A stretch of DNA of 64,000 nt from the NCBI GenBank assembly GCA_015039365.1, contig WION01000244.1:1-64000 (forward strand). The letters run 5' to 3'. The stretch's first letter is position 1. Each line of letters begins with the position of its first letter. Below are positions 1 through 64,000 of this stretch, piece by piece. Below the pieces are notes generated by a model. It made no database searches, was not told where the DNA came from, and saw nothing but the letters and a program-made list of their open reading frames with translations. The translations under genes were made by a program, and so were the position numbers. The DNA is from Amanita rubescens (Eukaryota; Basidiomycota; Agaricomycetes; Agaricales; Amanitaceae).

Positions 1-207
1 TAAACCCTAAACCCTAAACCCTAAACCCTAAACCCTAAACCCTAAACCCTAAACCCTAAACCCTAAACCCTAAACCCTAAACCCTAAACCCTAAACCCTA
101 AACCCTAAACCCTAAACCCTAAACCCTAAACCCTAAACCCTAAACCCTAAACCCTAAACCCTAAACCCTAAACCCTAAACCCTAAACCCTAAACCCTAAA
201 CCCTAAA
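1..207. repeat. Telomeric repeat (CCCTAAA)n
   Basis: About 29 perfect head-to-tail copies of the heptamer CCCTAAA start at base 1 and stop at base 207, where the sequence becomes unique. The C-rich strand reads into the chromosome, so this is the left physical end of a chromosome or contig. The equivalent G-rich strand is TTTAGGG. Confidence 0.97.
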
Positions 208-1061
208 ACCATCCAAAGTCCTTTTATGATCAATTGTAGCTTAATTGTGGCTCATCATGAATCATCATGGTCCATTCATGATCACTCCACATCGAAATTT
301 TGATGTGCCTTCCAAATTTGGAAGTTGGTATGCCCAACTCGCTCAATATTCCCACGGGAGTACTTAGTGCACTAAGTCTACTTAGTTGTGTCATAGTTCC
401 CACAGTTGAATTGAGCTTGTGCCACACTGCTCATCCTCAGATATCAAGTTAATGCCTTCAACCTTGGCCCTTAACTTGACATTCAACTTGTAATCTCAAT
501 TGATGTTTGACTTGACTTGTAAACATTGCCAATTGGCTGTATTAATGCTCTCGTATTCTCTCTTATTCTCTCTTATTCTCTCTTTGGCCATGTTTGGCAT
601 CCTTCTTCTGGGCAATGTTTGGCACTTTTCCTGGCCACTCTCTGGTCCCAAGTTCATTGTTTAATATGTATAATGTGCTGGTACATGTAGCACTAACTGT
701 GATTAGAGCCTATGAATAAGCATTACAAGAACTGTCTTGTATTGGAAATCTATTCAAATGAATATTCAGGTCTTGTAAAAAAGACATTCACTTCATTTGA
801 ATCCTTTGAATACAAATTCTCTAAATTTCACTCTATATCATGGTTCATAATGGTTCATAATGGTTCATGGGGGCATGATCCAAGAAGAAAAAAGCAATCA
901 TGATATGGCCATGATGAATCCCTTCCATTCATGACTGGATAAGCATGATTCACAATGATCTATCAAGATCATCATTGATCACTGATGATCATGACAAATT
1001 ATGATGGATCATGAGAATTTCGAGGAACAAAATAGGTTTTGTCCAATTTCGCGGCACATAG
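208..1061. other. Subtelomeric AT-rich DNA, no gene
   Basis: No convincing coding region. The stretch is rich in ATCATGA/TCATGATC-type words, often palindromic, and holds a short tandem of an 11-bp word (TGGTTCATAAT) at about 839-870 and a TCTCTTATTC tandem at about 548-582. It looks like subtelomeric repeat-derived DNA. Confidence 0.6.
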
Positions 1062-1745
1062 GCGTGAATCATCATTCGCATGCCAAACCGTGAACGTGAA
1101 CCGTCGTGATCACGATCAGCTGACATAAGATTCCCACAATTCAGCTCAACGCGAGAATGGGGGAATTTCCAAATTGACTTGACATCATAACAGTTATCCA
1201 ACTATCCGAATCACTGGCGAATGGACGTGACGCCAATTCCGAGCGAATCTAACTGATGCTACGGATCCGACCCCAAACGTGGGGAGGCCCTGTGTGGACG
1301 TAATGCACCTGAACCCCTCTCTATCTCACAACCGCACCCGGCCAGCTTTGCCTGGGCGAGACCGAAACTGAAGCAGCAAGTCCCGCGGCCAATTACCTAC
1401 TGCCCGAATCGCCTGTTCCTCCGAGTCAGGCCCTTTGGTCTCGCTGGGGTATGACGGTGCTAGTGATGGTAGCCGAACCTAACTCGGACCTCCAAGGCTC
1501 CAACGACTCACCCCCTCTTATTGAGAGCCGCGATCGCCGATAATGGAGGACTACCTAGTCGACAACGCGACTGCTTCGGTCCCTCCCCCACAACCCTCTC
1601 CAGGACACCCAAGTCTCCCTGCGCCCTCCCTTGTTCTCGGGTCAATGTTGTCGATGATGAGCGCTTGTTAAGTTACGTCAGCCAATCGTGATCACGACGG
1701 TTCACGTTCACGTTGGGCATGCTATCGACGAATCATGCCGTGACA
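1062..1745. mobile_element. Possible non-autonomous element with inverted-repeat ends
   Basis: Bases 1062-1127 and 1671-1745 are imperfect inverted copies of each other. Both contain GTGAACGTGAACCGTCGTG followed by ATCACGAT and CTGAC, in opposite orientation. The roughly 540-bp interior has no long ORF. The right arm continues into further CGTGTCC/GGACACGG repeats to about 1800. A MITE-like element or a folded-back subtelomeric duplication would both fit. No target-site duplication was resolved. Confidence 0.45.
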
Positions 1746-2231
1746 CGGTGATTCACGTCGGGACACGGTAATCCACTCCAGGACACGGCGGTTCACGATG
1801 AACGGCCGTGATCACTCTCAAATTATTACATACAAGCAGATTTTGTCCGATACGGTAAGTCATAATACAGGACCTGTGGCACGGGATCATGAACCGCGCC
1901 GCATCGACTTTTTGTGGGTGCGATGGTTCGAAGTCGTCGATCCATTGTCTTCTGGATGGAGTAGCTTCAGATTGGACTCGGTTCGTTTTCCTCTGATGCA
2001 CCAAAGCAGCTCTTTCGACTTTGTGGATCCAAGAGAAGTATTGCGGGGATGTCATATCATTCCTGCATTTGCTAAAGGCAGGCGACAAGCAAATGGGGAT
2101 GGTGTATCACGTTGCGCAAAGGATAACGAAGATTATCACTTTTATTATGTTAGCCGGTGCGTTCGAGCTTGACGTGGTGATTTTGACTCTAATTTATTTA
2201 AATACCCAGCTTCTCTGACCGGGATCTTCTT

Positions 2232-2513
2232 ATGCGCTATCACTGGGGCCAAGGCATCGGGCATCGCTATGCATTCACATCCATGGCCACTTCCGAAAGT
2301 GATAGTATTCGTGATGAGGCAGAAGAGGCGGAATATCCAGATCTTCAGCTAGACGAGGATTCCGAAGATGCCAGCAATACGGACGAGTCAAACAATTCGG
2401 AACTGAGCCTGGATGATCGAGATCCGGAGGGTTGGGAAGACATCGAGACCTCAGACAGTGGCAGTGACTCAGATTCTCCGAGTGAACGAGACTCGGAATC
2501 TGATGAGGATTAG
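2232..2513 (+). CDS. Hypothetical acidic protein, 93 aa
   Basis: An ATG-initiated ORF of 93 codons whose protein is very rich in Asp, Glu and Ser, especially in the last 60 residues (SDSDSPSERDSESDED at the C-terminus). An A/T-rich stretch about 40 bp upstream could be a TATA region. No domain is recognised. The composition resembles a disordered acidic tail, and it may be a remnant of a longer gene or a chance low-complexity ORF. Confidence 0.3.
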   Translation: MRYHWGQGIGHRYAFTSMATSESDSIRDEAEEAEYPDLQLDEDSEDASNTDESNNSELSLDDRDPEGWEDIETSDSGSDSDSPSERDSESDED

Positions 2514-3314
2514 CGTTACAAGTATGACAGGTTGCTTGCATTTGTAAGCCTTATCTTTAATTCTGTATAACCCGGTCCCAGATGTCCATTTAGTAATTAC
2601 GCTCGTCTTCTGTATGCTGTAAGTTTTATACACGATGGCTCTTGCAAAATTTGCTGACATGTGTTTATTGTGACTCAGTTCATGCCTTCAACTGCACCAA
2701 ATCCTTGAACGCTTGAAGCTTCTAGCATTCATGACATCGCCACTCGGAACATGACGAGAAGATGTGGAAGGTGAAAGGGCATCTACTTGCCCTTCTCCGT
2801 TTCCTTCGAACTGTCAACGATGATATAGGTTACTCGTTGCTGGAAGATGCGAATGCGGAAAAGATTGAGTTGAAGGGTAGTTCTCTTGGAATTGATGCGT
2901 GATCGACGATCTTGATGTGATGGCGGGTGACCTATTGTGGTGTGTATCTATTTTAAACTTCCGCGACGTCGAAACGTCGTGTGCGTCACTGATGCTGCGC
3001 CTGTGTGTTATAAATGGCTATGTCGTGAATCACTAAGTTCTCCAATTATGTTTCACGTGAAGAGAGGTATATGTTATTTACAGGCGTCTTGAATGTGTAA
3101 TTATTACAACTTGATAGTCCTCAAAGAACAAGATGAAGTTTAATAAATAACGGTGAACATAGTAGGGTATGTTATAGTTGGATATGGTACAGGATAATAT
3201 TTTGATATTCATAGATCTGGTCGCATGTTCTGCAGTCCTATTCCTCCATCCTGTCGTGTTGGGCTCCTCTCCCCCTTCCACATTCTGCACCACTGTATCT
3301 CCCTCGGACGCTGG
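2514..3314. other. Intergenic, no gene recognised
   Basis: Only short overlapping ORFs without coding character or family resemblance. It lies just downstream (minus strand) of the two-exon gene at 3315-3734. Confidence 0.5.
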
Positions 3315-3734
3315 TTAATCTTCGCCTTCATCAGCCACGTCCAACCACCGGCATTGTTTAAGGTCGAACATTGTGAAAGCCCATCGACAGCCTCCATCAT
3401 CAAATGGCTCTGCCAGCTTCGTACCAGGGAAAACGTGGAGAGTATAGCGCGAATAGTCGTCCTGGACCCCGCGGATGGTCCAGTGCCTCATATCCTCCTG
3501 GTCGTGCGCGTACGCTCCTCCCCTACTTGTCGTCATATCTATCAGCGGAACGAAACTCTTAACTCACATGATAACCCAGTACACGTCCAGATCCTTTCGA
3601 AACACCTTTCCAATCGCGCTCGCCTTATCCCTCAGCGCCTGTCTAGTTCTCTCCACCGCTTCCCTCTCTTCTGAAGTCGGTAAGTCCCATCGGGGGTTCC
3701 AGTTATTGAACGCGTAGATGTGATGGTTGGACAT
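3315..3734 (-). CDS. Two-exon small hypothetical protein, 112 aa
   Basis: Minus-strand model: exon 1 is 3734-3568, then an intron with a GTGAGT donor and a TATGAG acceptor, and exon 2 is 3486-3315. The exons total 339 nt, exactly 113 codons including the stop. The protein begins MSNHHIYAFNNWNPRWDLP, continues with a charged helical stretch (residues ~20-50), and ends in a Trp- and Asp-rich region (TIRGVQDDYSRYTLHVF, then CRWAFTMFDLK and WLDVADEGED). The intron is bounded by GT-AG and both sides have coherent amino-acid composition, which argues for a real gene. I do not recognise the family. A chance splice of two ORFs is the alternative. Confidence 0.55.
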
Positions 3735-5279
3735 CGTGACTGGTTGGCGCATGAGAGGATGTAGCAATAACGGTCGAGCGGGAGTAAGGGCGAGTGGGGT
3801 TTGCGAAGAGCGAAGACACGATTCGCGAAGCACAGGTGCAGGGGAATTGATGCGCTCGCCGACATAGCACATCCAAATTCGACCTCGACATCGTCAGCGT
3901 CTCGAGTAATAACAGAGCATTTGTCAACGACTCAAGACACATTGAGACAGGATTGCAGGAGATGAGTTGCAGTTGGAGGTTTTATGACTCGGTAGCGACG
4001 TAGGATGGTTCTTCATCGGTTAGTTATCATTTGGGCCTGGTACGCGCTTCATCTCTCGTACGCGCTTCATCTCTCGCGTCCGTCTCATTGGTACTGAATC
4101 CCCTCTTAGTGCGTGCTTCTTCTGTCGTCCTCCAGTCTCAGTCTTTCGTTTGCGCGCATGTGGAAACGGGAGTTACGGAGTACGCTACGTGCGTGAAGTG
4201 TGGAGCCATGTATCCAGCCCTCACACAAATGCCCTGACGTGTTTAAACTCGGTACGTGCATCGTCTCCCGCAACGGTGATCGCAGACAGGACTGACATGA
4301 CTTTGATAGCGTCAGCCTGCCCTCAACCCAGCTATTGCCAAAGCGTACCCATATGCCGTCGAAGTCATGGCGCATCTCAACTTGACGCAATGATATCCGG
4401 ACTCGTCACTCATCCTCTTCAAAATCATGGGAATGGGAACCACAAAGCTGACTCCCTCGTGGATTCAGGGAGGATGTTAGCCTTAGCTGCAAGCGTGATT
4501 GCGGTTATTGAACCAAAGACCGAGTGCATGCGGAATATCCTGTGGTAGTAGGTGTCTGGATCCAGATCGCGACGGCCCCCGGCGTGGTGAGCTTAGTAGA
4601 GGACAATGATGGCAGCAGTACAGCCTCCGAGTCACCACCATCTAGCACGATGACGGTTACGACGCCGACGAAGAGGATATATAGACCCTTCAGATCGTCA
4701 GCCCCGCTCCTCGTTCGCTTTCCATAAACCACAAATTACAGGTGTGAATAATACAATTTGTATCAGACAGGGTGGTACTGGCAACAGTAGCCATACTGGC
4801 TCACTGGCAGCCTGGTGCCAGGCCAGCCAGCCCCAAAACTAAAATGCTGATGAGTCTTGCAGACTCTTTTGTTACCGAAAATGATTGCTACTCGTCATGT
4901 TATCTTGCTATCAAATGTCCCAGTACTCATTGTAAATGCTTAGAATATACATGAACTTGAATACTATCCGTTCAATATAATGTGGCCGATTGTGTTGTGG
5001 TACTGTGATTAAGTACAAGTTAAACCAGTCGGGCAGTGACCGGCCTATTAATAATTGCCCGCCACTGCTGCTCTTTGCTCTCTCTTTGTCGCACACTTGT
5101 AACTGCAAATTGAATGCTTATACACTTGAATCTGGATCAAGACCCCCGCATCAACCTGCTCTCTCCACCCTCTGCGCACACAGGTTGTACTCTTCGAGTT
5201 CTACGGTGCCCTTCAAGTTGCTCTTCTCCCGCCCCGTACTCGGAACTCCAAGGCCCACTGTCGCTCCTTTCATCCCACA
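3735..5279. other. Intergenic, gene remnants unresolved
   Basis: No coherent gene could be assembled. A short tandem GTACGCGCTTCATCTCTC repeat occurs at about 4040-4080. The long apparent ORFs on both strands (for example at 4106-4548) have no motif I recognise. Confidence 0.4.
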
Positions 5280-6480
5280 ATGCCTCAGACGCTGGCCGAG
5301 CAGCCACGTCCCCAGTCCCGTCCCTCTCAGCCAGTGCTTCTCTCCTTCGCGGCCTTGATGAACTCCGCACGGCCTCAATTCTCTCCTATGAGCGCAAGTT
5401 CCTCGCACGTCTCAACGGGATGGAAATGGGCTCAAGGGCAGCCCGTGGGTCGTTTTCGATGGACAGGGATGTGGGGATTGGAGACGAAATGGTCAGGGTA
5501 ACTGAGAGAAGGTATGACCGCTTCCTTCTCCTCCCATTCCTCGTATTCTTGCTTATTCTTCCCAATAGTTTCGTTCCGTTTCCCTGCCGACCCTGACAAC
5601 TGGAGTACTACGTGTTTACCAGGCGAGTACCTGGTGCTTTGCTTTCTCTCAGAATGCTGACAACGTGTCGACGTTTAGACACGTGTGTAGAGTCGTACAT
5701 GAGGATTTCATTCCTCCGAGTCACACGTACAAGAAGGGGATGGCCTTAGGGATGGCCTGCTTGGGTTATCGATGGAGAGGGAACACGGATGGGTAGGAGG
5801 GATGAGGGGCAGCCTTGCTGAGACGAAGGTATGTTCTTCCTCAACGTTTTCTCCTCTTCCGCGCTAACTGCTTTTCAGCTAAACGACAGTCGTTCGTTGT
5901 TTGATGGATGGCTTCAGCAGTCTCAGTCGTGGAGAGAGGCCGGGTGTGGAGAGGCAGGGTGTCACGGTGGATCACCTGCAATGCTGGAGTTGGATACCCT
6001 GTACCCAGAGGCATGAGGAAGAAACTGCGCAGGGAAACGGTGGATGGCTCAGATGTGGTAAGTGGGTATTTCTTCTTTCTCTCTCATCAATACTGATCGA
6101 CTGTCAGTGATTAAGTGCTCGTATGTCTACTATCGAAGACTAGTAGTAGACCTCACCTGGATTCTACAAGACGGCGCCAGGCTTGTGAGCACTGCGACAA
6201 GTTCGAGATGCAGCAGGAGATGGGATCGGGCGTAATATCTTGCGCGCAAGCAAAAGGTACGTGTTCTTTACCTTTCTTTATATACTTATCGACATGTCTA
6301 GGTGTTCTCAGTTCAGACTATCAACGATGGGGACTCAGAAGCGCGTCCTGAAGATAATTCTTGCACATCAAGTGGCATACGAGAGGGGAATGATGGACAG
6401 ACTCTGGGTTGCCCATCAGGCATCCCTTTCTCATTTCGGAAACAAGTCTTATCATTACCCGTACCACCCATGCGGGTTAG
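5280..6480 (+). pseudogene. Degenerate spliced-gene remnant, possible Zn-cluster relic
   Basis: Several short ORF pieces are separated by GTATGT...TAG/CAG segments spaced like small fungal introns (about 5830, 6061, 6258). At 6165-6255 the plus strand reads RRRQACEHCDKFEMQQEM and then a late Cys. This resembles the start of a fungal Zn(II)2Cys6 cluster in which the third and last cysteines have been lost. Upstream, 5350-5460 encodes LDELRTASILSYERKFLARL, which is not recognised. The stretch is best read as a decayed gene of uncertain identity. The Zn-cluster idea is an inference from five residues and is weak. Confidence 0.25.
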
Positions 6481-6519
6481 CCATACCCGTTTTATTTCCC
6501 TATAACCGCGTAAATGGCT

Positions 6520-8400
6520 ATAGTCCTGCCGAAAATGAAGGAAATGACGCCTTGACCTCAGAATATGGCGTCGTTATTGGGATTGGTATGTGCTTTTTGA
6601 TCGGCGTCGATTCTTTCTAACCCATTTTTGTAGATCTGGGGGGTTCTAGATGTGGTTGAATAAATCTTACTGACAGAGTCCTCTCGATCTAACAGCTACT
6701 GTTGCGTTGGGTACGTTTCTACTTCCATGCCAACCGGTGATACTAATTCTTCTCCAGTCTTCAACGAAAGGGTCAGGTAGAAATTATCGCCAATGACCGG
6801 GGTAACCGTATCACTCCTTCCTGGGTCAGCTTTACCGACGAGGAATGACTGTAAATTCATTTGTCGAAACACCGCCGCTTTCACTGATCCCGCTCCCTAG
6901 TGTTGGTGACAGCGCGAAGAAAGCTTTCCATTCCAACCCTGAGAACACGATCTTTGACGCAAAACGGCTAATCGGTCGCCTCATGGATGACGACGATGGG
7001 GGGGGGACATGGAACACTGGCCATTCAAGTTATTGAAAGAAGGGCAAGCCCTCCATCACCCTCAAACACAAGGGTCTCGACCGCAACTTTGTACGTTTTT
7101 TCTTGAACATTCCAAGCTACTTTCTCACTTTACGACAGACGCCTGAAGAAATAAGCGCTATGGTCCTGTCAAAAATGAAGGAAATTGCTGAGGCTTATCT
7201 CGGTGAAAGGTCACCCATGCCGTTGTCACCGTACCAGCCTGTGGGTGTCATAACGCGACTGTGGTGCTATTGACTAACTCCGCTTTTTAGACTTCAACGA
7301 CGCTCAGCGCCATGCAACGAAGGATGCAGGATCGATCGCTGGTCTCAACGTCCTCCGTGTCATCGATGAGCCTACCGCCATTTCTATTGCCTACGGTCTT
7401 AACAAGAAGAAGGGCGAACCCCAGATCATCAATTACGATCTCGGTGGTGGTACCTTTGATGTTTCCCTCCTCCCGATCGACGACAGTGTCTTTGAGGTCT
7501 TGGCAACTGTTGGTGACACTCACCTCGGTGGTGAAGATTTCGACAATCGTGTAATGGACTGCTTGATCAAAAGCTATAAGAAGACAGGTACCGATGTCAC
7601 CAAGAATCTCCGAGCTCTTGGCAAGCTTAAGCACGAAGTCCAAAAGGTCAACCGTACCCTCTGGTCAACAGAACGTTAGGATCGAGATCGAAAGCTTCGA
7701 GACGGGAATGACTTCTTGGAGACCCTCATGTGCGTTAAGTTTGAGGAACTCAACATGGACCTTGAAACCTGTTGAGCAGGTTCTCAAGGACGCCAACATT
7801 AAGGAGGATGTCGACAAAGTCGTCTTTGTCGGTGGTTCGACTCGTATCCCCAACGTTCAGCAACTCAAGGACTACATCAGAAAGGAATCCTCCAAGGGTA
7901 TCAACCCCGACGAGGCCATTGCGTATGGCGTGGCCGTCCAGGATGCTATCCTTGCTGGTGACGAAGACTACCGGTGGTGTCCTCAAGTTGATTCCTTGCA
8001 GTACCGTCATTCCCACCCGCAAGGGCCAAATGTGAGTAACCATGCACCGTAGTGTGTTCCTTGCTGACAGCTTCTCGACAGCCGCCGACAATTAACCCAC
8101 CATCATTATGCAAGTCTTCGAGGATGAACGTTCACTCACAAGGACAACTTGCTTCGAACTCACCAATGCTCCTCAAATGAAGTCACGTTCGAAACCAGTG
8201 CCAACGGTATCTTGAAGATCTCGGCCGCCGACAAGGGAACGTGAGTCCTTTGTTTCATCTTATAATGGCGTCCATCTAACATGTTTGCAGAGGTAAATCC
8301 GAGAGTTTTACGATCAAGAATGAAGGGATGTCCTCGGCAAGAAGAAATTGGGCGCATGGTCGCTGGGGCTGGCAATTCGCAACGGAAGGTGAGGCTCAAT
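6520..8400 (+). pseudogene. HSP70 pseudogene, ER BiP/Kar2-like
   Basis: Fragments of an HSP70 appear in family order, separated by short introns and by frameshifts or stops. They are EYGVVIGI, then an intron, then DLG (6560-6650); [16 protein letters not shown] then FTDEE (6775-6845); [12 protein letters not shown] (6930-6985); HWPFKLL and [11 protein letters not shown] in two frames (7015-7090); [20 protein letters not shown] (7140-7203); [19 protein letters not shown] (7293-7360); [13 protein letters not shown], then [17 protein letters not shown] (7430-7565); [18 protein letters not shown] (7810-7870); and DERSLTR plus ISAADKGTGKSES (8122-8310). The wording of the fragments fits an ER BiP/Kar2 paralogue. 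An in-frame stop follows FTDEE (6846-6848), another lies after WSTER (7677-7679), and several frame changes occur, so it cannot encode a chaperone. The substrate-binding domain is largely absent. Confidence 0.85.
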
Positions 8401-8469
8401 GCAAGCGCACCGAGGTGCTCAACTCTCTATTGTCATTCATTTAAAGTCTCAAAATGGTGGCTTGTTTCA

Positions 8470-9416
8470 GATCGATTAATCCCATATCTGGTTTGTGCTA
8501 TCGAAAAAGATGGGAGTCAGCACGAGTTCCTCGGCTGTATCTACGTCTAGCACGTGTTGCGCCACTCGGGAAGGATGGAGACGCAACAGTCGTTGTTCGG
8601 CGCATCTACCATTACGCATTCTACTAGCGGATCTCCGAGCTTTGCAGCAGGGCTTAAGCGGCCACCCTCGACGGAGGGCTACGATAGGAAGAGAGACGAG
8701 AGTTGTGAACGCGGCGGAGGTGGACCTAGTGTGGATCACGGCGGCGGGGGGATGAGAGAGATGTCGCCTGTCAGGCTTGAACGCGGTTGGATGGGTGATA
8801 GGGACTATGACCGTGACAGGAATAGAAAGCGCAACCGTAGGGACTGGGATCAAGAAACAGATAGGGATGGTGAGCTAGGGGGGCGCGGAGATTTGGATTG
8901 CCTGCCAGGCCTCCGCCGCGAAGGAGGCAACACCGTTCCGAGTCACCTGGTTGGGAAAGGGAAAGAAGGGGCGAAGAGAAAAAGAAGAGAAGCGCAGGCC
9001 TTCTCTCCACAATGAAGTTAGATCTTGGTTCATTGGAGAGCTTCCTGCCGCTTCTTACTTCGATACCGATCAGGGGGACGACATACCAGGGGAGGACGCA
9101 AGACTCGCCTCCCTTCCGAGAACGCGAACGCGAACGCTCATATTGTACGGGAGGGCCATCGTCGGGTCCCTCGTCTCCACCTCCCAGATGTCATGGCAGT
9201 CACCACTCTGATGGCCACTGCTACGCTGGACCAATTGCTTCCTCCTTTCTCATAGCGTGCCGACTTCGACGAGTCGCCGGGGCTATCTCTGACACCCCAG
9301 CCAAGATGATCTTCCACTATGCTGGTCGAACCATTGAAGTGGAAGCACCGCGCGGCACGCTCTTCGGACTCCGATGTGTATTCGAGCAACTCCAGTCAAA
9401 GCTCAATAAACCATAA
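8470..9416 (+). pseudogene. Arg/Asp-rich relic, possibly RNA14-like C-terminus
   Basis: An ORF at 8554-9015 encodes an Arg/Gly/Asp-rich stretch (KRPPSTEGYDRKRDE, then a DRDYDRDRNRKRNRRD-type run). In a neighbouring frame at about 9017-9060 follows SWFIGELPAASYFDTDQ. That sequence and the RS/RD-rich lead-in are reminiscent of the C-terminus of fungal RNA14/CstF-77 mRNA 3'-processing factors. The frame changes several times (9015, about 9060, 9250), so the sequence is decayed. Identification rests on one short motif plus composition, so another Arg-rich nuclear protein is possible. It follows the HSP70 relic directly, as if a block of ancestral genes had been copied here. Confidence 0.3.
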
Positions 9417-10022
9417 AGTCCTTGGCACCAGTTAATGATCCCCTCCTTCGCCAATACCATTCAAGAAGCTCAAGCTTGAAGTCCATTAATGCCACGCCAC
9501 TGCCAACAGGTCTGAGGACCTAATGCTGCCATCCTCTTGCCCTCCAAGCAAGACTCTTCAACTTCTCAATCTCCTATTTCGGAGCGTAAATCTCTCGGTT
9601 CATCTAAACTTCCACTTCCACCAATCTGTGCAATTTCTCTAGGTGATAAGCTACCTCCTGGCCCCATGGCAACCTGGGGGTGATCATTACATTATCAGCA
9701 TCTACTAGGACAATGATGGCTACAATGCTGATGTGGAGGGCAACTTTGTACTTCAGATGTGCCATGTTTCAATAGTGTTCAATGGCTGCAACAGTGTTCT
9801 TCCGTCTGGTGCTACTAGTATAATATTATTACCATTTTTGAGTAGAAGTTGCCAACATTGACAAAACTGACATTTGGATGACTTGGTTCTGTTTCAGGGA
9901 GAAGCCACCAACACACTTTCAGTGACTTCTTAATCTACTACTAATGACTCTCAGTGGTGCTGTCTGACTTGAATGCAGGACAGCAAATGCACTAGTATGG
10001 AACAACACTGGATGTTACATAT
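9417..10022. other. Intergenic, no gene
   Basis: AT-rich sequence without a supportable ORF. Its word usage (AATGGCTACAATG, GTTGCCAACATTGAC) resembles other non-coding repeats in the window. Confidence 0.5.
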
Positions 10023-10443
10023 TTTAAGACCTGATAATGTCTTAACATAGCTGCTGCAGAGTGGAATTCATTGATTGCATCTCACAAGAATGTCAAGGAA
10101 TGTATCAGTGGGTGGCCACTGGCCATTCAATAAAGTTCAGATAAAAAGACTGTAAGACCTGATAATGCCATATGCAGCTGCAGCAGAATGAGAATTGTTG
10201 ATAACTTTTTACAAGACTGTCATACAATTTATCTGTGGGAGATCCCTTGATACAATTTAGATATATCAATTGTAAGCCCTGGTAATATCTTATATAGCAC
10301 TTGCAGACTGGAATTCATTGATCAAATCCTACAATAATGATATGTAGTGTATCATTGTATGATCTGTTGTTACAACCCTTTAAATGATAGATAAGTCCTG
10401 ATAATGTTTTATATAGTAATTGCAGAGTGAGATTTGTTGATCA
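10023..10443. repeat. Degenerate tandem repeat, about 120-bp unit, 3.5 copies
   Basis: Units start with TAAGACCTGATAATG or close variants at about 10026, 10152, 10271 and 10390. Each is followed by a GCAGAGTG-GAATTCATTGAT block and a CAAGAATGTCA-like block. The copies differ at many positions, so the array is old. It ends close to the broken 5' edge of the gypsy element. Confidence 0.7.
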
Positions 10444-10482
10444 GAACTATCTAGTTATACCAAGCCCCAGCCAAAATCCTGA

Positions 10483-11831
<1,349 letters not shown>

Positions 11832-12235
11832 TGACGAAGTTATCTTATCTAATCTAAGATAACAAGGAGATCTTATCTTATCTGCTTACTAAGCAGATTA
11901 GGATATATATAGATAGAACCTTGTAGAAGGTTCTAGTACGCTTGCGTCATCCTTACTGCGGATGGCGCCATATGACACCATAGCTGCGCATGACATCAGC
12001 GCAGCTCCATATTTCCATATATGAGTATGACATATGTAGTTACATATATTTACCTATGTTGTTACCTATTAGGACACAGACAGTATATAAACCTGCCATG
12101 TACCGTAGAATAGGAACAAGCTCTCTTAACCTCGTACCACCATCTTCTCAGCTGAGTGGTCAGCTACTGTACACATCGGGTAAGCTATCGCTTTAACTCC
12201 TCGACGCTGCGCTACTGGGCGTTTCCCTTTCGTCA
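11832..12235 (+). repeat. Copia 5' LTR
   Basis: 404 bp, beginning TGACGAAG and ending TTCGTCA. The first and last bases form the inverted ends TGACGAA/TTCGTCA. It contains a TATA-like GTATATAAA (about 12083-12091) and several perfect short inverted repeats in its first 130 bp, such as GTTATCTTA/TAAGATAAC, ATCTGCTTA/TAAGCAGAT and AGAACCTT/AAGGTTCT. Confidence 0.97.
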
Positions 12236-12248
12236 GGTTATGGGCCCC
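12236..12248 (+). promoter_or_regulatory. Primer-binding site matching initiator tRNA-Met anticodon arm
   Basis: GGTTATGGGCCCC follows the 5' LTR with no spacer. Its complement, GGGGCCCATAACC, corresponds to the anticodon stem-loop (CAU anticodon) of eukaryotic initiator tRNA-Met rather than the CCA 3' end. Drosophila copia and yeast Ty5 are known to prime from such a half-tRNA. Confidence 0.75.
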
Positions 12249-13069
12249 GACATGGTATTGCTTGTCGACGCTATCGCCAACGACGTACGCGATGTGTGAA
12301 CACAGGTATAGTATCGTGCGGGTCTGTGTACTTGTAGCACCGTTGATTACAGCTGACCCTTGCACCTGCTATAAGAGCTAATGACATGCGCCCGGACCCT
12401 AGGGCTAAGGGGGATCTCCTAGACACCCAGGGATAAGGGTACCACCTACGTTTCTCAGGGCTGGCATGGCAACCCTGACCCCCACGGAGTTTTACTTGCC
12501 CTCCGTGACGTGATTGGGGTATTAATGCACGATATAACATCATAAGCCCATTGGAGGCTTTAAAATACAATATGGCTCGTAAATAGCTATTCTAGTATAA
12601 AGGACGTGCTGACATCCCATCTGGGGTGGTACACGCAGTCTATTGAGGATGCGCCCTTAGGGACTCCTCTAGTCGGAATGTTCTATAGGAACATTCTAAG
12701 TTTAGGCTCTGTGGTGATCCCACAATCCTATCTAGATAGCTTCATATTGTTTACCGGTCGTGCTTACATAGCTGTCTGGGGGGTTTATGGACCAGAAGCT
12801 ATTTCTAATCCTGGAACAAACTGTTCTCCCCCGTTCAAGGGGATCCAGGGGAGAAATGCCGTTTTGCGCGCTCCCAGTTCCAGGACCATATGCATGTCAT
12901 CTCTTACAGGTAGCACGTTCACACACACGGGTACACGTCCAAAGGTGGTGGCGTCCAGGCATATCCATGCTTGGAGCAGCTCATAAGCTGCACGAATGGG
13001 TTGTTGTCGTTTCCGTAATGACACCTCATTAATTGTTCCAATTTTAGATATAAATCTTCGCTCCAGCCC
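12249..13069 (+). other. Copia long untranslated leader
   Basis: About 820 nt between the primer site and the first long ORF, without a supportable coding region. It contains several short imperfect palindromes and is likely to include packaging or dimerisation signals. That role is inference from position only. Confidence 0.6.
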
Positions 13070-13633
13070 ATGAGCCGTCGAGCTAGAAGATATAATAGAT
13101 TAGCAGAAGATCTTAATAGGCTAGCCAACCTATTCCCAAGTTCATCTTCCGACAGTGAACTTGAATCGCTGACTGCAAACTTTGCAGGCAGTTCAGCTCG
13201 CATTACTACCCGGCCCGTTAACCGGATAGTACCGACATACCCGTCTGCTTCATCATCCGAGGACGAATTAGATCGTGATCCAAACGACTATTACGTTCCA
13301 AGAGCAGATACTCCGCTTCCTGTATACTTACCAGGAACAGCTCGTCATTCAGCAGGTGTCCATACCTCGCTGATAAATCGTCAGTACAGACTTGAAACTG
13401 ACACATTTCGATCCGGTTTTACATTAACCGACGAAATCCAGTTCCGAAGATCTTTAATCGAAGATCGAGGGCCTGAATATAGCGAGATAGAACCCTTCTC
13501 GCAACACAATTCAAGTATATTCAGCTCATCAGCTGAATCATCTCAAATCATCATTCGACAAAGGTTCCAAAGAACCTTTTTACAACTCTTTCTTGCCGCC
13601 TTCCTCGCATCACTTTCAATCTTCGTAATCTAA
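13070..13633 (+). CDS. Extra copia ORF: tail-anchored-like 187-aa protein
   Basis: An ATG ORF of 187 codons lies between the leader and Gag-Pol and stops only 6 nt before the Gag-Pol ATG. The protein starts with a basic helix (MSRRARRYNRLAEDLNRLANL), has Ser/Asp/Glu-rich segments (SSSSDSELES, SASSSEDELDRD) and then a long polar middle. It ends with one hydrophobic segment (about residues 168-187, FLQLFLAAFLASLSIFVI) right at the C-terminus, as in tail-anchored membrane proteins. Copia elements normally have no separate ORF here, and it has no Gag, PR, IN or RT motif. An envelope role is not supported because there is no signal peptide and no cysteine pattern. It could be a captured host gene or an element-specific accessory protein. 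Confidence 0.7.
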   Translation: MSRRARRYNRLAEDLNRLANLFPSSSSDSELESLTANFAGSSARITTRPVNRIVPTYPSASSSEDELDRDPNDYYVPRADTPLPVYLPGTARHSAGVHTSLINRQYRLETDTFRSGFTLTDEIQFRRSLIEDRGPEYSEIEPFSQHNSSIFSSSAESSQIIIRQRFQRTFLQLFLAAFLASLSIFVI

Positions 13634-13639
13634 AGAAAG

Positions 13640-16600
13640 ATGTCCGAAGATTCAGCATCACTCTCCACTGTCCCCTTACTTAAGGGAGACAATTACCGCT
13701 TGTGGGCTCGCAAAATGACGGCCTACTTACAAGTAAAAGGAATCTACAAATATATGAGAGATTCCTTTATTCAACCTCTAGATTTGAATGACACCGAGCA
13801 GGCAACACTCGAAGCTCACGACTTCGACGCAACGTTACCTGCAGAAGAAGGTGTTGCTCCACTGCTGGCCCCAATACCAGCAAATATTCAAGCTTTACTA
13901 GATCAGAGAGACACATATTTAGAGTGGCTCTCTGATAACGAAAAAGCCCTGGGATCTATTATGCTCCGTTTGAGCGATTCTATCGCGGAGATATATGATA
14001 CCGGGGCTCATCTCAATGCAAGGGTCCTTTGGGTCGCCTTGCGACAGAGATACGGAGATACCGGCCGAACCGGTACCTTCAACGAATTCCAGGCTGCCCT
14101 GGATTGGAAGCTTGATGAAAGAAGGGACCCCGAACAGTCCCTTAATGAAATAATCGCCAAATTCGAGCGATTAAGTGGACAGGGTTTCTCGCTACCCGAA
14201 GAACAAAAAGCGATGATAATTGTCCGCGGTGTTCCGCATCGTTGGGACAATTTTGTAGGAGCCGTTTTGGCAACTGCACCGGCGGCTGGTCTAACAGTCC
14301 AGCATGTCGCGATTCAGATCAGGGAAGAATGGAGAAGGCGACACTCGGCTGTCGCACATACGACCGCACAAATGGCGCGGGGTGACCTGCAACAAAGAAT
14401 TGGTGGACAGGCACCCTGGCAAGGTCGTGGGCGAGGACGTGGACGAGGCCGCGGAGGATTCCGTGGCCGTGGACGTGGTCGTGGTGGTTTTCAACCATAC
14501 ACGCCACAAAACCAGCAACCAGCAATGGGAGCTGGTAACGCTCCGAGGTTACCGGAGCAACAGCAGCAGTGGCAGGGTCAAATGACCAACCAAACACGTG
14601 GCCGTAATTGGCAACGTAACAGGCAACTTCGCCAAACTGCGAAGGCCAACCGAGCGGCAGCACGAGCTGACGCTCATCAAGTAACCTCTGGCATGACCTA
14701 TACTGGGCAAAACCAAACTCAGTATACTGCTGCACCGGCCATTCTAGGCCACCATTCCATTGTACCATTCGTACAAGGATCGTCCGCTGGGAGAATACAA
14801 GAAGTTACTCCCATGCAAGAAGAACCCCTTATAGAAGGGGCATATGATGACCAGCCGAATGATAACTTCACGGCTTTTGACGATTATGATATGAAGAATT
14901 ATGATGATTCTGCATATGATGATTACTATAACGACGAGTGGGTAAAATCTTATTTTAGTACGGATTGGGCTAACTCTTATTCAGTGGACGTATGTAAAAC
15001 AATCTCAGATTCTGTAATTGTATATAACATGGAATGTAATAAAAATTCATGTAAATCTAAAAACGTCCCAATGAGAGTTAGCCCTATAAGTCCAAACTAT
15101 AAAAATAAGGTTCATATTGCCTATCCAATGCATACAACGGGAAATCAACATCAGCACATAATATGTGCTGGTAGAACGGACAATTGCAAATGTCCTTCCT
15201 GTTGTACAGAACGGACTGGAGAAACACTATGGATGTGTGACTCTGGTGCATCTGAGCATTTTACCTTTAATCTGAATGATTTTTCAGATTATAAACCTTT
15301 TGATAAAGTAAAACTGGTAAAAACAGCAGATGGCACATCCGATCTAATTGGACAAGGCACTGTTATTTTTATTCATAAATTATCTAATGGAACAAGCCAC
15401 CTTGTGAAACTGTACCCCGTGTTATACATGCCGCGTCTTAACATACGACTTGTTTCGAATGGCATGTTGTGTAAGCAAGGGTTACTGGCGTCACAAGACG
15501 ATCAACGGATCACCTTTTCCTATAAAGATGGTAAAAAGGAAATATATCTTGAAGCAAGTTATCGCAATCAAGATACATTGACTTTATGCACAGGACGTAT
15601 TATTCATAAAAACGTCCACAAAGTGCCACCATTCTTTGAAAGAGAATCTGTCAATACATATACACACGTTGATAAGGCTCCACCTGTTGAAACTTATACA
15701 GTAAATGAAAGCGTATCAACGTACGATATATGGCATAAACGTCTAGGTCACCCTAGTAAAGACGTGTTCCAACACTTAAAAGGACACGTAAAAGGGTTTG
15801 AAAAAGGCGATCTTCCCAAACCATCCCCAAATCTTCGATGTGAAGGATGCTTAAAAGGAAAAATGAAGGCAAAAACTTATAAGGAATCCAAAAAGCGGGC
15901 ATCACGTCCGCTTGAAATGATCCACATGGACTTAAAAGAGTTTCCAACTCAGTCTTATCACAAATACAAGTATATACTTGTTGTGGTCGATGATTATTCA
16001 TCGTATGTATGGATCGGATTCCTTAAACACAAGTCAGATACCACTGAAGTGTTCCAGCGATGGTTCACCAAAGTTTCTGCACTTAACAAACGAATACTCT
16101 ACCTCCGTTCCGATCGAGGGGGGGAATTCGTAAATAAAGCCTTTAAAGATTTCCTTAACAAAAATGGCATTCAACACCAAACATCGGCACCTCATATACA
16201 TCAGCAAAATGGACGAGCTGAACGAATGATTCAGACTTTAAATGATAAGTCTGAAGCTATGCGGCTCGATGCATGTATACCGAGATCATGGTGGGAATTT
16301 TCAATCGAAACAGCTGTACACGTATACAATAGAACCCCAATTGTGCGTGGCAACTGGAAAACGCCTTCGGAACTTTTATATAGTTCCCTTCCTGACGTTC
16401 AATACTTTAAAGTATTCGGATGTGAAGCTTGGGTTTTTATCCCAGTTGAAAAACGTTCTGATAAACTATCTCCAAAATCAGAACTTATGACCTTTGTCGG
16501 GTATGAACTAGGATCAAAAGCATATAAATTTATGGATTCCAATAACGCGCTAGTCATATCCGCCCAAGCCACATTCTTTGAAGACAGATTTCCTCGTAAA

Positions 16601-19600
16601 GGAAAAAGTGATATAATTATTACTAAAGATCTTGCACCAATCCTTCTCGATAATCGAGATACTAATAATGGTATTCCATCCCCTTCCCCTGTTAGGGGAA
16701 GACAACTTGGTCGCAGGCGCACACAATCTCCTCTACCAGCTGACTCTGTAGAGGGAGGAGATCCTGAAAGCGACTCAAGCTCCAGCTCCGGTCACTCGGG
16801 CGATAAACCGGCATCAGTAAAACGAGAATCATTATCACCCCTATCAGATGGCCTTAAAACTCCGTCTTGGGGATTAAAATCTCGTAGTCCAACACCGGAC
16901 GATGCTGATAGACCGGATAGTCCTGATATCAGAAAAGGTTCCACCATGGATGATCTTAGAAGGAGATTCCAAGAAACCATGAGGAACATTGACGATGAAC
17001 TAGAGGACCTGGAAGCAGGAGAAAGAACTCGCCTGCTGGAAGAAAACAGTGGACTTCGTGACAGGCACACGAATATAGAAATTCGTAGACGCAATGCGGA
17101 TGAAATCTTAAAGAAATTCATCCCTGACAGAAGTCCACCACGCACGAATACTAGAGAACAAGTCTTGGATATTAGAAAAAGACTTGCAGAAAGATTCGCG
17201 CCAAATAGGAACCTTGAACAAGGAAATAAAGATCGTATACCAATCTCTGAATTCAAAAAGGAGATTGATGAACAAATTCCGATGCCAGATCTAACTTTTA
17301 ATAAAGTTAGAGAGGAATTTGGCAAACGATCAACCGTTCAAAAGCCTATAAATCCAGCAGATTATATCCCTGAAACGATTAGACCATCATCCAAAGCCAT
17401 GGGAAAACGTAGAGAAAGATCCAAATCTTTAGATAGATCTCATAGACCTCGTAGTAAACAGAGGCTAAATGAACCCACTCCAGTGGTACCCCCACCGGCA
17501 GTAGTTCCCCGGAGATCTAATCGCGTTCCCAAGCCAATTATACGTAAAGACAATGCGTATGGTGAAAAGAAGGCAGTTGAAATAGAAAAAGAAATTCTCA
17601 GACAAAGAGATCTGATCAAATATCAGATTGACAATTACGAGAATGACTTTGGTGGTCGTATCCCAAATAAGGATGCGGCTACACGCTTTAATCCAACTGC
17701 TAAAACACCGCCTTCAAGATCTATGGATATAGATCCAAAGGCAACGATGGCTAGGATGATCAAAGAGTGTGGAAATGACTTCATGCATTTCCTACTCATG
17801 AATATGATACCAAGAGAAGAAATTCGAACGTATCAATATAGGGATATATATAAGATCAAAGGTGAAAATATTGATCTATATAAGCAGTGGCGAACTGCTA
17901 TGGAAGACGAGTTCAAATCTCTACAGAATAGAGATATATGGGAATTAATGGAATTACCAAAAGGGCGTAACCCAATAAAGTGTCGTTGGGTTTATGATAT
18001 TAAGTCGGATGGCCGTAAAAAGGCACGACTTGTCGCCAAAGGCTTTAGCCAACGCCCGGGATTGGATTATGATGAAACATTCTCGCCGGTAGCGAGATAT
18101 GAAACAATTAGACTTCTTCTGGCAACAAGTGCTTTAGAAAATTGGGATATTGAAGCACTTGACGTTAAAACCGCTTTCCTCTATGGCGACTTAGACGAGG
18201 AAATATATATGCAACAACCAGAAGGTTTCATCATTAAAGGACAAGAATCTAAAGTATATAAACTTAAGAAAGCTATTTATGGCTTAAAACAAGCATCGTA
18301 CGCTTGGAATAAACAAGCAGACAAATCCTTGAAGTCCCTAGGATTTAAACGATGCTTAGCCGACTCTGGCATATATGTCAGAACCACAGATAAAGATATT
18401 ACCATATGTGTAATATATGTGGACGATATACTTTTCATGGGAGACAGAACCGAAACAATTTCATATATCAAAAAGGAGTTTATGAAAATGTGGGAATGTC
18501 GTGACCTAGGAAAAGTCAAAGAATACTTGGGCATCAGAATCAATTACGACCGAGCGATTGGTACGCTTGTAATAGATCAAGCTGCCTATGCGAAGACAGT
18601 CGTAGAACGCTTTGGTTTGTTAAATTGCAAACCGGTGTCAACTCCTTTACCTGCAGGATATGTACCTGCTAAAAACACCTCTGAAGCATCCTCCGAGGAT
18701 AGATCCTATTATCAACAAATAATTGGATCGTTATTATATCTCGCCTTAGGAACTAGGCCTGATATTGCTTATGCTGTTATCTTAATGTCACAATTTTCTG
18801 TTAATCCATCATACGACCACATCCAAAGGGCGCTTTATATAGTAAAATATATAGCGCACACCCTTGATACACGAATCACTTATTCCAGAAATGGGAAAGG
18901 CTTCGTTGCCTATGCAGACGCAGATTGGGCGTCTGACAGAGAGACTAGAGTCTCGGTTACAGGCTATGCCTTAACTTTGGCAGGGGGTGCAGTTTGTTGG
19001 GTTTCTCGAAAACAGAAAACAGTTGCGTTGTCATCAACGGAAGCTGAATATATGGCAATGTCCGATGCCTCACGTCAAATTATGTGGGTGCTAAACCTAT
19101 ACCAAGAATTAGGTTTCCCCTTGGGCGGCATTGACCTTCTTTGCGACAATCAGGGTGCGATATTTCTGGCATCAAACCCTGCACAACAGCACAAGTCAAA
19201 ACACATTTCCATTCGCTATCATTACATTAGGGAACGTGTTGAACAAAAAGAGATCAATCTTTATTACGTTCCCACCAATCAACAAATAGCGGACTTAATG
19301 ACTAAGAATCTGAATAGAGAAAAGATTCAGTTCTTTATAAATGAATTAGGAATCACCGTTAATGTCACTCCATATCCCACTATCAAAATGCATAGTGCAA
19401 GTCACTGGATACACCTTTCAGCCGAAGGGTTAAATGGAGTTGAAGCAACATTCATGTATACGAACTGGCGACAAATTTTCGTTCGTGATATGCTTGATCC
19501 GAAAGTACCAAAGGATACGTTCATGAATAGAAAAGAAGATCTTCTGCCGAAACCAGTTAGAGATCGTATTATGAAGACATACGAACCTATAAGGCAGTCA

Positions 19601-19735
19601 AAGATCAAAAGATCCTTTAGACGAGAAGACATTGATATGTTGGACTCGTGGAATCTTTTAGAAACATTGACGGATGAAAATAAATTCCTAGTAGAGTTCA
19701 TTAAGAAGAAATGGCGAATAAATGTTCTAGGATGA
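13640..19735 (+). CDS. gag-pol: Copia Gag-Pol polyprotein, 2031 aa
   Basis: A single unbroken frame. The N-terminal ~250 residues form the copia Gag (LLKGDNYRLWARKM). There is no CCHC knuckle; an RGG-type block occupies about residues 261-285. The protease has DSGAS with catalytic Asp534. Integrase has an HHCC zinc region (WHKRLGHPS at 698 on, C-x2-C in RCEGC) and a catalytic D764, then SDRGGEF and a Glu in the NGRAERM region. A long disordered, charged linker (about 1010-1400) is followed by RT with RWVYDIK, ALDVKTAFLYGD and YVDD at 1593-1596. RNase H includes ADADWASD (1759-1766) and SSTEAEY. About 120 further residues follow RNase H, with no known domain. The length is well above the 1300-1500 residues usual for copia. 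It starts 6 nt after the accessory ORF, so its translation may need leaky scanning, reinitiation or a separate transcript. Confidence 0.95.
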   Translation: MSEDSASLSTVPLLKGDNYRLWARKMTAYLQVKGIYKYMRDSFIQPLDLNDTEQATLEAHDFDATLPAEEGVAPLLAPIPANIQALLDQRDTYLEWLSDNEKALGSIMLRLSDSIAEIYDTGAHLNARVLWVALRQRYGDTGRTGTFNEFQAALDWKLDERRDPEQSLNEIIAKFERLSGQGFSLPEEQKAMIIVRGVPHRWDNFVGAVLATAPAAGLTVQHVAIQIREEWRRRHSAVAHTTAQMARGDLQQRIGGQAPWQGRGRGRGRGRGGFRGRGRGRGGFQPYTPQNQQPAMGAGNAPRLPEQQQQWQGQMTNQTRGRNWQRNRQLRQTAKANRAAARADAHQVTSGMTYTGQNQTQYTAAPAILGHHSIVPFVQGSSAGRIQEVTPMQEEPLIEGAYDDQPNDNFTAFDDYDMKNYDDSAYDDYYNDEWVKSYFSTDWANSYSVDVCKTISDSVIVYNMECNKNSCKSKNVPMRVSPISPNYKNKVHIAYPMHTTGNQHQHIICAGRTDNCKCPSCCTERTGETLWMCDSGASEHFTFNLNDFSDYKPFDKVKLVKTADGTSDLIGQGTVIFIHKLSNGTSHLVKLYPVLYMPRLNIRLVSNGMLCKQGLLASQDDQRITFSYKDGKKEIYLEASYRNQDTLTLCTGRIIHKNVHKVPPFFERESVNTYTHVDKAPPVETYTVNESVSTYDIWHKRLGHPSKDVFQHLKGHVKGFEKGDLPKPSPNLRCEGCLKGKMKAKTYKESKKRASRPLEMIHMDLKEFPTQSYHKYKYILVVVDDYSSYVWIGFLKHKSDTTEVFQRWFTKVSALNKRILYLRSDRGGEFVNKAFKDFLNKNGIQHQTSAPHIHQQNGRAERMIQTLNDKSEAMRLDACIPRSWWEFSIETAVHVYNRTPIVRGNWKTPSELLYSSLPDVQYFKVFGCEAWVFIPVEKRSDKLSPKSELMTFVGYELGSKAYKFMDSNNALVISAQATFFEDRFPRKGKSDIIITKDLAPILLDNRDTNNGIPSPSPVRGRQLGRRRTQSPLPADSVEGGDPESDSSSSSGHSGDKPASVKRESLSPLSDGLKTPSWGLKSRSPTPDDADRPDSPDIRKGSTMDDLRRRFQETMRNIDDELEDLEAGERTRLLEENSGLRDRHTNIEIRRRNADEILKKFIPDRSPPRTNTREQVLDIRKRLAERFAPNRNLEQGNKDRIPISEFKKEIDEQIPMPDLTFNKVREEFGKRSTVQKPINPADYIPETIRPSSKAMGKRRERSKSLDRSHRPRSKQRLNEPTPVVPPPAVVPRRSNRVPKPIIRKDNAYGEKKAVEIEKEILRQRDLIKYQIDNYENDFGGRIPNKDAATRFNPTAKTPPSRSMDIDPKATMARMIKECGNDFMHFLLMNMIPREEIRTYQYRDIYKIKGENIDLYKQWRTAMEDEFKSLQNRDIWELMELPKGRNPIKCRWVYDIKSDGRKKARLVAKGFSQRPGLDYDETFSPVARYETIRLLLATSALENWDIEALDVKTAFLYGDLDEEIYMQQPEGFIIKGQESKVYKLKKAIYGLKQASYAWNKQADKSLKSLGFKRCLADSGIYVRTTDKDITICVIYVDDILFMGDRTETISYIKKEFMKMWECRDLGKVKEYLGIRINYDRAIGTLVIDQAAYAKTVVERFGLLNCKPVSTPLPAGYVPAKNTSEASSEDRSYYQQIIGSLLYLALGTRPDIAYAVILMSQFSVNPSYDHIQRALYIVKYIAHTLDTRITYSRNGKGFVAYADADWASDRETRVSVTGYALTLAGGAVCWVSRKQKTVALSSTEAEYMAMSDASRQIMWVLNLYQELGFPLGGIDLLCDNQGAIFLASNPAQQHKSKHISIRYHYIRERVEQKEINLYYVPTNQQIADLMTKNLNREKIQFFINELGITVNVTPYPTIKMHSASHWIHLSAEGLNGVEATFMYTNWRQIFVRDMLDPKVPKDTFMNRKEDLLPKPVRDRIMKTYEPIRQSKIKRSFRREDIDMLDSWNLLETLTDENKFLVEFIKKKWRINVLG

Positions 19736-19739
19736 CTTA

Positions 19740-19750
19740 GCGAGGGGGTG
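19740..19750 (+). promoter_or_regulatory. Copia polypurine tract
   Basis: GCGAGGGGGTG abuts the 3' LTR just after the Gag-Pol stop. A purine run at this place primes plus-strand DNA synthesis in LTR elements. Confidence 0.75.
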
Positions 19751-20154
19751 TGACGAAGTTATCTTATCTAATCTAAGATAACAAGGAGATCTTATCTTAT
19801 CTGCTTACTAAGCAGATTAGGATATATATAGATAGAACCTTGTAGAAGGTTCTAGTACGCTTGCGTCATCCTTACTGCGGATGGCGCCATATGACACCAT
19901 AGCTGCGCATGACATCAGCGCAGCTCCATATTTCCATATATGAGTATGACATATGTAGTTACATATATTTACCTATGTTGTTACCTATTAGGACACAGAC
20001 AGTATATAAACCTGCCATGTACCGTAGAATAGGAACAAGCTCTCTTAACCTCGTACCACCATCTTCTCAGCTGAGTGGTCAGCTACTGTACACATCGGGT
20101 AAGCTATCGCTTTAACTCCTCGACGCTGCGCTACTGGGCGTTTCCCTTTCGTCA
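19751..20154 (+). repeat. Copia 3' LTR
   Basis: 404 bp. I see no difference from LTR1 when the two are read side by side. It is followed directly by the second GTTAC. Confidence 0.97.
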
Positions 20155-20159
20155 GTTAC
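20155..20159 (+). repeat. Target-site duplication GTTAC, right copy
   Basis: Exact copy of 11827-11831. Together they fix the ends of the copia insertion to the base. Confidence 0.95.
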
Positions 20160-20699
20160 ATCCAAGGGAAAGGAAAAAACCAGATGACGGTTAGCGGCAC
20201 AGTCACCACCTTAGATACTTTCCAAAGGCACAAGACGGAGATCCTCATAGACTCGGGATGTACCGGATCCTGCGTTAATGAAAATTTTGTACGGAAACAC
20301 AATATTAACACGCGACGTCTAGACCGACCCATCCCCGTATACAACGCCGATGGTACGCCTAACTTAGGAGGAGCATTAAAAGAGATGGTACAATTGAGGA
20401 TGCAAATCGGAGCTCACTACGAAGTCTTCGAATTCGGAGTATCAACGCTCGGAAAGGTCGACATATTCTTAGGACACGATTGGTTAAAACATCATAACCT
20501 GATTGTGGATTGGAAGAAGGGCTCACTCCTCATGAAACGCTGCCCAGGTGACTGCCATATAGACGAAAAGGATGAGGAAGGAATAGATACAGAAGGCGAT
20601 GATAAGACCGGTGGAACACATGAATGGGAAGAAGGCGATAGATTGATAGCGGTAATGGAGGAAGAGCAGTACTTTACACTCCCCCCCCAGTCCGATTAG
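20160..20699 (+). CDS. pol: Ty3/gypsy Pol, aspartic protease part
   Basis: The Pol frame resumes after the copia insertion and gives a retropepsin-like domain with the active-site motif IDSGCTGSCVNENFV (D-S-G) near 20246 and a second conserved block GHDWLKHHNLIVDW near 20474-20515. The C-terminal part is acidic (DEKDEEGIDTEGDD). The ORF ends at 20697-20699 in the left terminal repeat of the inserted non-coding element, so the stop is an artefact of that insertion. The protease would cut Gag and Pol in particles. Confidence 0.85.
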   Translation: MQGKGKNQMTVSGTVTTLDTFQRHKTEILIDSGCTGSCVNENFVRKHNINTRRLDRPIPVYNADGTPNLGGALKEMVQLRMQIGAHYEVFEFGVSTLGKVDIFLGHDWLKHHNLIVDWKKGSLLMKRCPGDCHIDEKDEEGIDTEGDDKTGGTHEWEEGDRLIAVMEEEQYFTLPPQSD

Positions 20700-23132
20700 A
20701 CTCCGACAGACTCCTAGGACTCCTATAGGACTCCTATAGGACTCTGATCACTTTCTGATAAAATGTAAAAAAAGGTAAAATGGTAGGAAACATGTTTGGC
20801 TTTGTTTGTTTATGTTTGTTTATATTAGGCATCTTAACTTGCAAAAGAAATCCAAAATCCTTAAAAATAGGGAACCATGTTTGGTATTGTTTATTTATGT
20901 TTATTTATATTAGGTATCTTTAACTTGCAGAATAAATTCAAAAAAATACTGAAAAAATGCGGAAAATCCATGTGATCCAGGTTATATAAGAATTATAAAA
21001 CCAAACAATGGCAAACTTGACATATTTGCAAAATACTTTTCAGATGCAAGTGTGATCTTGAAAAATGCACACAAGGTCATGCAAGAATTAGGACACAAAT
21101 CTGAGCCAAATTCTAGGTAAATGTAAAGGAATGTATCACCACTCCATGTGACCACCTGCAAAGCCATAGTTGAACCCAACACAATTTGGGTGTGTCTGGC
21201 TGGTGATGATGAGTCAATGTAGTATGTGTGATCAGTTAGAAAGGGCTGGCAGTGGTGAAAGTCAGTTTCAGTAATGTGACTTGAGTGGTGAGTAGCTGCT
21301 GAGGTCAAGGACATTGGCAACATGCACATGGCAGTGGCTGCTGGAGGTGCAGTGCAGAGTGCCAGTTGAAGTGATGATCTAGTTTTAGTTCCACAATCCC
21401 ACATGTTTGTTGCCAGCAACAACCAATGACTCACCACCAATCACCTATGATTGTCAATTTGTCATAGGTATGTAAATATGAGGGATTTGTGATTATGTAT
21501 GTATTGAAGTCAAGGGGTGAAAGCAGGTGGAGATGAGTTCTTGGTTATTTGGTCGGATGGTATGGCACAGTGAGCTGTGGTTGTTAGAAGCATATTAATA
21601 ATTGTCTGACTGTCTGACTATCTGACAGGCACTGACAGATGCTAACACACTAATTGTCTGGTTGTCTGACTATCTAATAGGCACTGACAGATGCTGACAC
21701 ACAGATTATCTGACTGTCTGACAGACAGTGTTTCATAAGTTGTCTGACTTGTCTTCAGACTATCTAACCATCTGAGCAGTGAGAGACACTTAAGCATCAG
21801 ATAACATCAGACAAGTCTGTGATCAGACTTTTGCTGTGTTAGCTGATGTACTAAGCTTCCACACTAGAAGCATACGGTGGCAAAGTTAACTCAGCAATGG
21901 TTAACTCAAATACTAAGAGAACAGTGATGATAGAAATTGAACAGAGTGTGGACAATGATAGATAATTTGATGATGAGTAAGTAGAGATACATAAGTGGGT
22001 CTGTCACTTCCAAAACTAATCAGGCATGCATAATGTGGGAGTCAATACTATTAGTAACAGAATGGTGGCTCAGTGACATGTAATAGGCTAGTATCAACTT
22101 CAAGTTCCAATCACAGTGGCAGTGACATCTGGCACCTGTGACCTGCCACACTGAGTGCCCTACTATGGATCATTATCAGCTACCTCCAATCACAGGTACT
22201 ATTAGTAATTTGAAGTTAAGTACAGTGCCTAGGCCAATATCAGTCAGTCTCACCTTTACTAGTACTATAACTTTATGGTTGTCCATGCTCTGTTCCAGAA
22301 TTGCCTCAAACCTAAGACTATGATATTCTATTGTTTTACCTAATATGTTTGAAGTTTCTCTGACCCCACACCCCCAGTGGTTCAATTGTCTTATCAACAT
22401 AACCAGGGGCCCTTGTACAAAGTCACAAGATGTTTTGGCAACCTATCAATTTTCTCTCCATTATATCTGAAGAATAAATTACAAATATCTTGGGTTTGGC
22501 TCTGTTCTAGAGCATGATTCTTGCACCATCTTGATCACATGATTTTTCCAGATTTTTCAAGATTTTTAGCAGCCTTTCAATTTTTCAACATGAAGTGTTT
22601 AAAACAGTATTTTGCAAATATCTTGAGTTTGGCATTGTTTGGCATGTTAATTTCCACACTAATCTGATCGCATGATTTTTCCAGATTTTTCAAGATTTTT
22701 GGCAGCCATTCAATTTTTTAACATGAAGTGTTTAAAACAGTATTTTGCAAATAACTTGAGTTTGGCATTGTTTGGCATGTTCATTTACACACTAATCTGA
22801 TTACATGATTTTTCTGCATTTTTCACATTTTTTTTTCCAAATTTTCCCACGGTCACACAGTACTCTTGGCAAATGGTAGTATTACAAATGAGACTACAAA
22901 GACTACATTAAAAAGCGCAGAATTGTCGGAGTCCTATAGGAATAGTCCTATTAGAGTCCTATGTCCTATTCGAGTCCGTCGGAAGGCTTCCTATTCATCC
23001 GATACCAGTCCGATTGAAAAATGTAGTGTTAAAAAATTTGTAATGTTAATGTAATCTTATTTGTAATAAATTCCGATGTGACTCCTATAGGACTCCTCGG
23101 ACTCCGATCGGAATAGGGGGGGGACAGTAAAG
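20672..23132. mobile_element. Non-coding insertion with terminal inverted repeats, 2.46 kb
   Basis: The left end CTTTACACTCCCCCCCC followed by AGTCCGATTAGACTCCGA is mirrored at the right end (23132 back to 23098) by CTTTACTGTCCCCCCCC and TATTCCGATCGGAGTCCGA. Subterminal regions repeat GACTCCTATAGG words. The interior has no transposase-like ORF but carries internal tandem duplications. These are a ~95-bp pair at 20790-20940 (TTGTTTATTTATGTTTATTTATATTAGG type), a GTCTGACTATCTGAC repeat zone at 21600-21830, and a 125-bp unit repeated at about 22540, 22670 and 22800 (TGATTTTTCCAGATTTTTCAAG). It looks like a non-autonomous DNA transposon. A clear target duplication was not found. Confidence 0.7.
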
Positions 23133-26100
23133 ACCTCGAGGAAGAGACGGAAGGATGGGAATTGAGAGCATACGCGACCACGGCGACTGAAATAGCAGCG
23201 GCGAATCAGACAAAACGTGATACGAAAGATATCATAGTACCCGCTCACTATTTGAGTCACCGAGAAGTATTCGAAAAAGAAACGTTTGACGAGCTACCAA
23301 AAAGGGGAAGATGGGATCATGCGATTGAATTGATACCAGGCACAAAGGCCGTAGATTGCAAGATTTACCCACTAAATAAAGAGGAACAAACCCAATTGGA
23401 CGCGTTCCTGAAAGAAAATCTAGAGACGGGACGGATAAGGACCAGCAAATCCCCGATGGCTTCACCTTTCTTTTTCATTAAAAAGAAGGATGGAAAACTA
23501 AGACCAGTACAAGATTATCGGAAATTGAACGAGATGACGATCAAAAACCGATACCCCTTGCCGCTAATATCGGAATTAATAGACCAACTCAGTCACGCCC
23601 GAGTATTTTCGAAAATGGACATCAGGTGGGGGTACAACAACGTACGGATAAAGGAAGGAGATGAGTGGAAGGCGGCGTTTAGGACCAATCGAGGATTGTT
23701 CGAACCGCTGGTGATGTTCTTTGGACTTACGAATTCACCGGCTACATTCCAAACGATGATGAACGACATATTCCGAGAAGAGATAGCAGAGGGATGGGTA
23801 GTGATATATATGGACGATATATTAGTGTACTCCCAAGACGAAGAGACGCACAAACTACACGTAAATAGGATCCTAAAAAAGTTGAAAGAGCACAAACTAT
23901 CGTTAAAAGCGGAAAAATGCTGGTTCGACCAGAAAACGATTGAGTTTCTGGGATTGATAATATCACACGATTCAATACGCATGGATAAAGCCAAAGTCCG
24001 GGCGATATTGGATTGGCCACGACCAACGAATAAATGAGAACTTCAGCAATTTTTAGGATTCGTGAACTTTTACCGACGATTCGTAAAAGGATTCGCAAAA
24101 ATAGCCAAAGCACTCACACAACTGACGGGAAAGGAAGGATGGATGTGAACAGTATTACAAGAGGAAGCATTTATGGGACTGAAGATGAGGATTGGGGAAG
24201 AAGTGGTGTTAGCGATACCATCAGATAAAGGAAAATACAGAGTAGAGACAGACGCATCGGACTTTGCCATGGGAGCGGTACTATCGCAACAACAGGAAGA
24301 CGGCACATGGAGACCGGTGGCCTTTATTTCGAAATCGCTCAACCCAGCGGAACGAAACTATGAAGTCTACGACAAGGAATTGTTAGCAATCATGCACGCC
24401 TTGTATGAATGGTCTCACTACCTGAAAGGGACGGAGGAACAGATCGAGATCTTAACGGACCATCAAAACTTAACATACTTCCGAAAACCTCAGAACGTCA
24501 ACCGAAGACAAGCGAGATGGGTGTTGGATTTACAGGAGTACAATTTTGTCCTGAAACACAGACCCGGGAAAACCAACACCAAGGCCGACGCCTTGTCTAG
24601 AAGAGCGGACCATGATAAAGGAGAAACGGATAATGAAGGGACGACGTTGTTAAAAGAAGAATGCTTTATAAGAGTATGGGAAGAGGGAGACGATTTACAT
24701 AAAATGGAAAATGAGTTGAGGAAAATAAATCCTCGTCAATGGGAAGAGAAAATTAGGAAAGCGGTAGAGAATAAGGAAGACGGGTGGCAGGTGCGAGACG
24801 GAGGATTGGTGACTTGGCACGAGAGGGTGTATATCCCTGTTGTACGAAAGCTCCGAGAACAATTCATCGCGGAACACCACAGATGGGGACATTCAGGAGT
24901 AGACAAGACGATAGAATTGATGTTACGAAACTATTGGTGGCCGGGACTACGAAGGGATGTGGAAGACTACGTGCGAAGTTGTAGGACATGTCAGACCGCT
25001 AAACCGGATAGACAAAAGAAAGCCGCGCCTCTGCATCCGAACAAGACGCCGAGAGGACCATGGAGTGTAATATCGGTGGACATGATCGGACCGTTACCCG
25101 AATCCAAAGGGTTCAACGCCGTGTTAGTAGTAGTAGATCGATTTACGAAGAAAGCGTATTTCATACCTACAAATACGACACTTTCTAGTCAAGGAACGGC
25201 TATACTATTCAGAGATCATGTTTTCAGAGAGCACGGAATACCAGAAAAGGTTATCAGCGATCGAGGACCTCAATTCGTATCCAAATTCATGAAGGAACTG
25301 TATCAAGTACTTCGAATTAAAGCCAACCCTTCCACTGCTTACCATCCGCAAACAGACGGACAGACGGAGAGGGTAAATCAAGAAGTGAAAGAATTCTTAA
25401 CGATGTTCGTAAATCATCAACAAGATGATTGGAGTGACTGGTTAGCAGTGGCTCAATTCTGTCATAACGACCGAACACATTCGGCTACTGGATTTTCCCC
25501 GTTCTTCTTGAACAACGGACGTAATCCTAGGAAAGGACTTGAACTGACGATGGAGAGGAAGGTACAAGCAGTAGACGAATGGGTGGATAGGTTGGTGGAA
25601 GCGTGCGATCAAGCGAGGAAGGGACTGAATAAGGCGGCGGAAAATATGCGAAAACAATACGATAAAAAGAAACAACCAGCGAGAAATTACCAGAAGGGTG
25701 ATAAAGTCTATATTAGCGCCCAAAATCTACCTTCGCTACGAACGACAAAGAAGTTAGATGGGAAGTTCATAGGACCGTACGATGTGGTTGAAAAAGTGGG
25801 ATCAACGGCTTATCGAATCAGAATACCCGTATCATGGAAGGTCTACAATGTTTTCAACGAAGCGTTGTTGAAACCCCATGTACCGGCTAAATTCCCTAAG
25901 CAAATAGCGCAGGAAAAAGAATGGGCAAAAAGGAAGGAAGAGGATCACGCCAAAAAAGACGAGGAGTTTGAAGTAGAGGAAGTAATCGATAGCAGGCAGA
26001 GGACGCAGAAAGGAGCACGTACGGGGAGGTTAGAATATTTGGTGAAGTGGAAGGGATATCCCAACGAAGAAGCGACATGGGAACCGGCGGGTAATCTGGA

Positions 26101-26371
26101 GAACGCTCATCGCAAGGTCCAAGAGTTTCATAAGAAGAAACCGAATGCACCCAGACCGTTGGCGATGCCCGCCAAGTTCTTTCAGAGGTACCACAACTAT
26201 ACGGATCCGCCGGTACATAAGAAGTTATTTGGATGGGAAGACGGGAAATTCGACAAAGGATACTTGAAGAATATGAACAAGAAGTGGGCAGAATGGAAAC
26301 ATATGAGAAAAATCGTGGAGGAAGACGATGATGATTCTCGGGACGAGAATCTTAAGGAGGGGGTGATGTAA
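23129..26371 (+). pseudogene. pol: Ty3/gypsy Pol: RT, RNase H, integrase, chromodomain (two stops)
   Basis: RT carries KKDGKLRPVQDYRKLNEMT and the catalytic VIYMDDILVY (near 23802-23832). RNase H carries RVETDASDFAMGAVLSQ near 24240-24290. Integrase carries the H-H-C-C zinc region (HHRWGHSGVDKTIEL then CRTCQ), D in VDMIGPLP, SDRGPQF, and QTDGQTERVNQE. A chromodomain follows (about 25968-26130, VEEVIDSRQ, LEYLVKWKGYPNEEATWEP). In-frame TGA codons at 24035-24037 (before [15 protein letters not shown]) and 24146-24148 (in GWM-stop-TVLQEEAF, where the family has Trp) kill the ORF. Both look like transitions. The frame differs from the protease part because of the inserted element. Chromodomains in this family are known to guide integration to heterochromatin, which fits the location. 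Confidence 0.9.
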
Positions 26372-26635
26372 CGGTCGATATTTCATTATCTTTTCTTTTC
26401 CTTTTCTTTTCTTTTTATTTACAAGAAGTTCCCACGCTTACATAAGGATTCCGCGGAACGACAGCGTGGGAGTAACGAGTCAGAGTATATATACTGAAGT
26501 CTACCTATGTATTCCTTAGCCTTATGATTGTTTCTGTCGTCCATAGACTCAATCTAGTCTCATTCTCTCATTCGCGTTCGAGTCTCGAGTGTCTTAGTGA
26601 TTGTGTCAGGGATCACCTCCTAACAATAGTACTTT
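26364..26635 (+). repeat. Ty3/gypsy 3' LTR
   Basis: It begins TGATGTAACGG straight after a GGAGGGGG purine tract (26356-26363), contains a TATATATA promoter-like word near 26485, and ends CCTAACA at about 26635. The pol stop codon lies within its first bases. No partner LTR exists upstream, so the exact 3' boundary is an estimate. Confidence 0.7.
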
Positions 26636-26686
26636 AACCACAAGACTGTTTCCATTACTTAACATTCAAATAGAGTGCTCCATGTA

Positions 26687-27130
26687 TCGTCTCTTCATCA
26701 GTAGATGCTATGTCCAAATATATGATCTAAGTAAAGAATATCTTCCGCCGATCTCAGCGGTGTAATCGGCGGAATGCTATTTACAAAATATCAGAGTTTA
26801 AGAGATCCGCCAATTCAAACACTGACATCCGCGGACGAAAAGATGCAGAAATGTTCCGCCCATTCCAGTGTTGTCATTGGCGGATCATAAAATATCCTAT
26901 GTTCTGAAGGCAGACATCATTCCGCCTATTCTGATGTCTTCATCCGCGGTTAAATATCTACCGAATAATATAATATATTGTGTTTCATGTGTGTTATATA
27001 CATATTAACAAAAATATATCCGCGGATTATTTTTAGATTTTGAGCCATGCTATGCGAAAAACCAATACCCTTAACCCCCCCCTGCTTACCCTAAACCCCC
27101 CACCCTTACTGACTTAGGCCTATATAATAG
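26687..27130. repeat. Direct duplication, copy A
   Basis: This stretch and 27508-27985 share CTCTTCATCAG-GGATGCTATGTCCAA, then ATGTTCCGCC(C/A)ATTCCA, GTTGTCATTGGCGGATCATAA, then ATGTCTTCATCCGCGGTTAAATAT, and end in the same CCCCCCACCCTTACTGACTTAGG block. Copies have diverged by substitutions and small indels. No coding capacity. Confidence 0.8.
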
Positions 27131-28375
27131 TCTAGCCATTGTAATGTACACTGTATATTTAACATTCACTGCCGCCTCTTAGCATTTGACCATTGCTGCT
27201 GCCATTTCTATACCTCCTCATCTATTATTTCTGATGAGCAAAAGGATGTTTCCTTATATCATACATTCCAATTGAACAGTCCAGAGGGGTGTGACAGCAG
27301 TGGAGAGCAGAGGGTAAGCGCTCCTGGTGTTGTGACCTATATGTCACTACAGGTCACAACTTGACGAATATTGAAGGCTCAATAACTCAAAAACTGGACC
27401 GCCGATTTCTTAGCTATTGCAGGGTTAGTAAGTGGTATATGATACCTTTCCATTGATACAATAAGATTTGAAAAAATCTATGATATGTTTATAGTACTAG
27501 TGTTATAAAAAGGTGTATAATCTCTTCATCAGTGGATGCTATGTCCAAGTTTATGAGATCCACCTATTTTAACATTGACATCGGCAGAATAATAGTTATT
27601 CAAATGCCATCATCGGCTGATGAAAAGACAGAGAAATGTTCCGCCAATTCCAATGTTGTCATTGGCGGATCATAAGTCATGGTATGCTCTGAAGGCAGAA
27701 ATCATTCTGCCTATTCTCATGTCTTCATCCGCGGTTAAATATGTACTGAATGATATAAATACCAATTCAGAACCCTGAAACTCATCACCCGCACTTCTAG
27801 ATGCCTCAGCCACATATGTTTTTATGTCAATATGTTAGGTTTCATATGTGTTATATACATTCTAACAAAATATATCCGTGCATTATTTTTAAACTTTGGA
27901 CCATGCAGTGGGCAAAATTGATACCCTGAACCCCCCCCTGTATACCCTGAACCCCCCACCCTTACTGACTTAGGCCTATATAATTATCACCCCATCTATG
28001 TTCCGAGTTCAATTCCTTCTGTTCCCTTCGTTCCTCAGTGCTTCGGACACCTTCCACTCGTTCACCTTCATCTTCGGCACCCTCTCTGCACCTGAGACTC
28101 CCTTCAGACTGACCTCCGTAGTCCCTTTGGCTGAACGCACTTCCACATCGGCCTTCTTCTGATCGTTTCACCAGTCCCAGTCCAAATCTGGTCACAGTCC
28201 AGTCCAGTTCTGGTTTTTTTCAGTCCTAATGGACTGGACTTTCAAACACTACCCGTAACCCCTCCAGTGTATACCCTGAACCCAGGACCCTAACTGAATT
28301 AGGGTCTATATAATACCATGAACCCCCCCTGCTTACCCTAAACCCCCCACCCTCACTGACTTAGGCCTATATAAT
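27062..28375. repeat. Dispersed ~65-bp telomere-like/TATA motif, four copies
   Basis: Copies at about 27062-27128, 27920-27984, 28256-28315 and 28316-28375. Three contain two C-rich words (TACCCT-AACCCCCC) and then CTTAGGCCTATATAA. The third copy instead reads ACCCTAACTGAATTAGGGTCTATATAA, placing CCCTAA and TTAGGG as an inverted pair. No gene lies between 26636 and 28424. Confidence 0.7.
27508..27985. repeat. Direct duplication, copy B
   Basis: Second copy of 26687-27130 in the same orientation, separated from it by about 380 bp of unrelated AT-rich sequence. Confidence 0.8.
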
Positions 28376-28424
28376 CCAGGAGAAAATGGTTCTTTATTAT
28401 ACATATATAGGTATAAAATCCACA

Positions 28425-31400
28425 TTAATGTGCTGAAGATATATCAGCTAGTATTCCAGCCCAAAAGAAACTGGACTTACATAATAAATTGTTAAGAACT
28501 AATTTTCTGTATTCAGCACACTCTTCTTCAGATGGGCAATGCTTCATGATGAACCAATCATTGATGGCCATTGACCTCAAGTAGTTGTCCAGGTCTTGGT
28601 CAACCAGTGCATGCTGGGTGTTGAGATAATATTGCCAGGCCTTGGTGAATCCATCATTAGAATTGCAGCCTTGCTGGACAAGCCAGAAGGAATGTTCAAG
28701 ACAGATGAGGATGGCTGTACAGGTAATGGTAAGAAACTGTAAATATAAAAGAAATGGCAAAATTAATCAGACCAATGAAACAATGCAAAGAAGGTACCTA
28801 TGTAATTGGGAATACTTAAGTGAAGGGAATGAAAAGAATGAAATATGATCCTACATTGAATTGAGTGTCCATAAGACCTTGAACATGTTTCACCTGTGAA
28901 TTCATGCCTATTAATAAAGTAGGGCAAAGAGAGTAGGTGGGAAAGACAGGTACAAACTAAACAAGATGTGAGAGTGATGTCAGGAATTCAGGAGATGCAC
29001 AGTGACTCACTTTCTGGATGGGATTTCATGGTAACATGTCAGCAATTCAAATTGGGCTAGGAGGCACACAGTCACTCACAACCTGTATGAGATTTCATTG
29101 CAACATGTCAGCAATTCAAATTGAGCTAGGAGGAACACAGTCACTCACAAACTGGATGGGATTTCATTGCAACATGTCAGCAATTCAAATTGAGCTAGGA
29201 GGCACACAGTCACTCACTCGCTGGATGGCAACATGTCAGCAGTTCAAATTGAGCTACTGAGGCACATAGTCACTCACTTCCTGGATGGGATTTCATGGCA
29301 ACATGTCAGCAATTCAAATTGAGCTATGTACAGTCACTCACAAACTGGAGGGGATTTCATGGTAACATGTTAGCAATTCAAATTGAGCTAGGAGGCACAC
29401 AGTCACTCACAAACTGCATGGGATTTATGGCAACATGTCAGCAATTCAAATTGAGCTAGGGGGCACACAGTCACTCACAAACTGGATAAAATTTCATGGC
29501 AATATGTCAGCAATTCAAATTGAGCTAGGAGGCACACAGTCACTCACTCGCTGGATGGGTTTTCATGGCAACATGTTAGCAATTCAACTTGAACTAGGAG
29601 GCACACAGTCACTCACTCCCTGGATGGGATTTCATGACAACATGTTAGCAATTCAAATTGAGCTAGGATGCACACAGTCACTCACTGACTGGATGAAATT
29701 TCCAACATGTCAACAGTTCAAATGAGCTTGGAGGCACAGTCACTCACTCCCTGGAGGGGATTTCATGGTAACATGTCAGCAATTCAAATGCACTAGGAGG
29801 CACAATCACTCACTCCCTGGATGGGATTTCATGGTAACATGGCAGCAATTCAAATTGAGCTAGGAGGCACACAGTCACTCACTTCCTGGATGGGATTTCA
29901 TGACAACATGTCAACAATTCAAATTGAGCTAGGAGGCACACAGTCACTCACTCCCTGGATGGGATTTCATGGTAACATGTCAGCAATTCAAATTGAACTA
30001 GGAGGCACACAGTTACTCACTCCCTGGATGGGATTTCATGGCAACATGTCAGCAATTCAAATTGAGCTAGGGGGCACATAGTCACTCACTCGCTGGATGG
30101 ATTTCATTGCAACATGTCAGCAATTCAAATTGAGCTACTGGAGGCATACAGCACTCACTTGCTAGATGGGATTTCATGACAACATGTCAGCAATTCAAAT
30201 TGAGCTAGGAGGCACACAGTCACTCACAAGCTGGATGGGATTTCATGGTAACATGTCAGCAATTCAAATTAAGCTAGGAGGTGCACAGTCACTCACTCCC
30301 TGGATGTGATTTCATGGCAACATGTCAGCAATTCAAATTGAGCTAGGAGACACACAGTCACTCACTTCCTGGATGGGATTTCATGGCAACATGTTAGCAA
30401 TTAAAATTGGGCTAGGAGGCACACAGTCACTCACAACCTGGATGGATTTCATGGTAACATGTCAACAATTCAAATTGAGCTAGGAGGCACAAAACCACTC
30501 ACTTCCTGGATGGGATTTCATGGCAACATGTTAGCAATTCAAATTGAGCTAGGAGGCACACAGTCACTCACTCCCTGGATGGGATTTCATGGCAACATGT
30601 CAGCAATTCAAATTGAGCTACAGGGCACACAGTCACTCACTTTCTGGATGGGATTCCATGGCAACATGTCAGCAATTCAAATTGAGCTAAGAGGAATGGA
30701 GTCACTTACTCCCTGGATGAGATTTCATGGCAACATGTTAGCAATTCAAATTGAGCTAGGACTCGGCACACAGTCACTCACAACCTGGATGGAATTTCAT
30801 GGCAACATGTTAGCAATTCAAGTTAAGCTAGGAGGCACAGTCACTCACTCCCTGGATGGGATTTCATGGCAGCATGTCAGCAATTCAAATTGAGCTAGGA
30901 GGCACACAATCACTCACAAACTGGATGGGATTTCATGGCAACATGTTAGCAATTCAAATTGAGCTAGGAGGCACACAATCACTCACAAACTGGATGGGAT
31001 TTCATGGCAACATGTCAGCAATTCAAATTGAGCTAGTCAGAGGCACACAGTCACTCACTTCCTGGATGGGATTTCACAGCAACATGTCAGCAATTCAAAT
31101 TGAGCTAGGAGGCACACAGTCACTCACAAACTGCATGGGGTTTCATGGCAACATGTAAGCAATCCAAATTGAGCAAGGAGGCACACAGTCACTCACAACC
31201 TGGATGGGATTTCACAGCAACATGTCAGCAATTTACATCAAGTGAAGGAGGCACACAGCAACTCACCTTCCAGATAATGAGGTGAATCATTTCTATCAAT
31301 TTGGAATCCTCCAAGTAACTTGCTTATTACCTCCTATACACTGCATTCACAGGTTGACTTCCTAGTATGACTTTGAAATTCTCACATTTCTCTCCTTATC

Positions 31401-32940
31401 ATTTACATAATTAGTATATTGTTAAATCAGCTTAATGTCACACCCACATACTGAATATCCAGGTTAAACCTTGTCACCAATATTGGGTCATGATACTTAC
31501 ATCCTGAAATATCTGTCATCACCATCTTCCCTGGCTCAAGCAGAAGTGGATTCTCACATGATGCTTCACAATGTCAGTCATAGGTCAAGAAAATGTATTT
31601 CAATTTTCATACCTGCCAATAGCAATGTCCAAACCAAGATGCAGCCTTGTAAATCAAGCCATGCTTTGTTTATTTGAGCACTCAAATCTCTACAATTGAA
31701 GAAAAATGTACCACTGTTGAGGTATTCTCAAAGATAAACCTCATAGAGAGATAAGTTGCAGCAACACTGGTATATGAGTGGATGACAGACTTGTTCACTG
31801 CATATTCAATGCAGACCTCTAGGTTATTCTGTTGGACAGTGACAAACAACATCTTCAGTGCCAAGTCATCAATTGATGCTGCTGTTTGTTTGATTAGTTC
31901 CCCAACTTGTTCCTGATCATTACCATTTTCCTCTTGGATGGCTGGCCATGCTATAAGTCCCAAGATTGGTTGCTAAAGGATAAGAGACATACATTCAAAT
32001 CGCACATATGCACAAGGTGGAAACTTGTAGCCCTTAAGTGGCTTCTCAAATTTCTTCTCCAAGGTAGCACAAGCAATTTCTCTATTCTTCTCATCTTCTT
32101 CATTCCTATCATAGACTTGTGTGATGAGATCATCAAATTTTGTGAAGATTGCCACAACCGGAACTGTCTGTGGTCAGTCACAGTGAAGATTCTATTGAAC
32201 AATCTTACCATTCCCACAATATTGCTCATTGAAGAACCTCTGTTCCAATTCCAATAATGGGCGAGATACATCTGGAGCAAAACAAAACCTGAACACATTG
32301 TCAGTTGCACTGCCACATAAAGGAAGGATAACACACCATATCGCATGGATTTGGTCCTTTACTTCAGTTGCTTTTGCCTTCTCCTGTATGAAAGAGAGTA
32401 CATCCTGAAGTTCCTGCTCGCCTCCTGCCTCAAAACCAGGAGAGTCATGGAAGATAAATTGTGGGTTGCTCTTGAATGAAAACTCTTCCTGTACATTATG
32501 AATCCCTCGCTAGAGCATCCGAGTCAAAGTCAATGACCTGTTTAGAGAAATACGCAAGGATCACCTTCGAGGACGGGTTAATCTGTCGGTGAAGGGGTGA
32601 TGATGGTGGGGTATCAAGCAAAGTGGATACTATCTCTTACCTGGTTGTAAACTGGATCCTCCCTCGTATTGCAGACCCGCTTCAGCAGCGTCGTTTTACC
32701 AGCATTCGCCCTCCCGATGACGAGGATACGGAAGTGGGTGTACTTGGCCCGAAGTTTCGCAGCTTCTACCGGGTCGGTCGTCATCGTTGGTACAGTGAGT
32801 GCTAGATCAGCTGGAGCCACATCAACGGTTGGAGGCGCCGAATTCGAGAGGCTAGGAGGCGATCCCCGTCCGAACATCTTCCTCAGGCGATTACGAAATC
32901 CCTTGGACTCTTTGGCAGTCTGCGACCGTTGGTCAGCCAT
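28425..32940 (-). CDS. Multi-exon P-loop GTPase (G-domain protein), C-terminal hydrophobic segments
   Basis: Exons on the minus strand, all with GT-AG introns: 32940-32641 (100 codons, start MADQRSQTAKE), 32537-32337, 32288-32209, 32167-31993, 31950-31740, 31689-31613, then less certain exons around 31500 and 31320-31268, and a last exon to 28425. Visible motifs are the G1 P-loop GRANAGKTTLLKR (exon 1), FHDSPGFEAGG (G3, D-x-P-G type, exon 2), AIFTKFDDL (G4-like TKxD, exon 4), AASIDDLALKMLFVTVQQNN (exon 5), WLDLQGCILVWTLLLAG and TACTAILICLEHSFW-like hydrophobic segments towards the C-terminus. This layout matches the expanded AIG1/TrmE-type small GTPase family of agaricomycetes, whose role is unknown. 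One base is out of frame near 32505 (between DSDALAR and IHNVQEEF), so exon 2 may be frameshifted or mis-joined. The intron after 31268 holds the 69-bp tandem array. Confidence 0.8.
29012..31267 (-). repeat. Tandem array of ~33 intron-like 69-bp units inside a GTPase intron
   Basis: On the minus strand each unit reads GTGAGTGACTGTGTGCCTCC, then AGCTCAATTTGAATTG, the branch-point-like CTGACATG or CTAACATG, then CCATGAAATCCCATCCAG. That is 66 nt from GT to AG, followed by a 3-nt spacer (TTT, GAA, GGA, CGA or GTT) before the next GTGAGT. The array starts exactly at the 5' splice site of the host intron (exon end ...CTGGAAG, 31268). A few units are shortened or carry small indels (for example at 29222, 29322, 29697). 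The plus strand is open in many units because the period is divisible by three (GFHGNMSAIQIELGGTQSLT repeats). That plus-strand peptide is taken as a by-product. Confidence 0.9.
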
Positions 32941-34989
32941 ATCGATGAGGGGAGGAGATAAGAAGAGCTTTAGGCTCGTCACTTGGAACGCTACTTATGG
33001 AAGGCGATCGTTACACAGTTCTCCCACGTCGTCCATCGCGTCCTATAGTAACCCTCATCAACACCCCTTCCCGACAGGAGGTCTCGCAGACTCTGTTCTC
33101 AGCAACCTGAGAAGACCTCAGCACTCAATCTGGAACTCCGACCTCATCTTTCTCAGTTCCCAATCTTGTTCTTCCCACGGAAAACCCGCTGCTGCTGTCC
33201 TTCTTCCGCTCGTCATCATCGGCGCCATCGTGATCTGGGACATGGTCGAATGACGGTGTCTCCTATGCCACCGACCTCGCCCTTCCACAGATTCGTCCCT
33301 TCATTGACCGTCCTTCCACAGACTACAAATTGACCACCCCAATGGCCATAGTCACGTCTCGGCCAATTCATCGCAACCTAACCTCAAGCTACTGGCGATA
33401 TGCGGAGGATAAGGCTAACGGACTGGGTATGCGAGCTGTTCCGAACAGGCTGTACGGCGCTACACGCAAACGACGGAGATGGACAGTGGGGACCAACACT
33501 TACGAAGGTGTGTTCATCCCTTACCGTATCAAAACTTGACTGACCCCCTTCCTCAGGCTTCCGAGTCAGGTCCTTCATGCGCCCGTCAACGTCTATAAAA
33601 TCCATATCTGCGCCATCTCCTACCCGATATCCGTACGTCACGATCCAACCTGACCGACGCACAGGCCCATGGCATGTCATCGAACGTAATCCAGCTACCA
33701 GCGTCGTTCATGTCTGCCTGCCGCCTACTCCGCTCTATCTAGTTTGGTCCCTGCTGCTGCAGACATGTCTCTCAACATGGCCTCATCTTCCTCGGCTGCC
33801 TCCCAATCTTCTTCCCACGGAAAAAATCGTCGCTGCCGTCCTACTTCCTCTCTTCCTCCTCGTCCCCCCGCATGATTGGAGACCTTACTTCCCCCTCACC
33901 CGACACGGCTTAGATCCGCTGTCGAGGTATAGGTCCGCGAAATGCCGCTCTGGCTGATACTATTGGTTCCGGTGAACGTGTATCTCGCGTTCAGATATTT
34001 CTACCCGTGTCTTCTTTGCTACCGACCCCGCCCTTCCACAGATTTCGTCATACACCCGGCACTTCCTACGCCTCTCGCGCATTCCATTCTGCTTATGAAC
34101 CGCCTGTCCTTTCTCTTCCTGCCGTGTACAGTCACAAGGAAATAGGAAAAGAAAACTCGGTCGAAGTCGACGTCACCCTAGTCCATGACAAATCCAGCGC
34201 AGAAGATATCGCGTCGAGACGCAGAGTGGTTAAACAATGAAGACTCCAGTTAGTAAGTCGTTTACTCCTCGTACAATGGATGATCCATGATGCCTAATCC
34301 ACTACCTCAGTGATGCACACCGGATCATGTGCCTCTACGAGCGATCCCTTCATCAAACCCTACTGATCTTCTTTCATGGTCCAAATCAAGGAATAACCGG
34401 CCGACGACCTCCTTCCTCCCGGCTCCATTACTATGCCAGAACCCACTCACTACGAGTCCACTACTGAGGCCGCACCCGTGTCTTCCGGCTGTCGCCTCAT
34501 GAATCGGATGAGCTACCCGATGCACCGGTCATACGAAGCGCAAATCTCAATAGTAAGTTCGGTTGATATCCTCCTCGCCCTTATCTGTCCAATCTAACTA
34601 CCGAGTGTAACAGTGATTATAACCGCATATCATCTTCACTCGCTCTCCTTTAATCACACCATGGTCGACACCAAGGCTCCTGTACAAAAATACAAAGGTG
34701 TACCCACAAATCATTACTACTCCTTCTCGCTCAACCTAATGACCTCCAACAATTTGGAGCGGTTAGATTTGTACAACCATAGTGCAAATGCGAATAGTAA
34801 GGAAATTATTTGCTTGAATGCTCCCTTCGCTACGCTTGGCGAATGCGTTCACGAGGAAGGACCTCATTCCTGCCCGGGTCTTAGCACTGGTATTACGTAC
34901 AGACTGTATAACAATTTTTTCTTCCTTATTTCGAAAAATTAAGATAAATTACACCGATAACGATACTCATTCCGCCATAACTCGTACTC
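32941..34989. other. Degenerate duplicated coding-like DNA, genes unresolved
   Basis: Two related segments occur at about 33130-33260 and 33790-33880 (CCCAATCTT-GTTCTTCCCACGGAAAA and a following Leu/Val-rich stretch AVLLPLVIIGAIVIW or AAVLLPLFLLV), like copies of a small protein with one membrane segment. CCGCCCTTCCACAGATT also recurs (33286, 34028). ORFs such as 33330-33539 and 34613-34942 have coding-like composition but no recognisable domain. I could not assemble a convincing complete gene. Confidence 0.4.
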
Positions 34990-36020
34990 ACTCAGCCAAT
35001 CAAGGTCTTTCGCTCCCGGTCCACCCCCAATCGCCCCTGAGCTGCCTGCGCTTTCAAGCTGTCTTGGGTCGACGAACTATCGACACTAAACTCCCTCTCG
35101 CAGTACTTCCTCTTTGACGATGTACCGCAATTCATCGTGCACCGAGATGAGGCATCGCGCTCGGATATGGTCCCGCATGATGAGGTATAGATCAGTATGT
35201 GGAAATAATCCACACCCGAGCAGCCGTTTGTGGAAGCCTATAGATCTTCCACGTGTTTTTTAGCTTCCAGTATTGACATCGTCACATCATCGCGTTGGCT
35301 TGGATGAGTGGCTGAGTATCTTTCGAATGCAAATCCGTTCCAGCGCTTTTCGTCCCTTCGAGTATCATCCGCCCCGATGCCGTCGCATTGTGCATACCAA
35401 ACTGCGCGTCTCCCAACCCGAGATCCACACAGCTATTCTGAATCCATACCCCCACCGACGATCGTGTAGCCGGGTGGTGCACAGACTACTGCTTTCAGTT
35501 CCGACCTGAAGTTGTTCTTCCCCACGTTGGAAGCAGTTAACTTTTGAAGTCTTTTCAATCGCGCGGTAGGTGACGGTGCCCCTGAGGATGACTTGAGGGA
35601 GAATCATGCCGCACTTGTCATCCTTATCCTCGACGTTCTCGGAACCCAACTTCCGCCCACGGCCCTCCCAAACGATCTATCTCTCAAGCGCATCCAATAC
35701 CCACACAGCGCGTCCAACGCCTCTTTCACCTCTCCACCCGGACTCGTTGGCAGCATCTCATGACAATCATCTTGCCGAGGGAGACCCACGTTGACTTTTC
35801 ACCGTCTTTATGAGGCAACTTGGGGAGCTGTGATGAAAAAGTAGCGAAGGTCGAATCGTCGGGGTTGGATGACATCAGAGATGATCCGTGCTTGGAATTT
35901 TCCGAGGTGGAAGACGGAACGTGTTATACACAACCGCGTTCTATAGACTGAAACAAAAGGTAGCCTCTCCAACGCCAACTTGAGCAAGAGTGGTGCGATT
36001 CGGTTTCGAGGCATGAGAGG
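34990..36020 (-). pseudogene. Mitochondrial DNA polymerase gamma pseudogene fragment
   Basis: On the minus strand the order of motifs follows Pol gamma (family A polymerase). They are RIAPLLLKLALERLPF (about 35998-35950), KLPHKDGEK (35822-35796), TSPGGEVKEALDALCGYWM-RDRS (35755-35690), LPQVILRGTVTYRAIEKT (35605-35550), VVCAPPGYTIVG (35495-35455), then GDAQFGMHNAT and LEGTKSAGTDLHSK (35425-35320). Finally ISVHDELRYIVKEE appears (35145-35105) with the catalytic HDE of motif C. The pieces lie in different frames with deletions between them, and motif B and the exonuclease domain were not found. It is a broken copy of a nuclear housekeeping gene. The functional copy should be elsewhere. Confidence 0.8.
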
Positions 36021-37256
36021 GAGGTCGCCCCAGCACCGCGCTTTCGGCTTCTCCTGCTCTTTCGGCTTTGTCCTTTCCCCGGCTCAAATCGAGTTGAGAG
36101 AACCACGGTCCTTGAACAATGACCGATTCGGGATCCTTCCATCACGCGAGCCGCGGCCTGTATTCGGTCATCCAGGTTTTAAGAGCCAGACAGTAAGACC
36201 ATCTCTAGCTCGTTATCATGATATGTCATCTCCCCCAATGCTAACGCCACCTTTGCCTGGCACGGACAAAAGATCTGATTCGTCTTCTTACCGCGAGCGG
36301 TACGCAGTTTGTCCACTTCCCCTTTGTCGTCGAAGCAATCCCAGCCTTCTTTTGCTCGAGAATTCGAGTGGACAGCCTTGCCGTTGGGATGTTGGGTCCG
36401 AATGCGACATAAGCTCGCTCGCCTTGCCCTGTTCCAATTGATATTGCGACCGAGTCTCGCGACGTCCACGGCGGGTGAGTTGAGTGATTCCCAAGTTCTA
36501 TTTCGTCGACTCTAAGTTCCACTTGAGTATTCATTTTCGATGCGGGCGCGATCGAAAGGAAGATGTGGCCCAAAGCGTGGCCCGTGATAGAAAAGGACTA
36601 GGCACGCAAAGCGTTGAACTTACCACCGCGGTGCGGAACGGGATCTAGATCTAAACTGAGACCTCAGACGGGTGGCTGTGCTGCCACGTCAAAGTTACTA
36701 TGGTACGTATTCAAAAGTGGGCGCATTCTTCACTAACTTCAAGAGCTAGCTTGCCTGCTGTGCTCACATTTTGACTCGGAGTCTAAGTCAGTTCGGAATA
36801 TCGAACGCCTGCTCACTGGAAACTCCGACCACGAGCGCCCACGTAGGCCGTGAACTTTTCTTTACACACAGCAGGACTCGGAACTCATCGTCGGCCTAGG
36901 TTGAAGTGTACACAAATCAAACAACAAGTACCATCGGGAGGCACGAGATATGGTTTTGAAACGCAAGATAAGCCAAGCCACCCACCTCGTACACGCCATT
37001 TTCTGAACTGGTTCTGATTGCTCAGTTTCGTGCTCGCGTTTGCGTATGCCCGGCTCAAGACCCATCCTTCTAATGAAATTGGAGGATCTCGAACAAGGAC
37101 TCAGGAACTGGACCGTTACAACAAATGATTCACGGAAAATGAGTGGCGACTACGGTACCACTCAGGCTACTTTACAAACGACTGCGATAACATACTGATC
37201 AATATATTGAAATTTACAAAAACTATATGCATAAACCGGGAGTATTGGACCACCGT
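36021..37256. other. Intergenic; possible 5' remnant of the Pol gamma copy
   Basis: On the minus strand, 36540-36180 holds coding-like pieces (MNTQVELRVDEIELG, AISIGTGQGERAYVAFG) that could be further decayed upstream gene sequence. I cannot assign them. From 36600 to 37256 nothing is recognised. Confidence 0.35.
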
Positions 37257-37605
37257 TCACCCAGTACGACGCAAGCCGCTCGTATAAAGACGTGTTAAGG
37301 CAGAGGCGGCAGCCTTTTCCTGAGCCTCCGTCTTACTACTGCCCGTTCCGTCGCCGTAACTTGTGCCGTCGACTAATACACATTCAATTTACACAATCGA
37401 TCTATATGGCTGAGATGCTCACTTGTGACACTAGACGTCCACAGTCGTGACCTCCGTTTGTCTGTATATCTAGGTGCGGCCATGCGGTATTCAGAGGTCA
37501 GCTTGGAGAGAAGCTCACACCACGCTGTATTGACTTTCGATCAGCGATTCATTACAAAAAATAAAGTTAAATGATTGTCTTACACTGTTCCGACTTCGTG
37601 CTCAT
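37257..37605 (-). CDS. dsRNA-binding-domain mini-protein, copy A (79 aa, intact)
   Basis: Three exons: 37605-37584 (22 nt), 37524-37423 (102 nt) and 37372-37257 (116 nt), total exactly 80 codons, both introns in phase 1. The protein is essentially one double-stranded-RNA-binding domain. Helix 1 is SWCELLSKLTSEYRM, followed by the RY-D loop and strand 1 (SRLWTSSVTI). Strands 2-3 follow as DGTSYGDGTGSSK and helix 2 as EAQEKAAASALTRLY, with a short tail LRRTG. The GxGxxxSKxxAxxxAAxxAL pattern is the core DSRM signature. dsRBDs bind A-form RNA helices without sequence preference. With no other domain, it could act as an accessory RNA-binding or decoy protein; this is inference. A TATA (TTTATAAAAGCTCGCC) lies about 45 nt upstream. 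Confidence 0.85.
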
Positions 37606-37639
37606 TCCGCTTGATGCTTTGAAACGACATCCTAGCTGA

Positions 37640-37665
37640 TAGTTGGCGAGCTTTTATAAACTCTC
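37640..37665 (-). promoter_or_regulatory. TATA region of dsRBD gene A
   Basis: The minus strand reads TTTATAAAAGCTCGCCAACT (37661-37642), the same TATA plus AGCTCGCC word found before the other copies. The upstream GAAACTCAGAATGC block of the other copies is not conserved here. Confidence 0.6.
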
Positions 37666-38339
37666 AGGTCACCGGATTTGACTTGATTCCACAACGCCGT
37701 GATAGGTTAGGTTACGGTCATGATCTCGCTGCAGTGAAGGGTCTGAAAGATCGTCACATTTTCTTGTTCAAGATGGTGAAGCAATAGCGAATTGGTGCTA
37801 TAGAAGTGAAGAAGAGCAGCGCCTATGGGAGGCGCTTCGAAGTCAAACTCGACAATGCAATAAAAATGTTTCCAATTTGAGCGCTTCGTAGGTCCTGTTC
37901 GGATAGCATGATATTATGGTCATTGTCTGTCCGAGAACATAATTTGCAATACAAGAACGTTTGACTCGCAGCAGTATAATAGATCCCTTATAAGGGAACC
38001 GCCAAGGATATTCCAATTCCCGTATTGTGATGCGACTAGCAGCAGCGCACGTTACATTGAGTAGTCACTCCGGGAACAAAAAAGAGTTTCGAGATAGATA
38101 GAACGTGAACGGGGATTGTACGAGACAGATTTTCCCGCTATACGGCGCAAGATGCGGAAAGAGCCAAATGGAGATTGTGGGTCATGGCGGCCCCTTCATT
38201 GGGGAACGATGTCGAGAAAGGGCCGAAAACCCATCATACCCCCACTTGCAACATTTTATTCTATTCATGCTGTTGCAAGATGTCCTGTACTCTAATCAGA
38301 AAATATTTTAACACCATTGCCTGAAAGTACTAGCGACGT
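37666..38339. other. Intergenic, no gene
   Basis: No supportable ORF. It separates the first dsRBD copy from the 3' end of the nuclease-like gene. Confidence 0.5.
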
Positions 38340-39524
38340 TCAATATGAAAAGTATTTTTGGTCGTGAACGAGGGCGTTCTCAACCTGTATGATATACAAG
38401 TGTTTAGTTATGGAGGGCGTGTAAGAGCTGGAGTCCAGACGTACCAAATCCTTCAAAAGACCTAGAACAAGTGAGAGGTTTTCCAAGTTGGCGCCCAAAC
38501 TGATTTGATCCGCAATAGATATCTGCCGGGAGGCATCACCACCCTTGTAAACGAAGAAAGACCACTGTTCGCCCGACGTGATGCAACCTCGCAAAACAGG
38601 CAGCCTATATTAATCCAAGTCAGGTAAGTCAAATACAGTGGGAAATGATCAAACTCGTGTTGCTTGCAGTATGACGCCACTGCCATTGCCGCCTGTGGGA
38701 CTGCAGCTGGTAGGTTGTCTTTCTTGGCTTCGATAATGGTAGGAGTGAGAGGCCAGTCTATCGCAGTCGGGTTTGCGAGTGCACCAACAGGATTTTGGAG
38801 CAAAAAGCCTAGAGTGTTGGTGTTGTAAGCAGCTACCAGAAGGAACAGATATGAAGAGCTTACGGGAGTACTTTGGGGGCACGCTGGCCAGCAGGACATC
38901 AACCACTCCGCTGAATGAACGACTCCCTGAAGTTGTCCCGAAAGTTGTCTTGGAGATAGGAAACTCTGGGATAATATTGACCTCGCTTGTTTCATTTCGC
39001 ATTGTCGAAGCTAGGCGCAGCAAGATTATATTGGTCAGTATACGGCACCCGGCCCCAGTCCCGAAATGTATGAGATGGTATGAACATCGGTGGCTGACAG
39101 TGGCTTACTACGACAGAGACATGATTACGGACCAACTTGATGAGTTCTACGGTGGCGTCGAAAGATAAAAAGCTGGTTGGGAGATCGGCTTTCCCAATAG
39201 CTTCGATCTCATCCCTCAGATGGAAAGATAGAAAGAGAGGGCCAGAACGTATTTGAGCTGCAACAAGAGTAAATGGGTCGACTTTCGAAAACGACGTATG
39301 CTGAAGGCCAATTTGTATAAGTAACGGCAGTATCAGGAGTTGAGGATACAAACCTGAACGACTCCCAATTTTGCACGTAGCTTATCAAGGGCGGGGACAA
39401 GTTCCGGAGGCAGATCTTCATCATCTTCATCAAGCGTTGATTGGAACGTTGCCAGAGCGGTAAGTAGAATGGTTGTGTCTTCTTGTGTTAGGCCAGACAA
39501 CTTGCGTTTCTTGGGTGCAGTCAT
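38340..39524 (-). CDS. Nuclease-like (PD-(D/E)XK-type, EAK motif) uncharacterised protein
   Basis: Exon 1 (39524-39354, 57 codons) encodes MTAPKKRKLSGLTQEDTTI, a Lys-rich nuclear-localisation-like start, then an acidic helical stretch. Later exons encode IRSGPLFLSFHLRDEIEAIG (about 39265-39205), SEVNIIPEFPISKTTFGTTSG with FSGVVDVLLASVP (about 38985-38880), ANPTAIDWPL-TPTIIEAKKDN (about 38780-38712), PQAAMAVASYCKQHE, and finally CITSGEQWSFFVYKG (about 38590-38540) with the stop near 38340. An Asp followed by hydrophobic-E-A-K and a Gln-containing helix (PQAAMA) is the arrangement of PD-(D/E)XK restriction-like folds found in large uncharacterised agaricomycete families. Catalysis is not proven. 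Exon borders in the middle are approximate, and the conserved Gln helix supports a nuclease fold only by analogy. Confidence 0.6.
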
Positions 39525-39559
39525 GAATGATCACGAACTTTCTCTCACGGTAACTCTGC

Positions 39560-40290
39560 TCTTGTCTCCGACTTCAACATACGATTATGGCAAAAATGGT
39601 GCGCGCGCGTCCTTCAAAGTTGGAATGGTCGCTAATCTACCCCCACAGATCGTCCTTATAGACGCCAAACCGGCCGTCCGCAAACAGATCCTCAGAGAAC
39701 TCCAAATCCACCACGAGTGCCACTCTTTTTACATCGTCTTATCCTATGGCGTATTTTGGCGGAACCCAACGCAGGGATTACATTGGATAGAAGTTCTTTT
39801 GACGGGATATACAAAAAGATGAGCTATCGATATTGCGGTTATTGCCAAGGTTGCCTTGTACGACGTTCACAGGTGCGTGCCCCGTTTTCTTGCAAAAAAA
39901 ATACCTAACATCATCCCTGGTAGACATCAAGCCGTGCAATATCCTCTGCAACACCAAAGGGGAGATCAAACTCTGCGACTTTGGCGTCTCGGGAGAACTC
40001 ATCAACTCTATCGCAGACACGTTCGTAGGGACCTCGATATACATGGGCGTGAGTGTGCTCTGTCTTTGCGCTGTGTTATCTAACAAGGTGCAGCCAGAAC
40101 GGATCCAAGATTCCGTCAAACCAGACGTATGTTGAGGATCTCCCTCATTGAACTCGCCAACGGCCGTTTTCCTTTTTCGGGATCAACTGAAGACGACGAC
40201 GACTTGGAAGACGCCCACACCCTCAGTCTCTCCCCCGTCCCTGAATCGGAACTCGACCTAGCTCAAGAAAAAACGTCCACACACCGGTGA
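39560..40290 (+). pseudogene. MAP kinase kinase (STE7/MEK-type) pseudogene fragment
   Basis: The plus strand encodes QIVLIDAKPAVRKQILRELQI (39647-39710), the helix-C region of a MAPKK, then a decayed hinge region. Next is [37 protein letters not shown] (39927-40037), which covers the catalytic loop (with HRD changed to V-D), the DFG motif and the S-x-A-x-T phosphorylation segment. PERIQ and ISLIELANGRFPFSGSTEDDDD follow (to about 40195). The Gly-rich loop is replaced by unrelated sequence and frames shift at least twice, so no kinase can be made. The relic begins almost head-to-head with the nuclease-like gene, whose promoter region may have been captured or supplied by this sequence. Confidence 0.8.
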
Positions 40291-40883
40291 TACGACTTTT
40301 TCAGCCAGCAGTCGTTCCCGCGCACGGTCGAGCACCATCAAATCCGACGGCGGGAGACGTAAACGGAGAAGCACAGGCACCAATCTGCATGGTGAGGGAA
40401 TGACAATGAGCATTCTCGAGCCGACGCAGCGCACAGGTTATCCGCACTTCGGAAAACCCTACCTTAGGGTTCAGTCATGACTTCTTGTTAGCCTTCGCCC
40501 ATAGAAACCTTTTTCCCCGCGATAAAGTCACTTCAACACCCGGAGGCCTCAGAGAGATGCAGCGAGGCCGCACCTGTCGCCACTGGAACAACTGAACGTA
40601 AACGTAGCAGGCCCTGCTGATCATTGAGGCGAGTCTTGCCCTTTGTACTTTCGTCAAGTCGTGCCGGGGAAGTTAACAAACCACCGCAGTGTGGTGGTAT
40701 TCCGTCTTGGATGATACGAGATAGACTTCCATCACGGCCTCGGATTCCGAGATGGAAACGGTTCCGATAACAAACAACGGTGTTCAATCAGTCAAATATA
40801 TATAAGAACTATTTACTGTCGAAAAGGGAATAATCGCCCGCCGAGTTTCAACTTTGTTGAGAACTACGTTAATAAAACTTTCT
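40291..40883. other. Intergenic, no gene
   Basis: Decayed C-terminal MAPKK sequence may extend to about 40480. The rest is unrecognised and runs into the 3' side of dsRBD copy B. Confidence 0.45.
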
Positions 40884-41215
40884 TTATACCAACTTGATTG
40901 AAAAACATACCAAAAAATCGAACGCGGCAAGTTCCCGAGCTCGGTCTTGATAAACATGATCTGCCATGCCACCATATTCGCCACCAACTGAAGCCTATTC
41001 AATTCATACAATCGATCTACTCAGAAACCACTTACCTTTAACCACGGACACCCAGATGTTTCTGTCGGGGAACCATCGGTCCACATATTCGGGTGCGCCC
41101 ATTCCCATTTCTTGGGCATAGTTATAAACTAATATACGGTTCCCTGTGTTGACCTTACTTAAATACAACCTTATGAATATGTCAGGATGTTCTTACTACA
41201 GTGCTCGCTGTTCAT
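40884..41215 (-). CDS. dsRNA-binding-domain mini-protein, copy B (76 aa)
   Basis: Exons 41215-41197 (19 nt), 41143-41036 (108 nt) and 40987-40884 (104 nt) total 77 codons with stop. Introns are in the same phase-1 positions as in copy A. Helix 1 region NRILVYNYAQEMG, linker GAPEYVDRW, strand WVSVVKVGGEYGG, helix 2 DRARELAAFDFLV. The loop normally reading YGxGxSK is MADHVYQ here and lacks the Gly-Lys contacts, so RNA binding may be weak or lost. The upstream MSF-type ATG of other copies is absent, and the second ATG (MNSEH) is used. Confidence 0.7.
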
Positions 41216-41261
41216 TTGTGGTTGGTGCCTTGAATGAGATTCCAGCTGCAAGCCAGACACT

Positions 41262-41297
41262 TTATAACCGCGACATAGCATTCTGAGTTTCGGCGAC
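41262..41297 (-). promoter_or_regulatory. Shared promoter block of dsRBD copy B
   Basis: The plus strand has ACTTTATAACCGCGACATAGCATTCTGAGTTTC, so on the minus strand GAAACTCAGAATGCTATGTCG precedes a TTATAAAGT TATA-like word. The same order is found before copies C, D and E. Confidence 0.6.
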
Positions 41298-41696
41298 ATC
41301 ATAGTATAGCAGCTTATGGTCATGATTCAATTGCAACAAAGGTGAAGAGGGGAGGCCCGCCGACATCACCAAGTCCGACGTTTTGTTAATTGTGAATGGA
41401 TTTGACTGCATTACCAAAGTGAATCATCGCATTGCCTATCTGCGTATACTTCCCTAGGAATGAACCGTCGTCGACACCCTGAGTCGTACAGATGTTGCGC
41501 ACCTTCTTATTATCGAGTACAGGGCGAAGCGATGAGAGGGCATCTTTATCTGGATCATGTAGCCTTCGCGACTTTCGCAACACCTGCCCTCAGATTTAAC
41601 ACGTAGTTTGTCTCCTTTTGACTAGTGGCGTGTGGCATGGCCTCAAACTCAGGGATTTTACAATCATCACCATCAATTCAAACGTATTATAACCAT

Positions 41697-42104
41697 TTAC
41701 ATTGCTATACTGACAGGAGAAACCCAACGAGGTCTGTATTGTACTTTGTCGAAGGTTATGTCAATAAAAGTAACCGCAGCGATTTCAATGAAACATACCA
41801 AAGCAGCGCGCGCGGCAAGCTCGTCAGCCCGCATTTGATCACGACTTTTCCCCTCGCCATAACAGACACCATTGACTGACACACGGTCAACCCATACAAT
41901 CAATCTACGCCGAGTTAAGACTCACTTTTGACCGTAGACGTCCACGTCCACTCTAGTCCATCCCATTGGTCAACATATCGGGGTGCGTCCCTTTGGTGTT
42001 CTAGAGTCCAGTTGTGAAGCAATCTACGGCTCGCTGTGTCGATGTTGCGTTAGTACAAGTATATGAATAAGTTGAAACGTCTTACACCAGAATGGGGCGT
42101 TCAT
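41697..42104 (-). CDS. dsRNA-binding-domain mini-protein, copy C (101 aa)
   Basis: Exons 42104-42086 (19 nt), 42033-41926 (108 nt) and 41875-41697 (179 nt), total 102 codons with stop. It is a complete-looking dsRBD: SRRLLHNWTLEHQRDAPRY, WTWTSTVKINGVCYGEGKS, then helix 2 RDQMRADELAARAALV. The YGEGKS loop and the AAxxAL helix are intact. Unlike A and B, the last exon runs on for about 35 codons (ending WVSPVSIAM) unless a further intron is removed (a GTATGT donor follows AAL). The second intron has the same position and phase as in the other copies. Confidence 0.8.
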
Positions 42105-42146
42105 TTCGCTTTGAAAGTTGAACACACTAGCTGCAAATTGGCGGAG

Positions 42147-42185
42147 CTTTATAAACTTGCGACACAGCATTCTGAGTTTCTATGA
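42147..42185 (-). promoter_or_regulatory. Shared promoter block of dsRBD copy C
   Basis: On the minus strand GAAACTCAGAATGCTGTGTCGC lies directly upstream of GTTTATAAAGCTCCGCC. It is the same TATA-centred block as in copies B, D and E. Confidence 0.65.
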
Positions 42186-42239
42186 CGCCACTGTAGTATA
42201 GCAATCCGCTGTGACGAAGGTGAAGGACGTGGCGATAGC

Positions 42240-43330
42240 ATTATTGAACCTTCGAATATGGACCTCTTCTGAACATATTTCCTAGGAATGAGCTGTGGCC
42301 GACACCTGAGTCAAATACATAGTCATGACTCATGTTCGTGCAACGTGGAGCAGAACGGCGGCGAAAGTCTAAATTGCATTCGAGGCACACGTATCAGCCC
42401 GCTTCGTCAATCTCAATTCCTAATCACTCACTTTTGCAACCTAGACTTCGTATCATTTCAATCGCCACTGCCGCCACTTACACTGCTGTTAAAACAAATT
42501 CATGAGTCATGATGTCAGTAGTATGTAGCGGTGGAGCAGTAGTTCTATTCACCTCTGAGTTTGTATACACAGGCTGTGAGCCGTGTGCCATTATCGTTCA
42601 GTAGAAGATACCCAATCAGCGCAAGTCGCGTGGCGTTTCGTCGTGGATGAATCGTACAACAACGATTGATTGATTCCATAAAGCCCTTTGAGTTCGCGTG
42701 TATGATGTATCTCTTAGTACTGGGGTTGAAGCTTCTGAAGGGCTAAGAATGACGTTAAAAAGAAGTGTGGGAAGAATGGCGGTAACAGATAAGGGGCAGG
42801 ACGCGAGTGACAGGACGTTCGTAACGGTAACGTACTTGCACTAAAAAACTGGAACGAACGGTCGTTCTCTCAAACACGTGACTTCTAAGATAGTTTTTGC
42901 AAACTATCAAACGGCAAACGGCTCAGACTTGCTTTCGCATGGTACGCCACCACCGCTGCATGTATGGTCTCACCGCACCGCTCAGCGCTTATCTCACTGC
43001 TCACTATTCTCCCCTGCAGATCTTGGCCTATCCCATGCGTGCTACCGGCATCTACGGTATACCAGTAACATTGTTAGGGCTGTCGTGGTTTTGCGCAGCC
43101 TGTTACTCACCTACTCCGGTGCTCCAGCACCATCTCTCGCCCTACTACTCGTAGCTTCCCTTCACCACCGTTACTCTCTGCCTGGCCTGTTCTTCATCTG
43201 CCGCCTGTCGTTGCTCGTCGTAAGCGAGCAGTGCCACATCGGATCTGGTGTCAGCCCCTGCGCGGACTTAGTCCCGCCTTGGTAGTACCAGGCCGCACAA
43301 GTCGCTAAGTCGTAGCCGGTTGACCACCAT
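42240..43330. other. Duplicated flank of dsRBD units, no gene
   Basis: Bases 42280-42420 resemble the upstream flanks of other dsRBD copies: CCTAGGAATGA-CYGT also at 41453, and AAATTG-ATTCGAGGCACACGTATCAG also near 52372-52402. The duplicated unit is therefore larger than the gene. No ORF with recognisable domains between 42500 and 43330. Confidence 0.55.
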
Positions 43331-44170
43331 GCCATCCGGATTGCAGCCCCTAGTTTCTGATCACCGCCACCACTCCTTGCCTTGACAGTAGCCCAGCACC
43401 ATATCTCATCCACCACCCATGATTTCCATTCATCACTACCGTTTCTCGCCTCGATGGTGCCCCAGTGCCAGCTCTTACCCTGCCACCTATGATTTCTCTT
43501 CACTGCCGCCACTTCTTGCCTCGATGGTTCTCTAGTACCATGACTTGGCCCACTGCCCATGGTTTTCCTTCACCATCGGCGCTCGTTGCCTTGACGGTGA
43601 TCTGGCACCATCACGCGCCTCACCACCGATGGTTCCTCTTCACCACCACCATTTCCTGCCTCGATAGTTCTCCAGCACCATGGCCCACCCTGCCACCCAT
43701 GGTTTCCTTTCACCACAACCTCCTCCTGGCGAAATGGTGTTCTGGCACCATGACGTGCCTGATCGCCGACGGTTTTTCTTCACCACCACCATTTCTTGCC
43801 TCAACAATTCTCCAGCATCATGACGCGCCTCGCCGCCCACGGTTTCCCTTCACCACCACCTCAACAGTTCTCACTGCCCATGGTGTCCTTTCACCACGAC
43901 TGCCTCCAGCCTAAACGGTGCTCGTGCACCATCACTCGCCACTGCTCACGGTTTCCATTTACCGCTGCCACTCCCTGCCTGCACGGTGCTCCAGCACCAT
44001 CACTTGCCTGACTGCCACGGTTTCTATCCACCGCTGCTGCCACTCTTTGCTTCGACGGTGCCCCCGCACCACCTCTTGTCTGACCGCCCGTGGTTTCCAT
44101 TTACCACCCTGGCCTGAATGGTGCACCTGCACTACTCGCCCTTCTGCGCATGGTTTTTCTTCACTCTTTC
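43331..44170. repeat. Minisatellite, about 72-bp unit, roughly 11 copies
   Basis: Units recur with CCATGGTTTCCNTTCACCACC, TGCCTCGACGGTG, and a small hairpin GGTGCTCCAGCACC or variants. Spacing between CACGGTTTC-type words is near 70-72 bp (for example 43769, 43841, 43948, 44018, 44090). Units have diverged, and several frames stay open through the array, which explains long apparent ORFs on both strands. Confidence 0.8.
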
Positions 44171-44710
44171 TCCCTCTCGCCTGTGCTCATACTTTATATG
44201 TGTAGCTATGTACAACATACACGACAATATACCCATCAACATCAATTCATGCCCAGCCGTTTACCGATCATTAGATGACTTCAAATAGAAATAAATGTTT
44301 TTGTATTCAAGAATTATTCTCCACTCCCTGGCACCCACCCGACAGTAACGACCATCCTCTGCGCCCCCACGATGTCACCATCCAGCAACCCCGCGCTATT
44401 CCCGCTAAGGTACCATCATTTTTGCATTCGTATCAAACAGAATCTGATATCATAGGCTGTACATCACTGATGCAATCAGGTACTTATCACGACGAGCTCG
44501 CCGTATACTTCCGAAACAATATATCAACTACAGTTGGGCGTTACAGGTTTCATCACTGATATTGATGTTACCCACCTTCCTGCTGCCCTGTTTTCACTCT
44601 CCGATGCACGTGGAGCCCACAAGTATAAAACAAACGACTTTTAAACGGTGACTTGCCGTCTCCCCTTTCCTTTCGTGATCATCGCGTTCCATCATCTCTC
44701 CTCGACGCCT

Positions 44711-45052
44711 ATGGACCCGATTACCAATGAGCTGGACACATTGCCGAAGGGTAAGTTTGTATTCATCTAGCGATATGATGTTCTAATCATGATGCTAGGC
44801 TCATAACCGTCTAATATCCTTTGATTAGATGTTCTGCTGAAAAGTGAGCATGTAACTTATTGTGCAATCTCCCTCATCTCATCAATCTTAGCATGGAAAA
44901 TTCAGATAGAGAGTGGGCATGGAGTCATCCCCGATGCGCTGTTGTCGACCGCGTCCTCCCCTTCTGGACTGCGCCCACACCTTGCACCCCGAACAGGGTC
45001 ACAACAGGACCCAACTACCCGCCAACTTGCAGTTGGGTATGCTCAATTGTAG
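44711..45052 (+). CDS. Small three-exon gene with 15-nt microexon, 71 aa
   Basis: Exon 1 44711-44750, exon 2 44829-44843 (15 nt) and exon 3 44892-45052 (stop TAG 45050-45052). The exons total 216 nt = 72 codons. All borders are GT-AG (GTAAGT, GTGAGC donors; GATTAG, CTTAG acceptors). A TATA-like TATAAAACA at 44626 precedes it. The protein starts MDPITNELDTLPKD and has a Gly/Pro/Arg/Thr/Gln-rich tail. No domain is recognised. The case for a gene is the exact frame and good splice sites. Confidence 0.5.
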
Positions 45053-47840
45053 TAGTTGTAACCTTGTCTAACAGTTACATTCGCCATCTCCCCAAACCAA
45101 AGTTAGGTATTTCGGTCATTGGTTCTATCATACTATAGTTCCCTTGATCAGAATTGAGTGGCGCATGCTTATATTATACTTTATATTTTTTTTGCATGCT
45201 GCTATGTTACGTACAGGGAGATTCTCTGTCCTACTCCCACCTCAGATGCTTGCACAGGAAAGCAAAACTGTATAGCCACTACCTACAACATCGTATATAC
45301 CGTAGAAGATGTACCTGACCCTATTGATGCCTTAGTGAACACTGCCGATACTGGGAATGCTGAACCACTCCCGAAGAGGCGGAAACTGCGGTATAGCCTA
45401 CTGCTGTAATGCCGAAACACCCAACAGTGAACTCGTATGACTCTTCTTTACACCAACGGTCGTTGTCGTCTTGTGGCTCACTCCCGAGTCCCCAGGCCCC
45501 ATTGGCGATGACTTTGGGTTTGGCGCCTTGGTGCAGTGCCGGGGAGCCTGTCAACCGTGAATTTGAGCTGTTTGGTGAAGAGGCGGATGGGGCGGAAGGT
45601 TTGGTCAGTTTTGGTGAGTTCGGGGATGCAGTGGGTGTCCCAGAAACCCGAGTAGGGCATGAAGAGGTCTAGGAGGCGCTTTCTTGGGAGACTGTGCGAG
45701 GGGGCTTTACGAGTCTCAGGGGTGAAGACAGAGAGGGAGAGGAGACGTACACGACGCCGACTCTACAGAGTCTACTAGTTTGGACGAAGAGTTTGTCGTA
45801 TGTTGAGCGAACGGTTATATGATATATAACAATGTCAATGAATTTTGTACACACGTACCAAGCGCTTCCGACTCCATCCTACATGATGCTCATGATCCAG
45901 TGCTCTTGTGGCTCCCGTCCCAGCCTCAGGCTGCAGGGAAGTGGACAAGTGACAGGTCGGAGGCGAATGGAGGGAAAGTTTGGTCAGTTTTGATAAGTTC
46001 GAGGATGCGCTGATCTGAATGTAACTTAACAGGAATGGCATTCGATTGTCAGAATTCCGAGTCATGATGTCAAGACTCAAGGCTTGCTCATCCATCTTAA
46101 GCGAGTTGATGTGATACACCAGTGGTAACTTGGAAGATTGAGTTATAGTAGTCAAGTTATTGATGGATTTTGCTGGATTTGACGCATTGACGCCGAGTAA
46201 GCAACCTCGATATGTTCACATGGAATGAGTCTATTCAACACGCATGCATGAGCCGGTGGTGACAAATCGCTCTCAGCTACTTTCGCTGAGCAGCTGACTT
46301 TTGCAGCCTCAGGTTGTGAATACTGTGGTTCACGTTCAGCGTTCCAAGGACTCGGAGATCATGACTGCTTTTAATCAACTTCCGGTCGATCCGTTTGTCA
46401 GACAAGCAGCTTGACACATGATACATATCATCATGTAGGCCTGGGATACCTTCATCATTCATCGCACAAAGGAAATACCCCTCCAGTCATCCACAATTAC
46501 AAAATGGGCATCAAGTCTGGAACTGCGTCGGGAAGGGTCGACTAATAACTATTATGAAATACCAATGGTCTGTGTTGGGTTCCACACGAACGTTAATGTT
46601 TAGAGCAGGGATGAAATTCGGAGCTGTGGCAAGCAAGTAGGTTTCAGTGATGAATGCAATGAGGATGCTAACTCAGTGGGCGCAAATGTGAACAATATAG
46701 TTTTTTGATTGGAGTAAGCAGCCCAACAACGCGATTTCGCGCAGAAAGCAAGGGCAGGACGGGGGAGGGTGTAGTCCTCACAAAAGGGTAGTGGTGTTCG
46801 CAGGTAAGGATGGTGTTGTGCCCGAATCTAACTTAGAGGGCAAGCAGCTCAAAGTTGGCGAGGCATTCAAAGAGCAAATAGCGCATCAAATCCTGATCGT
46901 CCATCAACTCCTTGGCATCACGCATCATGCCCATCACGCCCGCGTCAACGCTCGCCGGGGTTTTACCATCCAACGAGGAAGAGGTGGAAGAGCCAGTTGA
47001 GATGGGTCATCTTCCTCAAATTTAGAGAATATTTGGAACAGCCAGCTGGTCTGAGTTGTTCGTCACAACAAGGAGGCACAAGGGAACCACTCCGATCCAC
47101 TAGAGTTAATGCAGTTTCAACCAAGGTTAACCCTGCAGTGGGTCTCAAGCCCGAGCAAGCAGGAGGCGAGTTGTAGCCTCAATTAATTTATAATTTGCAT
47201 TTTAAGTACATACACTATTATGTAAGTAATATAATGTATCGCCGTATGTCAGATCTAATTCTTTATTAACTGGCAGTGCATCTGTTGCTAGAAATGTGCA
47301 CTCACCCCGGTATCACAACAACACATTGTTCCTGCTTCGATTTGCAAGTTGCTGACCAGGCCTGCAAGAGAGGAGGGAATGATGAGGCAGTAAAAGGAGA
47401 GGAAAGATTATTCACCGCGAAAAAAACTTATCCGTTTCTTTTATACCTGTGGCAGGCTGCGGGAGGCTGTGGGGTGGTGGAGCCTGATGGTGGGCAACCA
47501 TCAATATCTGTGATACGCTTAGCAGCTGTATGTAATGTAACACAGGTAACACCTGATCGTGGTTGATAAGTACGGTGAGCCCCATATAGGAAATTGCATC
47601 ACGCATGTTTATGGAGATATCAAATCATGCTTGATGACTGAAGGAAAAAATGATAGTACCTAAGTTGAGCGGAATAGCATCGCCTAGCATGTAAAAATGA
47701 GACGACAGGTGAGTGTGGGTGAGCGTGCTTGATGAGTAGTGGTGCGGAGGCGTTGAAGGGTGATGAGTATGCGAGAAAACTACGACAGCTAGGTGGGGTC
47801 GAGATGGTCCTGGAAAACCAAAACTAGACAGGGGTGCGAC
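45053..47840. other. Mostly non-coding; one duplicated gene fragment
   Basis: On the minus strand 45700-45478 encodes RKRLLDLFMPYSGFWDTHC-type sequence followed by PELTKTDQTFRPIRLF. A shorter diverged copy, ILELIKTDQTFPPF, lies at about 46012-45965. The pair looks like two remnants of one gene I cannot name. From 46100 to 47840 no coherent gene was seen. Confidence 0.4.
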
Positions 47841-48930
47841 GGTGCCAGCTGGGCAAAGGTCTGGTGGTGCCGAAAAACCACTGTTGGGCGAGGGTCTGAT
47901 GGTGCCAAAAAACCACTGCTGGGAGAGGGTCTGGTGGTGTCGAAAAACCACGCTGGGAGAGGGTCTGGTGGTGCCGAAAAACCACTGCTGGGCGAGGTTC
48001 TGGTGGTGCCAAAAAACCACTGTTGGGCGAGGGTCTGATGGTGCCAAAAAACCACTGCTGGGAGAGGGTCTGGTGGTGCCGAAAAACCACTGCTGGGCGA
48101 GAGTCCGGTGGTGTCGAAAAACCACGCTTGGAGAGGGTCTGGTGGTGCCGAAAAACCACTACTGGGAGAGGGTCCGGTGGTGCGATAAAACCATCACTTG
48201 GTGAGGGTCTGGTGGTGCCGAAAAACCACTATTGGGCGAGGGTCTGGTGGTGTCGAAAAACCACTGCTGGGCGAGAGTCTGGTGGTGTCGAAAAACCACG
48301 CTTGGAGAGGGTCTGGTGGTGTCGAAAAACCACTACTGGGAGAGGGTCCGGTGGTGCGATAAAACCATCACTTGGTGAGGGTCTGGTGGTGCCGAAAAAC
48401 CACTATTGGGCGAGGGTCTGGTGGTGCCGAAAAACCACTGTTGGGTGAGGGTCTGGTGGTGCCGAAAAACCACTGTTGGACGAGGGTCTGGTGGTGCCGA
48501 AAAACCACTGTTGGACGAGGGTCTGGTGGTGTCGAAAAACCACGCTGGGAGAGGGTCTGGTGGTGCCGAAAAACCACTGTTGGGTGGGGGTCTGGTGGTG
48601 CCGAAAAACCACTGTTGGGTGGGGGTCTGGTGGTACTGAAAAACCACCCCTTGGCGAGGATCCAGTGGTGTGATAAAACCACTGCTGGGTTCAGTGGTAC
48701 GAAAAAACCATTGCTGGGCGAGGATCCGGTGGTACAATAACACCAAGATTGGGAGGGGGTGTGCTGGTGCGAAAAAACTACTGCTGCGCGAGGGTCTGGT
48801 GGTGCGAAGAAACCACTGCTGGGCGGGGGTCCAACGGTGCGAAAAAACCACTGCCGGGTAAGGGTCCGATGGTGCAAAAAGACCACTGGTGGGCGAGGGC
48901 CCAGTGGTGCTAAAAAACTACAGTCTACAG
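47841..48930. repeat. Minisatellite, 35-bp hairpin unit, about 31 copies
   Basis: The unit is GGCGAGGGTCTGGTGGTGCC followed by GAAAAACCACTGTTG. GTGGT and ACCAC (or CAGTGG/CCACTG) within each unit form a short hairpin. Because 35 is not a multiple of three, one frame cycles through three peptides (RVWWCRKTTVG, RGSGGAEKPLLG, EGLVVPKNHCW), and all frames on both strands stay largely open. No start, splice context or codon bias argues for translation. Higher-order copies (about 48060-48240 versus 48240-48420) are nearly identical over 180 bp. Confidence 0.92.
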
Positions 48931-50088
48931 CCAGGCGTGCAAGAGAATTATGACCAGTCGAGAGTGAGATGGTGTGAGAAAATCGCAATGGGTGGGGCTA
49001 AGATGGCGCAAGAAACCTGGCTGGGAGGATATGGAAATGAGAGGTAAGGATTGTATGCCGGCGCTCAATTACCACGTACTTGTGCAGGCAGCGCTGGTTG
49101 GCTATCGTGGGCGGGCGGTTGAGGCAGCATCGGCGTAATTGCACGCGGCCAGTCGACGCAGTTGACGGTTACGTGTTAGCGCTCAATCACACAGGCGGGC
49201 ATCGGAGGCTGGACGAGAAGCAATAGGAATTTGGCAGTGGAAAAAAAGCATATTGGTGGTGCTCGAGTACTACAGGGTTGATGGTGCATAAGGACTAGGT
49301 AGACCCTGCGATATAGTTGCTAGCGATACGTGGCGTGATTGTCACCGCGAGAGGAACGAACGGGCGTGCCAACTTTTGGCGGGAAGTGTGTGTCTGTTTG
49401 GAACGGCTGGGAGGTCACGGGTTATCCGACAGATAACCTTACCACGTAAGCCGCATCTTCCCCGACTTGCACAATGCACTGTTCGCGTTGTCTGATCGTA
49501 AACTGGTAGGTGCAGACTATCGGTTTTTTGTCCAGAGTCCCATGTCTGAATGTGCCGCTGTGAGAATCAATAGACTGACGCTCGTTGCCATACTGGTGGA
49601 GATTTAGAAGAAAACTAGGATAAACCTTACGTTAGGGTCCCAACATTTTACCGACTCCTTGTTAACCCACCGGTCGTGAAACCCTACGTTCCCACAATCA
49701 AGTGGCTTGGAGGCCTAGACTATATGGCCATTAGCAGGAACTGAGCGCGGGTGAGCCTGGGATTTGTTCAGGAGACAGGTGAATCTTGCCCTTGGTGTTT
49801 TTGTGCCCGTCTAACAGGAAAAAAGGCTCCAGTCATGATGCACGACGCTTAACCCTGGCGTTTGAACAAGTTGAAGTTTCGAGATGCGGCCGTGTCGATC
49901 CCGTTCAATCCATCTAGCATCGAACTCAATATGATTATTCAAAGTGATTACGATAGTAACTACTAATGTGTCAATACCCATCTACATTGCAAAGGAAAGA
50001 GTTGTAGGTCGCTACCGTGATGTGAGCAGGTTGACGAGTACCGGATTGAACTTCATCGAGAGTTGAGTATATGATTAATATTCTTTCT
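48931..50088. other. Intergenic, no gene
   Basis: Bases 48931-49330 look like a decayed edge of the minisatellite and a weak GCGCTCAAT repeat. Beyond that no ORF or motif is recognised up to dsRBD copy D. Confidence 0.5.
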
Positions 50089-50412
50089 TTACCGATTCCG
50101 CTGAAAACTTACCAACGCAGCGTTGGCGGCAATCTCCCGGGCTTTTCGTTTACTACTGCTTCTCCCCTCTCCATAACATGTTCCATTAACTGATGCATGC
50201 TCAATCTATGCAATCAGTCGACACGAGGTGCCACTCACTTTTGACTCTGGACGTGCACTTCATTCCGTTCGATTCATCCTCATATTCGGGTTTGCCCGCT
50301 TTCTTCTCAATGGTCCAGGTAAAAAGTAACCTTCGGCTTGCTATGTTGATGTGAGTTTGATACTCTTTACGGGCAGATTGGACACCTTACGCAAGTTCAC
50401 TGTTGTATTCAT
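50089..50412 (-). CDS. dsRNA-binding-domain mini-protein, copy D (74 aa, intact)
   Basis: Exons 50412-50391 (22 nt), 50340-50239 (102 nt) and 50189-50089 (101 nt), total 75 codons. Exon 1 and 2 lengths equal those of copy A. The dsRBD reads RRLLFTWTIEKKAGKPEYED, SRVKINGTCYGEGRSSSK, then helix 2 RKAREIAANAALV. The loop and the Lys/Arg-rich start of helix 2, which contact the RNA backbone in known dsRBDs, are best preserved here. The first upstream ATG (MSF-stop) is closed by TAA, so the start is the second ATG (MNTTV). The GTAAGT after AAL could be a further donor, but reading through reaches a stop within 8 codons. Confidence 0.85.
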
Positions 50413-50459
50413 TTTCGTTTGTTGCTTTAGAATGACATTCTGGCACTGTGGCTGGCGAG

Positions 50460-50500
50460 CTTTATAAACCCAGGCTGCGCAGCATTCTGAGTTTCAGCGC
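50460..50500 (-). promoter_or_regulatory. Shared promoter block of dsRBD copy D
   Basis: The minus strand has GAAACTCAGAATGCTGCGCAG then GGTTTATAAAGCTCGCCAGC, ending about 50 nt upstream of the start codon. Conserved with copies B, C and E. Confidence 0.65.
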
Positions 50501-50954
50501 AACTATAGGATAGCGGTTTACGGTCATGACTACAAGAAACATGAAGAGCGGAGCATCTAATGTTGGCAATCAAATCCCCGATAGCTACATAAGGAGTCAA
50601 TGAGTCGTATACGGTAAGAAGTTTCAGTTGTGTATTCCTTTCGTTGCCTTATACCATATCTTACTGGGGAAGAGTGACAGAAACGTCAAAAACATCCCGT
50701 TTTGGTCTTTCCTCTGATGGCGTTGAAATGCCAAGCCCACGTATCAAATGCCGTGTCAGAATTGACTTCGTCACGGCTTCAGGTAGGGCTTAGCCTCTCG
50801 AGACGATCGCCCCAAGCGATTAAGATAACAAGATAATGATCATTCAAATACACAATAATCATGTACAGTTCAAAGACGAGAATATTGATGTTGCTAGAAT
50901 TGTGAGAGATAGACTCGGACCCTTGGATTATTCTTTATTGGGGGTTAGTATCAA

Positions 50955-51339
50955 TTAAGCTCTCAGATGTTCGAAGCATACCACAGCTTCGGTGGCGGCT
51001 ATCTCCCGAGAATCCTCCAGATACCAACCTACTCCGAAACTGCCGAAGTATATACCGTTAACTGATGCATGGTTAATTTAACTCATCCAAACGACCTAGT
51101 CGGAAGCGCCACTTACTTTTGACCGTGGTCGTCCAACAGCCCACGGATTCATTCCATGTGTCTTCATAGTGAGGTGCGCCGAATCCCTTTTCCTGGGTCC
51201 AAGATTCAAGTAATTGGTAGTTCCCTGTGTTGACGATGGTTGGTTCAGTACAACTTCTCCATGGACAAGACAGAATATCTCACCCATATGCAGTCGTCTC
51301 GTTTTGCTTCAAGTTGCTAGTGATTCTCTTGAACGACAT
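50955..51339 (-). CDS. dsRNA-binding-domain mini-protein, copy E (start doubtful)
   Basis: Exon 2 is 51224-51117 (108 nt, NYQLLESWTQEKGFGAPHYED) and exon 3 51061-50955 (INGIYFGSFGVGWYLEDSREIAATEAVV, stop TAA). They join in the family phase. The loop between strand 3 and helix 2 reads FGSFGVGWY, so the Gly-x-Gly and SK residues are altered. The usual second ATG is missing. The upstream ATG at 51339 would give a 56-nt exon ending in phase 2, one base out of frame with exon 2. This copy may therefore be non-functional or start by another route. Confidence 0.55.
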
Positions 51340-51355
51340 TGTAGCTGCGAGTCTA

Positions 51356-51397
51356 CGAGCTTTATAAACCCAGACAACATAGCATTCTGAGTTTCCG
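51356..51397 (-). promoter_or_regulatory. Shared promoter block of dsRBD copy E
   Basis: Minus strand: GAAACTCAGAATGCTATGTTG followed by GGGTTTATAAAGCTCGTAG. Same block as in B, C and D. Confidence 0.65.
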
Positions 51398-51809
51398 CCA
51401 CGCCATAGTATAGCAATTCACGGTTATGATTCTGCCTCAACGAAGGTGAAGAATGGACCTACACACAACGCCCGATGTGATATGTGAAATTCGCAAAAAA
51501 TAGTTTGAGCATAGCATTGCCCACTCCGAGCGTCGACATGTTTGACTCGACATTACAGTAGCGCACGTCACAGGGTGTAATGTATCAGTGGCGAATGCCT
51601 ACTAAGCGCGCCACCCACCGTCAGATCGCTGAACTCGAGTTCGTCGCCCGGAGATTACAAAACGACTAGCCAATATATTCAAATGTGTAAATAACTACTA
51701 GTACTATACACTCGGACAAGTAGATTGCTACGGTCACGCAAAAAGCCACGCGAGTTTCGAATTGTTCTACATTGAAGATCATATTAATAAGTCCTGCTTG
51801 GTACCAATT

Positions 51810-52166
51810 TCATCGAAAACATACTAGAGCATTGGAGGCAGCTATTTCCCGGGCTTTCAACAGATCGTCACTGCGTCCCTCGCCGTAACATTGGCCACAA
51901 ACTGACGCATATCAGTCAGTTTACGGTGCAATCGATCTAGTACTCAGAGGTATTACTTGTGATAGAGGATTTCCATTGGCGCTGCAGCTCGTCCCATACC
52001 TCTTCATATTGGGGAACATCCAGACAGTTTCTTGTGGTGGAATAACAGAGCGACTCGAAAACTGCATTGTTGACGTTGGTTCAATTAGTACAACTTCATG
52101 GACAGTTCGGAAGGCGCCCTTACATACACCCATTTCACTTGACGGTACTCGGGAGTTGAACGACAT
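51810..52166 (-). CDS. dsRNA-binding-domain mini-protein, copy F (79 aa, intact)
   Basis: Exons 52166-52124 (43 nt), 52061-51957 (105 nt) and 51901-51810 (92 nt), total 80 codons, introns in phase 1. The start is MSFNSRVPSSEMGV; an inner in-frame ATG matches the start used in other copies. The dsRBD reads ESLCYSTTRNCLDVPQYEE, WKSSITICGQCYGEGRS, then helix 2 DDLLKAREIAASNAL. The YGEGRS loop is intact. A TTATAAGGCTCGCG TATA variant lies about 25 nt upstream (52185-52198). The further-upstream conserved block is not clear here. Confidence 0.8.
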
Positions 52167-52589
52167 TTTTGTCGCACTTTCGCGAGCCTTATAAACCTAT
52201 ACGACATCACAACTGCTGTGGAGTCGGATCAATGTCAAGAAGCAGGATATCTAATGTGGGGCGCCAAATTTGGAATAGTTCATATCACGCATTACCTCTA
52301 CGTCATGTTGACTCCATCTTACCACAAAGGATACCGAAAATGTCTGAAGGTCCTAGTGTATCGGCGAAACCCTAAATTGTGTTTGAAGCGCACGTATCAG
52401 ACGCAATGGCGAAACCGGATTCCGTTACGGCTTCAAATCTGGTTGGACTCGAGGTAGCAAGTTAAATGTTCAATATTTAGACATACAATAATATTAACCA
52501 TGTATAGTGCAAGCGCGAGAGCCGCAGTTGGTACCGTGTCGTGAGCATCCTCATTAGCAGTGGATTGTACTTCGTTGAGAGTAATAAAA

Positions 52590-52870
52590 CACTCTAGTAC
52601 AGATCGCATTGAAAAGGAACAAAAGCAACATTGGCGGCAACGTCCCGAGCTTGCAGCTTATCCCGGCTTCTTCCTTGACCGTAATAGGCTCCTTCAACTG
52701 ACGCACAGTCAATTCATACAATCGATCAACTACGAGATCCTCACATTTGACCCGGGATGTCCACTCTTGTCCACCCTACTTGTCGTCATATCGGGGTGTT
52801 CCCGTTTGCTTTCCTACTGGTCCAATGGTTCCGCGTGAATTGTTTGCAACTTGGACTCCGACTCATTTTG
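52590..52870 (-). pseudogene. dsRNA-binding-domain copy G, stop-containing
   Basis: The minus strand reads TPRYDDK-stop-GGQEWTSRVK (stop TAG near 52782), then an intron remnant. FEGAYYGQGRSRDKLQARDVAANVAF follows at about 52710-52630, so the C-terminal half is a good dsRBD but the N-terminal half carries a nonsense codon. Promoter block and exon 1 were not found upstream. It is the outermost copy of the cluster. Confidence 0.75.
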
Positions 52871-53779
52871 GTCGCCACTGATGCCACTGTTGTATGTGTT
52901 TGACCGCGCTCGCAGATACTCAGTCTGTACGGCGCCACACAGCCGCGGTGAAATGACGAGAGATTGTCGGGGACATGATCATTGAGTTGTACAACTTCAC
53001 CAAAATTTCCTGAATAAAAACGTCAGTCTTCGCGAGACGATTTCTTCTGCGGCAAGAACGCTAGGACGAGGTAGCAGACCCAAGTGTGCTAGCAGTGCTC
53101 GTGGTACTGGTGGTACCCTAATCGGCGTTGACGGGCAGTACGGGTAGCAGAGAGGTGCTTGTGCTCGTGATGGTGATGCGTTGGTGGCGGTGCTTGAGCA
53201 TTACGTAACCCCAGTCTTCCTACCTGTCCTCGCCCACTTAGCATAGATGGACCCTATTCGAGCCCAGATCAATCCGTTAACAGAAAAAAGGATGAAAATG
53301 CCATGACCGGGACCTGACTATGAATGAAACAATCGGAAGGCGATGTCAGTACAGGCATAAAGCTCTTTGTGTCGTGGTCCAGAATGTAAATGTACGTCGA
53401 TTTGCGGTCACACAGACGTATTTGACACATAGTGGATGGGACCAGATCCTATTTGGATCGTTGGGTATGCCTCGAGGCTTACTAGCTTCGAGTGTGAGCA
53501 TTGACTTCACGCAAGTAGAAGACGATGGATGTCAACATAACCCCTGGAGCTCATGACGCCACCCGTCTTTGTTCGATTCATCATTGCCATCCTGGGCTAT
53601 GCTTATTGAGGCTGGAGGACTTCAATGTGACATTTCCTAGTGCTGGCAAGCACATTGTCCCCTTCGCTTTTCCCTACCGGCTTCTTACCCTGCTCATACG
53701 TTCGCTTGCCAGCATTCTCTGTAATATCATGCCATCACGATAGCCGAAATCGTATGCATGCTTCTATAGAAAATATTTG
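52871..53779. other. Intergenic, no gene
   Basis: No supportable gene. The ORF at 53320-53556 has no motif and no splice context. Confidence 0.45.
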
Positions 53780-54480
53780 AAGCCAAGCACGCAGTGCGAA
53801 TGTTGGTCTTAGTTGGCAAGCCATTCAAGACGGACGTTAGCAACCTTCAGATGTTGGACCCGTCACATTTCACACAGACTCTAGAACAGGAAAGAAAGTA
53901 CTATCGTGACGCGAAGGAGACGTCAGCTCACGAGTTACAGACCACTGAGGCGTCTACCGGCGGAGCACGCTCGCAACAGCGGCGAGGCAGATCTGGATCC
54001 CCTGGACGCGGTCCATCATCTTCCTTCCGCTAACAATCACCCGGAGGCCGTGGTCGCAATCAATCACCTGAGCCTTCTGGCCCCTCCAACCGATACTCAC
54101 GATCCAGACGCGGACGCTCCCAGACGTGGACGTGACTCTTCTCCCAGTAATCAAGGCTTCCGGAGTGGTCATGGACGAGGCTACGGATAATCTTCTCGTA
54201 GTCGATCACCAGCTCCCCGGCGTAACGGAGCCTCGTCTTACCGTCAACGCTCACCCTACGGTCCCTACCGCTCGCGCTATGGTTCACAAAGCACTTCACG
54301 AGGTGGACAAAGAGGATTTTCCCCTAGCGGATGTGTGGAAACCGAGGCTACCGCCAAGATTCCCCTAGCCGTGGTGGACAAAGAGGACCTTCTTTCGGTA
54401 GAGGCGGTGGAAACCAACCTTACCGTCAAGGATCACCACAAAGAGGATATTCCCCCTGACGGAGGTGGAGGCGTTAGGAG
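53780..54480 (+). pseudogene. Degenerate Arg/Ser/Gly-rich gene relic, copy 1
   Basis: Pieces in shifting frames encode DPSHFTQTLEQERKYYRD, RSQQRRGRSGSPGRGPSSS, RNQSPEPSGPSNRYSRSRRG and RQRSPYGPYRSRYGSQST. RGGQRG / QDSPSRGGQRGPSFGRGGG-type repeats end it. It resembles an RS/RGG-rich RNA-binding protein tail. Frames break repeatedly. A second diverged copy lies at 56220-56720. Confidence 0.45.
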
Positions 54481-55017
54481 ATACTAGACACAGCTGTTGG
54501 TTACTAACGTTGGCAAACGACGATGCATGAATGTCGAGTAGTTATATTGTACATCCTTTTATGTACCTTAGAAGGGCTTTTCAGAGTTGACGACGTGCTT
54601 ATTTGTAATATCCGACGGTTGGATCAAATGATAAACGCCCCTTGAAGTAAACCTGTTGACATTCGGTCTCACTCTCTATATATGCCATCCACTCATTTCT
54701 GCAGGTTCTGAACCTGAACATCCCTTCTTCTTCATGATCAGTACTATTTCCTCTCAGGAACGCGCTCCCAAAGCCAAGCATTCACAAAGTGAGCGCTGTC
54801 AACGCCTCAGCAACCCATATTGCGTACGGGTGATAACTGCAACTTACCATGGCTTCTGGCCGGGGATGATGGTAGTACGCTATCTAGTCGTGCGCTGCCC
54901 TAATAGTAGTAACAACCAACACCGCTTGTCTATTGGCTAACTCCTTTTGTCTTCCCACGCAGCCTATTATTTATATTATAGTGCCCCTGTCACGGTGCCA
55001 TTATGGGCGGTGCGTTC

Positions 55018-55030
55018 CTCGTATAAAAGC
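55018..55030 (+). promoter_or_regulatory. TATA box of secreted Pro-rich gene
   Basis: CGTATAAAAGCTG about 65 nt upstream of the ATG at 55091, a consensus TATA in position. Confidence 0.65.
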
Positions 55031-55090
55031 TGTCATTGAACGTAAAACCCTCTTCCCCCAGAGCTGGTCTCTCCAACACCTTTTCGCCAC

Positions 55091-55858
55091 ATGCGTCTCT
55101 TGCCCGCCGTCGCCATCGCCCTCCTCTTTGACTCTTATGTCACTGCCGATCCCATGCCACGTCATGCACAAATTGCATTTCCTGAGCCTGAACCTTATCA
55201 TCGGGCCGCGCCAACATTTCCTCAATGGGAGCCGTTTGGTTATCCCCCGGCGCAAGCATTTCCTCATCCCGTCATACCATTTCCTCAGCCCTACTATAGT
55301 CATCCGAGTAGCCCACCAAAATTTCCTGAGCCCCAGCCGTATATTCATCCGAGTCGCCCACCACCATTTCCTCAGCCTCAGCCGTATATTCATCCAAGTC
55401 GCCCACCACCATTTCCTCAGCCTCAGCCATATGGTCGCCGCCCACCACCATTGCCTCCTCGACCCAATGGTCGCCGCCCACCACCCCTGCCTCCTCGACC
55501 CAATGGTCGCCGCCCACCACCACTACCTCCTCGACCCAATGGTCATTCGACGCCATCTTCTCTCCAACCCTCCACCGGTCGTCGCACGAGTACAGTGCCC
55601 CCGCCGTCGTACTCCGGCCCGGAGCCCGACTGGGATCACCTTGACGACCCCCCGCCCCCGTACGTTGATTCCCGGCCCTCATCTCCCGCTGAAGATGATG
55701 GCCCTCGCGACCCCCCAATGCAAATTTTTCGCCACGGGCCCCCTCGAGGGCTGCCAAATTGGCCAAGTACAAAAGCGATCAAAGCGGTCAAAGCAGATGA
55801 AATGCGACGCCAACTTGCTAGGCAACAGCGTGCATCGCGGAACCCAGGGCAGAATTAA
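55091..55858 (+). CDS. Secreted proline-rich repeat protein, 255 aa
   Basis: An uninterrupted ORF. Residues 1-20 (MRLLPAVAIALLFDSYVTAD) form a signal peptide with a likely cut near A19. After it come PFPQPQPYIHPSRPP-type repeats (about residues 70-120, 3 copies, 51-bp DNA period), then NGRRPPPLPPRP repeats (about residues 120-155, 3 copies, 36-bp period). A PPPPYV motif (PY/WW-ligand type) follows near residue 195, and the basic tail includes ADEMRRQLARQQR. Such proteins are usually wall-bound or extracellular. Repeat number may vary between strains. The upstream TATA and signal peptide support expression. Minus-strand ORFs here are shadows of the repeats. Confidence 0.75.
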   Translation: MRLLPAVAIALLFDSYVTADPMPRHAQIAFPEPEPYHRAAPTFPQWEPFGYPPAQAFPHPVIPFPQPYYSHPSSPPKFPEPQPYIHPSRPPPFPQPQPYIHPSRPPPFPQPQPYGRRPPPLPPRPNGRRPPPLPPRPNGRRPPPLPPRPNGHSTPSSLQPSTGRRTSTVPPPSYSGPEPDWDHLDDPPPPYVDSRPSSPAEDDGPRDPPMQIFRHGPPRGLPNWPSTKAIKAVKADEMRRQLARQQRASRNPGQN

Positions 55859-55875
55859 CGGTTCTGAAAACGCCT

Positions 55876-55902
55876 CGACCGCTCTCAGAGCGGTTTTTTT
55901 GT
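55876..55902 (+). terminator. Hairpin plus T-tract after the Pro-rich gene
   Basis: ACCGCTCTCAGAGCGGT (55878-55894) is a perfect inverted repeat followed at once by a T-run, 20 nt after the stop codon. It has the form of a bacterial intrinsic terminator, which is not a known nuclear Pol II signal in fungi. It may be chance, or mark a Pol III stop. Confidence 0.4.
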
Positions 55903-56219
55903 CTTTGTAGAGCCACTTAAGCATGATGTAGTAATGGAACGCAAAAATCCATAGGTTTATTCTAATTTACGAACATTCTGCTCTAGAGCAATTAGTAGTA
56001 TAGGCTTTGATAGGTTTGATAGAGGTAGAGCATTGTATGTTGTTCTGAGGCGTAAGCAGAGCAATAGCATAGGGACTGAAGAGCATAATGATAATGATGG
56101 CAAGACTGGTGACAGCTGTTCGTTCTTCCATCCTATTCATTACAAGTCTTTTCTATCACTACTACTTATGTATGATGTGCACATGCCGTAGCGCTGCAAC
56201 GGAATAATGGCTCATGTGA

Positions 56220-56720
56220 ACCGATCGTAGTGATTGCCGTCAGTGATTTACTGATGACATCGGACGCACTGCGTAGCTTCTTTGTCCTGAATTTCCATCA
56301 TTATCCGAAGGAGATGGGCGATAGTAGTTTGCTCCGCAAGATCAAAGAGCAGAAGGAAGCATCAATATCGGGCGAACCGCCTACTGGTACAGGACCTTCA
56401 CTGGAGGAGCAAGAAGGGGAACGTCTGAGTCGGCGTAGTACATCGCCTTCCTATGGTCCAGAGTTGGCAGAGGGCAGAACCTCAGTCGGGCGTTATCCTT
56501 CCTAAGCGGTATTCACGATCTGGACGCCAAATTCACCCGGCGGTAGTCGCAGCGATTGATCACCTACTAACCGGCGTCCCGCTTACCGTCACAGACTCAC
56601 GTTACGGGTCAAGCCGCCGCTCAGGAGGACCATCTTCTCGTCGCAGTGCTTTCCTCGGCGTACCAGTCGAAGATATCCGAGTCGTTCACCTACGCCACAG
56701 AAAGCGGTACCAAATCTAAC
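56220..56720 (+). pseudogene. Degenerate Arg/Ser-rich gene relic, copy 2
   Basis: It encodes LRSFFVLNFHHYPKEMGDS, KIKEQKEASISGEPPTGTGP and then a Ser/Arg-rich stretch. Its DNA matches 53990-54280 in words such as TCACCCGG-GGC-GTGGTCGCA and TTACCGTCA, and both are followed by CTGTTGGTTNCNAACGTTG. Frames are broken. Identity unknown. Confidence 0.4.
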
Positions 56721-58186
56721 TGTTGGTTGCCAACGTTGAATATTGAGTCCCAGTACTTACCGTAGCGTGTTGTTGAGGTACGGTATGCAGGCATTTCTGA
56801 ATCAGATTTCGGGTTGTGCACCTCACACTTGCGACAGCGTTAAATATTCCATGCACGTTCCCCAAAGTCGTTTATGCAATCGGTCATGATGTTCCAACGG
56901 TCAAGACGGTCATTAACGACATCAATAGGACTTGCATGTTAGGACGAAGCGGAAGTCCGGCCCGATTGCAAAATTGTGTTGATGGGAATTCTGCGAAACA
57001 ATGAATTTCTGCAAGGCTCCGAAAACTTGAAAACTTACCGTCCATCGATGACCGCCCCCAATTCTTTCGGGCTCACCTTTGTTTGGTGGTATTTAGAATC
57101 AACGTCAGTGACGGTCACCGGTCACCGGTCACCACGCCATGACAAAAACTCTCTGCTGGCTCGAACCCGCCGACAAGGACTGAAGAGAGCGAGCCAGAAT
57201 CAGGAAGCCTGAGGGCCATGACAATCCCTCCGGTCAAGAGAGAAACTGGGACTCTGCGCGCCATCCTTCTCGAAAAAAGGTTTGGGTGGAAGTGAGATGA
57301 CGGTCTATGGTCACGCATAGAACCTACGGTCCGAAAAAAAGACTTACCCATACCATTCGAATCCCATCTACCAGCTGGTTGATCTTACTGCGCACCGCAG
57401 ATGACTATATGGATGCTTTCAAAATTCGTGCTTGTCCGTCTCTTATGATGTGCTTTGGATGACTGCGCTGAACGGGCGTAGGCTTATACTTGGAGAAAGA
57501 AAGTGGCGTGAAAGTTATGAAAGAAGCGATTGGGTCGACGGGACCAGTGATGAAACTTTTGCGTGGCGATCTCGGATGTCTCATGGTGCATGAAGTGCTG
57601 GATGTCCACCGGTGCTCATTATCACCGGACTACACCATGATAACAGTCAGCAAGTCAACTTGGTCATGGAGCCTTTGGCACCACCGGATCGTGCAAATGT
57701 GTACTTGTTGGGATTATTTATGCGTCGTGATGGATCAGGGAACGATCACAAAATTTTGAACAAGTCGATCACGCAATCAGCTGCATGATCATACATGATT
57801 TGAATTTTGAACTTCTGGACCTTTTGGATGAATGTTTTGAGACCATGGGGCCGAAGGAGCTGACCAGTGACGACGGCAAGTATCACTGCCCCGCTTTTAA
57901 CAAATCCACGCTGATGAAAGTTGGCGGCAGTCGTGCTCCGTTCGACATTTACAATTTGCCGCAACCGCAGCTGACCTTCCCCTTATCGTCGATTCCCTCA
58001 CTTGGATCCCGTTTATATAGCTGCAGTCTGTTTGTCGTAGGGGGGCTATTCATCTTTTGACTACGCATTTTCCCGCGCTCGTCAAGACTGAGCTTCCTTG
58101 TGTCGAATCCCAAAGTACGCTCAACGCCTCATTTGACCCGCTACAGCCTATAACTCGCTCTCTTTATCGCTGCCCTCCCAGACAGT
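56721..58186. other. Intergenic; permease upstream region
   Basis: ORFs such as 57785-58060 have no recognised domain. GTTTATATAGC at about 58010 is a TATA-like word about 180 nt before the permease ATG. GTCACCGGTCACCGGTCACC (57114-57133) is a short perfect tandem repeat. Confidence 0.4.
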
Positions 58187-60519
58187 ATGGCTGCACAAAA
58201 TCCGCTGGTCGCCACGTCCAATCTGGGCGCTGCCAAGGGGATATTAGGCACCGACGACGAGTTGTTGGCTAGCCTCGGCTACAAGCAAGGTCATCTTTAT
58301 TCGTCCCGATAAGCAAAGACAATGACAATGTACATAGAACTCAAACGCAACTTTACCCCGTTGGAAGTCTTTGGTATTGGTTTCTCTGCCATTGGTCTCG
58401 TGCCATCCATAACGTGTGTTTTGTGATGCTTCGACTCGAACCAGAAGAAATGTTAACAAAATATAAATACGAATAGATCCACCCTCATATTTTCAATACC
58501 ATATGGAGGCCCGTCCGCCATGGTTTGGGGAGTAAGTGAAAACAACGTTATTGCGTTCTTGGAGCGATGACGCGATCCTTGTTGTATACAGTGGACGACA
58601 TGCGGAGCGTTTCTCACGTGCATGGCCCTCTCAATGGCAGAGCTGGGTTCTGCAGCACCAACTTCGGGAGGATTGTACTACTGGACGTTCAAGTTCTCGT
58701 CTCAAAAATGGAGGCATTTCTTAGCGTGGATCGTCGCTTGTAAGTTTGACCGAGCTCGAAACGGCAACCGTTTGTGTTGATCTCAATACGGAATGCAGAT
58801 TGCAATACGATCGGAAACATCTCAGGGGTAGCTTCGATCGATTGGGGATGCGCCGTCCAAATAACGGCTGCTGCTAGCATAGGCTCAGGTTTGAAATTCC
58901 AAGCAACCCCTGCGCAAACATTGTCAGTGTACTTTGCCTTGTTGAGTGATAATCTAATTATCTCAAGCTTTACGCTGCAGTGGTGTATATTCCGCTGTCC
59001 TTCTGTCTCACGCTCTGCTCTGTACTCTCAGTCCGGCCGTCATTGCGCGATTGCAGCGGCTTTACATCGTTCTCAACGTCCTGTACCGTATCCATCTCTA
59101 TCGTTGGTCCGTTATCTGCCTAACCAGTTTTTTAGTCTAGTTTTTGCAATTATCATCGCCCTCCCTGCCGCTACTCCATCAGAATTCAGAAATAGGGCAG
59201 AATACGTTTTTGGAAATTTCACCAATCGTAAGTCGAACTTTGCAGCTTCTAATTATAATCATGTTCACCAATGAGCAGAAACGAGCTGGCCAAATGGTTT
59301 TGCATTCATACTCAGTTTCTTAACGCCTCTGTGGACCATCAGTAAGCGAATACTTAGCTATCGCGTAGGTGCTCATGAGTCAATCAAACCTTTTAGCTGG
59401 ACTAGATTCAGCTGTTCATATCAGTGAAGAGGCTAGGAATGCAAACATCGCGGTACCCTATGGGATCTTGTTTGCCACGCTGTCGAGCATAGTCCTCGGA
59501 TGGGGTAAGCATTTTGAATTCATTTTGGTCCTGTTTAAAACGTGTATGAAAGGCATCATTGTCGCCTTGACTTTCTGCATGGGAACGAACTTGCAGAATA
59601 TCGTGAATAGTCCTATCGGACAGCCAATGGCTACAGTTGAGTGAGATGGTAACACAGTCATTCGTCACTGATAAAAACGGCTGACAGATCTTGTTCAACT
59701 CGTTTGGGCAAAAGGGGACACTTGTTATATGGGCCTTCATCATTATTCTACAGTACGCAGTCGTTCAAGAAATGTGATTGCTTCTCTCAACGCTGATTAT
59801 ATAAAGGTTTTCAATGGGTTCGAGTATAGTAAGCTGTTGTTTCCTATCTCTCGTCATTCGCGCTCACGCCTTCTAGATTACGGCAGCGTCCAGGCAAATA
59901 TTCGCCTTTTCTAGGGACGGAGGGTTTCCCTTGTCTAATTGGCTTTATCACGTTAATCATCGAGTTTACTCACCTGTCAGATGTGTATGGTTTGCGGCGG
60001 TGGTCGCGTTGCTTTTGGGACTCTTGGCTTTTGCCGGTCCGGATGCGATAGGCGCCATTTTCTTGCTTTCTGTTATCTCACAATACGTGGCCTACATCAT
60101 TCCCATATCCGCCAGACATCTCGGAGGCGAAAAGATATCGCCTGGACCCTTCCATTTGGGGACATTCGTACGTGTTCTGCGTCGTTCTAAGGAAACTAAT
60201 TCGCATACTTGTAGAGCTTACCTGTCTCAGTTATTGCAGTGTTGTGGATGATGCTCATATTTGTCGTTTTCCTCTTCCCTACGATTCCTAATCCAGGAGT
60301 ACAAAGTATGAATTATGGAGTAGTCGTTTTTGGTATGTTTTATTACCTCCATGTTACTGATGTCGCTAACGTTCAATAGGGGGTATTCTGATCCTGGCGA
60401 TCGTATACTTTTACTGTCCGAAGTACGGTGGGAAATATTGGTTCAAGGGACCTATAAGGACATATGAAGCTGTTGACTCCCAGGATGATACCATATCTGA
60501 CGAAAAGGCTGGGTTGTAG
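58187..60519 (+). CDS. Amino-acid/GABA permease (APC superfamily)
   Basis: Multi-exon gene, start MAAQNPLVATSNLG at 58187 and stop TAG 60517-60519. Exon 1 ends at 58289 and the next exon continues ELKRNFTPLEVFGIGFSAIG. Then come FSIPYGGPSAMVWG, LSMAELGSAAPTSGGLYYW, NISGVASIDWGCAVQITAAAS, AIIIALPAATPSEF, DSAVHISEEARNANIAVPYG, FCMGTNLQNIVNSPIGQPMA, FNSFGQKGTLVIWAFIII, FAFSRDGGFPLSNWLYHVN, GPDAIGAIFLLSVISQYVAY, and KYWFKGPIRTYEA near the C-terminus. These are the conserved blocks of the fungal GABA/choline permease group (Uga4/Hnm1-like), 12 membrane helices at the plasma or vacuolar membrane. Introns are about 45-60 nt with GT-AG ends, and I found no break that splicing does not remove. The substrate cannot be told from sequence. 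Confidence 0.88.
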
Positions 60520-61381
60520 ACAAGGTTCCAGGAATGTGACAGTAATGCTCCTTATGATGCGCCAGCACAGTACTCCATTTGGTACAAGGCCGGCTTTCAC
60601 TTTTGATCGGACGTAAAAGGAAGTATATGACCGCATTTTGATTCTAACTGACAATCATCAAGATCTCATGACTATCGTAACCCCAAGAAGTAACGGGCTT
60701 CATGTTTTTATCTCCTAGGATCGCTAAAGCGACGGAACAGCAGCGCATCGATGTCCATGAAGAAAGGAGAGAAAATAACGCCTGCAGGCCCCGAGTTCCC
60801 TTTGGGCTTGGGCTGACAACACCACCCAGGTCCCTCCTGGCAATTTCCAGTCCTGTCTGACTCTGTATACCGTGAATGTCTTAGTAAGGCACGGCGTCTG
60901 GTCTACTGCAATCGTACCTGCTTCCTGAACGTTCCCCAAAATCGCCCAAACTGTCCTATAACATCCGTTTGCGGAATATACCCCGTTGCGGACGTTTTTA
61001 CCCAATCTGCGGGTGTTACATGCGCACTCCCATGATTGGTTCCCTGTTAGCCGCCTTGCCGGCTGGGAACAGGACGGCGAATGTGTTGAAAACTTCCTCC
61101 ACCCAGGATCGACGCCGATATGACATTATACCTGCCCACTGCGACGTTAGTGCAAAGACTGCACGACCTGAAACGATTTGGTTTAAGATTTGGGGAGAAA
61201 GTAGATGGAAGAAAATGTCAATAGCGGGCATTTTGCGTCTATACAGAATTTGGACCATAAATAAAAGAAGGTCATAAACCACAATGGTTGCAAAATTTTC
61301 ATCTGCGACAATGTCGCCAGGGGAAAAAGGGCCAAGGCAACAGATTCAAAGTACTATCTATTTGTCATTCGAAATTTAAAT
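60520..61381. other. Intergenic, no gene recognised
   Basis: Minus-strand ORFs at 60724-61005 and 61016-61282 are adjacent and coding-like, but no domain or consistent splicing was found. Confidence 0.4.
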
Positions 61382-62914
61382 CTATAACTGGTCGAATGTG
61401 ACTTCCGTCTCCTCCACGGCGTTGTTCATCAAATTAGTTACTTTACCCTCCGTCTCATTGCTTTTTTTGCCTATCATGATAAACTCGCCCTTCTTTAACA
61501 ACAACCATTGATCCTCGACAAAAGCTACAAAATAGCGTTCGTTCAAAGAATATTTGGCCAACAAAATCAACTTACTGACTGGCTCGGAAGCTACGATGAC
61601 GTGATAGCCGTGCGGGTTATCTATGTCCTCCTGTCCGTGTACTTCGGAAGCATGCCTTGCATTTTGGACAAGGTCCTGGGCGCTAATCGTGTTTTGATTG
61701 GCATTCCATTCATCGTTATGTTTGCGGTTCAACGAGGCAGCAGCCGTGAAAGAAACATAGAGAGAAGGGGGGTCTTCCGTCGGGTGGTTGCGATATCGGA
61801 GCGCAACAAGACTCTCCCCATCAGCTATGTGAAATCGTGGTCAATTTTACGCACAGTGGACCAGAAGCGACGCCTTACTGGCACAGAGATTCATAGAATT
61901 AGAGACTTCTTTTCCGAACACCCGGATTTGGGTATCCCGGACAAACTCGACAGTTTTTTTCATGGCGTCTCTCATATAGCCGACGGGGTACTGACAGTCG
62001 ATGTCACCGAGATAAGTGAAATAGAGCGCAGCGAGGTGCTCCGAGTCGGTGTTTCCGTAGATCATAGCACCATATTTCGCCGACGTCTCTTTTAACATTT
62101 CGAGTCGCTTGCGGAAAAGAGTTAGTCTATAACAAGTACAATAAAAAGTCACCCACAATGTCAGTAAAATTCGTAATTCCTCCGTTCTGCATGAAACTGT
62201 GACGTCCAAAAATGAAAGGATGGTTGTTCGTTGGCGCCACAGGAGGACGGCTCGCGGCTCGCACGTGCGCAAAAATGCACTTGGATGCCGTGTTACCGCA
62301 AACAAAGTTAAAAGTTGCGTCTGTGATGCTGCAATGCGACAATCGTGAATCTGATGTGGTTTTTATGACGATATTCACTTACGGAATTGAAGTCGTTTTG
62401 TACAGTGCCGGATAGGGGCCACGGACATTGTCATCAAATTCGCTGCGCGTCTTTGTGTACCAAGCGATACCAAAGCCATCAAGGTTATACGGCGCATTCC
62501 CTAAGGAGATTAATAATCAGTAAAGTCTTTCGATAATCGACGTCTACTAACGCTCGTCAAAATCGAGATGGCGAACTATGCCTGGTGATAACGTTCAGAG
62601 GGATGGCTAGTAGAATTATGTTATGTTAAATACCTGGGATATAATGGTCATGAACTCTGCATAGAGGAGGTAAACGATTAGTATACAAACGAAGAGGAAA
62701 GAAGCGGAATATTTTACTCTTGACTAGAAGAACGAATGCGAGTTAGTTTATCTTGCTGGGATATGAAGAAAGCGTCCTGACGTGATAGGGTGTGGAGCAT
62801 TGATCAAGAGATCTTCCAGCAGCATAGGCTGGCTAAGAGAAGTATATGTAAGGAATTGTTGTCGAGATTGCAGGTATCCACGTACTCAGAGATGAAAGCA
62901 AGCCAGCGACACAT
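61382..62914 (-). CDS. Class II glutamine amidotransferase (Dug3/YafJ-like)
   Basis: The start is MCRWLAFIS at 62914 (exon 1 62914-62886, GTACGT donor), so Met removal exposes the nucleophile Cys2, the hallmark of Ntn-type class II GATases. Later exons give QPMLLEDLLINAPHPITS, HDHYIPG-IVRHLDFDE, NLDGFGIAWYTKTRSEFDD, KCIFAHVRAASRPPVAPTNNHPF, FMQNGGITNF (Asn-Gly oxyanion residues), YGNTDSEHLAALYFTYLGD and VASEPVSKLI. Tail motifs WLLLKKGEFIMIGKK and a final EETEVTFDQL end at 61382. In yeast the Dug3 GATase acts with Dug2 in cytosolic glutathione breakdown. The present protein could do so or act on another gamma-glutamyl compound. Introns are short (45-60 nt). Middle exon borders are approximate. 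Confidence 0.85.
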
Positions 62915-63979
62915 GTTGATCTATGTAGGCGAGAGACACGGGATGGGATGACGCGAGGTAGGAGATTACGGTCATTATATACGGCAAGTATAATCGCTAA
63001 AAGGTCAGGAAGCACAGAAATATATGAAATCAGAAACTTGTGGCTCTGATTCTCGGAGTGCGTGTGAAAATTAGATGCGGAGGCGAACAAGGTAAGTATC
63101 TGTGTACTCACATGACTACTTCGGATAGAAAGACAGGAAGAATGTACGGAAACGCCGCTATCAAGAACAGAAGGAAGGGTTTCTGTTCGGTTAATCGAAT
63201 CAATCGATTGTAGTAAAAGCCCAAGGCTGCATTCCCTGAGTTAATCACTATATAGTTTCGGTTTCGGGTAAGCTTCATCGGCAGCATCAGTCTCCGAAAT
63301 AGACGAGGGCCAAGGGTATCCGCGGTGGCTATGAACATGTGGGCTACTGTCGACAAATAGCGATCAAGAGGCAGAACAGGCATCAGATTGTGGTGTCATT
63401 CGATAGCTACGACACAAATGACCTTGATTCGAGACCCAGAAGGACTGGTAGGGCGTTAGACATACGTCAACCAATAGCTAGGAGAACGGGATGGAGACAT
63501 TGCCATGTCGTAGTACCCTTCAGTCCTCTCATCAGTTGTACAACATCAGGTTGCAAATGTGCCTTCGACACGCGAGAGCGTGGATGGCTGAGCTAAGATC
63601 GTGTCATCAGTCGGGTTCGTATATGGCGGAAAAACTCTTACCCTGCGTCAGTTACGATGTTCCCTTGTATCACCCGTCGGATCCGTCTACGGCGTCCTAG
63701 TCTGCCAGTCGGACGCGATGGAGCACTACGCGTCTGCAGGTATAGTTCCATCAAGGAGGATGTTCGAACGGCACTCTGAAGTTTGGAGCTTCGAAAACTG
63801 CGTCTGTGGCTTGGTACTATGTGCGGGAAGATGATATGCATTATAACCCTTTTTTCGCGAGTTATGGTCAAATTGCCTGTAAGCCAGAGTGAAAGGACAC
63901 ACCTACGCGACTGAAAAAAGATTATGGCGCCTGCAAATAAACCAAAACAACAAATGACAATCTGACGTGATGACGTCAC
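62915..63979 (-). CDS. Hypothetical membrane-protein exons, model uncertain
   Basis: On the minus strand, 63979 on encodes SSRQIVICCFGLFAGAIIFF, a start with a strong hydrophobic segment. 63383-63108 encodes STVAHMFIATADTLGPRLFRRL, FYYNRLIRLTEQKPFLLFL and a second hydrophobic segment AAFPYILPVFLSEVV. They might be exons of one gene placed upstream of the amidotransferase, but I could not join them in frame and recognise no family. Confidence 0.3.
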
Positions 63980-64000
63980 ATCATGACGCTTGGCGCTTAA

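Follow-up and report, generated by a model that had tools for sequence, protein, structure and literature searches.

The window analysed here is a 64,000-bp stretch of the Amanita rubescens genome (contig WION01000244.1). Its minus strand contains a putative GTPase gene that includes a tandem array of intron-like repeats (Table 1). A hand-made model of the paralog C13 matched PF01926 (MMR_HSR1) with an E value of 9.8e-8 and 32.5 bits (cut-off 21.9), and a PDB sequence search yielded no more than a weak match, to GTPase Der (E 0.0027). Exon pieces e1–e6 are open in the window copy, their phase being taken from the homologs P0002, P0003 and P0012. Of the 26 copies in which any exon was matched, 11 showed the P-loop exon e1; for most of the remaining copies, the sequence retrieved begins downstream of e1. 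The mean dN/dS across four coding exons was 0.16–0.45. An early gene model with an exon ending in ..DISG (phase 1) was abandoned when the 6-nt exon was found. The seven database models of this gene family that were examined (P0001–P0005, P0007 and P0216, the last being that of the window copy) end before the array.

Table 1. Features of the window copy of the GTPase gene (exons and introns as predicted; a slash marks an exon boundary).
Feature	Position	Strand	Details
GTPase gene (fungal Era/MMR_HSR1-like G domain)	28425..32940	-	ATG start 32940, stop 28425; from sequence and homologs
Upstream coding exons with G domain	31613..32940	-	End in ..KAASWFGHCYWQ (CAG/GTATG), phase 0
6-nt exon CATCAT (His-His)	31558..31563	-	Most paralogs carry GATTAT (Asp-Tyr) or GATCAT (Asp-His) instead
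One-codon exon GAT (Asp)	31501..31503	-	TTCAG/GAT/GTAAG in 25/26 copies, GAG in 1; D in 9/12 homologs
One-codon exon TAT (Tyr)	31448..31450	-	Y in 12/12 homologs
One-codon exon GAG (Glu)	31331..31333	-	TATAG/GAG/GTAAT in window copy
AAG (Lys)	31267..31269	-	One-codon exon in most paralogs, TCTAG/AAG/GTGAG
Tandem array	29011..31266	-	33 near-repeat introns, 57–69 nt, mostly 66; a predicted one-codon exon after each
Terminal diverged intron, 54 nt	28957..29010	-	GTGAGTCAC..TTGTTTAG
One-codon exon TTT (Phe)	28954..28956	-	TTTAG/TTT/GTACC; F in 10/13 homologs running through the site
39-nt exon	28855..28893	-	VKHVQGLMDTQFN, phase 0; CACAG/GTG..AAT/GTAGG
Last exon	28425..28736	-	FLTITCTAILICLEHSFW.., open up to stop; dN/dS 0.45 (24 copies)

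Units of the array were delimited by cutting the minus strand at GT[AG]AGT, which gave 33 repeats of about 69 bp (31266–29011), each consisting of GTGAGT..AG and exactly 3 nt, and one more, diverged unit at 29010–28957. TRF reported the array at 28998–31266 with a period of 69, 33.2 copies and 86% matches, in agreement with the original prediction of about 33 complete intron-like units. The donor GTGAGT, expected in every unit, was found in 32 of the 33, and GTAAGT in one (at 30709). The branch word CTGAC or CTAAC, likewise expected throughout, is present in 28 units; the exceptions are CTTAC (31196), TTGAC (30502, 29951 and 29747) and CTGCC (29882), in which the branch A is gone. AG closes every one of the 33 units, and the spacer that follows is always 3 nt long, as foreseen. 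The 3' splice-site sequence that had been thought common to the units, CCATCCAG, is the most frequent one and is not universal, other ends being, for example, CCATGCAG, TCATCCAG, CCCTCCAG and TCATACAG. In the order of transcription, the spacers read V F E F F G V G K G E V E G L Q R G G E G G S G R F F F E R F V K.

It had also been proposed that the first unit begins at the donor of a host intron, and that the array is an intron multiplied within one intron. The first proposal needs correction, since the intron chain starts at CAG/GTATG (31612), 346 nt upstream of the first array unit, and the AAG before the donor of that unit resembles a one-codon exon in most paralogs. The second was not supported: coding exons flank the array, and the chain of predicted one-codon exons continues on both sides of it through non-repeat introns. 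The flanks share the layout of the array: AG-6 nt-GT comes first, followed by AG-3 nt-GT at GAT, TAT, GAG, AAG and TTT, all in phase 0; the introns of the 5' flank are 46–57 nt long. A further AG-3 nt-GT site in the flanks, AAG/ATG/GTGATG, did not fit the homologs and was set aside. At the site of the 6-nt exon, NH or NY was found in the genomic read-through ORFs P0161, P0158, P0165, P0168, P0169 and P0173. The donor of the TAT exon is GTGGGT in the window copy, a weakened form compared with GTGAGT in the other 25 copies. The GAG exon is present in most copies and missing in four with a fused intron. The acceptor of AAG was lost in the window copy, where TAG became TGG, so this codon may be skipped here with the frame kept.

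The 3-nt spacers are very probably single-codon exons joined into the GTPase reading frame, which makes the microexons offered in the original prediction the favoured reading of the sequence. This is supported by the exact 3-nt spacing, the invariant GT and AG, the phase-0 flanks, the matched flanking residues and an equal exon size in other GTPase subfamilies. Each 69-bp unit would then comprise one short spliceosomal intron and one codon. We infer that in A. rubescens the introns are removed individually after transcription; dozens of one-codon exons in a row, 36 or 37 of them in the window copy, would be joined in frame, and their codons would insert a peptide into the GTPase, after ..HCYWQ-DYDYEK and before F-VNHVQG...

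Read in phase 0, the chain gives HCYWQ-DY-D-Y-E-K-X(n)-F-VNHVQG. Eleven largely intronless proteins from other fungi were found to cross the array site, and they contain motifs like HDYGK followed by a low-complexity X(n); 71 of 120 listed proteins were examined. In these, Y is present in 11/11, the preceding D in 8 and the F after X(n) in 8/11; X(n) comprises 5 residues in P0131 and 41 residues in P0121. Random codon draws from the region reached the score of DYDYEK against the homolog profile in 4 of 200000 cases. The spanning proteins probably derive from transcripts, because their frames are unbroken; an apparent unspliced intron in P0148, and perhaps one in P0131, makes a genomic origin possible for these two.

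The array could also be spliced alternatively, with blocks of units skipped and mRNAs carrying variable subsets of codons, the varied output being the point. Such skipping is compatible with single-codon exons and would be eased by the likeness of the donors and of the acceptors. With phase-0 introns and an exon length of 3 nt almost throughout the array, nearly any skip would keep the frame, and skipping would accommodate both the lost acceptor and the out-of-frame spacers. However, only one sequence represents each homologous protein, showing neither constancy nor variation, and we consider alternative splicing possible though on balance doubtful.

A different explanation is a plain intronic minisatellite, in which everything from CAG/GTATG to CACAG/GTGAAA is removed as one intron, about 2.7 kb long, and the motifs inside it are side effects of duplication. 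Both outer splice sites are in phase 0, and a single splice would also preserve the frame; identical unit bodies are likewise expected from tandem duplication. A comparison of the copies of the gene argues against this explanation. The array occupies an equivalent place in 27 GTPase gene copies of the A. rubescens genome; each copy has 7–42 spacer codons, which mostly specify G, R, A, F, L, Q, E and V. One of the 27 (C114, L064) has an array broken by two inserted stretches; C49 is without the last exon, and C134a is apparently interrupted inside it. At about 653 unit boundaries in 26 arrays, no substitution was found at G1, T2, A65 and G66 (2611 site-units), against 39 expected from the mean body substitution rate of 631/42056 (1.5%) in an alignment not conditioned on the splice motif; the branch A was substituted in 1/631. 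The splice motifs are thus less variable than the body, and the free variation that the original prediction had set out as a mark of a plain minisatellite did not occur.

The spacers, in contrast, have a site diversity of 0.565 as compared to 0.025 for the bodies (about 23-fold). A single 66-nt body recurs unchanged 337 times in 22 arrays, with 10 different codons behind it, and the codon differs in 191 of the 267 pairs of neighbouring units with identical bodies. Note that it is these codons, and not the introns, that vary most, and the suggestion that the array is a route to new introns was not supported. Body distance was 0.029 between arrays and 0.026 within an array; for comparison, the distances for flanking introns were 0.063 (24 copies) and 0.090 (22 copies). 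Spacer length was 3 nt at 645 boundaries of the 26 arrays and different at 6. Three spacers are out of frame, in C57 (2 nt), C114b (4 nt, with further indels) and C134b (4 nt); since this is about the indel rate of the body, the purity of spacer length inside the 69-bp arrays is inconclusive as proof of selection. Stop codons were absent from the spacers of homogenised arrays in phase 0 (0/567) and also in phase 1 (0/544), and stop avoidance was therefore discarded as proof in these arrays.

Spacing was also analysed at further GTPase loci, seven in all, using an intron finder that takes no account of exon length. The seven had 63, 49, 60, 38, 26, 32 and 35 predicted exons of exactly 3 nt, compared with 0–2 in shuffled and antisense controls, and 31 were predicted in an eighth GTPase copy picked without regard to the array. 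Predicted exons of up to 60 nt were divisible by 3 in 68/74, 53/58, 65/70, 39/40, 28/29, 35/35 and 36/37 cases at the seven loci. At six of these loci, AG is located exactly 3 nt upstream of 147 of the 152 GTRAGT donors, near-identical 63-bp arrays being excluded; these loci were found via a pattern requiring 3-nt spacers, so a few junctions per locus are there by choice. Their 153 spacers, of 33 types, contain 0 stops where 6.2 are expected, which gives modest support. Introns of C33, C61, C133 and C353 were revealed to be diverged repeats of each other (mean pairwise identity 0.66–0.71 vs 0.53–0.55 when shuffled), so the junctions there are not independent. The earlier statement that introns are unrelated in all the other loci was dropped, and confidence in the one-codon-exon reading was slightly lowered. 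In C73 and C192, mean intron identity (0.56 and 0.55) is near the shuffled level (0.53 and 0.50). Genome-wide, a three-unit pattern matched 318 times with 3-nt spacers, once with 4-nt and never with 2-nt ones; the 318 matches overlap, and many lie within homogenised arrays. At least 29 array loci fall outside the 69-bp family. Among the 29 listed, 16 have a scored GTPase exon 0–7 kb upstream on the same strand, and the two examined of the remaining 13 (C133 and C353) are both GTPase-like. Recurrence of AG-3 nt-GT among the non-repeat introns of the window gene and in C73 and C192, where introns are barely alike, the near absence of 2-nt and 4-nt spacers across the genome and the HDYGK-X(n)-F-like motifs at the array site in other fungi all make the minisatellite improbable.

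Repeated insertion of an introner-like mobile intron, with the 3 nt as target-site duplications, would agree with a unit that is a complete intron and with one consensus body common to 22/26 arrays. But a genome search with the 23-mer unit core (up to 2 mismatches; 587 matches, 0 for the reversed control) placed 585 matches within the 26 fetched arrays of one gene family, the 27th copy having further units (two of core type visible), and it found no core copies dispersed through many unrelated genes. In addition, the 3-nt spacing is also present in loci with other introns, and adjacent spacers, being different, are not copies of a single target; we regard such insertion as very improbable. A plus-strand protein with the 23-residue repeat WMGFHGNMSAIQIELGGTQSLTX has open stretches of up to 162 aa in its favour and was nevertheless discarded, with practically no likelihood left to it, as the lengths of many units break its frame, body variation has by inspection no three-base rhythm and the one-codon layout of the flanks is left unexplained.

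If the spacers are single-codon exons, the near-identical introns would provide homology for unequal recombination, by which whole codons could be added, removed and shuffled with the frame intact. Diversifying selection may maintain variety among the codons as the introns become homogenised, and the added peptide could be a hypervariable recognition or interaction loop; we infer both the diversification of the codons and the recognition role. More tentatively, with a likelihood that we put a little short of even, a GTPase superfamily of at least 150 copies diversifies genome-wide in this manner, its recognition loop being encoded one codon per exon, introns serving as recombination handles through which unequal exchange and gene conversion move single codons from site to site and from gene to gene, always in frame, and exon skipping multiplying RNA variants. 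Should transcripts confirm the reading, exon size would be near its lower limit dozens of times in succession, testing how the spliceosome copes with an acceptor and a donor only three bases apart. Protein diversification would then be frame-proof, as intron–intron recombination would move whole codons only; ordinary gene callers would overlook part of each gene in a very large family; and codons diversifying amid homogenised surrounding DNA could be tested directly.

A chain of one-codon exons was not found in searches of an open-access library, most subscription papers and preprints lying outside its coverage. In Drosophila homothorax, a 3-bp micro-exon can be spliced (PMC7392893), and the microexon switch of Trichoderma Xlr2 is a functional fungal microexon, none having been described earlier in filamentous fungi according to its abstract (PMC11121469); however, the former is a single such exon per gene without a chain, and the latter likewise concerns a lone exon of a single gene. 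Fungal introner-like elements (PMC4457414) and stwintrons (PMC8469720) are multiplying and composite introns, respectively, and appear to be dispersed or nested rather than tandem intron-plus-codon units. The KQY cassette effectors of the pea aphid have many miniature exons (37 exons of 6–416 bp in KQY1a), but no one-codon chain is described in the accessible part of the report (PMC7495047).

Schistosome micro-exon genes contain 10–20 exons of 6–81 bp per gene (3–81 in the abstract) and introns of 0.1–5 kb (PMC10526429). They resemble the A. rubescens loci in their long rows of very short exons, whose sizes are mostly divisible by three and which automatic annotation handles poorly. Such series of tiny exons are predicted at seven loci here, with the difference that dozens of them are exactly 3 nt long and that the introns, mostly shorter than about 110 nt, depart from the strict schistosome range. 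The SmPoMuc genes of Schistosoma mansoni are likewise a multigene family with tandem exon-plus-intron units within one gene; each unit, about 1 kb long, includes a 27-bp exon, and a gene has no more than about 20 of them (PMC2576457). Introns of these units are more than 94% identical under concerted evolution, exon differences are kept and the output is combinatorial. The array is similar in that its introns are homogenised and its codons are kept different, the 3 nt being taken as exons. Its units, however, are mostly 69 nt with a predicted 3-nt exon, up to about 42 are present, and extra one-codon exons are predicted in the non-repeat flanks. Moreover, SmPoMuc is a mucin of an animal parasite, whereas the gene described here encodes a putative fungal GTPase.

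The array in the window (contig C162; C numbers denote contigs of the 75.7 Mb A. rubescens genome, with letter suffixes for separate gene copies) was borne out as a tandem array of 33 intron-like units, about the number given in the original prediction. Each unit consists of a body (GTGAGT..AG) with a branch word, followed by exactly 3 nt. The 3-nt spacer was confirmed as exact, but the 69-bp size and the branch word CTGAC or CTAAC, expected in every unit, hold only for most of them. The host gene encodes a fungal G-domain GTPase (PF01926, E 9.8e-8, using a hand-made model of a paralog). Outside the array, one acceptor is lost and one donor weakened in the window copy, which may be decaying. 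Contig C162 seems to begin at a telomere, with the GTPase gene some 30 kb away from it. Two further tandem repeats in the window, at 43 and 55 kb, perhaps code for repeat protein.

Coordinates of the features in the window and of arrays on other contigs
Feature	Location	Strand	Description
Telomere-like start	window 1–207		TAAACCC, 29.6 perfect copies
Ty3/gypsy-type retroelement-like open frames	window 20103–26371	+	protease, reverse transcriptase, integrase, chromodomain-like end (identified visually)
Diverged unit trailing the array	window, down to 28957	-	54 nt
Array of the GTPase gene	window 31266 to 29011	-	33 units, mostly 69 bp
Tandem repeat	window 43483–44100		periods 70–140
GC-rich tandem array	window 47848–48918		period 35, ~31 copies, consensus without GTGAGT
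Tandem repeat	window 55276–55544		periods 36–45
27th copy of the GTPase gene	C114:42000–47500		array interrupted by inserted DNA
63-bp array	C133:78478–80620		among the matches listed
63-bp array	C353:39917–41480		among the matches listed
63-bp array	C397:19636–21199		among the matches listed
63-bp array	C408:~19479–20181		among the matches listed

To characterize the splice signals, about 653 unit boundaries were aligned without using the motif as a condition. No substitutions were found at G1, T2, A65 and G66 in 2611 site-units, versus 39 expected at the mean body rate (631/42056), although the boundaries are not independent trials because the units are duplicates. The branch A was substituted in 1 of 631 cases. 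Thus GT, branch A and AG are less variable than the rest of the unit, the outcome that the original prediction had proposed to look for. Insertions beside the motifs were present in the same alignment (8 each after positions 5 and 66, 3 after 65, and 1 each after 4 and 6), and odd-length spacers account for part of them. The window array, which is older, shows 4.9% body substitutions, yet GT and AG are kept in 33/33 units.

A search with the 23-mer unit core revealed 587 genome matches at no more than 2 mismatches and 0 with the reversed control. Of these, 585 fall within 26 fetched arrays; by inspection, the two others belong to a 27th gene copy, whose array is interrupted by two stretches of inserted DNA. 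The arrays are located at one common position in paralogous GTPase genes and contain 7–42 spacers per copy (the AAG codon is counted in for some copies). The last exon gave 27 matches genome-wide, including two halves of the frame-shifted C114b and the far part of C134a, with none for C49. Exon matches were obtained for 26 of the 27 copies and contained no stop and one gap (P-loop exon e1 of C114c), the C114b last exon being matched only as far as residue 47; a separate last-exon listing revealed one TAG in C99. Mean dN/dS values of 0.16, 0.32, 0.35 and 0.45 for four exons (n = 14, 18, 24 and 24 sequences) indicate that the gene family is under constraint.

The bodies and spacers of these arrays vary very differently. 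Among 531 units with a 66-nt body, picked by a pattern in which the splice motif is largely fixed, variation is 0–5.5% at body positions and 47, 55 and 29% at the three positions of the spacer. Site diversity is 0.025 in the body versus 0.565 in the spacer. A single body sequence, found unchanged 337 times across 22 arrays, has ten different triplets after it, and neighbouring units with identical bodies differ in their triplets in 191/267 pairs. In array C134b (24 units), body diversity is 0.0012 and triplet diversity, at 0.541, is about the same as elsewhere. The body distance is 0.029 between arrays versus 0.026 within them, and two flanking introns of the array-bearing genes show distances of 0.063 and 0.090. 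Since the bodies are as alike between as within arrays, and more alike than the flanking introns, the introns appear from these comparisons to be homogenised across loci. The third base of the triplets is mostly T if the second is T and otherwise A (GGA, GCA, CGA, CAA, GAA, AGA vs TTT, CTT, GTT). Three spacers in the 69-bp arrays are out of frame, and, taken alone, stop avoidance in the homogenised arrays is unconvincing as evidence for one-codon exons.

One-codon exons are also predicted in the non-repeat DNA 5′ of the first unit, where 26 of the 27 copies share a common layout (the fetched stretch of C134a starts too late to be counted). The HCY.. exon is followed by an intron of 46–49 nt, a 6-nt exon (GATTAT, GATCAT, AATTAT or CATCAT), an intron of 53–57 nt, the 3-nt exon GAT (GAG in C311a), an intron of 49–56 nt and the 3-nt exon TAT; in most copies, the one-codon exons GAG and then AAG come next. 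The acceptor before AAG is lost in C134b and in the window copy. On the 3′ side of the array, a TTT exon (CTT in C134a; C49 is cut off) precedes a 39-nt exon and the last exon. In the subfamily of C179, C168, C114a and C311a, the GAG, AAG and TTT exons are missing and the reading frame is preserved. Here the intron upstream of the array has merged with the first unit into one fused intron, and the last unit breaks off at its branch word (CTGACAG/GTGAACC), as if recombination had occurred at short shared words. All exon boundaries of the chain are in phase 0, and the predicted protein is ..HCYWQ-DY-D-Y-E-K-X(n)-F-VNHVQGLMDTQFN-FLTIT..., where X(n) denotes the array codons.

Homologous proteins were found with a C-terminal query in two protein searches (9 and 219 matches; 71 sequences were examined among 120 listed of the 219), and six more proteins came from a separate homolog search. 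Eleven proteins span both flanks (P0121, P0122, P0125, P0072, P0089, P0086, P0084, P0131, P0132, P0148 and, from the separate search, P0077), all from jgi contigs of 0.9–1.6 kb; P0134 covers only the 5′ side, and P0129 and P0145 only the 3′ side. We infer that the spanning proteins are transcripts, because most run unbroken across several A. rubescens intron positions. Note that unspliced RNA or DNA is a possible origin for two of them: P0148 carries GVSGSSSLPNRPLTEIQHNL at the position of an A. rubescens intron, and P0131 may likewise begin with intron sequence.

All 12 homologs covering the 5′ side have Y, preceded by D in 9, N in 2 and E in 1, with H or Y ahead of that position in 11/12. 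The residue after Y is G in 11/12 and E in one, as in A. rubescens; the next is K in 5, N in 4, E in 2 and T in 1. When codons were drawn at random from the region that holds DYDYEK, 4 of 200,000 draws reached its score to the homolog profile. The F predicted from the TTT exon was found in 10 of 13 homologs running through (P0134, ending at the F site, was left out) and is missing in P0132, P0148 and P0077. Between the flanks, the homologs have a low-complexity peptide, EFRRGRRFQKFGRIGFFFFKFGRRFGIFRKGEQQRFHQFQE in P0121 and only KKKAR in P0131, with 6–12 residue kinds in ten such peptides, their ends set by hand, versus 4–9 in A. rubescens arrays. At the DNA level, the layout is visible in genomic read-through proteins of relatives: P0161 has the form ..HCYFQ/V..EK/NH/VR..FQ/D/VS.., and P0169 is alike; NH or NY alone is readable in the genomic read-throughs P0158, P0165, P0168 and P0173. 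P0127, a read-through of a diverged array from another species, allows 9 AG-3 nt-GT sites on back-translation (shuffles: mean 1.3, maximum 4 in 200). Four other read-through proteins have 4, 2, 1 and 2 such sites, inside the range of their own shuffles, and thus add nothing.

A three-unit pattern with 3-nt spacers, which leaves out most of the 69-bp family, had 318 matches in the genome, overlapping and many in homogenised arrays, versus 0 for its reversed control; 4-nt spacers gave 1 match (control 0) and 2-nt spacers 0 in the genome (control 5). A second intron-plus-codon satellite was found in another GTPase subfamily, with a 63-bp unit unlike the 69-bp unit in sequence and similarly variable triplets; its C353 and C397 arrays look like copies of each other. 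Six loci (C33, C133, C61, C73, C192 and C353) were taken from the matches listed, a listing that runs to contig C408, and are thus partly selected by the 3-nt spacing, a few such junctions in each being present by choice. With the near-identical 63-bp arrays left out, AG precedes the GTRAGT donor by exactly 3 nt in 147/152 cases in these loci; the 153 spacers, belonging to 33 types, contain 0 stops versus 6.2 expected if positions were independent. An intron finder blind to exon length, with the 63-bp arrays included, predicted 63, 49, 60, 38, 26 and 32 exons of exactly 3 nt, respectively, and 35 in the window gene, versus 0–2 in shuffled or antisense DNA. In L076, a GTPase copy picked among the G-domain matches rather than for carrying an array, it predicted 31 in 3.8 kb. 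The introns adjoining the 3-nt exons are diverged repeats in C33, C61, C133 and C353; in C73 and C192, their mean pairwise identity of 0.56 and 0.55 lies close to the shuffled values of 0.53 and 0.50, though the median for best partners is 0.68. A G-domain exon lies inside the fetched stretch in C33, C61 and C133 and farther upstream in C73 and C192, and C353 shares its last exons with C133. The G-domain exon has 347 candidate genome matches, 150 of them scored, on 117 contigs; the A. rubescens GTPase family is an extreme expansion.

Short fungal introns are usually spliced by intron definition, and each short intron here would most probably be removed singly in this way, joining the single codons into one frame. 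Nearly all chain exons are 3 or 6 nt in phase 0, so whole units can be lost, gained or skipped without shifting the frame, and the near-identical introns would serve as a recombination substrate moving whole codons only. Neutrality predicts equal per-site diversity in body and spacer; the 23-fold spacer excess therefore points to selection for codon difference or to a codon-aimed mutation process. Diversifying selection on a hypervariable loop is the reading we favour. The number and variability of the GTPases allow a guess at a role in recognition, or in conflict between individuals or with mobile elements.

Among known systems, the SmPoMuc genes repeat exon and intron together as tandem units and their introns are homogenised (PMC2576457), as proposed for the A. 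rubescens arrays. MEGs have many tiny exons (PMC10526429) and in this resemble the A. rubescens chain with its dozens of predicted one-codon exons; single 3-bp exons are known as well (PMC7392893). A chain of dozens of one-codon exons was not found in searches of an open-access literature library. On its predicted structure, the A. rubescens chain is therefore regarded as a putative variant of the micro-exon gene that is both new and extreme; proof of the diversification mechanism would justify placing it in a class of its own.
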